50,949 bases of DNA. Origin: a virus. Below are positions 1-50,949 of the stretch, in pieces. The DNA lies in the IMG/VR virus record IMGVR_UViG_3300044998_001404, positions 1 through 50,949 of that record. One strand, written 5' to 3'. The translations under genes and the position numbers were made by a program. Positions within the stretch are counted from its first letter, which is position 1, and each line of letters begins with the position of its first letter. The notes below the pieces were generated by a model. The model had not been told where the DNA came from, searched no databases, and saw only the letters and a program-made list of their open reading frames with translations.

Positions 1-474
1 GTGCAAAAGATGATGCTCAACGAAGTCGAGCTGGCCGAACGATGGAACCTCAGCCCGAAGACGCTCCAGCGATGGCGCAGCGAAGGCCGGGGCCCCCGGT
101 TCATGAAGATGTCCAAGCGCGTCGTCTACCCGATGGACGAGGTCCTCGATTTCGAGTCTCATGCCCTGCGGGCCTCGACCTGGGAGAGCGCCGGCGACGT
201 CGTCCGCCCGAGCGGCGCGAATCTGATGGACCCGCGCGAGATCGCGCACGTAACTGGTTTGCCCCTGTACATCTTCTGCCACAAGCAAACGCGCGACTCG
301 CTCGGCGTCCCGCATCGTCGGGTTCAGAAGTTGATCCGGTTCGACCGCGACGAGGTGATGGCGTGGGCCAGGCGCTGGCTGCAGGATGCCAAAGACCAGG
401 GCATTGCCGCGAAGGGCGACCCGGCAGGCCTGTACCGGTCGCTGCAGCAGGCCTTGGCTTCGCTGCCGGCCTGA
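1..474 (+). CDS. Helix-turn-helix DNA-binding protein (excisionase/MerR-like), 157 aa
   Basis: Residues 5-55 form a compact winged-helix domain of the HTH_17 type (ELAERWNLS, then LQRWRSEGRGP, then a VVYP strand and a helix with DEV). The remainder (about residues 75-130) ends in a second segment that could be a similar fold, with the RFDRDEVMAWARRWL pattern. The start shown is a GTG at the first base of the window; an ATG lies 9 nt further in, and a longer upstream start cannot be excluded. The N-terminal domain closely resembles the 70-aa protein at 43696-43908 at the other end of the element. It probably binds DNA as a regulator or recombination directionality factor; its target is unknown. 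Confidence 0.7.
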   Translation: MQKMMLNEVELAERWNLSPKTLQRWRSEGRGPRFMKMSKRVVYPMDEVLDFESHALRASTWESAGDVVRPSGANLMDPREIAHVTGLPLYIFCHKQTRDSLGVPHRRVQKLIRFDRDEVMAWARRWLQDAKDQGIAAKGDPAGLYRSLQQALASLPA

Positions 475-485
475 CCTCCGAAGAC

Positions 486-526
486 AATGCATCCGCATTG
501 ACATGGAAATGCAGATGCATTACTCT
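486..526 (+). promoter_or_regulatory. Promoter with two embedded palindromes upstream of prlF-yhaV
   Basis: A consensus -35 box TTGACA at 498-503 is followed after exactly 17 nt by TACTCT (521-526) as a weak -10 box. Two inverted repeats flank or overlap it: AATGC-4nt-GCATT at 486-499 and AATGCA-GA-TGCATT at 508-521, with centres 22 nt apart (two helical turns). PrlF-type antitoxins have AbrB-like DNA-binding folds and commonly repress their own operon, so these are likely antitoxin operators. The start codon at 570 lies 44 nt downstream of the -10. Confidence 0.65.
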
Positions 527-569
527 CCGTGTGCCGCATCCTCGCCGGAGAAATGCCGTGCCCGCCACC

Positions 570-887
570 ATGCAAGTTGAATCGACGCTGACCGACCGCT
601 ACCAGACCACGGTGCCCGAGACGGTGCGCCGGGCCCTGCGCCTGGGCAAGCGCGACAAGATCCACTACACGATCCGTCCGGACGGCGAGGTCGTGCTCAC
701 GCGCGCGGCCACTGGCGAGAACGACGATCCTGCACTGGCGCCGTTTCTCGGCTTCCTGGCCCGCGATATGGCCAAGCATCCCGAGCGGCTCCAAGCCGTG
801 GATGCCGGTCTCGCGCAACGCATCCAGGCGCTGGTCGGCGGTATCGAGATCAATCTGGACGCGCCGCTGTCGGCTGACGATGAATGA
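570..887 (+). CDS. prlF: PrlF-family antitoxin of a type II toxin-antitoxin pair
   Basis: This 105-aa protein opens with the swapped-hairpin AbrB/MazE signature (ESTLTDRYQTTVPETVRRAL, residues 4-23), followed by a KIHYTI..DGEVVL strand pair; the rest is a helical toxin-binding tail. PrlF antitoxins neutralise the ribonuclease YhaV and repress the shared promoter. The ATG at 570 is chosen because it begins the conserved domain and follows the palindrome-bearing promoter; the long open frame upstream to 42 is antisense or out of frame to the HTH gene. The stop overlaps the toxin start (ATGA at 884-887), which indicates translational coupling. Confidence 0.9.
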   Translation: MQVESTLTDRYQTTVPETVRRALRLGKRDKIHYTIRPDGEVVLTRAATGENDDPALAPFLGFLARDMAKHPERLQAVDAGLAQRIQALVGGIEINLDAPLSADDE

Positions 888-1381
888 GCGGCGGCAAGCC
901 ACTGGTCGTCAACGGCTGGACCCTCTTTGCCCACCCGATCTTTCTTGACCAGCTTGACGCCCTGACCGCGCAGGTCGAGGCACTCAAGCGCAAGGACCCG
1001 GCCGGCTACGTCAAGAAGAACGCCACCAAGCGCCTGGCGGCCATCGCCAAGCTGGCGTTCGAGGTGATTCCGCAAGACCCCGCCCGGCCAGAGTACCGCC
1101 AGGGCAACACACTCGGCGACGAGCACAAGCACTGGTTCCGGGCCAAGTTCTTCCAGCAGTACCGGCTGTTCTTCCGGTTCCATGCGCAGGCCAAGGTGAT
1201 CGTCTTCGCCTGGGTCAACGACGAACGCACGTTGCGGGCCTACGAGAGCGCCGACGACGCCTACCGGGTGTTCCGCCGGATGCTCGATGGCGGCCGGCCG
1301 CCATCGGACTGGGGCCAGTTGCTGGCCGAAGCACGTGCCGAATCGGAGCGCCTTGGCCGGCTCGCGTCAGGCGCTGCTTGA
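884..1381 (+). CDS. yhaV: YhaV-family ribonuclease toxin
   Basis: This 165-aa protein matches the YhaV toxin family, RelE-fold ribonucleases that inhibit growth by cleaving RNA. Family signatures include the GWTLFAHP start, KRLAAIAKLAFEVIPQDP, the FRAKFFQQYRLFFR block and the VIVFAWVND..TLRAY block (about residues 85-125). Length is typical of the family. It starts inside the stop codon of prlF, so the pair forms one operon. The pair probably stabilises this element in its host; which chromosomal or phage segment it serves cannot be decided from the window. Confidence 0.9.
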   Translation: MSGGKPLVVNGWTLFAHPIFLDQLDALTAQVEALKRKDPAGYVKKNATKRLAAIAKLAFEVIPQDPARPEYRQGNTLGDEHKHWFRAKFFQQYRLFFRFHAQAKVIVFAWVNDERTLRAYESADDAYRVFRRMLDGGRPPSDWGQLLAEARAESERLGRLASGAA

Positions 1382-1829
1382 CGGGCGCGCTCTGCGCGTG
1401 TCGCCTGCCACTTCGCTCCTGCGGGCTTCCGAGGAAGTCTGCGTGTGTCAGCGGAGTTGGTAGGAAATGGCAGGAAGAGCGAGGTGGAGTCCTAAACGGA
1501 ATCCAACCGGCATCTACATCGAGGTAGGAATGTAGCGGAAATGGTGGGAATTGAGGGCGTTGACCGGAGCCCGCATGAACTTCGGCGGGGTCGGCGCGGG
1601 TCGCAAATAGACTGTCGTACCGAGTCGATGGCCGGCTAGGCTCGCGCCCGCCAGACAGATTGTTCGAGGCCGTCGGGGCGATCAGCGCGCGGAGCTAGGC
1701 GACCGCGTCCGATACATCCTGCGGCACGACGGTGAAGGCCGCCCTCCTGCCGCTATCCAAGCGTGCGATTGACAGCTATCTCGCACACCAAGAAGATGAC
1801 CACTTTGTCAAGAACAAGAACGGACCCGC
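1382..1829. other. Gene-poor spacer between the toxin gene and the restriction cargo
   Basis: No convincing gene is visible in this 448-nt stretch. It contains degenerate purine-rich repeats of the type GGTAGGAA...TGG (about 1458-1555), and a short open run at about 1680-1770 that reads like a decayed gene remnant before stopping. A TTGACA at about 1769-1774 could be the -35 of a promoter for the downstream ATPase gene, but its -10 is poor. The change from toxin-antitoxin genes to restriction genes across it suggests a junction of separately acquired cargo. Confidence 0.35.
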
Positions 1830-3521
1830 ATGGCGACTCCACTCCCGACACAAAACATCCTTGGCGTTTTCAAGGCGCTCAAAGACGATATCCAAGCAAC
1901 GCTGCTCACGCCCCGCGGGCTCTCAATGAAGAGCTGCGGAACAAAGGCGCTTGAGCTTGCAGAGCCAACAAGTGTGGCGACCGGTTTTTGGGCCAATCCT
2001 CAGTCCGTCTCAAGTAAACCGCCACGCTGGATCGTTCAGGTGGAGGGGCAGGTTTCCGGCGGTGTTGCTGCACGATTTGCTCTTGATGCGGCTGGAAATC
2101 CGATCCCGATGGGCCGCACCATTGGTTATGTGAATAACCGTGACGGTTCATGCGCGGTATGTGCATTCCGCGTACTTCCGGCCGTTAAGCCGACTGGCCC
2201 CGGTAGTTCTTGGGAATTCCCACAGGGCTGGGAGTACCTCTTGATCGTTGGCTTCGCCAAGCCGCTTCCGGCCGGAACTTCTGGTGACCCTCTGAGCGAC
2301 TTCAATCCAGATGTGGGCACCATTGATTTCGGCGGGGGCGCAGCAAAACGTAGCTACAACGTCGCGTTCCGTGCACTGGTTAAGGTTCCAGGTGCGATAT
2401 CGATCTCGGCTGGAACAACCTATGACGACACTGGTCAGGCGATCGCAGTCCTCGCGGGCGCCACTCTCTACGACGGAACGCAAGACGCCGAGCGAGACCG
2501 CCTCGTCGCCGACCTTTCGGCTGTGTTCGCCGCGGCACCGTCGACAGAGCCGTTCTCTCTTGCTGAAGACACATCACTGGTCGGCATCGATTCATCCGTT
2601 TACCGGCAGATCGAGGCGGCCGTCAACTCCGGCAAGCGCCACATCATCTTCTATGGACCGCCAGGTACCGGCAAGACGACCCTGGCCGAGTACTTGGCTC
2701 GTGAGCTTTCCGAGCGCGACGACGGTGACGGCTCCTACCTGATGCTTACCGCATCCTCAGCATGGAGCGTGCAAGATCTTGTGGGTGGCTACCAGCCGTT
2801 AGGCGGAGGGGCAATCGGCTTCATCCCCGGCGCGATGCTGAGGAACTTCGACAAGCCCACCATCATCGATGAACTCAACCGCTGCCCGATTGACAAGGTT
2901 CTGGGTCCACTCTTCTCGATTCTCTCTGGGCAGGCGTCGGTGTTGCCATGTCGAGCGGACGCAGCAGATCCGACAAGTCCCTTTCACGTCGTCTTGCCTG
3001 AACCGCGCTCCGACATGGCACCGCACGAGCATGCCCCCGAACCGGCTTGGCGCCTGATCTGCACGCTCAACACCTACGACAAGACGCAACTGGGCCAGAT
3101 CTCCTATGCGTTGAGCCGTCGCTTCGCGTGGATTAAGGTTGGAGCGCCGTCGGACCTTGAGGCTTTCACGGTAGAGATGTCTCGCCGACTGGGCCTTACC
3201 GTTCCCGACCCGATACCTGCGAATCCGGTTGCGGCAATGTGGCGGGCGGTCAACACCGCGCGCGAAATTGGCGGCGCGCCAATCGTAGATTTCTTGAAGA
3301 CCCTGCGGGCCCTCGATCATGGCGTTGACGCGTTCGCCCCGCCGGCTGGCGCGGCGGCCGACGCATTTCTCTCCGCGTTCCGCATGTGTATCTTGCCGCT
3401 CATGGACGGGCTGTCCCCACGAGAGGCATCTGATTTAGCAGTCAGCGTCGCAGCGGCTTGGGCTCTCAACGCTTCAAGAGCGGATCGACTGAGTATGGAC
3501 TGCAGGGAGTTCTCTGCGTGA
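1830..3521 (+). CDS. McrB-like AAA+ ATPase subunit of a restriction system
   Basis: This 563-aa protein has an unrecognised N-terminal region (about 1-250; possibly DNA binding or target recognition) followed by a McrB/MoxR-type AAA+ domain. Visible motifs are Walker A GPPGTGKTT (276-284), Walker B PTIIDELNR (343-351), a sensor-1-like CTLNTYDKTQLG segment (asparagine near 414) and an arginine-rich LSRRFAWIKV segment near 430. McrB-type ATPases form hexamers that drive translocation and activate a partner nuclease. The next gene, a nuclease, starts within its stop codon. The start is the first ATG of the frame and lacks a strong ribosome site, so it is less certain. Confidence 0.8.
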   Translation: MATPLPTQNILGVFKALKDDIQATLLTPRGLSMKSCGTKALELAEPTSVATGFWANPQSVSSKPPRWIVQVEGQVSGGVAARFALDAAGNPIPMGRTIGYVNNRDGSCAVCAFRVLPAVKPTGPGSSWEFPQGWEYLLIVGFAKPLPAGTSGDPLSDFNPDVGTIDFGGGAAKRSYNVAFRALVKVPGAISISAGTTYDDTGQAIAVLAGATLYDGTQDAERDRLVADLSAVFAAAPSTEPFSLAEDTSLVGIDSSVYRQIEAAVNSGKRHIIFYGPPGTGKTTLAEYLARELSERDDGDGSYLMLTASSAWSVQDLVGGYQPLGGGAIGFIPGAMLRNFDKPTIIDELNRCPIDKVLGPLFSILSGQASVLPCRADAADPTSPFHVVLPEPRSDMAPHEHAPEPAWRLICTLNTYDKTQLGQISYALSRRFAWIKVGAPSDLEAFTVEMSRRLGLTVPDPIPANPVAAMWRAVNTAREIGGAPIVDFLKTLRALDHGVDAFAPPAGAAADAFLSAFRMCILPLMDGLSPREASDLAVSVAAAWALNASRADRLSMDCREFSA

Positions 3522-4747
3522 CGCAACAGGAGCCGGCACTTGAGGCAACGTGCCTTCGAGGCCTCCTTCGATATCTCGGCTCCGGCCCCCGATCACAGTA
3601 TCGTGGGCCTGTTACCGGCTTGACTCGAGATGACGTCGACGTGCTCTTGATGTGGTGGGCGCTGTCAAAGCCAGTGGGTGCGCTGGCCTCCAGATGCGCC
3701 AGCAGATCTCGTGAGATTTCGCCGTCGTTCGAAGAGTTCCGAAGGGAGGTATCCGGCGAACTGCCTGGACCACCAGATGCAGCTGCGTCCGCACTGCTGC
3801 AAGCAGTCACATGTGATTCGGCCGCATTCATCGTCAATGAAGCGTCCGGGACTTGGCTGTCGGGCCCGAATCGTGTGCTTGCCAAGACACTGGACAGTGC
3901 GCGAACGGCACTTCGGTCTGCGGCTCTTCATGCCCGAGGCGGGCTGTTTGAAGGACCGGCTCAAGAGCGGCTGAGCGTAATCGATGACGCACTACGGACA
4001 GCACCGCTTCGAGAGATCTTGAATTCGCCTGCGGGTCGCGCGAGGCTTAACGCTTACGACCGAAGGCAAGCCGCGAAAGCACGCGCACCTCTGTACCGCC
4101 TGGCATGGGACTGCGCTTCCACCGCGACGGCCATCGAGAACCTGGAGCCCGAAGCAATAGCAGCGCTACTCCAGTGTGAGTTGCTCCCGAGGCTGGAAAC
4201 ATGGCGCCTGTTCGAATTGGCTTGCCTGCTCGATGTGGCTGCCGCATTGTCGGCCGTTACCGGCGACTCCTGCCGACTCGATATGTCGTTCGCCACGATT
4301 CGACCTGCTGCGCGTATTGGAAACCTTCAAGTATGGTGGCAACGCGCGATTGCGGCGCGCTCACGCCCATATCTTGATGAAGGGGAGCGCAAGGCAGCGG
4401 ATCTCGCAAGTTCACTCGGGGTCAATGCCGGTACCGCGCGCGCCGACCTTACGGTCGAACGAGACGGGCGCGTCCTCGGCATTGTCGAGTGCAAGTGGTT
4501 TGGCAACGAGGCGTCAGCGCCCGGAGCGATTCTGGAAGCATGTGGGCAGATCGTTGGCTATGCCCGCGACGCGGCTTGGCGCCAACACGAAGGTGCCGAC
4601 GACCTTTTGACGCGAAGCGTGATCGCTCTGGCGCGCCGCGGCCCTGCTCCCTTGCGACTAGGCCACGGCCCGATCGGCTGTGTTGGTCTTGACGACCTTG
4701 GTGGAGACGCGCTTTACCCTTGGGCCAGCTTGATCGCCGCTGCTTGA
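3518..4747 (+). CDS. PD-(D/E)XK restriction nuclease, partner of the McrB-like ATPase
   Basis: The last third of this 409-aa protein shows a PD-(D/E)XK core: D310 in ARADLTVERDG, then VECKW with E324 and K326. This is the metal-binding catalytic site of many restriction enzymes. The long N-terminal part is mostly helical and not recognised. The GTG at 3518 is chosen because it overlaps the ATPase stop (GTGA) and follows an AGGGAG ribosome site; the open frame extends upstream to 3458 but that part lies inside the ATPase gene. Its position resembles McrC next to McrB. The 3' end overlaps the convergent methyltransferase gene by 90 nt. Confidence 0.75.
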   Translation: MTQQEPALEATCLRGLLRYLGSGPRSQYRGPVTGLTRDDVDVLLMWWALSKPVGALASRCASRSREISPSFEEFRREVSGELPGPPDAAASALLQAVTCDSAAFIVNEASGTWLSGPNRVLAKTLDSARTALRSAALHARGGLFEGPAQERLSVIDDALRTAPLREILNSPAGRARLNAYDRRQAAKARAPLYRLAWDCASTATAIENLEPEAIAALLQCELLPRLETWRLFELACLLDVAAALSAVTGDSCRLDMSFATIRPAARIGNLQVWWQRAIAARSRPYLDEGERKAADLASSLGVNAGTARADLTVERDGRVLGIVECKWFGNEASAPGAILEACGQIVGYARDAAWRQHEGADDLLTRSVIALARRGPAPLRLGHGPIGCVGLDDLGGDALYPWASLIAAA

Positions 4748-5938
4748 ATGGTCTCGGTGCTGCGACCTTGCGGCACCACCGTCAGCCACGAGCGGGACCT
4801 CGCGCTCATCAACCGCAGCCGCACACGGTGTGTGGATGACGTAAGACGATGGCTTACCAGCACTCAGGCAATCTTGCGTGCCCTGGAATCTGGACATTGC
4901 CCCTTCGAGGTAGGCTGCATTCATTTCGACGCAAGCCCATCGGCGGCCTAGCGCTTCTGCCGCCGCCCCGGTGACGCAAGATCCTCCGAAGGGATCAAGA
5001 ACAAAGTCACCCGGATCGGTCGTCATTCTAATGAAGTACTCGGGCAACGCCGCCGGAAACCTCGCAGGGTGAATGTCTAGACCCTTATCTCTGCAGTACT
5101 CCTGATACGCGCCTGTCGATTCGGTGTTTGCGATTGCCAGCAAATTTGGGGGGACCGAGCCTCCGTTATCCTTTCCGAACTTCTCCGAAATCACGTGCCC
5201 GGATGGACGTGTCTTGGCTTGATAGCCGTTTTTGATGAGCGACTTCATTGACTCGCTGTACGGCGCGAGAACTCGTCGGTTGCTGGCTTTAGGAAATGGG
5301 GTCTTGGAGAGCCACCAGACGCAGTTCACTGCGTCTTTCGGCCGAACGCGGCGGACGTTGACCCACTCGGCGGGCGTTGGAAGTTTGGCCGGGTTCCACC
5401 AATAGTGCTCCAGGGCAAGGTGAAAGCCGTATTCCTCGCAGAGCATGATCAAGAGCTTGAAGTGGTACAGGGAACGTGTCGGCGTTCCCGGCTTCCAAGC
5501 CCCGCCGATGTCGATGACAAGACTCCCGTCATCCCGAAGAATCTTCCTGAAGCCCTCCGCGAAAGGTCGAAACCAGTCGCAGTAGGCGTGAGCGTCCTCA
5601 TTCCCGTACGATTTTTTACGGACCAAGCCGAATGGAGGCGAGGTCATGATCAGATTGACGCTATTGGGCTCCCTTCGCTCCATCCAATCCAGCGAGTCAC
5701 CGTTCCACATGCTTCCCAATGCGGTGCGGTGGTATTCGGTCAGTGGACGGGGAATACGCTTCACTTGCGCCTTTGGAGTTGCAGACTGGATGTCTGCACG
5801 TGCAAGTGCCCGCAGGTAGTCACTGATGGTCTTGTATCCCAGGGTCTTCACCCGTTCTTCTAGCGCCGCCTTCTCTGCAGCGCTCATACGTATCGACGTG
5901 GTCGTTTCTCTGGGTTCTGACACAGTTGGTCGAGCCAT
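4658..5938 (-). CDS. Site-specific DNA amino-methyltransferase with ribbon-helix-helix N-terminus
   Basis: This 426-aa protein has three parts. Residues 12-50 (TTSIRMSAAEKAALEERV...TISDYLRALARAD) look like a ribbon-helix-helix DNA-binding domain. Residues 75-350 are a beta-class methyltransferase: catalytic motif IV TSPPFG (99-104), HPARFPAALP (290-299) and S-adenosylmethionine motif I DPFGGS (315-320). A TSPP motif is usual in N4-cytosine enzymes but also occurs in some N6-adenine ones. The last 75 residues are low complexity. It is convergent with the ATPase and nuclease genes and probably protects host DNA from that nuclease. The N-terminal domain may bind the palindrome at its own promoter. 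Confidence 0.85.
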   Translation of the reverse strand: MARPTVSEPRETTTSIRMSAAEKAALEERVKTLGYKTISDYLRALARADIQSATPKAQVKRIPRPLTEYHRTALGSMWNGDSLDWMERREPNSVNLIMTSPPFGLVRKKSYGNEDAHAYCDWFRPFAEGFRKILRDDGSLVIDIGGAWKPGTPTRSLYHFKLLIMLCEEYGFHLALEHYWWNPAKLPTPAEWVNVRRVRPKDAVNCVWWLSKTPFPKASNRRVLAPYSESMKSLIKNGYQAKTRPSGHVISEKFGKDNGGSVPPNLLAIANTESTGAYQEYCRDKGLDIHPARFPAALPEYFIRMTTDPGDFVLDPFGGSCVTGAAAEALGRRWACVEMNAAYLEGAMSRFQGTQDCLSAGKPSSYVIHTPCAAAVDEREVPLVADGGAARSQHRDHSSSGDQAGPRVKRVSTKVVKTNTADRAVA

Positions 5939-5978
5939 TCCTGACTCCTCGCGTTAATGTTGTTCAGCTAGGCCAGAC

Positions 5979-6040
5979 GTAACACGAAACCCAGCCTTGT
6001 TTTCGTATTACATTATGCCTCGGCGCTTGGAGAAACGCAA
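5979..6040 (-). promoter_or_regulatory. Methyltransferase promoter with inverted-repeat operator
   Basis: Read on the minus strand, TTGCGT (6035-6040) is followed after 17 nt by CATAAT (6012-6017, five of six matches to TATAAT). Immediately downstream, where transcription would start, lies an inverted repeat with 12-nt arms, GTAACACGAAAC (5979-5990) and TTTTCGTATTAC (6000-6011), pairing at 10 of 12 positions around a 9-nt spacer. A repressor bound here would block initiation. The ribbon-helix-helix head of the methyltransferase is the obvious candidate. Confidence 0.55.
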
Positions 6041-6046
6041 CGCTAA

Positions 6047-6535
6047 TCAGGGGCTCCGCGGGGCGTTCGGCATTGGTCTGTCAACGAGCAGGCTACCCTC
6101 AGCATGTCGCCTTGCAACGAGCCCCGGCAACACCTTCCCGCCGCCGTACACCCACCGGCGAAGTTCAGCGGCGGCAGTCGTCCAATCCCGCTGGTTGACC
6201 CGCCGCCGCAGCGTCGAGGTCTGCAGCCGCCCGGCGCCGAGGTTGAAGGTGAAGTCGACGATGGCGGCCAGCCGCCCTTCCGGCTCCGCGGCCAGCACCG
6301 GGCAGTAGCGCAGCGTCGCGTTCAGCGCCGTCATGAGGTCGGTGGCCAGGTAGCCCTCGGCTTCCGCTTCCGTGATCGGCGGGTGCTTCGAATCGCAGAG
6401 GTGCCCGTAGCCGATGGTCCAGTAGCCTGCTGGGCAGATGTACGGATGCGCACGGCCCGGATCGGCCTTCGCCACTCGGTAGAAGCCTTCGAAGCGCTTG
6501 GCCAGGTCAATGGCTTGTGGCGGAACGCGGATCAA
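6047..6535 (-). CDS. Endolysin, GH24 lysozyme family
   Basis: This 162-aa muramidase cleaves peptidoglycan at the end of the lytic cycle. The GH24 active-site triad is visible as E16 (RFEGFYR), C34 (YICPAG) and T40 (YWTIGYGH), with downstream DFTFNLGAG and LPGLVARR blocks typical of the family. The start is taken as TTG at 6533-6535 because it overlaps the preceding stop codon (TTGA) and is preceded at 8 nt by GGAGG; a GTG at 6550 has no ribosome site. No signal peptide or signal anchor is seen, so export relies on the holin. It is the last gene of the late operon. Confidence 0.9.
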   Translation of the reverse strand: MIRVPPQAIDLAKRFEGFYRVAKADPGRAHPYICPAGYWTIGYGHLCDSKHPPITEAEAEGYLATDLMTALNATLRYCPVLAAEPEGRLAAIVDFTFNLGAGRLQTSTLRRRVNQRDWTTAAAELRRWVYGGGKVLPGLVARRHAEGSLLVDRPMPNAPRSP

Positions 6536-7014
6536 GGCAGGCACCTCCACGTCTCGCGCCGCTTGATCTGATGCAGCGTGGTCTTGCCGATGCCGTACTC
6601 GGCACGGATCAGACGCGGCGGCCTTGTGTCGTTGCGTATGGCGATGACGTCTTCTGCGCGCAGATTCGCCTTCGGATGGCACTCACCGGCAGGCCATTGG
6701 CGGCGACCCTTGTGCACCATATCCAGCACGTTCTCTCGCTGCGTGGCAACAAAGAGATGGCCGGGATTGACACAGTGCCGTGTGTCGCAGGTATGGCAGA
6801 CCACCAGGCCGGTTGGAATCGGGCCGACCGACAGTTCATAAGCGACACGATGCGCCCTGAGGAGCGGCTTTCCGCCATCGGCACCGATGCTGCCGTAGCC
6901 GCGGGTATCGATGGAGCCGACCCACGGCCAACATTCATCAGTACCGCGCTTGTCGACCTTCTCCCAAAAGCGTTCAGCCAGCGGTCGAGGCTGGCGTCCT
7001 TTATGCCTGACCAC
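6532..7014 (-). CDS. HNH homing-type endonuclease
   Basis: This 160-aa protein has the phage HNH endonuclease core (CWPWVGSIDTRGYG, AHRVAYEL, LVVCHTCDTRHCVNPGHLFVATQRENVLDM, about residues 28-100), where histidines and asparagine coordinate the catalytic metal and cysteines bind zinc. A C-terminal segment (about 115-158) resembles a small DNA-binding helix-turn-helix. The start is GTG with GGGAG upstream. It is inserted in the lysis cassette between holin and endolysin with overlaps on both sides (14 nt and 4 nt), so it is well adapted to the operon. Such enzymes nick or cut phage DNA and can spread by homing. Confidence 0.85.
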   Translation of the reverse strand: MVRHKGRQPRPLAERFWEKVDKRGTDECWPWVGSIDTRGYGSIGADGGKPLLRAHRVAYELSVGPIPTGLVVCHTCDTRHCVNPGHLFVATQRENVLDMVHKGRRQWPAGECHPKANLRAEDVIAIRNDTRPPRLIRAEYGIGKTTLHQIKRRETWRCLP

Positions 7015-7483
7015 CGCGCCGCTCCCATACCCTCGAAATAAACCAGAAGTTCAGGATGCCTGACAGCAGCGCTTGATCAGCTTCCGTCCAGGTGGCGATC
7101 AACGCCGGCCCGAAACCCACACCTGCCTGCACAGAGCCGACAAAGGTCGAGAGCTTCACCCCGGCATACATGAGCACGAAGAGGTAGGTGACCACAGGCC
7201 TGACCGTGGTCGACAGCGCATCCGCCCACCTCACACCAGAAGGTCTGCCTTGGGAGGCAACCGCCTCCTTCAACGCTTCGATAGCCCCGGTGTTCCAGGC
7301 AGCTTCGGCAGCGGCACCGATCTCGGCCATCCGCTGGGCACCGCGCAGCTTCTCGAACTCCAGCGCCTTGTCCTGCATGGCCAGCTCGTGACCACGCTCG
7401 CCCTTACGGTCGAGCCACTTGAGGATCTCGGGCGCGAGACGGAAGGCCCCGCCGAGGAAGCCTCCGAGCAAGGTCTCGATCAT
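7001..7483 (-). CDS. Holin, three-transmembrane type
   Basis: This 160-aa protein resembles the 3TM holin family associated with lysis and gene-transfer-agent release. It begins MIETLLGGFLGGAFRLAPEI, has a charged middle segment (KWLDRKGERGHELAMQDKALEFEKL), and contains hydrophobic helices near residues 95-115 (VRPVVTYLFVLMYAGVKL) and 135-152 (LLSGILNFWFISRVW). It would form the membrane lesion that lets the endolysin reach the cell wall. The ATG overlaps the stop of the upstream membrane protein (ATGA). Confidence 0.75.
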   Translation of the reverse strand: MIETLLGGFLGGAFRLAPEILKWLDRKGERGHELAMQDKALEFEKLRGAQRMAEIGAAAEAAWNTGAIEALKEAVASQGRPSGVRWADALSTTVRPVVTYLFVLMYAGVKLSTFVGSVQAGVGFGPALIATWTEADQALLSGILNFWFISRVWERRGGQA

Positions 7484-7782
7484 TGGCCGCCTCCCACCAG
7501 CTTCAGCTTGATGGCGGCGCCGACCAGCAGCGCGGCCAAGATGCCGGTCGTGACCACTTTGACGACGGTCTGCCAGGCCGTGCGGCGCGCGTCGCGCCAG
7601 GCTTCGAGCAGGTCGCGCAGCTCGCGGATGTCGCGCGCGGCACTGCCGTTCTCCAGGCCAAGGTGGGCGAGGCAACGCTCGGCCCCACGTTGGGCGGCGC
7701 GGTCGAGCAAGTCGTCGAAGTCCTCCTTGCGCAAGAGGAGCATGTTCTCGACGAGGGCGGGCTTGTTGTCAGGTTCGGTCAT
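7480..7782 (-). CDS. Small membrane protein of the lysis cassette (DUF6127-like)
   Basis: A 100-aa protein with a soluble, charged N-terminal half (LLLRKEDFDDLLDRAAQRGAE, then RELRDLLEAWRD) and one membrane helix near the C-terminus (residues about 72-95, VVKVVTTGILAALLVGAAIKL). It lies directly upstream of, and overlaps, the 3TM holin gene. The arrangement suggests an antiholin or accessory holin. The family assignment is from memory of similar lysis-region proteins and was not tested by a search. Confidence 0.65.
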   Translation of the reverse strand: MTEPDNKPALVENMLLLRKEDFDDLLDRAAQRGAERCLAHLGLENGSAARDIRELRDLLEAWRDARRTAWQTVVKVVTTGILAALLVGAAIKLKLVGGGQ

Positions 7783-7804
7783 GGGCGGTCTCCAGAAATG
7801 CGAA

Positions 7805-7835
7805 ACCCGCCCGACGCGTAAGCATCAAGGCGGGT
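7805..7835 (-). terminator. Weak hairpin before the lysis cassette
   Basis: ACCCGCC (7805-7811) pairs with GGCGGGT (7829-7835) across a 17-nt loop in the 84-nt gap between the tail gene at 7867 and the lysis genes. On the minus strand the stem is followed only by a broken T-rich run (TTTCGCATTT), so it is at best a partial terminator or attenuator that lowers lysis gene expression. Confidence 0.3.
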
Positions 7836-7866
7836 CTCAGGGATAAATGCGGGGATCGGCGGTGCT

Positions 7867-8088
7867 TCAGATCTCGATCAGCTCCAGCGTCAAGGCCGGT
7901 GCGATGCCTTCCACGATGTCGTCGCGGACGAACACGTTTTGGCCGACGCCGGCAGTGCCGCGGGCCTTGATCCGGCCGCCACCGGGCAACTGCACGGTGA
8001 CCACGCCGGGACCCGTCTCGATGACGGTCCCCGCCTGCAGCGGCGGGTCGGGGATCAACTGGCGGAACTGCTCGTAGAGGTTATGCAT
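7867..8088 (-). CDS. Small tail-associated protein, unknown family
   Basis: A 73-aa acidic protein predicted to be all beta (AGTVIETGPGVVTVQLPGGGRIKARG, then VGQNVFVRDDIVEG), consistent with a small OB- or SH3-like barrel. The ATG lies within the end of the long tail gene (8-nt overlap), so it belongs to the tail-tip block. Small barrels of this kind often sit next to baseplate hub proteins; the role here is inferred from position only. Confidence 0.65.
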   Translation of the reverse strand: MHNLYEQFRQLIPDPPLQAGTVIETGPGVVTVQLPGGGRIKARGTAGVGQNVFVRDDIVEGIAPALTLELIEI

Positions 8089-10039
8089 GGCTCTGGACTC
8101 CCAGCGTCTGCCAGACCTCCGGCATCCCGGCCTCGACTTGCGTCGAGCGCACGAGGCCCAAACGGGTCACGCTCCGGTCCTCGTACTCGACGAAGGCACC
8201 CGGTTCGATGATTCCGGTCTCCGCGAGCACCGGCAGGCGCAGGCTCACCTCGATCTGCTGCCCGGTGTCGGCCAGCACGGCGAGGCCGCGCTGGCGCGCG
8301 GCCGCGGCCTCGGTGATCAGGGCGTCAACGACCATGGGCGCCAGCGCGTCGCCAGCAGTGCCAGCACGGGTCACCTGCCCGAGCACGCCCACGTCCTGCC
8401 CGGAGACGAACACCCGGTTGTAGGCGGGCTTCTCGATCCAGCGCAGCGACTCCCGGGCGACGGCGTCGACCGGCAACACGTAGTCGGGCGTAACGGTGCC
8501 CCATTCCCACGGCGCCACGGGATATCGGTGCCGAACCCGCAGCGTGTGGGTGGAAGCGTGCGGCAGCAGGTAGCCGCCTGCCGCGCCGGCGATGCCGGCC
8601 AGCGCCTCGATCCACGTGCCCTGGCGGGCGAAGGCGCCAGCCGGCACGTTCCAGTCGGCGAGCCCCCAATCGACGGCCCACCCCAGCGGGATGCCGTTGA
8701 GCGTGAGCACATCGTCCATCAGCTGCCGCGCAGTGCGGCCTTCCGTGTTCGAGAAGGTCATCACCGGCGCGTACGGCGCGGCCAGCACGGCGTTGTGTCC
8801 GCGCCCGGTGACGTGGATAGTGGTCTCGCCGAAGCTGCGCTCGCGGCTGATGTTCTCGGCGAGAACGCGGAAGTCGGTGCCGTTGACCGTGGCGATCAGC
8901 TCGACCGGCCCGGCGCTACTTCCCGGCACGACCATCGGTTCCGCCCTCGCCGGCAGTTGGGCCTCAAAGCCCCAGGCCCAGGACGACGCATCGAGGGACA
9001 ACGACAGGCCGAACATCGGCACCTCGGCGCCATCCGGCACCCGGTGCAGGCTCACGTTGTTGATCACGAAGTACACCCTCCGAACGGGGACAAGCACCGT
9101 CTGCCGATCGGGCGGTGGCGGATCGACGAAGTGCTCACAGACAAACAGCAGGTCGCCTTGCGAGACCGCTAAGCCGGCGAACCGCAGATGCGGGCTCGGC
9201 ACGTAGCACGGCTCCGGCTGCGGCGGCTGCGGAACCACCAGCAGGCTGATCCCGGGCGGCGGCCGCCTCGCCTCCTGGAACCGCCCGCGCCATCCTTTCG
9301 GACAGGGCGTGGCGCTCTGATGGTCCGAGCCTTGGTGCTGAGCCAGGAAGCGCGCGCCTTGCCAGTCGCTCGCGCGCCCTGCACGTTTGGTGCGGTCGCC
9401 GTCCTGGTGGCGGAACCCAGTGGTGCGTCGCAGGCCGATTGCGCCTTCGAACACGGCGAACCGGACGAGCCCAAGCGGACTGCCATCCTGGTGCGACAGC
9501 CGGGTCGCATCCCTCAGGCGCAACGCCTCCTGGTGACCCGTGCGGCGCTGCTGGTGTGCCGCCTGCAGCACGGGCGGCAGGCGATGCGCAATGCCTTCCG
9601 GCGCGCCTGCGGCGCCTTGCCAGAGACCGCTCCAGCCTGCAGGCGTCGCCCGTGCGTGCTGCTGGGGCTGCGTGGGGCCCTCCTCCCTCGCTCGCGTGGC
9701 TTGCCAGGCGTGCCGCGTCTCGCCGACCGTGGGCCGCTGCGTGCGCGAGTAGTACCGCACCTCGCCGGTGAACACGACCCCGGGCAGGCTCGCGCCCTGC
9801 GTGAGCGGCACGCTCGGGCGCAGCACCAGCGTGCGCACGCTCAGGCCCGGCAGCGCCGCCAGCAACTCGAACCGGGCCGGGGGGATGAACGTGATCGCGA
9901 CCGCCGGGACCGGCAGGGTGGCGGCGACGCTCAGGTCGTTGCGCGGAGGGACGTAGTCGGCCCCGAACAGCAGGTTGGCGTCTGTGGCGGCCGCGCGGTT
10001 GAACAGCAGGTCGGTCTGCTGAGACTCGGGGGCTGCCAC
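8081..10039 (-). CDS. Tail-tip/hub protein with a W/R/Q/H-rich insert
   Basis: This 652-aa protein has a short beta-rich N-terminus (1-95), then an unusual basic, low-complexity stretch (about 98-280) rich in Arg, His, Gln, Trp, Gly and Ala and almost free of Lys, with a degenerate repeat around T-x-L/F-x-HQDG. The C-terminal 370 residues are a globular tail protein (FVINNVSLHRV, then FRVLAENISRERSFGETTIHVTGRG, then ARQLMDDVLTLNG and later YNRVFVSGQDVGV), recalling baseplate hub proteins. It starts at GTG 10037-10039. The function in tail tip assembly or adsorption is inferred from position. Confidence 0.75.
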   Translation of the reverse strand: MAAPESQQTDLLFNRAAATDANLLFGADYVPPRNDLSVAATLPVPAVAITFIPPARFELLAALPGLSVRTLVLRPSVPLTQGASLPGVVFTGEVRYYSRTQRPTVGETRHAWQATRAREEGPTQPQQHARATPAGWSGLWQGAAGAPEGIAHRLPPVLQAAHQQRRTGHQEALRLRDATRLSHQDGSPLGLVRFAVFEGAIGLRRTTGFRHQDGDRTKRAGRASDWQGARFLAQHQGSDHQSATPCPKGWRGRFQEARRPPPGISLLVVPQPPQPEPCYVPSPHLRFAGLAVSQGDLLFVCEHFVDPPPPDRQTVLVPVRRVYFVINNVSLHRVPDGAEVPMFGLSLSLDASSWAWGFEAQLPARAEPMVVPGSSAGPVELIATVNGTDFRVLAENISRERSFGETTIHVTGRGHNAVLAAPYAPVMTFSNTEGRTARQLMDDVLTLNGIPLGWAVDWGLADWNVPAGAFARQGTWIEALAGIAGAAGGYLLPHASTHTLRVRHRYPVAPWEWGTVTPDYVLPVDAVARESLRWIEKPAYNRVFVSGQDVGVLGQVTRAGTAGDALAPMVVDALITEAAAARQRGLAVLADTGQQIEVSLRLPVLAETGIIEPGAFVEYEDRSVTRLGLVRSTQVEAGMPEVWQTLGVQSHA

Positions 10040-10042
10040 GGC

Positions 10043-10438
10043 CTACCCCAGGATCGCCGACACCATCCGGGCATCGCCGCCAAGGTACAGCGCGGTGGAG
10101 GCGAGCTTCACGTCACCATTGCCGTCCGTACCGCTGCAATCGAGATCGAGCGCGGTCACGTCGTTGCCGTTGACCAGCCGCGCCCAGGTGGCCACGCCGG
10201 TGGCCGTGATCAGCCCGTCCTCCTGCTGCGAGAGCGTGAGCAGCCCATCGAGAATAGTGCCCGCAGGCTTGGTGAGACGGATCTCTACGAGCATCGCGCT
10301 GGCCGGCGTCGTGGCGGGCGTTGCTGGCCGCGTGCCGCCGTAGATGCGCAGCCGCGCCGGCTCCGGGCCGGCGTCGAGGAAGGCCAGCGTGCCAGCCAGC
10401 CGCGCCTCGTTGTGTTCGACGGTGATCGCAACGGTCAT
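10043..10438 (-). CDS. Phage tail-region protein, unknown family
   Basis: A 131-aa beta-rich protein (VAITVEHNEARLAGTLAFLD, LRIYGGTRP, MLVEIRLTKPAG) that looks like a small jelly-roll or immunoglobulin-like tail domain. No catalytic motif is visible. It overlaps the preceding 361-aa gene by 4 nt and ends 3 nt before the hub gene, so it is part of the tail-tip set. I do not recognise the family. Confidence 0.7.
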   Translation of the reverse strand: MTVAITVEHNEARLAGTLAFLDAGPEPARLRIYGGTRPATPATTPASAMLVEIRLTKPAGTILDGLLTLSQQEDGLITATGVATWARLVNGNDVTALDLDCSGTDGNGDVKLASTALYLGGDARMVSAILG

Positions 10439-11520
10439 GGCAGCAGCTCGGGTTTCAGGTTGTCCGCGATCACGGCGCGGTACAGATGCTTGTAGTCGTA
10501 GCTCACCACGGTGTAGCGCTGCGCCGGGTCGATGAACTCGAAGCGGTAGTTGCCGGCAGCATCGCTCCAGGTCTCGGCGACCAGGACGTTGGCGTTCTCG
10601 CTGATGAGCTGCACACGGCGCACGAGCGGCTGATCGGGCTGGCCCTTCTCCTTGACGGTACCGGCGATCACGCCGCGGCCGCTGAAGTGGATGTCCTTTC
10701 TTGTGGATGGGATGGGGTGGAAGTCGCGGTCGTAACCGCCCGGTCTGCTCCAGAGATCCGAGGCCGGGCTGTGCTGGCGCATCAGGTCGCAGTCCGCCGC
10801 GACGCCGATCGGCGACGCCGGGTCGGACAGGATCGAGGTCGGCCCTCCTGCCAGCGGCAGCAGGTCATCGGCGGCGTTCACCGCCACCGTCCCCGGAAAC
10901 GCCGCCAGGCCGGATGGCGTGTCGCCCGCGATGGCATGAACTCGCGCCGTCGCGCCGTACAGGAACACACCGGGAATCAGCTTGCCCCGATAGGCCGCGT
11001 CACTGACTTGGAACAGCAGCACGCCACCGGCCTTGAACTGGATCAAGCGCGCCCACGGCACGCCGTTCGCGTCGAACGCGCCGACGATCACCTCGCAGCG
11101 CAGCGTCATGCGCTGGCCGACGTTGAAGGTCGGCGCCACGTCGGCCACGCCGGCGATGGGCTTTGCGCCGTCGTTGACGCCACCGGTCACCCCGGCCCCG
11201 TCGCCGAAACCGCTGTTCCACCTGGATACACCCCAGCCGCCGTCGAGGTGGGCGAACCGGTAGCCCTCGGCGCCGTTGCCGGTGGTCATCCACAGGCCGA
11301 TGTGCTTGCGGTTGCCGGGGTCGGTCAGCAGCTCGACATCGGCCTCGAACCAGAAATCGCCGTGCGCGGTTTCGTTGAAGCGCAGGATCGACTGGCTGTT
11401 CGGCGCCGACAGGTCGATGGCCTGCTGCGCCGCGTTGTACACGGCGGACATGCCGCCCAGCACGCTCGTGTAGCCGGCCGCCGGCGCGCTGGCAAAGGTG
11501 TCGTAGAGCGGGTATCCCAC
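10435..11520 (-). CDS. Tail protein with lectin-like and carboxypeptidase-regulatory-like domains
   Basis: This 361-aa protein starts with a region that resembles a concanavalin/LamG-type beta sandwich (FNETAHGDFWFEADVEL, KHIGLWMTTGNGAEGYRFAHLDGGWGVSRW; about residues 45-185). It ends with a segment like the carboxypeptidase regulatory or SpaA fold (SGRGVIAGTVKEKGQPDQPLVRRVQLIS, then ETWSDAAGNYRFEFID; about 275-340). Such modules are common in tail-tip and fibre proteins that touch the cell surface. It is tightly packed between other tail genes. Confidence 0.65.
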   Translation of the reverse strand: MGYPLYDTFASAPAAGYTSVLGGMSAVYNAAQQAIDLSAPNSQSILRFNETAHGDFWFEADVELLTDPGNRKHIGLWMTTGNGAEGYRFAHLDGGWGVSRWNSGFGDGAGVTGGVNDGAKPIAGVADVAPTFNVGQRMTLRCEVIVGAFDANGVPWARLIQFKAGGVLLFQVSDAAYRGKLIPGVFLYGATARVHAIAGDTPSGLAAFPGTVAVNAADDLLPLAGGPTSILSDPASPIGVAADCDLMRQHSPASDLWSRPGGYDRDFHPIPSTRKDIHFSGRGVIAGTVKEKGQPDQPLVRRVQLISENANVLVAETWSDAAGNYRFEFIDPAQRYTVVSYDYKHLYRAVIADNLKPELLP

Positions 11521-11523
11521 ACC

Positions 11524-12792
11524 TCACCTCCACGGACCGGTGATGTCGAAGGCCACCTGCGCGCCTTCGGTCTCCGAGCTGTATTGGGTGCGCACCAACA
11601 GGAATCGCTTGCCGGTCTGGCCGACCACGTTGTCGACGATGGTCTGGTCGCTGTAGGGGCGGTCCTGCGGCATCCAGTACATCCCGGGCATCAGGCCGCG
11701 CATGTGGCCGTCCTCCTGCCGCACGTAGGTGGGCAGCAGCCACAGGCTGTAGTCGGCGCCGTTGGGGAACGGCATCGGGCCGCGGCCGCAGATCTGCTGG
11801 CCGTTGTTGGTGTTGAGCGAGGTCGCCGCCCACCGCACCGGGTTGCCGAGCTGGGTGTGGTTGCGCAGCAGCACATGTCCGGAGAAGTCCAGGGACGCGA
11901 TCAGCGACGTGCCCCCGTACTCGCTGGGGTAGCTCATGTACTGGTTGTTGTTGCTCCAGTAGAGGTCATGGGCGGCGAGCACGGTGGCGTAGTTGTCGCC
12001 GGGCTTGAAGCTCGTGATGTCGCCGAAGCAGTAGCAGCTGCGGCCGTACCAGTTGAAGCCGGCGGCGTGGGTGCAGAAGAGAAAGAACAGCCGGTCGTCG
12101 CCGATCAGCACCCAGTTGCGGTTGCCGCCGCCGCTGTCGCCGTAGACGTCGTACCCGGTCTGGCGTGCGTGGTACCACTTGTACCAGCCCCACTGGTTCG
12201 CGGTGACCTGCTTCCAGTTCTGCGTCGGGTTGTTCGGGTCGTAGGGAGCCTGCGCCCCGACGATGGTGTCGATGTCGGCCAGGTCCTCCACGATCCCGAC
12301 GTTGGCCCATTTTGCCCACGACGTGGTGTAGCCGGGCGTCTTGAGGCTGTCGTCGACCAGCAGGATGTTCTGGGGCGACTGCGGGTTCTTGCTCCGGTAG
12401 GACGCCTTGTTCGTGCCCGCGAACGGCTTTTCCCATCCCAAAGGCGCCACCTTCGCGGACAGGCTCGTCGTGGTCGTGGCCGGCGACGCGGGCGTGCCAG
12501 TCACCGCGTAGGTGAAGGTGGTCGCGGTCGTCGTCAGCACACGGAACTGCCCGTTGTACTCGGGCTGCTCGGCGCCCGCGATGAGGACGACCTGGTCCGG
12601 GCGGTAGGCATGACCGGAGGAAATGGTGGCCGTGGCGATGCCACCTGCCGAGGTCAGCGTGTCGATGGCTTTCAGCGCGAAGCCGTTGACCAGGCAGGCG
12701 TCGAGCATGCTCACCAGGTCGCCCCAGTTATTCGAGATCTGCGGGGCGCCGGCCATGCCGCTGTTGAAGTACTTGACGGAGAGATCGGGCAT
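11524..12792 (-). CDS. Tail-tip or fibre protein, unknown family
   Basis: A 422-aa protein whose first 120 residues form a module starting LSVKYFNSGMAGAP and containing TATISSGHAYRPDQVVLIAG, suggestive of a beta domain. The rest is rich in aromatic residues, Gly and Asn (NQWGWYKWYHARQTGYDVYGDSGGGNRNW, HDLYWSNNNQYMSYPSEYGG), as seen in surface-exposed phage tail proteins. No enzyme motif is seen. Its place after the large repeat protein suggests a structural role at the tail tip. Confidence 0.65.
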   Translation of the reverse strand: MPDLSVKYFNSGMAGAPQISNNWGDLVSMLDACLVNGFALKAIDTLTSAGGIATATISSGHAYRPDQVVLIAGAEQPEYNGQFRVLTTTATTFTYAVTGTPASPATTTTSLSAKVAPLGWEKPFAGTNKASYRSKNPQSPQNILLVDDSLKTPGYTTSWAKWANVGIVEDLADIDTIVGAQAPYDPNNPTQNWKQVTANQWGWYKWYHARQTGYDVYGDSGGGNRNWVLIGDDRLFFLFCTHAAGFNWYGRSCYCFGDITSFKPGDNYATVLAAHDLYWSNNNQYMSYPSEYGGTSLIASLDFSGHVLLRNHTQLGNPVRWAATSLNTNNGQQICGRGPMPFPNGADYSLWLLPTYVRQEDGHMRGLMPGMYWMPQDRPYSDQTIVDNVVGQTGKRFLLVRTQYSSETEGAQVAFDITGPWR

Positions 12793-12815
12793 GTCGTTGG
12801 TTCCAGTCTGCGGAG

Positions 12816-15800
12816 TCAGGGGGTGTCCACGTCGCCGCGGATCAGCAACGTGAAGTTGTCGTCAGGCACCGATTCGGGGCCCTGCTGCACGGTGCGCACC
12901 ACCCACACCGGGAACTGCGCCCCGATGGTGTTGAAGCGCAGCACGTTGCCGGTCGCCCAGCCGCTGCCCCAGCCGAGCGCGGGCAGGTGGAAGTAGGGAA
13001 CGCCGGTGGCCGGGTTGTTTGGCGCGCAATCGCTGCTGGTGTTGCCGGTGGCGATGACGCCGACGTTCTCGCCGATGACCTCGAAGGCGGTGCTGTTCGT
13101 GAAGCGCACCACCCAGCGCTCGGTGACGGCGCCCCGGTTGGTGACGCGGATCGGGTATTGGGTGTTGTTAAAGGTCGCCGTGGCCGCGCTGCCTGACAGC
13201 GCATCGACCCAAGCGCCGTTCCAGGTTGCCTGGTCGAACACCAGGCTCACCCGGGCGAACAGATCGCCGGCGATGAGCGCGCTGGACACGTAGCTGCCAG
13301 AGGCGGGGTCGCCCGCCGTGGCGACGGGGTATTCGTGCGTGAGCGCGCGGGTGAAGCTGATCTCGCCGTTGATCTGGACGTCGCGCACCACCGCCATGTC
13401 CTCGATGCGGTGCTCGATGGTCACCGGCTGGCTGTAGCCCGTCACGTTGTTGAAGCTGACGGTGCCCGCTTCCAGGTCGGTCGTGTAGCCGCTGTGGATC
13501 ACCGTGCCGTCGTGGCCGACCACGCGCACGCGGGACAGGCGCACGCGCCCACAGTTGATGGTCTGCCCGTTGGCCACCGGTGCAGTGATCTTTCCGGTGT
13601 GGCCCACGACGGCGAAGCCGCCGGGGCGGAAGATCGGAACGCGCCCGTCGCTGGGCAGCCGCACCGGGTCGATGCCGAGCAGGTCGGCGTCGAGCGGCAG
13701 GTAGCTGTAGGCGACCGCGCTGTAGCGGACGGTGGACGCTGCGACCGGCTCCGGCCGGAAGATCTTGCCGTCGCTGCCCACACGGTCGGCGGAGTACCAG
13801 GGCTCGCTCTCGTTGCCGGCGGCGGTCACGAAGCTGCCAAAGCGCACGCGCACCAGGCCGTTCTCGTAGTCTACGCTGCCGGTGATGCCGGTTGCCTGGA
13901 TCTTGCCGTCGATGCCCGCCGTGACCGTCTGGGTGCCGCCGACCGCCCGTACGTACTGGATCGAGAGCGACCCTGGGCGCAAAGGTGCCGCACCGGTACG
14001 GAACACGTACTCGCTGGACACGTTCTCGCCGACTGTGGTGACGCAGCTGGCGCGGCCGATGGCGTTGCTCGCGCCTGCCGGCCAGGAATTGAGCGTCACG
14101 TCCCCGGACAGGTAGTTGATCGTCCCCCGCGTCACCCAGCCGCTGGTGGTGAATTCGCGCAAGCTGCCCTGGCCGTTGTCACCCCAGGGGAGCGCTCCTG
14201 GCAGGGTGAGCAGCACCGAGCCGGGGACGATTTGCGCCGTGACACCGGTCACCAGCTTGAACGAGGGCGCGAACTGGAAGGTTTCCGTCACGCTGCTCGT
14301 CGAGCCGGCGCTGTTGTAGCGCAGCTTCACGTAGCCCGACTCGTCATTCGGGTACAGCGACGGCGCCTCGACGTAGGCGAGGCCCCGGTAGTTCAAGCGC
14401 CAGCGGCCCGTGCCGTTGATGGCGGCGGCGGTGTAGACCGGACGCGGGATCAGCACCGTGACGTCGGGGTTGAATGCCACCTGCCCGGTCGCATAGTCGA
14501 CCGTGCCGATGCTGCTGCCATTGAGCAAGACGTGACCGGCGCCATCGTCCCGCGCGATCTGGGTCGGGTCGCGCCATGCGCCCGCCACGCCCATCTCCAG
14601 CAGTTGCGCCAGGGTGTAGGCGCCCAGCACGGCGGTGTCGGTCAGCGTGTTCCACTCCACCTCCAGCGAACCCGGCTCGATGGAGCCGAGGCTCGCCGTG
14701 ACCGGGACCAGGCCCGCGCCATTGCGTGAGGGATGGGCGAACGCATCCTCCTGCTTAGGGCCCGCGACATAGCTGACCGTGAGCTGCGTCCCCGGCGAAG
14801 GCAGCACGTTTGGCGCGAACTCGAGGCGGTTGCTGGCGATGCGCAAGACGCCGGTCGCTGCGCCCGACAGCACGCCGTTGGTGGCGGCCGTTGCCGTCTT
14901 GGTGCCGGTGTATTCCCAGCTCACCGTCAGCGAGCCCGGCTGCACCGCCTTGCCTTCGGGCGGGCTCAAGACCAGCGTCTGCGACGCTTTGAGCGTGACC
15001 TGGGGCTGCTGCGTTTCCTGCGTCGGTACGTTCCAGGTGAGGATGAGTGAGGAGCCCACGTCGGGCAGCGCGCCGAGGGTCACGACGAATGCGCCGGTAT
15101 TGCGGTTGACGGTGCCGGCGCCATAGCTCGCGTCCAGCCCCTTGAGCGTGCCGTTGCCGGCATCCGACAGCACGTACCAACGCCCCTGTGCCATGTAGCT
15201 GATGGACAGCGTGCCGGGCTGCGGAACCGGCGTCACCGTGCCGACGTAGGACTGGCTCCTCGACTCCGGCGTGACGGGGATCTCCGAGCTTTGCGGCGCA
15301 CGCAGGATATGCGCGGCCGGCGTGTAGGTGACCGCCTTGGCGTTCGACATCGAGCCCGCATTGAGCGCCAGGATGCCGTTGGCGTAGTCGATGGTGCCGA
15401 TCGTGCCGCTCGCAGTCTTGAGCAGGCCCGCGTCGTCGAAGATCGTGATGCCGTCGGTCTGCAGCGTGAGCGAGCCCGGCAGGCAGCCGCCCGGCAGGTT
15501 GAACTTGATGCTGGGCGTCCAGGCGTGGTTCGCCGAGTAGCTCACAGCCACGGCCCCCGGCACCGGCAATCCGGCGGCCGCATACGGCGGCACGAAGGAG
15601 ATGGGCGTCTCGGTCTGCGCGCTGGGCACGAGTTGTGTGTAGATCGACGCGCCCTTGATCGTGAAGTCGCCGACGGCGGCCGCTTGGGTCAGCGGCACGA
15701 CGCCGACATAGGTGCCGGCGTCGGCCACCACGGTGTCGCGCACCTTGGTGCCGTTCGCCGCGCGGGTGAAGGTGCGGCTGGCCGGCGAGCCGGTGAAGTC

Positions 15801-16400
15801 GTAGCGCAGTGCGTCGCTGATGTCGACGGTGACGACGGCGGCCTTGTAGTCCTTGTCCCCGTCGTAGGTGAAGGTGCGCTCCACCACCGAGACGGCGGTG
15901 GCACGTACGTACTGCTCCTTCTGCGTCGGCTGACCTTCGTTTTCGATCAGCACCAGCGTCTGACCGACGTTCGGCACGGTGTCGGTGGTGCGCTGGAATA
16001 GCTGGATCACGCGCTGGCCGGCGATGTGGTTCTCGAACAGATACCCGGCCCACTCCGGCCCCTTGTTGAGGTAGGCCTCGATGCGCAGTTGCGCCTGCTC
16101 GCGGTTGTCGAAGGTGCGCTCCGTGCTGAAGAGCGTCACGCTGACCCGCGCGTCTTTCGGCGGCTCGGCCACGATGACGTTGGCGCCAAAGTAGGTGTCG
16201 GTGTCATCGGTCTGCACCGAGACGAAGGTCTTGCGCAGATTGACGCGGCCGCCCGCGCGGTCGAGCTCCGAGATGTCCGGAAAGATGGCGTTCGAGACGC
16301 CGTCCGCGATGGTGTTGCCGGTCGGCGCACCACCGCCCTCCGGCACGTCCGCCATGACGGCGGACTTGAGCAGCTTCACGTCGCCCGATTGAATGGGCAT
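12816..16400 (-). CDS. Very large tail protein with six beta repeats
   Basis: This 1194-aa protein carries a repeated module that begins PGSL/PGTL/PGSV (near residues 308, 393, 487, 574, 724 and 807) and usually continues to a G-T/S-I/V-D/N-Y-x-x-G-x-x-x-L-N strand turn. These look like immunoglobulin-like or beta-sandwich units in an elongated fibre. The first 250 residues differ (LRKTFVSVQTDDTDTYFGANV, FLPGGC further on) and probably anchor the protein to the tail. The last 200 residues are another beta region. It follows the tape measure block and probably forms part of the tail tip or side fibre. Confidence 0.75.
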   Translation of the reverse strand: MPIQSGDVKLLKSAVMADVPEGGGAPTGNTIADGVSNAIFPDISELDRAGGRVNLRKTFVSVQTDDTDTYFGANVIVAEPPKDARVSVTLFSTERTFDNREQAQLRIEAYLNKGPEWAGYLFENHIAGQRVIQLFQRTTDTVPNVGQTLVLIENEGQPTQKEQYVRATAVSVVERTFTYDGDKDYKAAVVTVDISDALRYDFTGSPASRTFTRAANGTKVRDTVVADAGTYVGVVPLTQAAAVGDFTIKGASIYTQLVPSAQTETPISFVPPYAAAGLPVPGAVAVSYSANHAWTPSIKFNLPGGCLPGSLTLQTDGITIFDDAGLLKTASGTIGTIDYANGILALNAGSMSNAKAVTYTPAAHILRAPQSSEIPVTPESRSQSYVGTVTPVPQPGTLSISYMAQGRWYVLSDAGNGTLKGLDASYGAGTVNRNTGAFVVTLGALPDVGSSLILTWNVPTQETQQPQVTLKASQTLVLSPPEGKAVQPGSLTVSWEYTGTKTATAATNGVLSGAATGVLRIASNRLEFAPNVLPSPGTQLTVSYVAGPKQEDAFAHPSRNGAGLVPVTASLGSIEPGSLEVEWNTLTDTAVLGAYTLAQLLEMGVAGAWRDPTQIARDDGAGHVLLNGSSIGTVDYATGQVAFNPDVTVLIPRPVYTAAAINGTGRWRLNYRGLAYVEAPSLYPNDESGYVKLRYNSAGSTSSVTETFQFAPSFKLVTGVTAQIVPGSVLLTLPGALPWGDNGQGSLREFTTSGWVTRGTINYLSGDVTLNSWPAGASNAIGRASCVTTVGENVSSEYVFRTGAAPLRPGSLSIQYVRAVGGTQTVTAGIDGKIQATGITGSVDYENGLVRVRFGSFVTAAGNESEPWYSADRVGSDGKIFRPEPVAASTVRYSAVAYSYLPLDADLLGIDPVRLPSDGRVPIFRPGGFAVVGHTGKITAPVANGQTINCGRVRLSRVRVVGHDGTVIHSGYTTDLEAGTVSFNNVTGYSQPVTIEHRIEDMAVVRDVQINGEISFTRALTHEYPVATAGDPASGSYVSSALIAGDLFARVSLVFDQATWNGAWVDALSGSAATATFNNTQYPIRVTNRGAVTERWVVRFTNSTAFEVIGENVGVIATGNTSSDCAPNNPATGVPYFHLPALGWGSGWATGNVLRFNTIGAQFPVWVVRTVQQGPESVPDDNFTLLIRGDVDTP

Positions 16401-16402
16401 GG

Positions 16403-16810
16403 TCAGATCTCCAGGAATCGCAGGGTGAGGCGGTAGAAGTCACCGCCGGATCGGGCCGGGATGCCCAGCACCGGCTCGCTCTCGATGGGTGTGTCGCCGT
16501 GGCGGAAGGCGACCGTGAAGGCGCGCCCATCGGCGAAGGTCAAAGCGAAGCGCCCGGAGGCAGCGCTCACCGGGATTGCGGCCCAGGCGCGCAGTTGCTC
16601 CACCGTGGCACGCGTCACCCACGCCATGTCGGGCGCGCCCACCAGCGTGATCGGACGCCCCGCCTGCCGGAGCGCGGACTGGATCAGCAAGGCACCGGTA
16701 ATGAGATAGGACGTCGAGGCCACGGCCGGTGACCAGGCGTGCTCGTCGGTCCACAGCAGATCGTCGGGCAGCAGCAAGGCCACCTCGTCCGCGAGGTTCT
16801 TCAGTTGCAT
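16403..16810 (-). CDS. Small tail protein between tape measure and fibre genes
   Basis: A 135-aa protein (MQLKNLADEVALLLPDDLLW start, ITLVGAPDMAWVTRATVEQLR and SGRFALTFADGRAFTVAFRHG strands) in the position of the small tail-tip proteins that follow the tape measure in lambda-type phages. The ATG at 16810 is chosen because it opens the globular domain 10 nt after the tape measure stop. The family is not recognised beyond this. Confidence 0.7.
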   Translation of the reverse strand: MQLKNLADEVALLLPDDLLWTDEHAWSPAVASTSYLITGALLIQSALRQAGRPITLVGAPDMAWVTRATVEQLRAWAAIPVSAASGRFALTFADGRAFTVAFRHGDTPIESEPVLGIPARSGGDFYRLTLRFLEI

Positions 16811-16820
16811 CGGGATGGGG

Positions 16821-19800
16821 TCAAGCCGTCCGGGTGCGGGCGGCGTCGAGAAGTTGCAGCAGGCGCGTTTCGTCACGCGCGTCGATGGTGGCGTTGACCT
16901 TGCGGTCGCCGGCCGAAAGCTCCACCCGCACGGTGCGGGTGGAGCCACCTTCGCTTGGCAGCACCGGGCGAGTGATGCGCGATCCGGCGGGTTGCACCAG
17001 CCCGCCGGTGGCGAAGCCCTGCACGCCAGTCAGCGCGCGACCAGCCAGGGCCTGCGCGGGTGCGGACAGGTTGTTGATCGCCTCGAACAAGCCAGCGCCG
17101 TAGCGGGCGACCGCCTCCTTATTCACGACGAACTCGCCGGGTGTGAGCATCGCTGGAACGGTGTCCGACTTCGAAAGGCCGCCGCGCCGGTAGAACTCGC
17201 CCTGGTGCTGCTCCATGTAGTCGATCAGCTCGCGCTCCAGGTCTTTGCCCCACAGCAGCGGCTGGGCCATCGCCTGACGCCATGTCTGCTTGATGCGCTC
17301 CAGCGCCTGGCGCTCGTTGCCGGTCAGCGTCTTGCGGTTGATGAATCCCTCCAGCGCGCGCCGGTCCTCCTGCGCCTGCTTGCCGTAGCTCTCCATCGTC
17401 TTGCGACGCATGTCCAGACTGACCGAGGCACCGTAGTTCCACTCCAGCCAGCCGGTGTACTCGTTCATGCCCTGCAGGCCGAGCTCGATCATCTTCAGCG
17501 CCTCGACCGCTTCGCGGTTTCGCTTGCTGCCGCCAGAACCATCATCGGCTTCGCCACCTGCGATGCGGGCGCCAAAGCCTAAGCCTCGGCGGAGCGACAC
17601 AAAGCCACCGGATGCGAATCGCGCCACGCCATTCGCCAGGCGCGACAGCGTGCCGCTGCCGTACTTCTGCACGGCCGCCTTGCGGATGACGAAGGCACCG
17701 GCGTCCAGGGTGCGCGGGACCGTGTCGTGGTGGCCGGAGCCGGGCACCGTACCGCTGGCCATCCGGGGAAAGGCCGGAGCCACCGCGCCGCCCTCGCCGA
17801 AGCGCCGCACGCCACCGCCCACCAGACCGCCCGTGGCGTTGGTTTCGACTCGCTGCACATAGATCGTGTGCGTGCTCGACGTGTTCATGCCGTTGAGACT
17901 CTGGATCTCGGCACGCACCGCATCGACGTTGCTGGCCACCTGGTGCCGGGACTCGGTCTGGATGCGGTCCAGCGCGCGAATCTGGCTCTCGACATTGGTG
18001 ATGGCGGCTTGCGCCTTCTCGGTCGCCACCTTGAGCTCGAACTGCGAGTTCTGGTCGGCGTAGGTCTTGAGCAGGTCCAGGGCCTCCTTCGCCTTCGACA
18101 CGTCGGCATCGACCGGCAGCGTCTTGCCTTCCTTCAGCAGCTGCTCGTACTGCTGCAGCTTCTTCTCGGCATCCTGCAGATCGGCTTGGATCTTGAGCAG
18201 GTACTCCTTCTCCGCCAGGGCTTTGTCGAGGTCGGCGATGGCCTGGTTGAAGCGCGTGGCATCGGCCTCCAGCGTGACCTTCAGCCCCTGGGCGAGCTTG
18301 GCCGTGATGTCGTCGATCTGGCGCGATGTCTCGTTCAGGGTGCGCTGGATCTCCTCGCGCGCTGACAGCGCCGATTGGGCTGCGGTCTTGTGTGCCTTGG
18401 CCTCGGCGTCGAGCGTCTGGTTGAGGATTTCCTCGGACTGGCGGATGCGATCAATGGCGTCGGCCACGCCTTGCTTGCCCTGGGCGATCTGCGAATCCGC
18501 GTCCTTGGCCTTCTGCGCGAGCTCGGCGCGCAGTTGCTCGGCCTGACGCATCAGCGCCTCGGCTTGCGCGTACTCCTGCTTGCGATAGGCCTCGCGCGCC
18601 TGTGCTTCGAGCTGCGTGACCTGCGACACCGCCTGCTCGGACTGCTTGCGGGCCTCTTCGGCGCGCTTGGCCTCGCTGGTTTGGTTGCTGGCCACTTGAG
18701 CGGCGAGGTCCATCGCTTTCTGCGCCAGTTGCCGGGCCAGATCGAATTCGCCGTTGGCCAGCGCCTCGCGTGCCTTCTCCTGGTATTCGGCGATCTGGCG
18801 CTTCCGGTCCTCGGTGGCCTCGAAGTCGCTCATCCCCTGACGACGGATGTCGCGGATGCGCTCCTCTGTCGTCATCGAAAGCTGACGCTTCTCCTCCTCA
18901 ATGCGCTTGATCTCGGCCAGATGCCGATTGGCCTCGGCGTTGAGCGCGTCGATGTGCTGACGGTACTCTGAGAGCGCCTGCGCCAGGGTCTGCCGCTTGG
19001 TGGCCAGGATCTCGTTCTCGACGCGCTGCACGTTCGCCGCGCGCTCGGCCTCGGTCTGGCCTTGACGGCGCGCGGCTTCGATGCGGGCGCGCGACTCATC
19101 GTCGATCAGCTTCAGCGTCTCGGCCGTGGCCTGGCGGCGCAACGTGCTCTGCTGCGTCAGCGCCTCGGTCAGCAGCTGCGTCGACTTCGTGATCAGGGCC
19201 GCCTCGGACTGCTTGGAGGTTTCCAGCGCCGCCTGTTCCTGCTGGAAGCGCGCCTTGACCGCCTCGATCTGCCGCTGCAGGTTCGCCTCGACGATGGCTG
19301 TCAACCCCTTGTAGGCTTCGGCCATCTTCGCGGTCGCGTCGTTGACCGTCTGGTTGGCCTTGCCCACCGCCTGCTCGACCTCGCCGAGCCGGGACTTGAG
19401 TTTCTCCAGCGCGGTATGGACCGCCTCGATGCCGCGACCGACCGCCTCCTGCGTGCCCTGGCGCACGGCCTCCAGCCGCTTGGCGATTTCCTCGGCCGTC
19501 GTGGCGGCAGTGTTCATCGCGCCCTTTGCAGCTTCCGATCCCTTGGAGGCGTCGGCGTACATCTCGGCGAAGATGCGGTTCATCTCCGCGAGCCGCGCCT
19601 CGTGGCGCTTGGTGGCCTCGGCGATGGTGTCCGAGGTGAAGACGGCGGCGAAGATCTCCCAGCGGTAGCGCAGCTGCTCGATGCCCTTGACCAGCACTTC
19701 GACCATGAAGATGCCGGCCTTGCGGACGATCTCGAACTTCTCCGACAGCCACGTGCCAATCTCCCAGCCGACGAGGAAGGCTCCGAGCACTGCGAACGCC

Positions 19801-20876
19801 GTCTTGAGCAAGCCCACGCTGGCCACGGCCGCCGACACGGAGAAGTTGGCGGTCGCCCATGCCGCAGCCGTGGCATTCGCCGCCGCGACGGCTGCGGCGC
19901 CCGCCGTCTGCCACGCGGTGATCAGCGCCGGTATCAGGCGGTAGATCAGCACCGCGAGCCCGACCTCGGCGATGCGCTTCAACCACTGCATCACCGTGTC
20001 CAGGTTCTGGGCGAGCCAAGTCAGCGTCTCGGCGAGCTTCTTGGTGAAGCCAGTGGACTCGTCGAGGCGGCTGATCCACTGCCCGAAGGCGTTGGACAAG
20101 CGCGTAAAGGCCTGACCGACGGTTTGCGGTAGCTGCGCGTACTCGGCGGCGAGCTTATCCTTCTGCGACAGCAGCGCATTGACCACCACATCGGCGGTGA
20201 GCCGCCCTTCCTCGGCGAGCTTGCGCAGACGACCGATGGGCACGTTCAGGCCATCGGCCAGTGCCTGGGCGAGCCGCGGACTGTTCTCGACGACCGAGTT
20301 GAATTCCTCGCCGCGCAGCACGCCGGAGGCGAGCGCCTGCCCGAACTGCAACAGGGAGGACTGCGCCTCGGTGGCCGATGCACCCGAGAGGCGCAGGGCC
20401 TGCGAGATGCTCTCGGTGATGGTGAGCGCGTCCTTCTGCTCGCCACCCAGCATCCGCACCGCCTGCTGCAGCTTGCCGTACAGCGTGGCGGTTTCCTGGA
20501 CGGCTAAGCCGCTGCGCTGCGCGATGGCGAATAGTTCCTTCTGCGCGACGGTGTACTCGCGCTGGCCGGCGGTTGCCAGCTTCAGGCGCGCCGACATCAT
20601 GTTCCAGGCGTCGGCGATCTGGACGATCTCCTGCACCTTGCCCGCCGCCCAGTTGATGGACAGGAAGGCCAATAGCTGCGTCCTGGCCTTCGCCACCTGA
20701 TCGCCAAAGGCCGACACCCCGGCCTTCACCTCGGCCATGCCGGCGGCGGCCTTGGCACCAGCGGTCTTGGCGGTGGACGACAGTTCGCCCAGGCTGCGCT
20801 CGGCGGACGTGATGGCGCGCTTGAGCCCCTCGTCGGCGCCTTCGAGCGCAACGAGTACGGAGATTCGGTTCGCCAT
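16821..20876 (-). CDS. Tail tape measure protein
   Basis: This 1351-aa protein is the longest gene. Residues about 20-280 carry the tape-measure N-terminal domain (LLAFLSINWAAGKVQEIVQIADAWN, QRSGLAVQETATLYGKLQQAVRMLGG, SGVLRGEEFNSVVENSPRLAQALADGL). Residues about 295-390 hold hydrophobic, probably membrane-spanning helices. Most of the remainder is long coiled coil rich in Ala, Glu, Gln, Lys and Arg. The C-terminal part has GG..RFGEGG and SDTVPAMLTPGEFVVNKEAVARYG, a repeat typical of tape-measure tails. It sets tail length and exits into the host envelope during DNA entry. Confidence 0.92.
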   Translation of the reverse strand: MANRISVLVALEGADEGLKRAITSAERSLGELSSTAKTAGAKAAAGMAEVKAGVSAFGDQVAKARTQLLAFLSINWAAGKVQEIVQIADAWNMMSARLKLATAGQREYTVAQKELFAIAQRSGLAVQETATLYGKLQQAVRMLGGEQKDALTITESISQALRLSGASATEAQSSLLQFGQALASGVLRGEEFNSVVENSPRLAQALADGLNVPIGRLRKLAEEGRLTADVVVNALLSQKDKLAAEYAQLPQTVGQAFTRLSNAFGQWISRLDESTGFTKKLAETLTWLAQNLDTVMQWLKRIAEVGLAVLIYRLIPALITAWQTAGAAAVAAANATAAAWATANFSVSAAVASVGLLKTAFAVLGAFLVGWEIGTWLSEKFEIVRKAGIFMVEVLVKGIEQLRYRWEIFAAVFTSDTIAEATKRHEARLAEMNRIFAEMYADASKGSEAAKGAMNTAATTAEEIAKRLEAVRQGTQEAVGRGIEAVHTALEKLKSRLGEVEQAVGKANQTVNDATAKMAEAYKGLTAIVEANLQRQIEAVKARFQQEQAALETSKQSEAALITKSTQLLTEALTQQSTLRRQATAETLKLIDDESRARIEAARRQGQTEAERAANVQRVENEILATKRQTLAQALSEYRQHIDALNAEANRHLAEIKRIEEEKRQLSMTTEERIRDIRRQGMSDFEATEDRKRQIAEYQEKAREALANGEFDLARQLAQKAMDLAAQVASNQTSEAKRAEEARKQSEQAVSQVTQLEAQAREAYRKQEYAQAEALMRQAEQLRAELAQKAKDADSQIAQGKQGVADAIDRIRQSEEILNQTLDAEAKAHKTAAQSALSAREEIQRTLNETSRQIDDITAKLAQGLKVTLEADATRFNQAIADLDKALAEKEYLLKIQADLQDAEKKLQQYEQLLKEGKTLPVDADVSKAKEALDLLKTYADQNSQFELKVATEKAQAAITNVESQIRALDRIQTESRHQVASNVDAVRAEIQSLNGMNTSSTHTIYVQRVETNATGGLVGGGVRRFGEGGAVAPAFPRMASGTVPGSGHHDTVPRTLDAGAFVIRKAAVQKYGSGTLSRLANGVARFASGGFVSLRRGLGFGARIAGGEADDGSGGSKRNREAVEALKMIELGLQGMNEYTGWLEWNYGASVSLDMRRKTMESYGKQAQEDRRALEGFINRKTLTGNERQALERIKQTWRQAMAQPLLWGKDLERELIDYMEQHQGEFYRRGGLSKSDTVPAMLTPGEFVVNKEAVARYGAGLFEAINNLSAPAQALAGRALTGVQGFATGGLVQPAGSRITRPVLPSEGGSTRTVRVELSAGDRKVNATIDARDETRLLQLLDAARTRTA

Positions 20877-20879
20877 CGG

Positions 20880-21524
20880 TCAATCCAACGTGCGGATCTG
20901 GCGCTCGATGCCCGCCGCCAGACGCGGGATGCGGCCCCCGACCAGACGCTCGACGTCGAGGCGCTTCTTGAGCACGACCTTGGGCACCAGCACGGCGATG
21001 GGCACGTCCGCGCCACGCTTGATGCGCTTGACGCTCTCGGCCTTGCGATAGCGGCGCTTGAATCCCGAAAGCACGCGGTCGTGCTCCTTGATGTTCTCGG
21101 CCATCAGGACGATGTTTCCCTTCGCGTTCTTGATGAAATAGGCATTGCCACCTCGCATCAGCTGGGCGATCTGGGCCTTGAAGCGTTTCCTGCCGACCCG
21201 CCCGTGCAGCGGGATCAGCAGCCGGCCGGCGATCAGGCCGCCGCGCTCGTGCATCCCCGACCACAGAATGCGCGAGCCCACATAGAGTGCGGGCAAGCGC
21301 TTCGGATCGCGGTCCAGCACCTTGGCGGTGAAGCCCTTCAGGAAGGCTCTCTTGACGACCGCCATCTGGCCTGCGACGTGGCCGCGTACGTCCTGCTTGA
21401 GTTCCGTCGCCTCGCCCGCGATGGCCCGCGCGACCGCCTTCTTGACCTTGTCGCGGAACTCGCCACCCCACCGGCGCAATTGCGCTCGCGCGGCGGCGCT
21501 ATCGATGCGGACGGAGATGCGCAT
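20880..21524 (-). CDS. Minor tail protein (DUF6441-like)
   Basis: A 214-aa basic protein (MRISVRIDSAAARAQLRRWGGEFRDKVKK start; LYVGSRILWSGMHERGGLIAG; KGNIVLMAENIK) between the tail chaperones and the tape measure. The ATG at 21524 is chosen because it begins the conserved beta strand, and it overlaps the end of the frameshifted chaperone reading frame (stop 21499) by 26 nt. It is probably a tail completion or minor tail protein. The DUF name is from recollection of similar proteins. Confidence 0.75.
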   Translation of the reverse strand: MRISVRIDSAAARAQLRRWGGEFRDKVKKAVARAIAGEATELKQDVRGHVAGQMAVVKRAFLKGFTAKVLDRDPKRLPALYVGSRILWSGMHERGGLIAGRLLIPLHGRVGRKRFKAQIAQLMRGGNAYFIKNAKGNIVLMAENIKEHDRVLSGFKRRYRKAESVKRIKRGADVPIAVLVPKVVLKKRLDVERLVGGRIPRLAAGIERQIRTLD

Positions 21525-22100
21525 GGTCGGTGAGCCGGTCGAGAGTCTGGTCGAGGTGGCGCGCATCGCCGCGCGTACCAATCGCAATGAGCGACAGGAG
21601 CCGCGCATCGCAGGCCGCGTCGCTTCTTGCCGTGGCGGCAACGAAGCTGCGCACTTGCGCCAGGGTGTAGTCGAGGATGTCGGGTAGTCGGTGACCGTGT
21701 TCGATCAGGTGTTGGATGGTGTCGAACCAGCCGCCTTCGCCTGAACTGCGGTGACCCTCGCGAACAGACCGTCGATCCTGGGGATCACCGTCCGGGTAAA
21801 AAAATCGGCGTTCACCTCGAGGACCTTGGCAGCCAGGAGGATCGCTTCATCGGCTGCCAGCTCGTCGACCCATGCGCGCGGCTTGCCTACCGCGATGGCG
21901 ATGGCCGACAGCAGGTCGTCTCCGCGTTCGCCAAACAGGGCCAACCAGTCGATTTCGCCACCGGTGAGCCGCTGCATCACCGGAGTGATCGCGCGCAGGA
22001 AGGACGGCATCTGCCCGACCTTCAGTGGTTTGATGGCCAGTGGCTCGCCGTCGATGACCAGCTCGACGGACTGCGGGATCAGGGTGTCCAGATCGCTCAT
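21499..22100 (-). CDS. Tail assembly chaperone, long form made by -1 frameshift
   Basis: The 0-frame gene (21705-22100) contains T TTT TTT (21798-21804 on the minus strand) exactly phased as X XXY YYZ: the last base of D99 GAT, then TTT (F100) and TTT (F101). Slipping back one base opens a frame of 99 further codons with no stop until 21499, giving a 200-aa fusion. The extension is protein-like (WFDTIQHLIEHG, then LPDILDYTLAQVRSF). This is the lambda G/GT arrangement: the gene lies between tail tube and tape measure, where the two forms bind the tape measure in a fixed ratio and guide tail assembly. Confidence 0.8.
21705..22100 (-). CDS. Tail assembly chaperone, short form (lambda gpG-like)
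   Basis: The 131-aa unshifted product begins MSDLDTLIPQSVELVIDGEPLAIKPLKVGQ, the usual small beta start of tail chaperones, followed by helices (MPSFLRAITPVMQRL, DDLLSAIAIAVGKP, DEAILLAAKVLEVNADFF). It starts 12 nt after the tail tube gene and ends in an unremarkable tail after the slippery site. It is the major product if frameshifting is a few per cent, as in other phages. Confidence 0.85.
   Translation of the reverse strand: MSDLDTLIPQSVELVIDGEPLAIKPLKVGQMPSFLRAITPVMQRLTGGEIDWLALFGERGDDLLSAIAIAVGKPRAWVDELAADEAILLAAKVLEVNADFFTRTVIPRIDGLFARVTAVQAKAAGSTPSNT
21798..21804 (-). promoter_or_regulatory. Programmed -1 ribosomal frameshift slippery site (T7)
   Basis: Seven T residues on the coding strand read T TTT TTT in the chaperone frame, so both P-site and A-site phenylalanine tRNAs can re-pair after a one-base slip. 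No other frame change is needed to reach the 99-codon open extension. The region just after it is GC-rich and could fold, but no specific pseudoknot or stem was worked out. Confidence 0.75.
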
Positions 22101-22112
22101 GGCTCACTCCGA

Positions 22113-22865
22113 TCAAAGTTGAACGATGCGGCCGAATTGGCCGAGGACCGCGTCAAAGGGCTTGGTGCTGTCGGCCAGGAGCGAGCCCTCCAGCTCGAAC
22201 TTGTTGTACTCGTCCGAGATGAAGGAGATCTCCTTGAGTGGATCGAACGCGACTCGGTAGAGCTCGACCAGCACCTTGGCGTTACCCTGCGCGGTGTTGA
22301 TGCCCTCCAGGCGCAAATAGCGCTCGGGCAGCGCCTGCGTGAAGATTCCGATCTCGGTGGTGATGCCGAACGCGTAACTCGCCTTGAACGGCGGCGTGAA
22401 GCCGGTGACCTCCAGAAATTGGAGGGCACCGAAGTCCACATCGGCGGTGTAGTGGGTGCCGAGCGTCAGCGTGGTCGGCGCAGTGGCCGAGTCCGTTACC
22501 ACCAGCGACGACACCTTGGGGTGGGCAAGGAAGTAGCGGTCGCCCACCATCGGCGCGGCGCCACCCACGGGCTCGTCGGTCACGGTGCCATTGGTGCCGG
22601 TGACGTGATTGCCGTACAGGGCCAGTGCGAGGTTTTCCTTGGTGAACTCCTCGATGGTCAGGTTCACGGTGGCCGACTTCTGCTTGACCATCCGGTGGTC
22701 CAGCGTCCGCTGGCCGGTCTGGCTCTCGTAGTGCTCCAGCACGTCGGTCTTGAGCGAAAGCTTCAGCTCGGCCACGTTGCCGGGCGAGCGCACTTCGATG
22801 GGCAGGCCGGCCGCGTCGCGCTTGCCGAGGAAGACGCGGCCCTGGAAGGAGGCGTAGGTGCTCAT
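22113..22865 (-). CDS. Major tail tube protein (lambda gpV-like)
   Basis: A 250-aa beta-rich protein (FQGRVFLGKRDAAGLP, LKTDVLEHYESQTGQRTLDHRMVKQKSATVNLTIEEF, FGITTEIGIFTQALPERYLRLEG, FDPLKEISFISDEYNKFELEGSLLAD) with the pattern of siphovirus tail tube subunits. It lies directly upstream of the frameshifted chaperones, the invariant position of the tube gene. It forms the hexameric rings of the tail tube. Its ATG overlaps the preceding small gene stop. Confidence 0.85.
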   Translation of the reverse strand: MSTYASFQGRVFLGKRDAAGLPIEVRSPGNVAELKLSLKTDVLEHYESQTGQRTLDHRMVKQKSATVNLTIEEFTKENLALALYGNHVTGTNGTVTDEPVGGAAPMVGDRYFLAHPKVSSLVVTDSATAPTTLTLGTHYTADVDFGALQFLEVTGFTPPFKASYAFGITTEIGIFTQALPERYLRLEGINTAQGNAKVLVELYRVAFDPLKEISFISDEYNKFELEGSLLADSTKPFDAVLGQFGRIVQL

Positions 22866-23068
22866 GGCTTGGGTTCCTTGCGTTGAATAGATTTCGGTTC
22901 TGGGTCAGTCCGTGGGGGCTCGACATCTCTGTCTCGGCGGGCGATACCGTTGGCGAGGAGCCACTCGGCCGTGCTCGGCGGGACATCGATGCGGTCGCCC
23001 GCTTTGAAGTCCTGACCGGCGTGGGTATGCGGGCGCGTCAGCACCAGGCGAATCGGTTGTGCGGTCAT
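22862..23068 (-). CDS. Small phage tail-region protein (DUF7210-like)
   Basis: A 68-aa protein with a short SH3-like core (IRLVLTRPHTHAGQDFKAGDRIDVPPSTAEWLLANGIAR) and a charged, proline-rich tail. Such small genes often sit between the tail terminator and tube genes. It is coupled to the tube gene by a 4-nt overlap. The DUF name is from recollection of similar proteins. Confidence 0.65.
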   Translation of the reverse strand: MTAQPIRLVLTRPHTHAGQDFKAGDRIDVPPSTAEWLLANGIARRDRDVEPPRTDPEPKSIQRKEPKP

Positions 23069-23071
23069 GGG

Positions 23072-23518
23072 TCAGCCCTGGGTCGAAAGGTCACGTGCCA
23101 AGGTCCGGTAGATCACGCGATAGCGCGCCGGGATGATTGCGGCGACCGCGTCGGCATCCTCGATCTCCCACTCGCATTCCTGCTCCTCGATGCTCAAGGC
23201 GAGGCCGCCGAGGTTCACGTCCGCCATCAGCGCGGCATGGGCTGCCGTGAGCAGCCGGTCCGCTTCCGTCTCCGGCACCGCCGGTGGAATGGCCCGGACC
23301 ACGGCAACGATGCGGATCGTCAGATCGCGCGTCACGCGGTCGTTGGCACGTTCGGTGATGGCGTCGACTTCCGGGAACACCACCAGGGCCGGCGATTGCT
23401 CGCGGCTGATGGCCACCGTGGGCGAACGGTGGACTGTGGCTCCGAGCCCCTCGGCCGCGGGCCGGACAGCCGCCACCACCGCGAACAGAATCCGCTCGCG
23501 GATCGAGTTGGCTGCCAT
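23072..23518 (-). CDS. Tail terminator/minor tail protein (gpU/gpZ position)
   Basis: A 148-aa protein (IRERILFAVVAAVRPAAEGLG, ALVVFPEVDAITER, RDLTIRIVAVVRAIP, EEQECEWEIEDADAVAAIIPARYRVIYR) in the position of lambda Z/U, between the head-tail connector and the tail tube gene. The central beta strand pattern fits the tail terminator fold (the DUF1320/gpU-like alpha-beta group), but identification is by position. The ATG at 23518 is chosen as the first in-frame start after the upstream stop. Confidence 0.7.
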   Translation of the reverse strand: MAANSIRERILFAVVAAVRPAAEGLGATVHRSPTVAISREQSPALVVFPEVDAITERANDRVTRDLTIRIVAVVRAIPPAVPETEADRLLTAAHAALMADVNLGGLALSIEEQECEWEIEDADAVAAIIPARYRVIYRTLARDLSTQG

Positions 23519-23522
23519 CGCG

Positions 23523-23825
23523 TCAGACCCTCGTGAGCCTGGCGCGCATCTCCGAGCCGTCGCCCACGGCCCGGGTCTCACGTACCAGGTACGTCACGCC
23601 GTCGATCTCCACCGGCTCGCGCTCTGCAAGCCCGGCGAACGCCGACGCGGGATAGGTCATCGCGTAGTCCGCGCCCACGGCCAGTCCGTCGAGCAGCGTG
23701 TCGTCGGGCGCCGAGAAGCCGACTGGGTGTTGCTGCGATGGCGAGCCATTGGACGGACGCCAAACGCATTCCTTCAGCAAGCCCGCATGGGCGGCTGCGT
23801 CGTAGATCTGCTCCACCAGACTCAT
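23523..23825 (-). CDS. Head-tail connector protein (lambda FII-like position)
   Basis: A 100-aa protein (MSLVEQIYDAAAHAGLL, then DTLLDGLAVGADYAMTYPASAFAGL and EIDGVTYLVRETRAVGDGSEMRARLTRV). The last third matches the small beta-barrel of head-tail joining proteins (EID/VDG..Y.VR........D.SE..A.L..V). It overlaps the major capsid gene by 4 nt and likely links the packaged head to the tail. Confidence 0.75.
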   Translation of the reverse strand: MSLVEQIYDAAAHAGLLKECVWRPSNGSPSQQHPVGFSAPDDTLLDGLAVGADYAMTYPASAFAGLAEREPVEIDGVTYLVRETRAVGDGSEMRARLTRV

Positions 23826-24838
23826 GCGCCACCCATGACGAGCTTGACCAGCAGCGCCGGGCGATGGCACAGCGGCAGTGGATTGGCCTGCGTGTGCAGA
23901 TCGGTGCCCCGGTCGAACTTGCGCGGCTCCTGCTTCGCGTAGAGCGGCAGCGCCACGGTGTTCGCGGTCTCGTTGAAGTCCGCCGGCGCGTAGTAGGTCG
24001 CGAAGGTATCCATCGTGCCCAGCGGGAACGCATGGCCTTCGTCAGGCTCGATGAAGCGGCGCACTGCATTGCCGGGCGCGACGGCGCGGCCGCGATGCTC
24101 CTCGAACGTGATGCCGGCGAAGGTGAAGCCAGTGCGCATGTCGGTGCGTAGCGCCTGCCCGTCCTGCCAGCGGTCGTAGGCAGTCTTCACCTCGTCGTGG
24201 CCGGTCAGGGCGTCGAAGAAGTCCTCGCCCACGAAGGCGTGCAGGCCGCTCATCCGCTCGCCCTGCAGGTTGTCCTCGACGTAGCGGATGACGTCCAGAC
24301 AGGCCTTCTTGACGTCGAAGCCGCTGGCCGGATCGGCGATGTCGAAGGTAAAAGTCTTGGGCGTGATCTCGAACTCGTTGTAGAGGTCGTAGATCACGCT
24401 GCCATCGGCATCGAGGATCTGGCCCTTGAGCGCGCCGAAGCGCAGGTGCTCCAGCGTGATCGCGTGCTTGTTGCGCATGGTCTGCAGGTGCTGCGCCATC
24501 ACGCCGGCCACGGTCTGCAGCTCCGTCTCGGAGCCGAAGGCGCGGATGCCCTGGACCTCCTCGGGCAGGATCACGTCGTCGTGCGGGATGTGGGGAATGG
24601 TGAACGAGCGCACCTTGCGCTTGCCTCGCACGCCCACGGTGCCGGGAGAGCCCGGCGGCATGGTTGGCAGCAGCGTGAGCACGCCGTTCTGCTCCTCGAC
24701 GACGACCGAGCGGAAGCGCTGCGGCTTGTCCACGAAGAGCCCCATCGCGCCGAGGCGGTCGTAGTTGTTGGGCAGCAGGTTGATGGCGGCGGTGAGCGCC
24801 GACATCGAGAAGGCGGGATTCTCGAAGATGTTCTGCAT
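23822..24838 (-). CDS. Major capsid protein E
   Basis: A 338-aa protein that matches the phage capsid protein E family (lambda gpE, 341 aa): NPAFSMSALTAAINLLPNNYDRLGAMGLF near the start, VVVEEQNGVLTLLPTMPPGSPG, TFTFDIADPASGFDVKKACLDVIRYVEDN, MSGLHAFVGEDFFDALTGHDEVK and FEEHRGRAVAP. It forms the HK97-fold shell. It directly follows the decoration protein, as in lambda (D then E). The ATG at 24838 fits the conserved N-terminus. Confidence 0.9.
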   Translation of the reverse strand: MQNIFENPAFSMSALTAAINLLPNNYDRLGAMGLFVDKPQRFRSVVVEEQNGVLTLLPTMPPGSPGTVGVRGKRKVRSFTIPHIPHDDVILPEEVQGIRAFGSETELQTVAGVMAQHLQTMRNKHAITLEHLRFGALKGQILDADGSVIYDLYNEFEITPKTFTFDIADPASGFDVKKACLDVIRYVEDNLQGERMSGLHAFVGEDFFDALTGHDEVKTAYDRWQDGQALRTDMRTGFTFAGITFEEHRGRAVAPGNAVRRFIEPDEGHAFPLGTMDTFATYYAPADFNETANTVALPLYAKQEPRKFDRGTDLHTQANPLPLCHRPALLVKLVMGGA

Positions 24839-24840
24839 GG

Positions 24841-25218
24841 TCAGACTCCCTGGCGAACGAGGATGCCCAGCGCCTTGAGCTGAGCGATGGCGGCCTGCTG
24901 CTCGGCGGTTGTGATGCCGGTCGGCCACTGCAGCGCGTGGTCGAAGACGATGGCGTGACGTGCCACGATCAGGCCGTCGTCACGCTCGGCCAGCGCCGCA
25001 TCACACCGTTGCATGAGGACGCCGGCGGCGACCTGGCTGCCATCGGTAGCCGACGGATCGATCTGTTTGACCTTGCCAGTGGCGGTAACCACGCCGACCA
25101 CCGCGCCGAGCGGCAGGTTCTGGCCGGCGGCCACGGTGACGCGGTCGCGCGAGTACAGGTTCGGGGCTTCGTACTTGAGCAGATCCCCCAGGTTCATCGA
25201 TTCAACAAAGACGGGCAT
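24841..25218 (-). CDS. Head decoration protein (lambda gpD-like)
   Basis: A 125-aa protein with the head decoration pattern (NLYSRDRVTVAAGQNLPLGAVVGVVTATGKVKQIDP, AAGVLMQRCDA, DGLIVARHAIVFDHALQWPTGI) and length close to lambda gpD (110 aa). It stabilises the expanded capsid by trimer binding at the three-fold positions. It sits between the protease/scaffold and capsid genes as expected. Confidence 0.9.
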   Translation of the reverse strand: MPVFVESMNLGDLLKYEAPNLYSRDRVTVAAGQNLPLGAVVGVVTATGKVKQIDPSATDGSQVAAGVLMQRCDAALAERDDGLIVARHAIVFDHALQWPTGITTAEQQAAIAQLKALGILVRQGV

Positions 25219-25219
25219 C

Positions 25220-25561
25220 TCAGATCTCCTTCTTCAGCGACGCGGACTTCGCCGCGAGCTGCTTTGCGGCCTCGAGCAGCGGGTTGTTGGCAGCGGATGC
25301 AGCGGCATCGGGTGCGATGCGAGTGACGATTTCCGGGCCGGCTTCCGCCTGTGCGGCCAGAAGTTGAGCGCGCACCTTGGCCGGGGGGGTCCGGGCCTCA
25401 AGGAAGCCCGCGATCAGGTCGGCGCGGCCTGCGAGCGTGCAGGTCTGCGCGATCTCGATGGCGTCGGCCACCGTCATGGCGGTGGTCGCCGGTTGGGGAG
25501 GACTGCCAGCAGGATCAGCAGCAGGCCGATCAGCAGCAGCGGGGTCGGTTCGATCATTCAT
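25220..25561 (-). CDS. Scaffold protein from internal start (lambda Nu3-like)
   Basis: An ATG (25559-25561) in frame inside the protease gene (residue 300) is preceded by GGAG at 6 nt spacing, and would give a 113-aa protein (MNDRTDPAAADRPAADP start) identical to the protease C-terminus. In lambda the scaffold Nu3 is made exactly this way inside gene C. The region is Ala/Pro-rich then helical (AIEIAQTCTLAGRADLIAGF, LLEAAKQLAAKSASLKKEI), which suits a scaffold. Confidence 0.65.
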   Translation of the reverse strand: MNDRTDPAAADRPAADPAGSPPQPATTAMTVADAIEIAQTCTLAGRADLIAGFLEARTPPAKVRAQLLAAQAEAGPEIVTRIAPDAAASAANNPLLEAAKQLAAKSASLKKEI

Positions 25562-26458
25562 GGGTGACTCCGTGGGGAGGTTGAGGAAAGGCCCCGACGC
25601 AGCGGCCGCAGCACGTTGGGATACGGGGGAGGAGGAAAGCGATGCGGTGAGCTGCGACAGCGCGTCGTCGAAGCTGCCGACGGCATCGGCGAGCCCGGCC
25701 GCCACGGCGTCGTGGCCGAAGAACAGGCCCGCTTCGGTGGCTTCGACGGCTCGCGCGTCGAGGCCGCGATAGCGGGCGACGGTGTTCACAAACAGCCCGT
25801 AGACGCGGTTCACCTCAGCCTGCAGTAGCGCCTGCGCCTCGTCAGAGATCGGCGCGTGCGGGTTGAGATCGTTTTTCCGGTCGCCGGCGAAGACGGCCGT
25901 GTAGCGCACGCCGTCCTGCGCATCTTTCGCGGACTGGTCGACGTGCATCGCAATGACGCCGATGGAGCCCACGCCGCCCGTGCGCGAGACGAAGACCTTG
26001 CTCGCGGCCGAGGCCAGGGCGTAGGCGGCCGAGAACGCCATGTCGTTGGCGACGGCCCAGACCGGCTTGACGGCGGCCGCAGCGCGAATGCGATCCGCCA
26101 GATCGAACACGCCGCCCGACTCACCGCCCGGCGAGTCGATGTCGAGCAGGATGGCGTTCACCTGCGCACTCGCGACCGCCGCATCCAGTTGGGCTGCGAG
26201 TCCTGCGTAGCTGGTGAGGCCCGATTCGGCTTCCAGCCCGACTGTGCGTCTTACGAGCGTGCCGTGGATCGGGATGGCCGCGATCCTTTGCCTCGCGGCG
26301 GGTGCGGCGCGCGTGGGCGGCGTGAATCCGGTCGGCGCGGCGAGGTCAGCAACGCCGATGCGGGGGCCGAGCACGGCCAGGATGACGTCCAGTTTTGGGC
26401 GATGGATCGCCAGCGGCACGCCGAAGAGGCGCGCCGCGAGATGCGGCAACAGGGTCAT
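25220..26458 (-). CDS. Prohead protease with embedded scaffold (S49/SppA type, lambda gpC-like)
   Basis: This 412-aa protein has an S49 serine peptidase domain (about 60-280): IHGTLVRR, SPGGESGG (109-116), catalytic-region Ser143 in DMAFSAAYALAS and GGVGSIGVIAMHVDQSAKD (161-179), with a lysine dyad not individually identified. The last 113 residues are a low-complexity, helical scaffold that can also be translated alone from an in-frame ATG. The enzyme removes scaffold during prohead maturation. Gene order portal, protease/scaffold, decoration, capsid is that of lambda B, C/Nu3, D, E. Confidence 0.9.
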   Translation of the reverse strand: MTLLPHLAARLFGVPLAIHRPKLDVILAVLGPRIGVADLAAPTGFTPPTRAAPAARQRIAAIPIHGTLVRRTVGLEAESGLTSYAGLAAQLDAAVASAQVNAILLDIDSPGGESGGVFDLADRIRAAAAVKPVWAVANDMAFSAAYALASAASKVFVSRTGGVGSIGVIAMHVDQSAKDAQDGVRYTAVFAGDRKNDLNPHAPISDEAQALLQAEVNRVYGLFVNTVARYRGLDARAVEATEAGLFFGHDAVAAGLADAVGSFDDALSQLTASLSSSPVSQRAAAAASGPFLNLPTESPMNDRTDPAAADRPAADPAGSPPQPATTAMTVADAIEIAQTCTLAGRADLIAGFLEARTPPAKVRAQLLAAQAEAGPEIVTRIAPDAAASAANNPLLEAAKQLAAKSASLKKEI

Positions 26459-26467
26459 GGGAGTCCT

Positions 26468-27979
26468 TCAGGCGGGCGACGCCGCGGCATCGCTCTGGTT
26501 GGTGCGCGGCTCGGCCTCATTTGCCAAAGACGCGCCGTCCTTCGAGGTGCGGCGCGGGTCGGAGTCGAAGATCAGGCCCAGGTCATCGGCGCGCTGGTTG
26601 TCGGCGGCGATCTCGCGATCCACGTCCTCGGCGTCGTAGCCGAAGGCAGAGATCGCTTCCGAGCGGCTCATCAGTCCCGCACGCATCGCCAGCAGCAGTG
26701 CCTTGAACTCCTTCTCGGGATCGACCCACTGCCAGCCCTGCGGAATCCACTTCACCTGCAGGTACTGGCGACGTCGTGCGGGCCCGCCGCGTGCGAAGCC
26801 GGGCGCATCCAGCACACCTGCGAGCACCGCCTGCTTCATCCATGACGCCCACACCGGGCGGCACAACTGGTGCACCAGCACCGAGTGCTGCACCATCTCG
26901 CAACGGCGGCGGAACTCCAGCAGCCCGGCGCGGATGGACGAGTAGTTCACGGCCGTGAGGTCGCCGGTCAGTTGTTCGTAGGTGATGCCGATGGCGGCAG
27001 CCACGGCGCGGAACTGGGTGCGCAGGAACTCGGAGTACGAGCCGCCGACATCGGCCGGATCGGAGAACTTGATGTCCTCGCCGGGCTCCAGGATCTGCAG
27101 CGTGCCCGGCTCCAGCCCGGCGAGCGCGATGCCGTCGCCATCGGCGGGCCCTTCGCCCATCAGGTTGTCCTCGGGGTTCTGGCGTGTCACGAAGCCGGCG
27201 AACATCGCGGCGGTCTTCTTGCGCACCAGCTCGGCGTCGTCGTACTGATCGAGTTCGTTGAGCTTGACCAGGGCCCGCGAAAGCCAGGGTTCGCCCCGGA
27301 TCTGGCCGGGGCGAAGGACGCGGTACAGATGGATGATCTCGCGCGCATCGACGCGCACCGTGTCCATCCCACCCTGTCCTGACATCGGCGCGAGACGCCC
27401 GTCCTCCGGATGCGAGCGATACAGGTGGTAGGCTAGGCGCCGTCCCAAGCTGTCGAACTCGATGCCGGAGCGCACGACGTTGCCCGAAGGAAGATCGGTG
27501 TTGAGGCTGATCGGCAGGTGCTCGGGCTCCAGCAACTGGAGCTGCAGGGGCACGACCAGACCATCTTCCAGGCGGCGTGGCCGCAGCCGGATCAGGCACT
27601 CGCCGCCTTCGAGCATCGCGCGGCAGGCCAGTGCCTGCAGGCCGTAGAAGTCGGTCTGCCCGGCAGCGTCGGCTTCCTCGGTCCAGTCGCGCCACAGCGC
27701 CTGCACTTCGGCCTTGAAGCGCTCGTCGGGCGAGAGGCTTTGCGGCTTGATGCCGGTGCCGACCGCGTTGGCTACGAAGGCCTCGATGCCAGCCTGCGCC
27801 CACGCATTGCGGCGCACGAGGTCGCGGCTCTTGATGCGCAGCTCGGCGCTGGTCGCCAGCATCGCGGCCACCGCGCCCGGGTTGCCGGGCATCCAGGCCA
27901 GCGCACGACGGCCACGGCCTGCGGCCTCATGCACCGGCGGTTGTCCGAACAAGCTTCGGATTCTGGAGAACCAGGCCAT
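26468..27979 (-). CDS. Portal protein (lambda gpB family)
   Basis: A 503-aa portal subunit. Lambda-type portal signatures include SAELRIKSRDLVRRNAWAQAGIEAFVANAVGTGIKPQ near residues 45-80, the EADAAGQTDFYGLQALACRAMLEGGECLIRL block, GIEFDSLGRRLAYHLYR..P, IHLYRVLRPGQIRGEPWLSRAL and AAAIGITYEQLTGDLTAVNYSSIRAGLLEF. The dodecameric ring is the DNA entry and exit channel and docks terminase and connector proteins. The start at 27979 overlaps the gpW-like stop (ATGA). Confidence 0.93.
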   Translation of the reverse strand: MAWFSRIRSLFGQPPVHEAAGRGRRALAWMPGNPGAVAAMLATSAELRIKSRDLVRRNAWAQAGIEAFVANAVGTGIKPQSLSPDERFKAEVQALWRDWTEEADAAGQTDFYGLQALACRAMLEGGECLIRLRPRRLEDGLVVPLQLQLLEPEHLPISLNTDLPSGNVVRSGIEFDSLGRRLAYHLYRSHPEDGRLAPMSGQGGMDTVRVDAREIIHLYRVLRPGQIRGEPWLSRALVKLNELDQYDDAELVRKKTAAMFAGFVTRQNPEDNLMGEGPADGDGIALAGLEPGTLQILEPGEDIKFSDPADVGGSYSEFLRTQFRAVAAAIGITYEQLTGDLTAVNYSSIRAGLLEFRRRCEMVQHSVLVHQLCRPVWASWMKQAVLAGVLDAPGFARGGPARRRQYLQVKWIPQGWQWVDPEKEFKALLLAMRAGLMSRSEAISAFGYDAEDVDREIAADNQRADDLGLIFDSDPRRTSKDGASLANEAEPRTNQSDAAASPA

Positions 27980-28200
27980 CAGAATCCCTTCGAGGTGGTC
28001 ACGCGGATCTGGCGCGGCGCGCCTGGCCACAAGCCGGTTTCGGCCGCTTGCTGCAGGAGGCCACGCCTGACCTCGCGGATCGCGGCCTTCAGCTCATCGA
28101 CCGAGCGGTACTCGACCGTCTTATCGCCGAAGCTCACGCGGCGTTCGCCTTTGGCGAGCGCGGTCTCCAGGACCTGGAGTTGGGCTTCTGTGTAGGCCAT
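27979..28200 (-). CDS. Head-tail joining protein gpW-like
   Basis: A 73-aa protein (MAYTEAQLQVLETALAKGERRVSFGDKTVEYRSVDELKAAIREVRRGL) with the helix-hairpin-helix pattern and length of lambda gpW (68 aa), which plugs or extends the portal so that the tail can attach. It lies between terminase-side genes and portal as in lambda. Confidence 0.85.
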   Translation of the reverse strand: MAYTEAQLQVLETALAKGERRVSFGDKTVEYRSVDELKAAIREVRRGLLQQAAETGLWPGAPRQIRVTTSKGF

Positions 28201-28592
28201 CAGCGGTACACCACGAGGTTGATTTCGGAGGAGTCGTCGAAAACCGTCGCTGTCGTCGCGCACGAGATGTCGACGAACTGTTCGTTCTTGAGATCGGAAC
28301 TCGCGCGCACGATGACCACGCGCTGCGCGCCGCTGTTGGCGCTGCTGCGAGCCAGCGCCGTCCAGCAGTAGTTCGCATCGGGCATCGCCTCGGCAAAGCG
28401 CACGCGGTAGCGACCAGCAGCCGTGCGAACGACGCTCGCGACGTTGTGCGCGCGCCGGATCACGACCTGTCCGCCGACGTAGCCAAAGCAGACCCACGCC
28501 CGGGCGAGGCCCGGGTGCGTGGCATCGATCTTGGTCTTGACCTCGATGCCGATGCGCGCCGCCAGCGCGGCGATACCGGAGGCAAGGCTCAT
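28200..28592 (-). CDS. Unknown 130-aa protein with MSLAS-type N-terminus
   Basis: This protein begins MSLASGIAALAARIGIEVKTKI, which resembles the start of the upstream neighbour (MSLASRIESLVVRVAQEF). The rest is beta-rich (WVCFGYVGGQVVIRRAHNVASVV, GRYRVRFAEAMPDANYCWTALARSS, INLVVYR at the end), similar in style to tail-fibre end domains of phages (the YRVRF...NYCW pattern). No enzymatic motif. It is coupled to both neighbours by overlaps, in an unusual place for fibre-like genes. Confidence 0.65.
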   Translation of the reverse strand: MSLASGIAALAARIGIEVKTKIDATHPGLARAWVCFGYVGGQVVIRRAHNVASVVRTAAGRYRVRFAEAMPDANYCWTALARSSANSGAQRVVIVRASSDLKNEQFVDISCATTATVFDDSSEINLVVYR

Positions 28593-29083
28593 CAGGTGAG
28601 CGCCCCGTCGAAGATCGCGACGAAGTCGGTCTCGGTGTTGCCGACATCGGCGCTCGCTGCCGCACCGATGTTGGCGCGCGCCTGCGACTGCTCCTCGACG
28701 GTCAGCGTCTGTGCCGCATCGAAGCGCACACGCTTGTCGATGGCAGCGGCCACCGCTGCAATGCCGGTCTGATCACTCTGCACGGCCTGCTGAAGCTCCA
28801 GCAGCGTGTCGTAGGCCGCGTCCGCGCCGCCCAGGACTTCGGCCTTGAGCGCATCGAGCAATCCGACGATCTTGTTCGACGAGTAGGTCGTGCTCGTCGC
28901 CACTTGGGCGTCATCGATGCTGGTGGCCGCACTCACGGCGACCTTGAGCTCGTTGATGGCTGCGACCAGGTTCGACTTGTCGGCCGTCGTGAGGTTGGCG
29001 AGATTCCCCGCCGTCGCACGGACGTCGTTGAATTCCTGCGCCACGCGGACGACCAGGCTCTCGATGCGGGAGGCAAGACTCAT
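28592..29083 (-). CDS. Fibre-like protein in the packaging block
   Basis: A 163-aa protein with a helical N-terminus (MSLASRIESLVVRVAQEFNDVRATAGNLANLTTADKSNLVAAINELKV) and a C-terminal run FDAAQTLTVEEQSQARANIGAA, a motif frequent in phage tail-fibre and collar proteins. It may form a trimeric stalk with the product of the next gene, which starts with the same residues. Located between terminase and gpW-like genes; the role is inferred. Confidence 0.65.
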   Translation of the reverse strand: MSLASRIESLVVRVAQEFNDVRATAGNLANLTTADKSNLVAAINELKVAVSAATSIDDAQVATSTTYSSNKIVGLLDALKAEVLGGADAAYDTLLELQQAVQSDQTGIAAVAAAIDKRVRFDAAQTLTVEEQSQARANIGAAASADVGNTETDFVAIFDGALT

Positions 29084-29100
29084 GAATGCTCCTTGGCTAA

Positions 29101-31065
29101 TCAGGACAGCCAGCGGCTCTTGATGACCCGCCGGCGTGATGGGGTTGCAGAAACGGCGAGGCCACCGCGTCGGGTGGCCTCGTCAGGGTTCAATGCAGGA
29201 ATCGGTGGCGGCTCATCCGGAGGCCGCTCCAACCCGAGTTGCCGCTCCAGCTCGCGCCAGTGGCGTTCCTCGAAGCGATCCAGCCCCGCCGCCGCTGCGG
29301 CAGCGCGGGCGTAGACGTAGCAGTCGAGCGCTTCGTTGCGCTCGCGCACCTTCTGCCACTCGCGCACCGGGAAGCCGTTGCGGTCGCGGCGCGTGATCAG
29401 TTGCTCGGAGCAGAGCTGCTGGATGAATTCCGCGTCGATCTTCGGCAGATGGACGAAGCCGGCCGGGTAGGCCGCGGTGGTGCCGTCCTCGGCCACCAGC
29501 GCGCTCTTGCGCAGGTTGTTGTAGAACTCGCGCTTGGCGATGCCGACGGCGACCGAGAACACCTTGATGCCTCGGCGCAGCTTCTTGCCCGCCTGGGAGA
29601 CATCGACCGCTGTCGGCGTCCCGATCAGCGCCGCGCCGCGCGGCACACCCTTGACGGGCATGACGCGCGGGTCCCGACAGGAACGCACGAAGGCGTAGGC
29701 CTCCTGCGTAGCGAAGCCGGTGTCGAGCGCGAACCGGGCCAAAGGCATCGAGGCTCCCGACTCGTGGGTCCAGGTCTCGACGATCAACTCACCGAGCCGC
29801 TTCCACACCGTATCGCGCGCCGTGTCGCCCATCAGCACGCGGTGCTCGACAAGCCAGGACTCCTTGCCACGCCCGAAAGCCCAGACCGACACCTCGATGC
29901 GGTCCCTCTGCACGTCGGCACCGCCCACCAGCATGAGCGCTCCCGCAGGAACGCGTCCGATGCGGTAATCCTCGCGCCGCTCCAGCAGGCGCTGCCAGTC
30001 GGGCGCTTCGCCTTCCTCGACCCAGGTCTCCCCGAGCTCGGTGTTCTTGAAGGTCTTGATCGCGGCGGCCGAGCCGGATTCCTTGCTGACCGCGTTCTCC
30101 CAGGCGGCCGCGATGTCGCGCCAGGAACGCCAGCCCACCGGGCTGTACAGCGATGACAGGTGAAAGCCCGCCGTCTTGGCGCCGTTCTCCGGCACCATCG
30201 CGCGCCATTCGCCGTGCTCCAACATCCACGTCTTGTGGTGTTCGGCAATCGCCGTGTCGCAGGATTCGCAGACATAGGCCGCCGTCTCCGGCGCGCCCTT
30301 GTCCCATCGCAGTTGTTCGAAGCGCAGCCACTGCCGGTGCGAGCAATGCGGGCACGGCACAAAGTAGCGGCGCTGGTCGCTGGCCTCGTACTCGCGCTCG
30401 ATAGCCGACGCCCCCGAGATGGTGGGCGTCGAGACGATGAAGATCTTGCGTCGCGCAAAGGTGCGCGTTCGCGCCTCCGCCAGTGAGATCGCATCGCCTT
30501 CGCCCTCGACGTCCGGGGGATAACCGTCCACCTCGTCGAGGAACAAGTAGCGCACCGGCATTGAGCGCAGGCCCACGGCGCTGTTGGCCCCGGTCATCAC
30601 CAGCACACCGCCACGGAACTCCTTGGCAAGGATGGTGTTGCCGGAGTCGCGTGAACGGGCCGGGGCGATCAGTTCGATCAGAGCGGGCGACTCCTCGATG
30701 AGCGGGTCAATGCGCTGCTTGGAGTTGCGCTTGGCCATCTCCACCGTCGGCCACACCGCCATCATTGGCCCCGGCGCGTGGTGAATCACGTAGCCGATCC
30801 AGTTCGAGCCCATCTCGGTCGCGCCGAGCTGCGCCGCCTTCATGAACACCACACGCTCGACCGGCGAGGTCGGCGACAGGCAGTCCATGATCGCCTTGAG
30901 ATACGGCGTGCGGCTGGTGCGCCAACGGCCCGGTTCGGCCGAGGCCTTGCTTGAGAGCACCCGATGGCGGTCCGACCACTCGGAAACGGTGAGCAGCGGA
31001 TCGGGCGTCAGACCCTCGCGCCATGCGCGCTCGATTTCGGCAGCGCCTTCGTACTCGAAGTCCAT
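29101..31065 (-). CDS. Terminase large subunit (lambda gpA family)
   Basis: A 654-aa packaging motor and nuclease. Features include a Walker A-like AAQLGATE segment (77-84), Walker B LFLDEVD (174-180), a CPHC...CESC zinc pair (about 237-265), and the C-terminal nuclease half with GGADVQRDRIEVSVWAFGRGKESW and ARFALDTGFATQEAYAFVRSC. It cuts concatemers and pumps DNA into proheads with the small subunit encoded upstream. The start overlaps the stop of the small subunit gene. Confidence 0.93.
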   Translation of the reverse strand: MDFEYEGAAEIERAWREGLTPDPLLTVSEWSDRHRVLSSKASAEPGRWRTSRTPYLKAIMDCLSPTSPVERVVFMKAAQLGATEMGSNWIGYVIHHAPGPMMAVWPTVEMAKRNSKQRIDPLIEESPALIELIAPARSRDSGNTILAKEFRGGVLVMTGANSAVGLRSMPVRYLFLDEVDGYPPDVEGEGDAISLAEARTRTFARRKIFIVSTPTISGASAIEREYEASDQRRYFVPCPHCSHRQWLRFEQLRWDKGAPETAAYVCESCDTAIAEHHKTWMLEHGEWRAMVPENGAKTAGFHLSSLYSPVGWRSWRDIAAAWENAVSKESGSAAAIKTFKNTELGETWVEEGEAPDWQRLLERREDYRIGRVPAGALMLVGGADVQRDRIEVSVWAFGRGKESWLVEHRVLMGDTARDTVWKRLGELIVETWTHESGASMPLARFALDTGFATQEAYAFVRSCRDPRVMPVKGVPRGAALIGTPTAVDVSQAGKKLRRGIKVFSVAVGIAKREFYNNLRKSALVAEDGTTAAYPAGFVHLPKIDAEFIQQLCSEQLITRRDRNGFPVREWQKVRERNEALDCYVYARAAAAAAGLDRFEERHWRELERQLGLERPPDEPPPIPALNPDEATRRGGLAVSATPSRRRVIKSRWLS

Positions 31066-31601
31066 CAGTCCACCCGCGGGCGCAACTCACCCAGCTCCTG
31101 CAGGTGCTCGCGCACGGCGGCTTCGAGGGCCACGTGCATCGTGTGCGGATCGACGCCAAGCCGAGCCGCCATCTGCGCTGAGATTCGCGCCGGCCAGTTG
31201 AGCCAGGCATCGCGCTCGGCTCGCGCGAGCTTGAACACGTGGGCAATGGCTTGATTGCGGTCGACCAACTCCCCCTTGAGGCGAGCGAGGCGCACCTTGT
31301 TCGTCTGCGCCTTCACCACCTCATTGACGGTGCGCGCCTGCAGCAGCGATGCGCCTCCCGCCGGCAATGACGGTTGGCCCTCATTCGCCGTGCCGCTGGC
31401 ATCGGGCACGACGACCTTCGGCGCCTTGGCACGCGTACCCGTCTTGGGTGCTGCCGAATTGCTTTCCCACTCCCGGTCGGCCTTGTCGGGATCGATGGTC
31501 CCATCCTGCTCCGGCGTGATGCGTCCCGCGCGAATCGCCTTGTGTACGGCCGTATCGGTTACGCCACGGTGGCGCGCGTAGGCGCGGATCGAAATGCCCA
31601 T
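31065..31601 (-). CDS. Terminase small subunit (Nu1-like)
   Basis: A 178-aa protein with an N-terminal helix-turn-helix (ISIRAYARHRGVTDTAVHKAIRAGRITPEQDGTI, residues 3-37), a linker, and a helical region (RTVNEVVKAQTNKVRLARLKGELVDRNQAIAHVFKLARAERDAWLNWPARISAQMAARLGVD) that matches the phage packaging Nu1 type. It recognises the packaging site and tethers the large subunit. It is the first gene of the long late operon. Confidence 0.85.
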   Translation of the reverse strand: MGISIRAYARHRGVTDTAVHKAIRAGRITPEQDGTIDPDKADREWESNSAAPKTGTRAKAPKVVVPDASGTANEGQPSLPAGGASLLQARTVNEVVKAQTNKVRLARLKGELVDRNQAIAHVFKLARAERDAWLNWPARISAQMAARLGVDPHTMHVALEAAVREHLQELGELRPRVD

Positions 31602-31632
31602 TCGCTCCTTCGTTCAACTTCTTCTCGCTCTT

Positions 31633-31699
31633 CGCTTGGCTTCCGTCGGGAACAGCGCGTTCATCACGTCACCCGATCAACCCCCTGAAGGAGCAGCGA
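31633..31699 (+). promoter_or_regulatory. Leader copy A (67 nt), shared with the next plus-strand gene
   Basis: CGCTTGGCTTC, then GAACAGCGCGTT, then CGATCAACCC and a GAAGGAG ribosome site occur in the same order and at the same total distance (67 nt from first base to ATG) as upstream of the gene at 32313. The spacing of the two conserved upper blocks resembles a promoter, but the layout up to the start codon also suits an RNA leader. Confidence 0.55.
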
Positions 31700-32215
31700 A
31701 TGAGCACCATCCAACTGACCCCCGCCCAGCACGCCATCCTGGCCCACGCCATCGAGCACACCGCGGGCAAGATCGACTGGTTCCCCGACAACATCAAAGG
31801 CGGCGCCCGCAAGAAGGTGCTGGACAGCCTCTCCAACCGAGCCTTGGTCACCGCCGACGGCACCGACTGGTTCGTCGCCGCCGAGGGCTACGACGCCCTG
31901 GGTTGTCCTCGGCCCGCACCCACTCCGGTGGAACCGGATGAGGAACTGGAGGCGGCCGTCTCCGCCGCCGAGGCGAGCTGGGCGCAACAGCGCGCGGAGG
32001 CCAAGCCCCGCATACGCGAGAACAGCAAGCAGGCCGACGTCATCCGCATGCTCAAGCGCCCCCAGGGCGCCACGGTGCGCCAGATCTGCGAGGCCACGGG
32101 CTGGCAGGCGCACACGGTGCGCGGGACCTTTGCCGGGGCCTTCAAGAAGAAGCTTGGCCTGACCCTCGCCTCCGAGAAGGGCGAGGGCGGCGAGCGCGTC
32201 TACCGCATCGTCTGA
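31700..32215 (+). CDS. DUF3489-type DNA-binding-like protein
   Basis: This 171-aa protein has an N-terminal domain (TPAQHAILAHAIEHTAGKIDWFPDNIKGGARKKVLDSL) and a C-terminal winged-helix-like domain (ENSKQADVIRMLKRPQGATVRQICEATGWQAHTVRGTFAGAFKKKLGL, about residues 110-160), matching DUF3489. Such proteins are common on phages and mobile elements and probably bind DNA. It is transcribed opposite to the late operon and preceded by leader copy A and a GAAGGAG ribosome site at about 6 nt. Confidence 0.8.
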   Translation: MSTIQLTPAQHAILAHAIEHTAGKIDWFPDNIKGGARKKVLDSLSNRALVTADGTDWFVAAEGYDALGCPRPAPTPVEPDEELEAAVSAAEASWAQQRAEAKPRIRENSKQADVIRMLKRPQGATVRQICEATGWQAHTVRGTFAGAFKKKLGLTLASEKGEGGERVYRIV

Positions 32216-32245
32216 CGCAGAAAGATCGAGGCAGAGGCCAAGCCG

Positions 32246-32312
32246 CGCTTGGCTTCTCCATCGAACAGCGCGTTACTACGGGCGTCGCAACGATCAACCC
32301 GAAGGAGCCGAG
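32246..32312 (+). promoter_or_regulatory. Leader copy B (67 nt)
   Basis: This second copy of the shared leader is also part of a perfect 7-bp hairpin, GCCAAGC-CGC-GCTTGGC, that begins just upstream (about 32238) and uses the first block. The CGATCAACCC and GAAGGAG blocks end 5 nt before the ATG at 32313. Only copy B shows the upstream arm of this hairpin. Confidence 0.55.
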
Positions 32313-32681
32313 ATGACCACCAACCAGCAAATCCCCGCCACCCAGAACGAGGCCTGGGGCTTCCGGGGCACGATGAACGAACACGCCAGCGCCGCGTGGC
32401 CGCTCGCGATGACCGCGATTTCGGACGCCACTCAGCAGCCCCTCGAATCGGTCCGGGCCTTCCTCGACAGCCGCCATGGGCGGCACTTCGCCGACGACGT
32501 CCTGAATCAACTCCACGCAGGGCGCACCTTGATCGACGCGGTCCACGCTGCTACTCAGCAGTGGATGGGATGGAAGATCGGTCGCCAGACCAGCAAGGAC
32601 TACGGCATCCCGCGCGGGTTGCCGTACCTTACCGGGTTCGTGATTCACTGCGAGATCGTCGAGGAAGAACTCGCCGCCTGA
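32313..32681 (+). CDS. Conserved small protein of mobile elements, unknown function
   Basis: A 122-aa protein (NEAWGFRGTMNEHASAAWPLAMTAISDAT, FLDSRHGRHFADDVLNQL, AVHAATQQWMGWKIGRQTSKDYGIPRGLPYLTGFVIHCEI). The DSRHGRHFADDV segment is a recognisable block seen in proteins of plasmids and integrative elements, but the function is unknown to me. It shares its leader with the DUF3489 gene and its last 37 nt overlap the convergent methyltransferase gene. Confidence 0.75.
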   Translation: MTTNQQIPATQNEAWGFRGTMNEHASAAWPLAMTAISDATQQPLESVRAFLDSRHGRHFADDVLNQLHAGRTLIDAVHAATQQWMGWKIGRQTSKDYGIPRGLPYLTGFVIHCEIVEEELAA

Positions 32682-33913
32682 TCAAACGTCAGGCCATCCG
32701 ACTCGCGGGTGGCCTGCTTGCCGGTCCAGTCCTGCCAGCGGCGCACGATCACATCGACATACTTCGGGTCGAGCTCGATCAGTCGCGCGACGCGTCCTGT
32801 CTTCTCGGCCGCGATCAGCGTGGTGCCGGAACCGCCAAAGGGGTCGAGCACCACGGCACCGGGGCGACTGGAGTTGCGGATGGCCCGCTCGACCAGTTCC
32901 ACCGGCTTCATTGTCGGATGCAGGTCGTTGCGCTGTGGCTTCTTGATCTGCCACACATCGCCCTGGTCGCGGTCCCCGCACCAGTGACGTTGCACTCCCT
33001 CCGGCCACCCGTACAGGATCGGTTCGTACTGGCGCTGGTAGTCCGCGCGCCCCAGCGTGAAGGTGTTCTTCGCCCAGATGATGAACGTCGACCAGTGCCC
33101 GCCGGCGGCGCGGAAGGCCGCCTGCAGCGTGTCCAGCTCGCTGGACGACATCGCGATGTAGATCGCGCCGCGGCAGTTCGCGACCGTGGGCGTCAGGGCC
33201 GCCAGCAGGAAGTCGTGGAAGCCGTCACCCAGGTTGTCGTTCAAGATTGCCCGATCCTTACCACGCATCTTGTCCTTGGCGCTGTTCGCGTAGTTCACGT
33301 TGTACGGCGGATCGGTGAACACCATGTCCGCCGGATCGCCTGCGAGCAGGTGCGCGTGGGTGTCGGCCACGGTCGCATCGCCGCACAACAGGCGGTGCGG
33401 GCCGAGCAGCCAGACGTCACCCGGTCGTGACACCGGCGTCTCGCTGACCTCCGGCACTGCGTCGTCGTCGGTCTGCCCCTCGTTATGGGGCTCGTCGCCT
33501 GCCAGTAGATCGGCCAGCGCGTCGTCGTCGAAGCCGGTCAGATCCAGGTCGAAGCCCTCTTCCTGGAGCGCTTCCAGTTCGACGCGCAGCAACGCATCGT
33601 CCCATCCGGCATTCTCGGCGATCCGGTTATCCGCGATCACCAGCGCGCGCCGCTGGGTTGGGGTGAGGTGATCGAGCACGACCACCGGCACGACATCGAG
33701 CCCCAACTTTCGCGCGGCGGCAAGGCGCCCGTGGCCAGCGACGATCACGCCGTCGCTGCCGGCGAGGATCGGATTGGTGAATCCGAACTCGGCAATCGAG
33801 GCGGCGATCTGTGCGATCTGCTCGTCCGAGTGTGTCCGCGCATTGCGGGCGTAGGGGACGAGCTTGGCGGTCGGCCACTGCTCGATCTTGTCGGCAAGCC
33901 AGGAGTTGGTCAT
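32645..33913 (-). CDS. ParB-like/DNA N6-adenine-type methyltransferase fusion
   Basis: This 422-aa protein has a ParB-like N-terminal domain (LVPYARNARTHSDEQIAQIAASI, IVAGHGR at 57-63, about residues 18-115) and a beta-class methyltransferase domain with motif IV DPPYNV (201-206) and S-adenosylmethionine motif DPFGGSGTT (357-365). DPPY is usual in N6-adenine enzymes. Such fusions are common in phages and may protect phage DNA from host restriction. It overlaps the next methyltransferase gene by 4 nt and the plus-strand gene by 37 nt. Confidence 0.9.
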   Translation of the reverse strand: MTNSWLADKIEQWPTAKLVPYARNARTHSDEQIAQIAASIAEFGFTNPILAGSDGVIVAGHGRLAAARKLGLDVVPVVVLDHLTPTQRRALVIADNRIAENAGWDDALLRVELEALQEEGFDLDLTGFDDDALADLLAGDEPHNEGQTDDDAVPEVSETPVSRPGDVWLLGPHRLLCGDATVADTHAHLLAGDPADMVFTDPPYNVNYANSAKDKMRGKDRAILNDNLGDGFHDFLLAALTPTVANCRGAIYIAMSSSELDTLQAAFRAAGGHWSTFIIWAKNTFTLGRADYQRQYEPILYGWPEGVQRHWCGDRDQGDVWQIKKPQRNDLHPTMKPVELVERAIRNSSRPGAVVLDPFGGSGTTLIAAEKTGRVARLIELDPKYVDVIVRRWQDWTGKQATRESDGLTFDQAASSSSTISQ

Positions 33914-35328
33914 GCGACCACCTCCGCTTCGCGCTGACGCTCGGCCGCCACCTCGGCGAAGGACTGGCCGGTGGCAAGCAGCGTCACCGCCACGTCCGGA
34001 TGGTTTTGCTGGAAGCGCTTGACCGCGACATCGACATACTCGGGCGCGATCTCGATGGCGCGGCACACGCGGCCGGTGCGCTCGGCGGCGAGCATGGCCG
34101 TGCCGCTGCCGCCGAAGGGCTCGAACACCACAGCGCCTTCGTCCGAGTACGCCTCCATGACAAACTGCGGCAGCGCCACCGGGAACACGGCCGGGTGATC
34201 GATGTCCTGGCCGATCTTGCCCTTGTGGCGCATGATGCGGATCACGGAATCCGGAATCTTGGTCTCCTGCGTCACCTGGCCGACGTGGTTCCAGGCGGTC
34301 CGGCTGCCATCCTTGTTGCGCATGCCGCCGGCGCTGGTGCCGTCGCCCCGCAGATGAGTGTCCCGCCCGGCATAGAGGCAGGGCACGATCTTGTTGGGGC
34401 GTCGCGCTTCGGAGTCCTTGCGGTTGAAGTGGAAGACGAATTCGAACGAAGGTGCCAGCCGGCCATTCCAGTCACCGGGCAATCCCGGCCCCTGGTCCCA
34501 GACATACCAGGCGAAGCGCCGCCAGCCCTGGCTGCGCATCCAGTCGAGCCAGCCGTCCCAGTAGGGAATGACTTCCTGCTCGCGGTGGATGAGGCCGAGA
34601 TTGACCAGCACCTGGCCGTTCGGAGTCATCGGCAGGTTGGCGAAGACACCGCGCATCAGGGCGTCCCAATCAATGATGGTGTTCGTGTAGTCGCGCTGGT
34701 TGCCGTAGGGTGGGGAGGTGAAGCACAAGGCGGCCAGCTCGCCCGCCATCAGCGTTCGGACGACGGCCGAATCGGTGGCATCGCCACAGATCAGGCGGTG
34801 TGCGCCGATCTGCCAGACATCGCCTGGACGCGATACCGGGTTCGATGGCACCTCCGGCACATCGTCGGCGGCATCGTTCTCGGTTTCATCCGAAGACTCG
34901 TCCTGTAGTGCCTGCTCGGCACCGACCAGCAGTTCCTCGATCTCCTCGTTGGAGAAGCCGGTCATGGAGAGGTCGTAACCCGACTCCGACAACTCGGCCA
35001 GTTCCAGCGAGAGCAGTTCCTCATCCCACCCCGCATCCAGTGCCAGGCGGTTGTCGGCGATCACGTAGGCCCGCTTCTGCGCCGGCGTGAGATGGCCAAG
35101 TTCGATGACCGGAACTTCTGGCAGATCCAGCTTGCGCGCAGCCGCCAGACGGCCGTGGCCAGCAATGATGCCGTTGCTGCCATCGACGAGGATGGGCTGT
35201 GTCCAGCCGAACTCGACGATGCTGGCCGCGATCTTTGCGATCTGGCTTTCAGAATGCGTGCGCGGGTTACGGGCGTAGGGGATCAGCGTCTCGATCTTGC
35301 GATATTCGACGCGCAACTGTTCGGTCAT
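33910..35328 (-). CDS. Second ParB-like/DNA methyltransferase fusion (N4-cytosine-like)
   Basis: A 472-aa paralogue of the neighbour with the same ParB-like head (TLIPYARNPRTHSESQIAKIAASI, IIAGHGR 54-60) but motif IV TSPPYG (204-209) and S-adenosylmethionine motif EPFGGSGTA; an SPPY motif suggests N4-cytosine, though N6-adenine cannot be excluded. Likely a duplicate that diverged to a different target. The ATG at 35328 opens the conserved ParB-like region. The two genes form a translationally coupled pair. Confidence 0.9.
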   Translation of the reverse strand: MTEQLRVEYRKIETLIPYARNPRTHSESQIAKIAASIVEFGWTQPILVDGSNGIIAGHGRLAAARKLDLPEVPVIELGHLTPAQKRAYVIADNRLALDAGWDEELLSLELAELSESGYDLSMTGFSNEEIEELLVGAEQALQDESSDETENDAADDVPEVPSNPVSRPGDVWQIGAHRLICGDATDSAVVRTLMAGELAALCFTSPPYGNQRDYTNTIIDWDALMRGVFANLPMTPNGQVLVNLGLIHREQEVIPYWDGWLDWMRSQGWRRFAWYVWDQGPGLPGDWNGRLAPSFEFVFHFNRKDSEARRPNKIVPCLYAGRDTHLRGDGTSAGGMRNKDGSRTAWNHVGQVTQETKIPDSVIRIMRHKGKIGQDIDHPAVFPVALPQFVMEAYSDEGAVVFEPFGGSGTAMLAAERTGRVCRAIEIAPEYVDVAVKRFQQNHPDVAVTLLATGQSFAEVAAERQREAEVVA

Positions 35329-35387
35329 TGGAAAACGAAGTTTCGGTGAAGGCTCATGCGCGAAGCGCGTGATGCCGGAACCAATGC

Positions 35388-35411
35388 AAAAACCCGCCAC
35401 GAGGGGCGGGT
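35388..35411 (-). terminator. Rho-independent terminator on the minus strand
   Basis: A 7-bp GC-rich stem, ACCCGCC (35392-35398) with GGCGGGT (35405-35411) around a 6-nt loop, is followed on the minus strand by TTTTT. It would end transcripts arriving from the early operon before the two methyltransferase genes, so those genes probably need read-through or a separate promoter. Confidence 0.8.
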
Positions 35412-35439
35412 CATCAAAGGGTGGTCACTCGGTTCAGGT

Positions 35440-35473
35440 GGTAACCGGGGTGGTAACTGGTAACCCCGGTAAC
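35440..35473. repeat. Four GGTAAC repeats with a C/G-rich inner palindrome
   Basis: GGTAAC occurs at 35440, 35452, 35459 and 35468, spaced 12, 7 and 9 nt. CGGGGT and ACCCCG between them can pair. Iteron-like repeats bind replication or regulatory proteins; these lie next to the early operon. Confidence 0.5.
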
Positions 35474-35751
35474 CTCGTTTCGGGATCGGACGCTAGCGAA
35501 ATGCCGCGCTCGCGCCCCCCGCATTGCATGGTGGCCAGGAAGGACCCGTGGCAATGGGGCGTGGCCATCGCGGGCTGGAAACGACGAAGGCCACAGACTG
35601 TGCTGTGGCCTTCAGACGTACTTCGCTCGCGAGATTAGCCGTAATACTAGCGAAAATCCCTTCAGATGTTGCACGCCAAAAAGTCGTCGAAACCCGCAGC
35701 GTTCCGCAGGATTCCGATTGGCTTTGCAACGGCTCGCAACTACACGCAACG
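35474..35751. other. Gene-free stretch with a perfect 10-bp hairpin
   Basis: No gene is supported here. The main element is the perfect inverted repeat AAGGCCACAG (35587-35596) / CTGTGGCCTT (35603-35612) with a 6-nt loop, which lacks a T-run on either strand, so it is not a standard terminator. It could be a protein site or an RNA structure at the 3' end of the early transcript. Confidence 0.4.
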
Positions 35752-36156
35752 TCAGCGCGCATTGGCTACCGCTCCATGTCTCTTCGCCCCTTGCAGCTGC
35801 TCGGCCACGATCGCCAGTGCTGCCTGCCAACGACGCCAGGCAGTGGTCCGGTCACAGGCGAAGCGGCAACAGATATCTTTCCACGGGTACCGCTGTGCCC
35901 GCATCCAGACGAGGTGTCGCTGTTCCTCCTCAAGCCACTGGACCCACCGCATGGTCTCCAGCATCCGGTCGATGGCCGCAGGGTCGGGCGGAAAGCGGTA
36001 GAGCGGTGGCTCTGCGCCGAGGTTTTCCCATGGCATGCGTTTGATCGCCGGCCAGCAGTTGAAGTAGCCCTGCACGCGAACCGGAGGAAGGCGGTGGGCA
36101 GTTCGTGCGGCCTCGATGAACCGGTCGGCCACGGTTTCGATCGTCCACTCAGCCAT
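35752..36156 (-). CDS. DUF6362-like helix-turn-helix protein
   Basis: A 134-aa protein (MAEWTIETVADRFIEAARTAHRLPPVRVQGYFNCWPAIKR; LETMRWVQWLEEEQRHLVWMRAQRYPWKDICCRFACDRTTAWRRWQAAL). The segment YPWKDICCRFACDRTTAWRRW is a clear helix-turn-helix of sigma-factor/terminase-small type. It probably binds DNA, perhaps as an early-to-late regulator. It is the last gene of the early operon. Confidence 0.75.
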   Translation of the reverse strand: MAEWTIETVADRFIEAARTAHRLPPVRVQGYFNCWPAIKRMPWENLGAEPPLYRFPPDPAAIDRMLETMRWVQWLEEEQRHLVWMRAQRYPWKDICCRFACDRTTAWRRWQAALAIVAEQLQGAKRHGAVANAR

Positions 36157-36361
36157 GTTGACGCTCCTTCGAGCCGTACAGCCGATCGCAGATCCGGCGC
36201 AGCAGTTCGCGTTCGACCCAATCGAGTCGCGTGTCGTCGGGTGAGATCACCAGGATCTGCTGGTCGCGCCATCCTTCGCGCTTGATCTGCTCCGGATCGA
36301 GGCGCGGATCGGGCTGCAGTCGAGCCAGGGCACAGCGGTAGGGGTGAGTCGGAACCTTCAT
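36149..36361 (-). CDS. Small early protein, unknown
   Basis: A 70-aa protein (HPYRCALARLQPDPRLDPEQIKREGWRDQQILVISPDDTRLDWVERELLRRICDRLYG) coupled by short overlaps to its neighbours. It has no motif I can assign; the WVERELLRRICDRLYG helix may be a protein-interaction segment. Confidence 0.6.
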   Translation of the reverse strand: MKVPTHPYRCALARLQPDPRLDPEQIKREGWRDQQILVISPDDTRLDWVERELLRRICDRLYGSKERQHG

Positions 36362-36362
36362 C

Positions 36363-36827
36363 TCACACCTCCTGTGTCTCGACGGCCCAGTGCAACAGCG
36401 CAATGGCATCGGCTTCGTTGTCGTCAGCCGGTGCGTGGCCACGCAACCGGGCGGCGCTGATCATCTGATCCTTGTTCGCGTTGCCCTTGCCGGTCGCGTG
36501 CTTCTTGATCGTGCCCACCGGCACCCCCTGATAGGGAATGCCGTGGTGCTCGCACCACGCCGTGAGCGTGGCCAGAAACCCGCCGTAGGCGTGGGCGGCA
36601 TCGACACCGGCGTGGCGGCGCACTTCCTCGAAGACCAGCGTGTCGATCCCGTCGGCGTGGCCTTTCAACTCGGTTAGCCAACGCCGGAAACGCAGAAAGC
36701 GCATGCCGCCACCCTCGAAGCGTTGTGGGCGGAAGCTCTCGGAGCCGCTCGTGATGTGGCCGTCACTGCCGCGCAGCGCCCAGCCGGTGGTGGTGCCCAG
36801 GTCCAGGGCGAGGAGTGTCGTGTTCAT
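36363..36827 (-). CDS. RuvC-like Holliday-junction resolvase/nuclease
   Basis: A 154-aa protein with RuvC-fold acidic positions: D9 in ALDLGTTTG, E67/E68 in LVFEEVRRH and the acidic pair D136/D140 in HAPADDNEADAIAL. Length and motif order match phage RuvC-type endonucleases that resolve recombination or branched replication intermediates before packaging. It is separated by a 143-nt palindrome-rich gap from the upstream primase gene. Confidence 0.8.
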   Translation of the reverse strand: MNTTLLALDLGTTTGWALRGSDGHITSGSESFRPQRFEGGGMRFLRFRRWLTELKGHADGIDTLVFEEVRRHAGVDAAHAYGGFLATLTAWCEHHGIPYQGVPVGTIKKHATGKGNANKDQMISAARLRGHAPADDNEADAIALLHWAVETQEV

Positions 36828-36851
36828 GTATTTCGTCCTTTCTTGCTTCCG

Positions 36852-36950
36852 GTCTGACACATCTGACGGGTCATGTCGTAACTTCCCGTGACGCGCGCAC
36901 GCGCACGCGCGTATAGAGAGTTACGATGTAGTCCGTCAGATCCGTCAGAC
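36852..36950. repeat. Nested symmetric dyad, candidate replication origin or operator
   Basis: Three pairs of arms share one centre near 36901. Outer arms GTCTGACACATCTGACGG (36852-36869) and CCGTCAGATCCGTCAGAC (36933-36950) pair at 16 of 18 positions and contain two TCTGAC units each. Inner arms TCGTAACT (36876-36883) and AGTTACGA (36919-36926) pair perfectly and are 6 nt from the outer arms on both sides. The core ACGCGCG...CGCGCGT (36891-36912) is an alternating purine-pyrimidine run. Adjacent to the primase-helicase gene, it could be an origin. Confidence 0.6.
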
Positions 36951-36970
36951 ACGGGTCGATTGCGAGGTCA

Positions 36971-39256
36971 TCAGTCATCGGCATAAGGTGCGGAGGCTGG
37001 CGTCGGCGGGTGTTTGAGGCCAACGCCCCGGAAGCCGCGCACCCCCATGCTGTTGCGCCACTTCTCCAGCCCTCGGGTGAGCAGCAGATCGGCAAAGCGC
37101 TTCTGCGAGCCGACGAACTCACCGGCACTGTCGGCCCACTGTTTCCAGTCGGTGAACAGCTCGGCGGTCAGCGACTTGGCATTGGCCTCGCGCACGCAGC
37201 GCTCGTCGAGCCAGCGGCCCAGCGCGTCCTCGGCCTCGAAATACTCCTCGGTGGCTTCCACCACCCGCTGCGGCGGATCGAGCCGGCCCAGACGCTGCCA
37301 GGCGAGACAGCCTTCCACCGCCCAAGCGAGAATCCCGTCGCGCTCGGCCAGCAATTTCTGCTGCAGATACTTGTCGCGCCGCTCGGGCGGCACGGTGATC
37401 GTGAAGGGGATCAGGTGCAGCCGCCGCTTCATCGCCTCGTCGATGTTGCGAATCGCCGGCTTGTGATTACCCGCCACGAACAACTTGAACTGCGGCCAGA
37501 ACTCGAAGAAGTCCTGCCGCATGAAGCGCGCGGAGATCTTGTCGCCGCCGGTGAGGCTCTTGACCTTGGATTCGGCCCAGCGCCGCCCTTGTTCGGTTTC
37601 GATGGCCGCCACGAAGCGCGCGCCGCGCAGCCCTGCCATGTCGGTCGGATGCCGGTCGGTGCGCGTCTCCATGAAGGTGTCCATCGGCGCGTTGGTCGCG
37701 TAGTCGCCAAGAATCGTGGCCAGGGTATTCACGAACACCGACTTGCCGTTCGCGCCCGTGCCGTACAGGAAGAACAGGGCATGCTCCTGCGTCGATCCGG
37801 TCAGCGCGTAGCCCACCATCCGCTGCAGGTAGGTCTGCAACTCCACGTCACCGCCCGTGACTTCATCGAGGAAGCGTCGCCAGGTCGGGCAATCCCCTCC
37901 CGGCGTGGCCGTGGTGATCTTGGTCATCCGGTCAGCACGCTCATGTGGCCGCTGGCGGCCGGTTTTCAGATCGACCACACCGCCCGGGGTGTTGAGCAGC
38001 CACGGGTCGACATCCCACTCCTCGGTGGTCGCGGCATGCCGGCGATCCGCCCGGGCCAGCCGTTCCACACCGCCGACCGTTCCTGCGCTGGCCAATTTGG
38101 CGGCGACCTTGGGGTTGTCGGCGCGCACAGCCGTCTGGCGGCAGACGCTGCGGATCAAGTCCGTGGCCGCCAGCGTGTCCTCGGTCCGCCAGCGATTGCC
38201 ATCCCACACCAGCCAGCGCCCCCAGCCGGCGACATAACGCCAGTCGCGGTGGTAGCGCCGGGTGAAGGCCAGGGCCAGCGCATCCTCCGTACCCCAGACC
38301 GATTCGTCACTGCCGACCACCGGCTCTGCCTCATCGGCCACGTCATGCATCTGCAAACGCGGACCATGGGCGAGGAAGGCGGCAACATCGAAGCCCTCGG
38401 CAATGGCGTCAGCCGCATCCCATCCCTCAGCCGCTTCCTCGGGCGGATACAGGATGTGGCAAGTTTTTGCGCCCGCCGACAAGATCGCCTGCGCTGCCTG
38501 CGTCGCGTACTCCCAGCCCGGCTTGTCGCGGTCGGGCCAGATCAGCACCGACTTGCCGGCCAGCGGCGACCAGTCGGTCTTCTCCACCGGAGCATTTGCG
38601 CCGTGCATCGCCGTGGTTGCCACGATGCCGACATCGATCAAGGCCTGGGCGCACTTCTCGCCCTCGACCAGCACGACCTGCGCGGCATCCTTCATTCCCG
38701 GTTGGTTGTAGAGCGGGCGTGGGTCAGGCGGAGCCATCTTGCGCCTCTTGGCATCCCACGGCCGGAACTGTTTCTTCTGCCCGGGTGGGTCATAGCGGTA
38801 GACCACAGCGATCAGGTGACCACCGGCGTCCAGGTAGTCCCACTTGGCCGTGGCGGGGCCGAGATCGTCGAGAGATGCTTCTTTCTTGCGAGCCCTGCGC
38901 TTGGTCGCCATGGGCGTGCGCCCGAGCAGGTCGGTTGCCACATCGAGCACACGCGGGAAATTCCCATGCACATCGATGCCGTGATGCGCCGCGACCAGCG
39001 CGAAGATGTCGCCGCCCTCCCCGGTGGCGCGATCCGTCCACAGCCCGGCCTTCTCGCCATCGAGTACCACCTCGAGGCTATCGCCCGGACTGCCCAGTAC
39101 GTCGCCAATGAGAAACTTGCCCTTGCGCTTCTTCCCCGCCGGGAACATCGTGGACAATACCGAATCGAGACGTGCGAGCAATTCGACGCGAAGCGCGTCG
39201 CGGTCGGCAGAGGGGGCATGAGGAACGGGTGTTCGCGTATTGTTGAAATCAAGCAT
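36971..39256 (-). CDS. P4-type primase-helicase (replication initiator)
   Basis: A 761-aa protein with a toprim-like primase half (VVLVEGEKCAQALIDVG near 195; LIWPDRDKPG near 238) and a superfamily 3-type helicase half (Walker A FFLYGTGANGKSVFVNTLA near 500, with later FVAGNHKPAIRNIDEAMKRRLHLIPF). Phage P4 alpha protein combines primase, helicase and origin binding in one chain; this is its likely homologue. The ATG at 39256 is favoured by AGGAAGG 5 nt upstream, rather than the upstream ATG at 39271. It overlaps the next gene by 8 nt. Confidence 0.9.
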   Translation of the reverse strand: MLDFNNTRTPVPHAPSADRDALRVELLARLDSVLSTMFPAGKKRKGKFLIGDVLGSPGDSLEVVLDGEKAGLWTDRATGEGGDIFALVAAHHGIDVHGNFPRVLDVATDLLGRTPMATKRRARKKEASLDDLGPATAKWDYLDAGGHLIAVVYRYDPPGQKKQFRPWDAKRRKMAPPDPRPLYNQPGMKDAAQVVLVEGEKCAQALIDVGIVATTAMHGANAPVEKTDWSPLAGKSVLIWPDRDKPGWEYATQAAQAILSAGAKTCHILYPPEEAAEGWDAADAIAEGFDVAAFLAHGPRLQMHDVADEAEPVVGSDESVWGTEDALALAFTRRYHRDWRYVAGWGRWLVWDGNRWRTEDTLAATDLIRSVCRQTAVRADNPKVAAKLASAGTVGGVERLARADRRHAATTEEWDVDPWLLNTPGGVVDLKTGRQRPHERADRMTKITTATPGGDCPTWRRFLDEVTGGDVELQTYLQRMVGYALTGSTQEHALFFLYGTGANGKSVFVNTLATILGDYATNAPMDTFMETRTDRHPTDMAGLRGARFVAAIETEQGRRWAESKVKSLTGGDKISARFMRQDFFEFWPQFKLFVAGNHKPAIRNIDEAMKRRLHLIPFTITVPPERRDKYLQQKLLAERDGILAWAVEGCLAWQRLGRLDPPQRVVEATEEYFEAEDALGRWLDERCVREANAKSLTAELFTDWKQWADSAGEFVGSQKRFADLLLTRGLEKWRNSMGVRGFRGVGLKHPPTPASAPYADD

Positions 39257-39560
39257 GGACACCTTCCTCATTGGTGTCCGCCGGGTTCAGGTAACCCGCC
39301 TTGGTCGCGATCTCTCGCATGAAGTCGGCCGACATGCCAACTTGATCGCACCACAACTCCAGGCGCCCGTCTCGGAAAAACCGCCTGGCTTCGGTACGCA
39401 GATGCTTTGATGGCGAGCACAGGTCAATGAACGCCTGCTTGATCACGGCTACGACCAGGCGCGACTCCGGGCACACAACGGCCACATGGCGCAGTAGCAG
39501 ACGTTCAAGCAGGGATGGGCCGATCAAGGGATTCTGGCGACGGATGGCACGTGAATTCAT
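39249..39560 (-). CDS. Small early protein, unknown
   Basis: A 103-aa protein (MNSRAIRRQNPLIGPSLLERLLLRHVAVV, then VVAVIKQAFIDLCSPSKHLRTEARRFFRDGRLELWCDQVGMSADFMREIATKAGYL). The last part (QVGMSADFMREIATKAGYL) may be a helix-turn-helix. It is coupled by overlaps to the nuclease and primase genes. The family is not recognised. Confidence 0.65.
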   Translation of the reverse strand: MNSRAIRRQNPLIGPSLLERLLLRHVAVVCPESRLVVAVIKQAFIDLCSPSKHLRTEARRFFRDGRLELWCDQVGMSADFMREIATKAGYLNPADTNEEGVHA

Positions 39561-40315
39561 AACTGCACCCCCGATGCGTTCACCCCCTGCTCGCTCCAAC
39601 AGCGGTCCTGCCATGCGCACATCCGGCATTCGAAGTGGGTTGAGTCATTGAACGCACGCGGCAGAAGTTCTCCCGCCTCTGTCGCCGTGATGACCTTCAC
39701 TGCCCGATCCGACATGCGCTGGGCCAGGGCCGCGTCAAAAGGCACGAGCTCGGTGTAGATCTCCATCGTGTCGGCGTTAAGCGCCGTGAAGATCGCCGGG
39801 TGCTCGGTGAGTTCGAGATAGGCTTGATAGATCGCCACTTGCGCGGCATAGACGGGTTTGGCGACGGCCAGGCCGCTTTTTTCAAGCTCGCGCCAGGACT
39901 TGTTTCCCAGGCATTTGCATTCCCAGAGTGCCGGATAGGCGAAGCCCTCCGGGCCACCGACGATGACGCCGTCGATATGGCCCTGCAGGCGGTCCTCGGC
40001 CACGGAAAAGCCGAACTGCTCGCCGTCGACCTTGCGGGTGCGCAGGTCGAAGCCTGCGTCCCGCAGCCACGCGACCATGCAGTCCTCTATGACGTGGCCG
40101 CGTTCGAAGATGCGTAGCATGCGTCCCTCGGTTTCGCGGCCCGGGTCGACCGGTGCCTGGGCGTACTCGAACTGAAGCTGTCGCTCGCAGGCCACGCCTA
40201 GACGCGATGCCCCAAGGTACTGGCGTTCCGGCTGACGGGCACGCGCCTGCTGCATCCCGGCGTCGACCAGGGCGGTGATCTGGCCGGAAAGGCTCGATGA
40301 GGAATTGAAGTCCAT
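39557..40315 (-). CDS. RecB/Cas4-like PD-(D/E)XK nuclease with iron-sulphur cysteines
   Basis: This 252-aa protein has a nuclease core with D115 (HIDGVIVG) and E132/K134 (WECKCLG), plus four cysteines C43, C230, C233 and C239 arranged as in the iron-sulphur Cas4/AddB group. A LGASRLGVACERQLQFEYA segment leads in. It probably acts as the exonuclease in recombination with the Sak4-like ATPase upstream. Its N-terminus overlaps the upstream gene by 118 nt. Confidence 0.85.
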   Translation of the reverse strand: MDFNSSSSLSGQITALVDAGMQQARARQPERQYLGASRLGVACERQLQFEYAQAPVDPGRETEGRMLRIFERGHVIEDCMVAWLRDAGFDLRTRKVDGEQFGFSVAEDRLQGHIDGVIVGGPEGFAYPALWECKCLGNKSWRELEKSGLAVAKPVYAAQVAIYQAYLELTEHPAIFTALNADTMEIYTELVPFDAALAQRMSDRAVKVITATEAGELLPRAFNDSTHFECRMCAWQDRCWSEQGVNASGVQL

Positions 40316-40794
40316 CCTGGCTTCCCTCCCTGCGGTTCTTCCCACGGCAGGTCCTCCTTCAAGTCGGCAAACGGATCACGGACGATCTCGGCCACCGGCA
40401 CGCCGCGCAGCGGCGGCGTGCTTGCCCGTTCGTGATGCTCGGTCAGCGCCTCGGTGTAGCGCGTGACGATGGCGTCGATCACCGTCATCGCCTCCGCTTC
40501 CGAATACGCCCCGAGCGGTTTGTCGAAGCCGATGTGCCCGGCCGCCGCTCCGAAGGCCTTGAGGCAATCGCGCATCGCCGCGATTTCGATATCGCTCGCA
40601 TCAACCATGTGCGCCTCCCCGCGCTCCTCGGCCGCCAGTCGCCGACCGTAGAGCGTGTGGAAGATGTCCTGGCAGCGACGGCTGCAGAACACCCAGTCGA
40701 GGGGATAGCGCCGGGGGTCGGCGATCTTGAAGCGACCATCCGAATGACCGAACCCCCGCGCCTGCCGTTTGCATACCCAGCATTTGCCGCTCAT
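40198..40794 (-). CDS. Zinc-binding early protein (DUF6511-like)
   Basis: This 198-aa protein starts MSGKCWVCKRQARGFGHSDGRFKIADPRRYPLDWVFCSRRCQDIFHTLYGR, a cysteine-paired (CWVC...CSRRC) small zinc domain, then a helical part (IAAMRDCLKAFGAAAGHIGFDKPLGAYSEAEAMTVIDAIVTRYTEAL). The reading frame runs 118 nt into the nuclease gene; its last 38 residues (after WEEPQGG) look less protein-like, so the natural end may be earlier. Confidence 0.7.
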   Translation of the reverse strand: MSGKCWVCKRQARGFGHSDGRFKIADPRRYPLDWVFCSRRCQDIFHTLYGRRLAAEERGEAHMVDASDIEIAAMRDCLKAFGAAAGHIGFDKPLGAYSEAEAMTVIDAIVTRYTEALTEHHERASTPPLRGVPVAEIVRDPFADLKEDLPWEEPQGGKPGWTSIPHRAFPARSPPWSTPGCSRRVPVSRNASTLGHRV

Positions 40795-41003
40795 GCATGG
40801 CAGCCTCCCGCCTGCGCGCGCTGCCGGGCACGGACGACGTGCCCGGCACAGCAGGCAATGAGCTCGACGTAGTCGTTGCGGATGGCGGTCGTCCCGATGC
40901 GCACACCCATCGGATGGCGACAGCGGGCGATGCGCAACCCGCCGATGTCGCTGGCGCTCGACCGGTCGAGATGGCGGCAGTTGCCGCAGCGTTTTCCTGT
41001 CAT
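40791..41003 (-). CDS. Small cysteine-rich early protein
   Basis: A 70-aa protein with MTGKRCGNCRHLDRSS..., ARCRHPMGVRIGTTAIRNDYVELIACC; cysteine spacing suggests a zinc finger. It overlaps the following gene by 4 nt. The function is unknown; it may be a partner of the neighbouring recombination proteins. Confidence 0.6.
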   Translation of the reverse strand: MTGKRCGNCRHLDRSSASDIGGLRIARCRHPMGVRIGTTAIRNDYVELIACCAGHVVRARQRAQAGGCHA

Positions 41004-41014
41004 GACCGACCTCC

Positions 41015-41632
41015 TCACTGCGCCCAGGCCGGCTTGCCGGGAACGGCCGGACGCTGCGCGTTCGCCTGTTGAGGTGCTGCCGGTGCAGGTGCAACGGCAC
41101 TGCCACCGCCGGTCAGGGACTTGGAAGGCACGCCCATCAGGGCCGCGTAATCCTTGTGGTCGGGCTCGACAACGAGCTTCACCACGTTGCGGTCCTCGCC
41201 CTTGGCATCCTTCTCGACATCGACGCGGGCCAGGAACTCGATGCCGTCCAGTTCGTGAAAGCCCTGGATGCGGCGGGCGGCGGCGGCCTGGGGCGAGTTG
41301 TCCTGGGGATGGACGTTGCGGGCGGAATTGAGGATGCCCCGGATCATGCTGCGCCCCATGTTCCCCCAGGCCGGGCCTTTCGGCGAGTGCAGGCCGATGT
41401 TCGACCACATCTTGCGGCGGGCATAGGGCCCCTCCAGCACGACGAACTCGCAGGCGAGATAGACGCTGCCGGTATCGAAGCTCTGGGTGGCATAGCCTCC
41501 GCTCCAGCCCTGCGCCGGATCGTCATGGCCGCCCGGCTTGATGGTCATGCGCACCTTGACGGGGGTGCCCTTCGGAATGAGATCGAAGCCCTGCTGTTGT
41601 TCGGCGTCGTTGAAATCGGTCCAGGTGTTCAT
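41015..41632 (-). CDS. Single-strand-binding-like partner of the Sak4 ATPase
   Basis: A 205-aa protein with beta-rich core (IPKGTPVKVRMTIKPGGHDDPAQGW, SFDTGSVYLACEFVVLEGPYARRKMWSNIGLHS, FLARVDVEKDAKGEDRNVVKLVVEPDHKDY) and a disordered Pro/Ala/Gln-rich tail ending in PAVPGKPAWAQ, features typical of phage single-strand-binding proteins. It is next to the ATPase gene, as in many Sak4-type recombination modules. Assignment is by context and features. Confidence 0.65.
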   Translation of the reverse strand: MNTWTDFNDAEQQQGFDLIPKGTPVKVRMTIKPGGHDDPAQGWSGGYATQSFDTGSVYLACEFVVLEGPYARRKMWSNIGLHSPKGPAWGNMGRSMIRGILNSARNVHPQDNSPQAAAARRIQGFHELDGIEFLARVDVEKDAKGEDRNVVKLVVEPDHKDYAALMGVPSKSLTGGGSAVAPAPAAPQQANAQRPAVPGKPAWAQ

Positions 41633-41643
41633 TACGTGTCCTT

Positions 41644-42462
41644 TCAGTGATGGATGGCGGCGTTGTCGCCAGCGCATTTGCGAATGAGCTTCAAAAGGTT
41701 CGGCTCCTCGACGAGGTCGAGTCGACCGGAGCGGTCTTTGGCGGGATAGCCCCAGGGATTGAGCGTCTGGCAGACGAAGGCGCGGTAAAGCTCGCCCTCG
41801 TCGGTCTTGAGTTCGGCCAGCGTCACGACTTCATCGACGATGCCGGGCAGTTCCAGCGCGGTCTTCGAGCCCTCGATCTGCGGCACGAAGACCCTGCGGT
41901 TGAAATCGTCCAGGCGCTCGTCGAGGATGGCGACGAAGATGACGTTCTTGTCCCGCGCGTGCTGTAGATGGGTCAGTGCGGCGATCATCTCGGTGCCGAG
42001 CAGCCCGTAGGCGCCCCGGGTGTCGGGCTTGCCGGTGCGGTCGGAGAATGCCTGTGGCTGCGCCTTGGCCCAGGTCAGGGCGAGGCGCGAGAGCACGGTG
42101 ATCGAGTCGACGAAGTAGGTGTCGTACTTCGCCAGCCGGGCCGGGTCGCCGTAGCCTTCGCAGACGTGCCGGTAATGCGCCTCGGAAAATGGCGCGTCCG
42201 CAGGCAACGCCGGGTTCGGACCGGCGAGAAACACCACGAGGTCACGGAATTCCGGCCAGGTGGCTGGCCGGACGCAGTCGCCGCGCCAGGCCTTGACGGC
42301 CAAGTCGCCCGCCTCGAGATCGACGAACAGGGTCGAGGCCTCGGGCAAGGTCTTGAGCTGGCTGGTCTTGCCGATACCACTCTTGCCGAGCAGGGCGAGC
42401 TTGGCGCCGCTCTTTTGCGCGAACCGTTCGTCGGCGGTGATGATGCGAAGAGGCTTGTCCAT
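41644..42462 (-). CDS. RecA-like ATPase (Sak4-type single-strand annealing/recombinase)
   Basis: A 272-aa P-loop ATPase with Walker A GKSGIGKTSQ (26-35), an FVDLEAGD segment (46-53) and Walker B YFVDS (116-120). The pattern and length match Sak4-like phage recombinases with a truncated RecA core, which pair with a single-strand-binding protein and exonuclease, as found here. Likely role: replication-linked recombination. Confidence 0.85.
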   Translation of the reverse strand: MDKPLRIITADERFAQKSGAKLALLGKSGIGKTSQLKTLPEASTLFVDLEAGDLAVKAWRGDCVRPATWPEFRDLVVFLAGPNPALPADAPFSEAHYRHVCEGYGDPARLAKYDTYFVDSITVLSRLALTWAKAQPQAFSDRTGKPDTRGAYGLLGTEMIAALTHLQHARDKNVIFVAILDERLDDFNRRVFVPQIEGSKTALELPGIVDEVVTLAELKTDEGELYRAFVCQTLNPWGYPAKDRSGRLDLVEEPNLLKLIRKCAGDNAAIHH

Positions 42463-43220
42463 CACGCTGCCTCCCGAATATGGTCGACGACGGCGGGATT
42501 CCAGAGAATCTGGTAGCCGGAATGACCGTTGCGCGAGTACGGCAGGGCCTCGGCCCAGGCTTCGCCGGCCTCGGTCAGTTCCCACTCGTCGCGATCATTG
42601 CGAAACTGCAGGCCGTGGTCTGCCAGGAGCCGGTTGGTACCCTTGGCGGAACGGCCCAGCAGCTTGCCGAGTTGGGTGGCATTGAGCGAGCAGATCGGAT
42701 CGGCGGCGGCGGGAAGGGTGCGACGCAGCGTCTCGACGGTGAGGCCGGTGTTTTCCTCGATGCAGGTCAGCGTCGCGGCCATCGCGATGCCGGTTTTGAC
42801 GCCGGGCACCTTGGCGATAGCTTCGCCGATCAGCAGGATGGCGCTCACCCGATCCTGTGTTGGCGCAGGCAGGACGGCCGCCGCGTTGGGGATGGTGTAA
42901 CTACCCGTCTTGCGGATCGAGGGCAGAACGTCCTCGAACACCCAGCGCTCGAACCGCTCGGCAGCCGGAAGCTTGCTGTTTACGACCAGCCGGAACAGGT
43001 CGGGCTCGGAAATGATGCGGGTTTCCTGTTGACGCCCCAGGCTGTCGACGATGGGGTGGCGTTTCACCACCCCACGGCAGTGCTGCTTCAGCGCATTGAC
43101 CGTATCAGCATAGCCGAGTACGGCGGCGACATCCTTGCCGACGAACCACACCTCACCGTTGTCATCGACTACGGTGCGAACGGCATGGTCATCGAACTGA
43201 AAAGGAATGATCGCACCCAT
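42462..43220 (-). CDS. BRO-N domain protein, antirepressor-like
   Basis: This 252-aa protein carries a BRO-N domain at the start (FQFDDHAVRTVVDDNGEVWFVGKDVAAVLGYADTVNALKQHC, residues about 7-48, to ERWVFEDVLPSIRKTGSY), found in phage antirepressors and related DNA-binding proteins. The C-terminal half (DPICSLNATQLGKLLGRSAKGTNRLLADHGLQFRN) is a second helix-turn-helix. The ATG at 43218-43220 is favoured by GGAGGA 6 nt upstream; an earlier ATG at 43226 is too close. It may control the early-to-lytic switch. Confidence 0.8.
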   Translation of the reverse strand: MGAIIPFQFDDHAVRTVVDDNGEVWFVGKDVAAVLGYADTVNALKQHCRGVVKRHPIVDSLGRQQETRIISEPDLFRLVVNSKLPAAERFERWVFEDVLPSIRKTGSYTIPNAAAVLPAPTQDRVSAILLIGEAIAKVPGVKTGIAMAATLTCIEENTGLTVETLRRTLPAAADPICSLNATQLGKLLGRSAKGTNRLLADHGLQFRNDRDEWELTEAGEAWAEALPYSRNGHSGYQILWNPAVVDHIREAA

Positions 43221-43222
43221 GG

Positions 43223-43699
43223 TCATTCCTCCGCATCGATCGAGAGAGTGAAGGACGGCTTGCCAGCCTCGACAGTGCGAGCGGCGGCAAACTGCTCCCG
43301 CAAAGCCGGCGGCCAACTGGTGTAGCGGGATTCGGGAACCGAGAACTTGACATCGAAGTAGTGCTCGACCTTGTCGCCGGAAGCCCCGATGCGCGCAGCG
43401 ATCTCGCGAGCCATGTCCTGGTTCCAGGTAGTTTTCTTCGGTAACTCGAATTTGATGCGCAGCGGGCCGTCGCTGATGTGGGCGGTGCCGAAGTCGCGTC
43501 CGGATTCACGCAGTGCGGCGCGAGCCTGTTCGCCATAGCACTGATCCAGCGCGGCATCGAACTTGGCTCGGGCCTTCTTCAGCCAGTCGAGTGCATCGTC
43601 GAGGTTCTTGTCGACCTCGCGCTTCTGCTCCGGTGGCAACGCAGCCAATTGGCTCACGGACATCTCGGCGATGTCGGCGGGGAAGATGGTGAGATTCAC
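43223..43699 (-). CDS. Conserved early protein, unknown
   Basis: A 158-aa protein with a helical N-terminal half (AALPPEQKREVDKNLDDALDWLKKARAKFDAALDQCYGEQARAALRESGRDFGTAHI) and a beta-like end (LRIKFELPKKTTWNQDMAREIAARIGAS, EHYFDVKFSVPESRYTSWPPALREQFAAARTVEAGKPSF). The pattern resembles phage proteins near the start of early operons. I cannot name the family. It overlaps the HTH gene by 4 nt. Confidence 0.7.
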   Translation of the reverse strand: MNLTIFPADIAEMSVSQLAALPPEQKREVDKNLDDALDWLKKARAKFDAALDQCYGEQARAALRESGRDFGTAHISDGPLRIKFELPKKTTWNQDMAREIAARIGASGDKVEHYFDVKFSVPESRYTSWPPALREQFAAARTVEAGKPSFTLSIDAEE

Positions 43700-43908
43700 G
43701 CCACACCCCCTGCCATCACACGCGACGACGTACTGCTGTGCAGACTCCTCGCCTCGTACTCCTCGATGTCCTCGACGCGGTAGAGGACGCGGCCCTGTAA
43801 TTTCAGGTACACCGGCCCGATACCGGCGGATCGCCAGCGCTCCAGCGTGGCCTCCGCGACATTCCAGCGCTCAGCCAGTTGGCGCTGATTCAGGTGTTTG
43901 ACACTCAC
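43696..43908 (-). CDS. Small helix-turn-helix protein (HTH_17/excisionase-like)
   Basis: A 70-aa protein built almost entirely of one winged-helix domain (LNQRQLAERWNVAEATLERWRSAGIGPVYLKLQGRVLYRVEDIEEYEARSL). It matches the N-terminal domain of the protein at 1-474. Starting at GTG (43906-43908) after a strong AAGGAG, it is the first gene of the early operon. Its start codon lies in one arm of a 9-bp inverted repeat. Likely a directionality factor or early regulator. Confidence 0.8.
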   Translation of the reverse strand: MSVKHLNQRQLAERWNVAEATLERWRSAGIGPVYLKLQGRVLYRVEDIEEYEARSLHSSTSSRVMAGGVA

Positions 43909-43945
43909 GTTGATCTCCTTTCAGGTGATTGCGAAAACGTGAGTG
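43902..43945 (-). promoter_or_regulatory. Inverted repeat enclosing the ribosome site of the first early gene
   Basis: CACTCACGT (43902-43910) and ACGTGAGTG (43937-43945) are perfectly complementary 9-nt arms with a 26-nt loop. On the minus-strand mRNA, the GTG start codon falls in the 3' arm and the AAGGAG ribosome site in the loop. It may therefore control translation, or be a protein-binding palindrome. Confidence 0.55.
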
Positions 43946-43954
43946 CAGTTTGGG

Positions 43955-44004
43955 ATTCAGGGGGTGGGCAGACCGGTGGGCAAGGTGGACGGAATGGGTG
44001 GGCA
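43955..44004 (-). promoter_or_regulatory. Early promoter with three GTGGGCA operator-like repeats
   Basis: On the minus strand TTGCCC (43978-43983) is followed after 17 nt by CTGAAT (43955-43960), a weak but plausible promoter for the early operon. GTGGGCA occurs on the plus strand at 43964-43970, 43976-43982 and 43998-44004, in and around it. Repeats overlapping a promoter are typical of repressor binding. Confidence 0.5.
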
Positions 44005-44040
44005 GATCAGGCAATTGCAGCCTGTGCCGGCATTCGGGTG

Positions 44041-44067
44041 AAAAAACGCCTGCAGTGGGCGCAGGCG
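44041..44067 (-). terminator. Rho-independent terminator after the recombinase cassette
   Basis: CGCCTGC (44047-44053) pairs with GCAGGCG (44061-44067) around a 7-nt loop, and the minus strand continues with TTTTTT (44041-44046). It isolates the recombinase cassette transcript from the early promoter downstream. Confidence 0.85.
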
Positions 44068-44112
44068 GTCAGGTGAGGGGCAGGAGGCGGGGCGGGCCTG
44101 TTTCTGCCGCGA

Positions 44113-44580
44113 TCAGGCCAGCGGCCGAAACCCCAGCAACCGTCGCTGCTCATCCCAGTCCACAGGCATCTCGGCCTGCCGGCCCCGGATCGCGTGAAGA
44201 TTGAGGTGGCGCGGTTGCCTGCCATCCAGAATGGCCTGCACGATGTCGGGTGCGAGGCGCGTGAGCCGCAATACCTCGGCGACCCAGCCGGGCTCCAGCT
44301 TCAGTTGCCGCGCCAGTTCCGTGGCATTGGCGACCTCGCCGCTGTCGAGCAGCTTTTGCCAGTAGAAAGCCTTGCCGATCGTGCGAATCATGGGCAAGTC
44401 GAAGGATGAGCGGACCTTGGCATCCTCCTGGCCGGGCGGCGCAATCAGCAGTTTGCGGGTGTGCCGACGCTTGATGGTCAAGGGGACGAAGGTGACGGCC
44501 TGGCCCGAGCTTTGGTATTCCCGCGAAGATCCCGCCACCGATATCTCGATCTTGCAACGTTGCTGGGTTGATTGTCTCAT
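44113..44580 (-). CDS. Helix-turn-helix accessory protein of the recombinase cassette
   Basis: This 155-aa protein has a helix-turn-helix of ParB type (LDSGEVANATELARQLKLEPGWVAEVLRLTRLAPDIVQAILDGRQPRHLNL, about residues 85-135) after a basic N-terminal part (ISVAGSSREYQSSGQAVTFVPLTIKRRHTRKLL). Its start overlaps the recombinase stop (ATGA). Proteins like it are regularly found directly downstream of recombinase/DUF2924 pairs, probably as DNA-binding partners. Confidence 0.75.
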   Translation of the reverse strand: MRQSTQQRCKIEISVAGSSREYQSSGQAVTFVPLTIKRRHTRKLLIAPPGQEDAKVRSSFDLPMIRTIGKAFYWQKLLDSGEVANATELARQLKLEPGWVAEVLRLTRLAPDIVQAILDGRQPRHLNLHAIRGRQAEMPVDWDEQRRLLGFRPLA

Positions 44581-46025
44581 GCCATCACCTCCTCGCCCTG
44601 ACCGAGGTGCCCCAAGGTAGGCGCCTCCTTCTGCTCCACAACAAAGGGGTGCTGGGCCAGTTCGCGCCGGAACCGGTGCCACCCGTCTTCCCGCCAAACG
44701 ATGTCGAGACCATCTGGGTGCAGTTGCACACGCTCGATCAGCAGCCGCATGATGCGGTGCTGTTCCACCGGGAACATCTGCGCCCAGATGTCGCCGATCC
44801 GGCGCATGGCCACCACGATCATGGCTTCATCGAGATCGGGTTGCTCCTGCATGGCCAGCACTTCGCGCCACACGCCGATGATCATTTCGGGCTCCTGCAA
44901 TACGCGCAGGACCTGCGTCAGCACGGCTGATTCGATTTCAGCGGCTGGCATGGGTCCCATGCTGCGCTGGCCGGGGATGCGTGATGCACCGGCAGCCTGT
45001 CGCTTTTCCAGGTAAGAAACGTAGTAGTGGTAACGCTTGCCGTTCTTCTTCTGCGTGTAGGTCGGCAACATGCGCTGACCGTCAGGGGCGTACAGGAATC
45101 CCGCCAGCAGCGCCGGGGTCGCGTTGTACCGGTCTCGCGTCATGCTGCGCTTGCGTTGTGCAATGATCGCCTCGACCGCCTCCCATTGCGCCGTCGAAAT
45201 GATGGGCGGGTGTTGGCCTTTGAAGACCTCACCCTTGTGCGTGATTTCGCCCAGGTACAGGCGGTTGCGCAGCAGCTTGAACAGGTACTGCTGGTCGATG
45301 ATCCGACCGTGATGGAACTTTCCGGTCTGGGTTTCCCAGGACTTGGTGGTGTGGCCTTCCACCTGGAGCTCGCGCACCAGACGCGCCGCCGATCCATGCT
45401 CGGCGTAACGCATGAAAATGTCGCGCACCAGCGCCGCTTCCCTTTCGTTGACGACGAGCTTGCGATCCTTGACGTCATAACCCAAGGGCGGCACGCCGCC
45501 CATCCACATGCCCTTGGCCTTGCTGGCGGCAATCTTGTCGCGGATGCGTTCACCCGTGACTTCCCGTTCGAACTGGGCGAAGGACAGCAGAATGTTGAGC
45601 GTCAGGCGCCCCATGGAGGTGGTGGTATTGAACTGCTGAGTTACGGACACGAACGAGACCCCGTGCCGATCAAAGACTTCCACCAGTCTCGCGAAGTCCG
45701 GCAGGCTGCGCGTGAGGCGGTCGATCTTGTAGACTACGACGATGTCGATCTTTCCTTCCTCGATGTCGGCCATCAATCGGCGCAGCGCCGGCCGCTCCAT
45801 ATTGCCACCGGAAAAGCCGCCATCGTCATAACCATCGGCCACAGCGATCCAGCCTTCATGGCGCTGGCTGGCAATGTAGGCAAGCCCCGCATCACGCTGC
45901 GCCTCCAGGCTGTTGTATTCCATGTCCATGCCTTCATCGGTGGACTTGCGGGTGTAGACCGCACAGCGCTGCTTGGGGGTAGTAGCAGGCATTTGCGTGT
46001 TGGAGTATGGGACTGGCCCTCTCAT
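44577..46025 (-). CDS. Large serine recombinase
   Basis: A 482-aa serine site-specific recombinase. The catalytic region is RCAVYTRKSTDEG with Ser28, followed by YDDGGFSGGNMERPALRRLM and KIDRLTRS with R103/R106, then a recombinase domain (GVPPLGYDVKDRKLVVNEREAALVRDIF) and a C-terminal region. The zinc-ribbon stretch usually carrying paired cysteines reads LLAGFLYAPDGQRMLP here, without cysteines. It probably catalyses integration and, with a partner, excision. It overlaps DUF2924 and the HTH gene by 4 nt on each side. Confidence 0.9.
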   Translation of the reverse strand: MRGPVPYSNTQMPATTPKQRCAVYTRKSTDEGMDMEYNSLEAQRDAGLAYIASQRHEGWIAVADGYDDGGFSGGNMERPALRRLMADIEEGKIDIVVVYKIDRLTRSLPDFARLVEVFDRHGVSFVSVTQQFNTTTSMGRLTLNILLSFAQFEREVTGERIRDKIAASKAKGMWMGGVPPLGYDVKDRKLVVNEREAALVRDIFMRYAEHGSAARLVRELQVEGHTTKSWETQTGKFHHGRIIDQQYLFKLLRNRLYLGEITHKGEVFKGQHPPIISTAQWEAVEAIIAQRKRSMTRDRYNATPALLAGFLYAPDGQRMLPTYTQKKNGKRYHYYVSYLEKRQAAGASRIPGQRSMGPMPAAEIESAVLTQVLRVLQEPEMIIGVWREVLAMQEQPDLDEAMIVVAMRRIGDIWAQMFPVEQHRIMRLLIERVQLHPDGLDIVWREDGWHRFRRELAQHPFVVEQKEAPTLGHLGQGEEVMA

Positions 46026-46492
46026 GCCAATGCCCCCTGACGCTTGGGCGCGGGTTGGCGCAGTCCGAAGAATGCCGGTCCCGACCAGGGAGTGCCAGTG
46101 ATGGCCTTGGCCACGCCGGACAAGCTCTTGTAGGTGCGGGTCTGGTATTCGAAACGCCCGTCGTCCAGGACTTTGACCTGATGGGGGATGCCGTTGTACT
46201 CGCGGATCAGGGTAGTGCCCGGCGCCAGCTGGTTTTCTGCTCGGCGCTTCTGGTTGGGTACCTCGCCGGTCTCACCGATTTTTTCCAGGCGGCGCTTGAG
46301 CGATTGCGACATCGCGCCAAAAGCCTCCTCCTGGATCTTGTACGCCAGCCGACTTTCAAGCCAGGTACGGTGGTGGTGGCCGGGGCGACGATCAAAGTAC
46401 TGATCCCAGAGCGCCCAGAGGTTTTCCATCGGCAGGCAGGGCAATTGCGCGAGGCGCGCGGCGACGGCCTCTTTGCTCGCGTGTGTCGTCAT
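46022..46492 (-). CDS. DUF2924 protein
   Basis: A 156-aa protein matching DUF2924 (ALWDQYFDRRPGHHHRTWLESRLAYKIQEEAFG, PGTTLIREYNGIPHQVKVLDDGRFEYQTRTYKSLSGVAKAITGTPWSGPAFFGL). DUF2924 is regularly encoded next to serine recombinases of prophages and is likely an accessory factor for the integration reaction. It overlaps the recombinase start (ATGA). Confidence 0.9.
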   Translation of the reverse strand: MTTHASKEAVAARLAQLPCLPMENLWALWDQYFDRRPGHHHRTWLESRLAYKIQEEAFGAMSQSLKRRLEKIGETGEVPNQKRRAENQLAPGTTLIREYNGIPHQVKVLDDGRFEYQTRTYKSLSGVAKAITGTPWSGPAFFGLRQPAPKRQGALA

Positions 46493-46725
46493 ACGGAAAC
46501 TCCTTCTTGTTGAGACGGGTTCGCATGAACGCGCTGGTGGCCAGTAAAGCCAAGCGGAATGTCGCCCAGCGTGGCGTCATGCTGACATTGGCTTGCTACA
46601 GGTGACCCTGTGCGTGCCCGGAGAATGCCGGCGGCGAGCAACTGCGCAATTTCCTGACAAGGGGATCGGCCAAGCTCACGGGTATCGCGGCTGGCGGATT
46701 TGGAGTGATGTTCGAGATGTGACAT
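46489..46725 (-). CDS. Small protein upstream of DUF2924
   Basis: A 78-aa protein (HHSKSASRDTRELGRSPCQEIAQLLAAGILRARTG, then ATLGDIPLGFTGHQRVHANPSQQEGVSV). It overlaps DUF2924 by 4 nt, which is the main support for it; no ribosome site of note is present and no family is recognised. It may be the first gene of the recombinase cassette. Confidence 0.5.
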   Translation of the reverse strand: MSHLEHHSKSASRDTRELGRSPCQEIAQLLAAGILRARTGSPVASQCQHDATLGDIPLGFTGHQRVHANPSQQEGVSV

Positions 46726-46819
46726 GGCAGGCTTTCGTGATGAAAAACTGCCACCATTTCACCGGCAGGTCGCCGGAATTCCGAGCAGGGAATTGCGGAC
46801 GAATGCGGGTAATCGCCAA

Positions 46820-47146
46820 TCAGAGGCCGGTAGCCACGAAATAGCTCGCCGCAGTGGTCAGCATGCCAACGCCCAAAAGCGCAAAACCCAAGATCAAAAG
46901 GACGAAGCCAAGTTTACTTTCGATGTCGAGCAGATGTTTGGTTACGCCGCCAACGATAGGGTCGCTTTGCCGTTGATTGGCAGCGATCCTGGCCAACTGA
47001 TCGATAGACTGTTCGTGGGCCACCAGGCAGTAAACAACCCACTTAAGGATTGCCTTTACCCGCCATGCCAACAAGATGGAACCAATGCCAGTAGTGAGTG
47101 GGCCTAAAACCTTCAGCAACGTGTGAATATCAGCGGGTAATTGCAT
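46820..47146 (-). CDS. Small two-helix membrane protein
   Basis: A 108-aa protein with two predicted membrane segments (LLKVLGPLTTGIGSILLAWRV near 10-30; LGFVLLILGFALLGVGMLTTAASYFVA near 80-106) and a charged middle (VAHEQSIDQLARIAANQRQSD). The ATG at 47146 has GGAG 8 nt upstream. It lies between the recombinase cassette and the switch genes; it might be a superinfection-exclusion protein, but this is a guess from size and location. Confidence 0.65.
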   Translation of the reverse strand: MQLPADIHTLLKVLGPLTTGIGSILLAWRVKAILKWVVYCLVAHEQSIDQLARIAANQRQSDPIVGGVTKHLLDIESKLGFVLLILGFALLGVGMLTTAASYFVATGL

Positions 47147-47187
47147 ACACAGGTCTCCAAAAAAACACCGTCGGAATTGCCGTGCCG

Positions 47188-48141
47188 TCAGCGCACTGGC
47201 GGCTGACCGTTGCGCACGAAACGATCGAAGGTGTTTTCAAGACCATCGTCGTCATCTATCTTGTCGCGCTCCCAGGGCTTGACCTCGGGCGGTAGGACCA
47301 GCAGCGTCATCGTTTGACGGTAGAAATCAGACGCGATGCGCATCTCCCGCGCCACCATGCCCTCGGGCTCGTGCGGAAACCAGATGCTCGCATCGATCGG
47401 CGTGCCCAGCCGATCGACGTTGGTGTCCGTGCCCAAACGTGTGGCACTCCTGGCAGGCAGTGGCCGTCGGTGACCGTTGGCCAGCCGTTTGTTCAGATGC
47501 ATGGAGAGCCACTTGCCCGACTCACTGCCGCAAGCCCACTGAACGATCCCGTTCTGCGACATGACCAGCACCGCACGCTGTGGTGTGAGCTCCAGCCACT
47601 TGAGAATGGCTGACGTCATGGACACGCCATACCGATCCGCACACGCGCCGAGCACGTCCAGATCGATGGTCGCCCCCTGGATCTGCCGACGGTAATCATC
47701 CGCAGGCATCAGCAGGTAGGACGCAAAGGTGTTCGCCTCGAACTCAATCTTCCGCTCGTCGCTGTCCCATTGGGTGGTGTCCACCTCGCTGCAGTTGAAA
47801 GACGTCTGCAGATGGCGATGCACCAGGTAATGCCCCAACTCGTGTGCCAGCGTGAAGCGGATTCGCCCGGGCGAGCTGATCGCCTGGTTGTAGATGATCG
47901 CCCAGTTGCCCTTGCCGGGCTCATCGGCATTCAGGTTGAACAGCGCCCCTTCGAGCTCCGGATCCATCGCCTCGCCCCGAATGCTGATCGGCTCGCCGGT
48001 CTGGAACGTGCCCGGCACTTCCCGAATCAGCGCTTCCACATCGACCGGGAAACGGTCGCCACCGTGAACGGCGTGAAACTGATCCAAGAGCTTGTTCAGC
48101 CGGTTGGCCCAAGGCGCCGGCTTGTTGGGCGGCGCACTCAT
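47188..48141 (-). CDS. ImmA/IrrE-type metalloprotease
   Basis: A 317-aa protein of the ImmA/IrrE (DUF955) family. The zinc site is HELGH at 100-104 (TLAHELGHYLVH) with E133/E135 in KIEFEANTFASYLLMP. In the ImmR/ImmA pair such enzymes cleave the repressor after DNA damage to trigger excision. It follows the XRE repressor gene and overlaps it by 4 nt (ATGA). The C-terminal third (LGTPIDASIWFPHEPEGMVAREMRIASDFYRQTMTLLVL) is probably a regulatory domain. Confidence 0.85.
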   Translation of the reverse strand: MSAPPNKPAPWANRLNKLLDQFHAVHGGDRFPVDVEALIREVPGTFQTGEPISIRGEAMDPELEGALFNLNADEPGKGNWAIIYNQAISSPGRIRFTLAHELGHYLVHRHLQTSFNCSEVDTTQWDSDERKIEFEANTFASYLLMPADDYRRQIQGATIDLDVLGACADRYGVSMTSAILKWLELTPQRAVLVMSQNGIVQWACGSESGKWLSMHLNKRLANGHRRPLPARSATRLGTDTNVDRLGTPIDASIWFPHEPEGMVAREMRIASDFYRQTMTLLVLPPEVKPWERDKIDDDDGLENTFDRFVRNGQPPVR

Positions 48142-48464
48142 CCTTGGGTTTTCTTCAGCGTCTTGAGGATCTCGAGGAGCTGATGCTTGGTCTCGGGTTT
48201 GAGCGTCTTGTAGTTGCGGAAGAACGCCTTGTCGAAGGCATCCTCGGGCTGGTCGGCCTGTTCGTTGTGCGCCAGAAACTCGGGCGTGACGTTCAGGACG
48301 GCGGCGATGCTGGCCAGTTTTTCCATGGTGGGGTTGGCGTCGTCGTTATTTTCCAACTCCCACAGATAGCTCTTGCTCATGCCGGCTGCGGCGGCCAGTG
48401 CGTCGAGACTCAACTTCTGCTCACGGCGCAGCCTGCGAATTTTGTCACCCAATGGGGTTGCCAC
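48138..48464 (-). CDS. XRE-family repressor
   Basis: A 108-aa protein with a Cro/CI helix-turn-helix (KIRRLRREQKLSLDALAAAAGMSKSYLWELENNDDANPTMEKLASIAAVLNVT, residues 8-62) and a short helical tail (DKAFFRNYKTLKPETKHQLLEILKTLKK). It starts at GTG with AGGAG 7 nt upstream. It probably represses lytic genes and is destroyed by the adjoining ImmA-like protease. It is divergent from the gene at 48732 across a promoter region. Confidence 0.85.
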   Translation of the reverse strand: MATPLGDKIRRLRREQKLSLDALAAAAGMSKSYLWELENNDDANPTMEKLASIAAVLNVTPEFLAHNEQADQPEDAFDKAFFRNYKTLKPETKHQLLEILKTLKKTQG

Positions 48465-48731
48465 GGTTTCTCCTGTGTTCTCTCAGCTCCGCTCATGCAG
48501 CGGATCAGGTAGCGTTTTCCACAGATCGAGATGTTACGTTATTTCGAACGAATCCGCACCGGCTTGACAACACAATCATCCACCGTTAAATTCCATCAAA
48601 CACCCGATATAGCGAACAAAACAATTTTGCTTTGTTGTGCGATACGGTGCTGAGAACAGTGTAACCAACCCAGGCCTCTCGCGCACACAAGAAGTCATCG
48701 GCACGGCGGCCCAGCAAACAGGAAAAACAAG
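48465..48731. promoter_or_regulatory. Divergent promoter region of the switch
   Basis: No gene fits this 267-nt gap. On the plus strand TTGACA (48564-48569) is followed after 17 nt by TAAATT (48587-48592), a plausible promoter for the downstream unknown genes. A near-palindrome from ACAAA (48616-48620) to TTTGT (48631-48635), matching at 16 of 20 positions, may be an operator. The plus-strand start at 48732 is preceded by an AGGAAA ribosome site. No firm minus-strand promoter could be picked out. Confidence 0.5.
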
Positions 48732-49967
48732 ATGGCCGCCTTCAACTACCGTCAACTGATCCGCCAGGTCCCTGCGCGGACTTGGGCGTTTTACTTTCAG
48801 TCTCGCAAGCTGGAACTGCCCGGCGAGCTTGCCGGCGACAAGCTGGTCAGCACCGTCATCGACATCATCGGTGCCTTGCCTGCGGCCCAGGGTTCGGCGG
48901 TGTATGCCGAATTGCGGCGCGTGCATGCCTTGGCCAACGGACGCGGGATCGATGCCCTGCGCAACACCGCCCCACCGGACTCCGCGATCCATGAGGATTT
49001 CACGAAGTTCTCCAGCGATGCCGAGCGCGCCTTGTGGGTCATGGCCAACTGGCCCGACCTGTTCGCCACCGCCGAGGCCATCTACGGGGTCAGCCTGCGC
49101 ATTGGCAAGCGTGGCTGGAAACGTTTGCAAGTGCCGCCGGTCGATGCGCTGTTCCGGGGCCAGGAAGATATTCACGCCCTCGAGGTGGCACTGGCCACCG
49201 CATTCACGCCAAGCAAGGGTACCCCGCGCGCTTGCCAGATCGACATCCTGGACCGACATTTGGATGGAGGCGTGCAACTAGGCATCCTCATCGAGGACAA
49301 CGCCCAGCGTCAGCTGGAATTCGGCGACGACAACCGGGCGCACTGGCGCGACATCCGGCCTCCCATGGCCATGGACATTGTGATCTACCCGGCCAGCGGC
49401 GTGATAGATGTGCTGGCGCCCGGCGGTGCCAAGACGCAGCAGACTTTGTTGGAGCACCTCGGCAGGCATGTCTTCAAGCAGGTGCTGCAGCCCAAGGACG
49501 TCGAGAAGCCGATGTTCTTCCTCAACCGTCTGCGGGATGGCTTCGAACTCTTCGATGGCAGTGAGTGCGATCTGGCCGCCCACCGGGTCGAGCGCATCCG
49601 TTTGTCGCAGGCGAAAGTGCGTGCCATCCATCCCCCGATTTGCGACTACCTGATCAAGCCGCCCGGCGAGAAGGACGCGCCCGATGTGCTCATCTGCCTG
49701 GCAAAGCATCAGATCAATCCCATCCTGATGGGACAGGGTTTCAATATCATCGATGCCGTGGTCTCGTTGTACTTCGAGCCGGCGCAGCCGGGCAAAGCCA
49801 GTCGCGTGCTGCATGCCGATCTCAAGCAAGGCGGGATCAGCAATCTGCGCGACATGGAAGAGGCTGACGCCCGCCTGGTGGAATCGCTGCTGCGCGCATT
49901 GGGTGTCATGCAGTCACCCGCATCGACCAAGCCGGTCGAGGAAGCCGTGGGGGCCGTGCATGAATGA
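48732..49967 (+). CDS. Unknown 411-aa protein beside the repressor
   Basis: The family is not recognised. The sequence looks folded throughout: helical parts (STVIDIIGALPAAQGSAVYAELRRVHALAN; AERALWVMANWPDLFATAEAIYGVSL), a beta-containing middle (MAMDIVIYPASGVIDVLAPGGAKTQQTLLEHLGRHVF), and a late acidic segment (ADARLVESLLRALGVM). No catalytic or DNA-binding motif is obvious. The stop overlaps the next gene start by 8 nt, so both are probably one operon, with the promoter in the switch region upstream. Confidence 0.7.
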   Translation: MAAFNYRQLIRQVPARTWAFYFQSRKLELPGELAGDKLVSTVIDIIGALPAAQGSAVYAELRRVHALANGRGIDALRNTAPPDSAIHEDFTKFSSDAERALWVMANWPDLFATAEAIYGVSLRIGKRGWKRLQVPPVDALFRGQEDIHALEVALATAFTPSKGTPRACQIDILDRHLDGGVQLGILIEDNAQRQLEFGDDNRAHWRDIRPPMAMDIVIYPASGVIDVLAPGGAKTQQTLLEHLGRHVFKQVLQPKDVEKPMFFLNRLRDGFELFDGSECDLAAHRVERIRLSQAKVRAIHPPICDYLIKPPGEKDAPDVLICLAKHQINPILMGQGFNIIDAVVSLYFEPAQPGKASRVLHADLKQGGISNLRDMEEADARLVESLLRALGVMQSPASTKPVEEAVGAVHE

Positions 49968-50733
49968 GACGGTCGCCGTCATGAACGACCAGGGGCTGGC
50001 AGAAATCTGCCGCCTGCTGGAACGCGAGGACATGCGGATCTCCCCAGACTCGGTCTGGCTTTCGAGTCGGCCCGGTTTCTATGGCCATCTGCTGGCCCTG
50101 GATGCCTTCGTCGTCAGCCGCGAGCGGGCGATAGACATCCTCTGCCCGGAGTGTGGCACAGAGTCCATGCGCCCGCAGCCACACGACGCGCCAGATTCAC
50201 AACCCTATCGCGGCTACTGCCCGGAATGCGGCTGGATTGGCCTGTCGAATCAACAGGCACACTTTTGGCAGGTGCAACCCCAGAGGCTGGCCAAATGGCT
50301 TTCAGCAGGATTGGGGCTGGCACCGCGCTATGCCGTCGAGCCCATCGTGGACAACGTGTTGTGGCGGCTGGGCGAGTTGGAACATCGGCGGCGGCGCCAC
50401 ACGGTTTTCTTTGGGCGGCGCCTGAACGCGATGTCCGATCAGGTGGCAGCCAAGCTGGCGCAGCTGGTGGCGCCCGGCGCTGAGGTGATCATCACGGCGG
50501 GTGAACCGGCATCCTTGCTCGGTACCGCCTTGGGCGATCGCCTGTTGGTGCCGCTGCGGGCGATCGCCCACATCCGCAAATCCGGCCTGGTGATCGAGAA
50601 CCTTGAAGCTTACCTGACCCGCCCAGCACCGGTGCAGGAATCGGCGGAGACCTCCCTGCGTCTGATGCACAGCCGGCGCGTGGCGCTCATCGATGGCAAG
50701 CCGATCGACCTCTCACCACAGGGGAACCTCTAA
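49960..50733 (+). CDS. Zinc-ribbon protein, partner of the preceding unknown gene
   Basis: A 257-aa protein with a zinc ribbon made of C62, C65, C87 and C90 (LCPECG...YCPECGW), followed by a helical and beta region (AKWLSAGLGLAPRYAVEPIVDNVLWRLGELEHRRRRHTVFFGRR; PGAEVIITAGEPAS). ATG 49960 overlaps the previous gene. Its last residues end exactly where an insertion-sequence end appears to begin, so the natural C-terminus may have been altered. Confidence 0.7.
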   Translation: MNETVAVMNDQGLAEICRLLEREDMRISPDSVWLSSRPGFYGHLLALDAFVVSRERAIDILCPECGTESMRPQPHDAPDSQPYRGYCPECGWIGLSNQQAHFWQVQPQRLAKWLSAGLGLAPRYAVEPIVDNVLWRLGELEHRRRRHTVFFGRRLNAMSDQVAAKLAQLVAPGAEVIITAGEPASLLGTALGDRLLVPLRAIAHIRKSGLVIENLEAYLTRPAPVQESAETSLRLMHSRRVALIDGKPIDLSPQGNL

Positions 50734-50788
50734 AAACCCATGAATTTCATGGAGCCTGAGCGAATGACGGCAGCGCAAGCGAAGGAAG

Positions 50789-50812
50789 CGGGCGTTTCGC
50801 CCGGTATTTTTT
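50789..50812 (+). terminator. Rho-independent terminator on the plus strand
   Basis: CGGGCG-TTT-CGCCCG (50789-50803) is followed by GTATTTTTT. It would end the transcript from the 48732-50733 gene pair just after the gene end and may belong to the insertion element. Confidence 0.75.
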
Positions 50813-50825
50813 CGGAATCTGCCTG

Positions 50826-50850
50826 GAATTGCTCAATCATTGAGCAATTC
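50826..50850. repeat. Perfect 11-bp palindrome in the IS end
   Basis: GAATTGCTCAA (50826-50836) and TTGAGCAATTC (50840-50850) pair fully around a 3-nt loop, downstream of the transposase stop on the minus strand. There is no T-run on the minus side. It may be a structural element of the insertion sequence. Confidence 0.6.
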
Positions 50851-50865
50851 CCGGGGCTCCGAGCC

Positions 50866-50949
50866 TCAGAAGGGCACGATTCGGGCCTCCTTGAGATAGA
50901 CCAGGCGCTTCAAGTTGTAAGTCGCCGCCGTCAGGGTCATGCCGAACTT
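50866..50949 (-). CDS. Transposase C-terminus (IS5-like), truncated by the window edge
   Basis: The last 27 residues of a transposase are visible (FGMTLTAATYNLKRLVYLKEARIVPF), a C-terminal pattern (TAATYNLKRLV) typical of IS5-group transposases. The rest lies outside the window, so family assignment is limited. Confidence 0.65.
   Translation of the reverse strand, partial: KFGMTLTAATYNLKRLVYLKEARIVPF

What the first reader, a model, noticed from the sequence alone, without database searches (positions are those of the whole stretch)
48732..50733. Unrecognised two-gene operon divergent from the XRE/ImmA switch
Seen: an unknown 411-aa protein and a 257-aa zinc-ribbon protein, coupled by overlap, with a plausible promoter and a near-palindrome upstream and a terminator downstream. 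No family comes to mind. Inference: controlled by the repressor, or a cargo system such as defence or replication control that uses the repressor/protease pair for regulation.
Basis: partly seen in the sequence, partly recalled or inferred. Interest (0 to 1): 0.55.

Follow-up and report, generated by a model that had tools for sequence, protein, structure and literature searches.

The report
RexA-like gene pair in prophages
Next to a predicted DNA-damage-sensing switch, bacterial viruses integrated in proteobacterial genomes often carry a conserved pair of unnamed genes whose first protein is predicted to resemble the lambda phage-exclusion protein RexA, which makes the pair a candidate new prophage-borne defence system; the copy in this window appears cut short by a jumping gene.

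Summary
The two-gene operon is real and conserved, but two details were misread. Gene B is not a 257-aa protein: an IS5-like element cuts it (316-327 aa in 13 relatives), and the "terminator" lies inside that element. A third gene (DUF2188), present in close relatives, is missing. The neighbouring XRE/ImmA pair matches the CapH/CapP models; CapHP is reported as an ssDNA-triggered regulator of immune operons. Two CGAAC sites flank the A promoter at fixed distances in 11 of 11 distinct regions. A has no Pfam, NCBIfam or PADLOC match; its predicted fold resembles CENP-N, RdgC and, more weakly, lambda RexA, published as related folds. B has a four-cysteine zinc ribbon and a weakly PD-(D/E)XK-like core. 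B follows A in 66 of 68 loci. The regulator differs between relatives (CapHP, LexA-like, M78, WYL; LexA-like needs 3 changes on the A tree). Single relatives lie beside McrBC, a multi-ubiquitin gene or a P4-type integrase; two carry a DUF3800 gene between A and B. Best reading: a DNA-damage-inducible RexA-like exclusion/defence pair with a soluble partner instead of membrane RexB. Defence is inferred, not shown; a lytic-switch role is the main rival.

The parts
48732..49967 (+). Gene A, 411 aa: N-terminal helical region (about 1-125) and RdgC/RexA/CENP-N-like core (about 126-400, predicted)
   Evidence: Intact ORF; PHROG_37634, function unknown, E 7.6e-92; no Pfam, NCBIfam or PADLOC family at E <= 1; fold from AlphaFold2, pLDDT 72, pTM 0.41, fold searches
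49960..50733 (+). Gene B, truncated: 257 aa, of which about 254 match relatives; zinc ribbon C62/C65/C87/C90 kept, C-terminal about 68 aa of relatives absent
   Evidence: weak zinc-ribbon matches, all under the curated cut-offs
50725..50949 (-). End of an inserted IS5-family-like element (boundary approximate); contains the terminator-like hairpin 50789-50803
   Evidence: 76 % identity to IS5-family transposase genes at 50857-50940; sequence departs from the relatives here; hairpin
48564..48592 (+). sigma-70-like promoter of A (TTGACA-17-TAAATT)
   Evidence: conserved in the alignment of the window and 41 relatives
48543..48552 (.). operator-like site 1, just upstream of -35 (TTCGAACGAA)
48604..48617 (.). 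operator-like site 2, downstream of -10 (CCGATATAGCGAAC; symmetric TTCGGTATACCGAA in relative L016)
48138..48464 (-). CapH-like XRE repressor, 108 aa
   Evidence: PADLOC capH E 2e-25; HTH_3 E 2.4e-13; only XRE/CI-like repressor found in the window with nine seed proteins
47188..48141 (-). CapP-like M78 (ImmA/IrrE) metallopeptidase, 317 aa, with HELGH motif
   Evidence: PADLOC capP E 5.8e-68; Peptidase_M78 E 1.9e-17; motif read from the translation
46022..46492 (-). DUF2924 protein of the linked integration module
   Evidence: PF11149 E 3.1e-47
44577..46025 (-). large serine recombinase (phage-type integrase)
   Evidence: PF00239 E 1.8e-39; phrog_95 integrase E 5.7e-110

Best explanation
The operon is a DNA-damage-inducible, mostly prophage-borne gene pair (A-B, in this clade also C = DUF2188). 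Proposed working: CapH sits on two operators flanking the A promoter and keeps it silent; single-stranded DNA, from damage or an infecting phage, activates CapP, which cleaves CapH and turns A-B-C on (inferred from the published CapHP mechanism). A is a DNA clamp of the RexA/RdgC/CENP-N fold (predicted). B is its soluble partner with a zinc ribbon, a nuclease-like core that probably does not cut, and a C-terminal region that looks winged-helix-like (inferred). Together they most likely act on foreign or damaged DNA to stop superinfecting phage, as RexAB-type systems do, but without a membrane RexB (inferred). Shown: gene order, linkage, differing regulators, site conservation, truncation. Not shown: any activity. 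In the window the system is probably crippled, since B is cut and C is absent.
For: capH/capP PADLOC matches; CGAAC sites at fixed distances in 11 of 11 distinct promoter regions; fold resemblance of A to CENP-N Z 9.5 (169 aligned, rmsd 5.0), RdgC Z 7.5 (203 aligned, rmsd 11.5, model 128-400) and RexA Z 4.6 (98 aligned), families that PMC11077077 relates (IML3/CHL4 being the yeast CENP-L/CENP-N, recalled); B after A in 66 of 68 loci, 31 of 33 clusters; regulators by 35 clusters: CapHP 18, S24 8, M78 alone 2, WYL 1, none found 6; S24 needs 3 changes on the A tree; A and B both recognised in 8 of 40 DUF2924 regions, so not fixed to them; DUF3800 gene between A and B in L161 and L163; neighbours multi-ubiquitin, McrBC, P4-type integrase by eye; operon at the prophage end in the window's group; DUF4747/CarolAnn (RexA-like) systems reported beside damage-responsive CapKS.
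Against: No sequence similarity of A to lambda RexA or RdgC (hhalign) and no DUF4747 match; model confidence is moderate, and the tool's own note puts the usual best Z of models without a clear match at 7 to 8. No RexB-like partner: B and its 17 aligned relatives show no hydrophobic stretch by eye, no predictor run. If CapHP is also the lysogeny switch (no other repressor found), A-B-C is silent in the lysogen and comes on with induction, unlike lambda rex. The defence-type neighbours are single cases; 6 of 35 clusters show no recognised regulator, and that label accounts for part of the 10 label changes on the tree. Among 18 closer B proteins E141, K207 and E213 are invariant, so an active site is not fully excluded.
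Confidence: 0.5

Rival explanations
1. A-B-C is an early lytic module of the prophage itself: switched on when CapH is cleaved, A (a RexA-like DNA binder) stabilises the lytic state or counters RecA, and B acts as an early transcription factor; any exclusion is a by-product.
For: lambda RexA biases the CI-Cro switch to the lytic side (PMC11077077); CapH is the only XRE/CI-like repressor found in the window; in the divergent clade the operon is followed, on the same strand, by Xis/HTH, Sak4, helicase, Cas4-exonuclease and primase genes.
Against: In the window's clade the replication module is inverted away from the operon, which ends the integrated prophage; A-B occurs beside a multi-ubiquitin gene (L130), McrBC (L119) or a P4-type integrase (L126), and in L131, with no serine recombinase in the fetched stretch; it is absent or unrecognised in 31 of 40 DUF2924 regions.
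Confidence: 0.3
2. A-B(-C) is an accessory of the serine integrase (recombination directionality factor or excision control).
For: A serine recombinase lies within 9 kb of A in 27 of 35 clusters; of the 8 without, L011, L012, L034 and L129 are cut by contig ends.
Against: The recombinase was found in 39 of 40 sampled DUF2924 regions, A and B in 8; A-B without the recombinase in L119, L126, L130, L131 and L038; two large proteins are more than a directionality factor needs (established knowledge).
Confidence: 0.08
3. A-B is a segregation or DNA-organising pair: the CENP-N-like fold would reflect binding near a centromere-like or replication site of the element.
For: Best structural matches of A are CENP-N and Chl4.
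Against: The same fold includes RexA and RdgC, which fit the phage setting better; the element carries an integrase; no iteron or parS search was made.
Confidence: 0.07
4. An ordinary housekeeping pair that happens to lie beside a phage switch.
For: None found.
Against: No Pfam or NCBIfam family for A; an A relative in only 12 of 300, 14 of 369 and 28 of 398 genomes sampled; mostly within a conserved mobile-element context.
Confidence: 0.03

Closest known systems
RexAB exclusion system (lambda; actinophage Rex-like; Pseudomonas putida RexABpp)
   Same: Two-gene pair, first protein with the RexA/RdgC-type fold (predicted here), carried by a temperate phage near its repressor (PMC11077077, PMC12894663)
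   Different: No sequence similarity; partner B is a zinc-ribbon protein and not a membrane protein; operon divergent from the repressor instead of downstream of it; regulators differ between relatives
DUF4747 / CarolAnn-type RexA-like systems
   Same: RexA-like protein in prophage-borne defence, also reported beside a DNA-damage-responsive controller, CapKS, in 17 of 443 cases (PMC13373217)
   Different: A does not match PF15931; different partner and controllers
CapH+CapP-controlled immune operons (CBASS and others)
   Same: The regulator pair matches the capH and capP models and stands divergent from the operon
   Different: A and B match no CBASS or other PADLOC gene (A none, B one weak match at E 0.016)
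ImmR/ImmA of ICEBs1 and TnSmu1
   Same: XRE repressor plus M78 protease controlling a mobile element after DNA damage (PMC10233336, passages)
   Different: Here the adjacent divergent target is A-B-C; the replication genes lie elsewhere
RdgC
   Same: Fold match over model 128-400
   Different: Extra N-terminal region, constant partner B, no sequence similarity, mobile

Membership tests
CapH/CapP regulator pair | matches to the curated capH and capP profiles | tested here: met
   PADLOC capH 2e-25, capP 5.8e-68
CapH/CapP regulator pair | HExxH zinc-protease motif and XRE HTH | tested here: met
   HELGH read in 47188-48141; M78 and HTH_3
CapH/CapP regulator pair | ssDNA-triggered cleavage of the repressor and derepression | not testable with these tools
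   needs biochemistry; mechanism as reported in PMC13373217 and PMC10904395 (passages)
RexAB exclusion system | RexA/RdgC fold of the first protein | tested here: inconclusive
   CENP-N Z 9.5, RdgC Z 7.5 and 6.9, Iml3 7.4, RexA 4.6 from a moderate model; consistent as a set, each weak or middling
RexAB exclusion system | detectable sequence relation to RexA | tested here: not met
   hhalign lambda RexA against A profiles: probability 0.1 and 1.9 %
RexAB exclusion system | RexB-like membrane partner | tested here: not met
   B and 17 relatives carry a zinc ribbon and, by eye, no hydrophobic stretch; no transmembrane predictor was available
RexAB exclusion system | excludes superinfecting phage | not testable with these tools
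   plaque assays needed
DUF4747 (PF15931) | profile match over cut-off | tested here: not met
   0 Pfam families for A at E <= 1
CBASS | CD-NTase in the controlled operon | tested here: not met
   A 0 PADLOC families; B only PDC-M14A at 0.016
PD-(D/E)XK nucleases (for B) | nuclease core fold | tested here: inconclusive
   FokI, N.BspD6I, Can2, EndoMS, HindIII at Z 4.5-6.0, all under 8; the list also holds other folds (ASFV RNA polymerase subunit 5.4)
PD-(D/E)XK nucleases (for B) | conserved catalytic D and E/D-x-K | tested here: not met
   no invariant acidic residue or lysine in residues 106-225 among 13 diverse B proteins; among 18 closer ones E141, K207 and E213 are invariant, not in the D...(E/D)xK spacing
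RdgC | sequence match to RdgC | tested here: not met
   hhalign E. coli RdgC against A profile, probability 0.7 %

The most novel reading that the evidence does not exclude
A-B is the core of an undescribed anti-phage system family of Betaproteobacteria and other members of their phylum: a DNA clamp sharing its ancestor with RexA, RdgC and the kinetochore proteins CENP-N/CENP-L, working with a zinc-ribbon, dead-nuclease-like adaptor, plugged interchangeably into CapHP, LexA-like, M78 and WYL damage sensors and sometimes extended by effectors (DUF3800 inserted between A and B; a multi-ubiquitin gene downstream).
Probability: 0.35. Interest if true: 0.78.

Novelty: new variant of a known kind. 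Interest (0 to 1): 0.6.

Why it matters
If right, the RexA type of prophage exclusion extends to a family without sequence similarity to RexA or DUF4747 and without a membrane effector, and it ties that fold to the DNA-damage controllers (CapHP, LexA-like, WYL) of bacterial immunity. Whether RexA-like proteins serve defence or the lysis-lysogeny decision is an open question in print (PMC11077077, Discussion); a family that changes regulators, is optional and also lies outside serine-recombinase elements would let it be tested. Either way the data give borders to an unannotated operon whose first gene has a relative in 28 of 398 sampled genomes of the phylum.

Tried and rejected
Rejected: B as a 257-aa family (truncation); the downstream terminator as the operon's own; CBASS and DUF4747 membership; sequence homology to RexA or RdgC; membership of the replication operon in the window's clade.

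Led nowhere: tblastn of A and B and of two distant A proteins in 50,697 phage records, and of A in plasmids: no match. PDB by sequence: nothing convincing, best E 0.28 for A and 0.066 for B, the latter small zinc-ribbon proteins. Fold search of A among viral models: four matches with E <= 0.001, TM at most 0.26, three of them unnamed proteins. Foldseek of B: no match at E <= 0.001. Rfam on window, L041, L018, L046: none. Terminase family phrog_2 in the window: no match. Near-identity search of the inserted end in plasmids: none; only the sensitive mode matched. A 410-413-aa/369-390-aa zinc-ribbon pair behind CapHP in L152, L156, L168 looked like an A-B analogue but shows no sequence similarity (hhalign probability at most 1 %).

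Literature: in open-licence PMC papers listed no description of this pair that I recognised; subscription papers were not searchable, and the original CapHP paper was not held, so its mechanism is cited through PMC13373217 and PMC10904395.

Limits and dropped rows. L008 was left out of the B alignment because its B reading contains a stop; L040's B matched in two pieces. The promoter alignment has 43 rows, of which L001 is the window again; 11 of the other 42 are distinct at 85 %. The table holds 74 A loci; A ORFs under 300 aa and ORFs scoring better as B were left out (L021, L022, L023, L164), and the short loci L047-L062 and L068-L111 were not used; 20 of the places were fetched with flanks. 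L166 was left out of the tree. The 40 DUF2924 regions were picked by hand from 115 matches for contig length and outside stretches already fetched for A, so 8 of 40 understates how often A-B is there. The profiles were widened with hits from the same loci, so 66 of 68 is not an independent test; with the narrower profiles B was seen beside A in 13 of the 20 newly fetched loci, two of the seven misses being contig ends. In one search L119 and L149 were labelled 'M78 alone' by hand. G001, the centre of the samples, is itself counted.
Full report
What is there. The window is an IMG/VR virus record of 50,949 bases. At its right end gene A (48732-49967, 411 aa) and gene B (from 49960) run on the plus strand with an 8-nt overlap. 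Divergent from them lie an XRE protein and an M78 metallopeptidase that match PADLOC's capH (2e-25) and capP (5.8e-68), then a small protein (46820-47146), DUF2924 and a large serine recombinase.

B is broken here. Relatives at 82-92 % identity in this clade carry on past the point where the window's B ends; 13 relatives aligned at full length, from several clades, have 316-327 aa. In L025 a 74-aa DUF2188 gene, here called C, follows (E 1.1e-23); C is found beside the pair in 45 of 74 loci. In the window the relation stops at about B residue 254, and DNA beyond it matches IS5-family transposase genes of Pseudomonas and Thauera plasmids at 50857-50940 (five records, 76 % identity). The contig ends there, so an assembly join cannot be excluded.

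Promoter and operators. TTGACA-17-TAAATT at 48564-48592 is the only promoter-like hit in 48300-50949, one hit being within chance; what speaks for it is conservation. In 11 CapH-A regions distinct at 85 % (from the window and 41 relatives) a CGAAC begins 19 nt upstream of the -35 start in all 11, and another 48-50 nt downstream of it in all 11; 30 CGAAC/GTTCG in all against a shuffle mean of 6.6, maximum 14 of 500. In 6 of the 11 the downstream site is a dyad TTCG-N6-CGAA, such as TTCGGTATACCGAA; in the window it is not perfect. That places two repressor-sized sites around the promoter; that CapH binds them is inferred.

Relatives. A scan of viral contigs gave 22 loci and of one genome per species 22 more, titled mostly as betaproteobacteria; two carry Nitrospira and Bacteroidetes labels of metagenome bins, which may be mis-binned. 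The usual order is recombinase, DUF2924, CapP, CapH, then A and B. Besides loci cut by contig ends, the exceptions are L038, with no recombinase or DUF2924 recognised within 10 kb, and L028, where CapP is cut short and nothing more of the module follows. Two arrangements exist. In the divergent clade (47-68 % identity) the strand of A-B carries on, where the contig is long enough, into the relatives of L018's Xis/HTH, phrog_2480, Sak4, phrog_2300, helicase, Cas4-exonuclease and primase genes. In the window's clade these lie on the far side of the recombinase on the other strand. There the sequence shared by the prophages ends 2,794-2,892 bases after the start of A for nearly all pairs; exceptions are two pairs that share more flanking DNA (L027/L033, L030/L032), L004 with L032, and pairs ended by a contig edge. 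So A-B-C is the last operon before the prophage end.

A wider family. Profile searches of sampled genomes found A relatives in 12 of 300 (order, alignment A1), 14 of 369 (class) and 28 of 398 (phylum, both with the wider alignment A3). Of 74 A loci tabulated, 68 have at least 1.5 kb downstream, and 66 of these have B next on the same strand; by 80 % clusters it is 31 of 33. The exceptions are L128 (no B found) and L166 (A and B in one ORF). The profiles had been widened with these loci, so this is a description, not a blind test; with the narrower profiles B was seen beside A in 13 of 20 newly fetched loci.

Regulators differ. By 35 clusters the regulator beside A is CapHP in 18, a LexA-like S24 repressor in 8, an M78 protein alone in 2, a WYL protein in 1, none recognised in 6. 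Pfam supports L115, L119, L120, L121 and L128; L063 was named LexA-like by eye, the other S24 cases by similarity to L063, L120 and L121, L149 by its HELGH motif. On a tree of 34 A proteins CapHP needs 7 changes, S24 3, and all five labels, 'none found' among them, 10; labels are still more clustered than in shuffles (as low in 0 of 200), and the place of the long branch L149 is unsure. CapW/BrxR (WYL) and CapH+CapP are described as ssDNA-triggered controllers of BREX, Pycsar, CBASS and DISARM, and CapKS is found beside DUF4747/CarolAnn systems (PMC13373217, passages).

Optional and portable. DUF2924 occurs in 55 of 249 sampled genomes. Of 40 such regions, picked by hand outside stretches already fetched for A, A and B were both recognised in 8, two of them with A broken or fused to B (L164, L166), and B alone in one (L157); 31 showed neither. 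Very divergent pairs may be missed. A-B also occurs without the recombinase in the fetched stretch: L119 beside McrBC, L126 beside what reads by eye as a P4-type tyrosine integrase, L130 directly upstream of a gene with three Multi_ubiq repeats (the JAB- and E1-like genes after it are recognised by eye), and L131. In L161 and L163 a DUF3800 protein (3.7e-5 and 6.6e-5, over the cut-off) sits between A and B.

Folds. AlphaFold2 on 17 rows gave A at pLDDT 72, pTM 0.41. Foldseek's seven PDB matches with E <= 0.001 are CENP-N/Chl4 and RdgC; VIA-align gives CENP-N Z 9.5 (169 residues, rmsd 5.0), RdgC Z 7.5 over model 128-400 (203 residues, rmsd 11.5), Iml3 7.4, RnlA 5.7, RexA 4.6 (98 residues). Models without a clear match usually reach 7 to 8 at best (note), so each is middling, but the set is the one that the RexA crystal paper joins: RexA resembles RdgC, IML3 and CHL4 (PMC11077077, abstract, passages and Discussion; that these are the yeast CENP-L and CENP-N is recalled). 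There is no sequence relation to lambda RexA or E. coli RdgC. B's model (pLDDT 76, its last 50 residues under 50) gives FokI, N.BspD6I, Can2, EndoMS and HindIII at Z 4.5-6.0, beside unrelated folds. No acidic residue or lysine of residues 106-225 is invariant among 13 diverse B proteins, while the four cysteines C62, C65, C87 and C90 are; among 18 closer ones E141, K207 and E213 are invariant. That the C-terminal region is winged-helix-like is my reading of the sequence, not a test.

How it most likely works. Damage or an incoming phage makes ssDNA; CapP cleaves CapH; the A promoter opens; A clamps DNA, with B as zinc-ribbon partner. RexABpp of P. putida, a DNA-binding RexA with a membrane effector, is the nearest tested system that I saw (PMC12894663, abstract and one section). 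The partner differs here, so the effector step is open. The main rival is a role in the phage's own lytic decision, as argued for lambda RexA; in the window CapH is the only repressor of its kind that I found.

Verdict. Two details of the finding are artefacts of an inserted element, but the system is real and conserved: a candidate RexA-like exclusion or defence pair under DNA-damage control, a new variant of a known kind. Function is inferred.

Noticed in passing
L152:3401-6933, L156:10400-13947, L168:5749-9237: CapH and CapP (short M78) followed in the same direction by a 410-413-aa protein and a 369-390-aa zinc-ribbon protein (the L156 and L168 pairs have no Pfam family), and in L168 a sigma-70-region-2 protein after them. 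Same layout as A-B but no sequence similarity: a possible second, unnamed CapHP-controlled pair.
   Followed up: partly
L130:4862-9543: A-B directly upstream of a gene with three Multi_ubiq repeats and of what read by eye as JAB and E1-like genes: A-B in line with a bacterial ubiquitination-like operon.
   Followed up: partly
L161:11890-13032 and L163:4084-5214: DUF3800 protein inserted between A and B.
   Followed up: partly
window 39557-41677: The DNA helicase gene that relatives carry between the Cas4-type exonuclease and the phrog_2300 gene was not found in the window.
   Followed up: no
window 46820-47146: Small protein between CapP and DUF2924, recognised in some close relatives only (L002, L026, L027, L044, L067).
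   Followed up: no
L041:12500-12560: Conserved inverted repeat (ATCGGGTTCGAC ... GTCGAACCCGAT in most) between gene C and the prophage end in the window's clade; no Rfam match in L041.
   Followed up: partly
L046:4629-5501: OST-HTH/LOTUS protein (1.3e-8) beside CapP, same strand, in the second Cupriavidus element.
   Followed up: no
L157:6409-9235: B-like fragment, a CI-like repressor (named by eye) and an AbiJ_NTD3 protein (1.1e-36) beside DUF2924.
   Followed up: no
window 1-474: A second excisionase-like HTH_17 relative (51 % identity over 57 residues) at the far end of the record.
   Followed up: no
L038 and L039: Two copies of the element in one Extensimonas perlucida genome with equal profile scores.
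   Followed up: no
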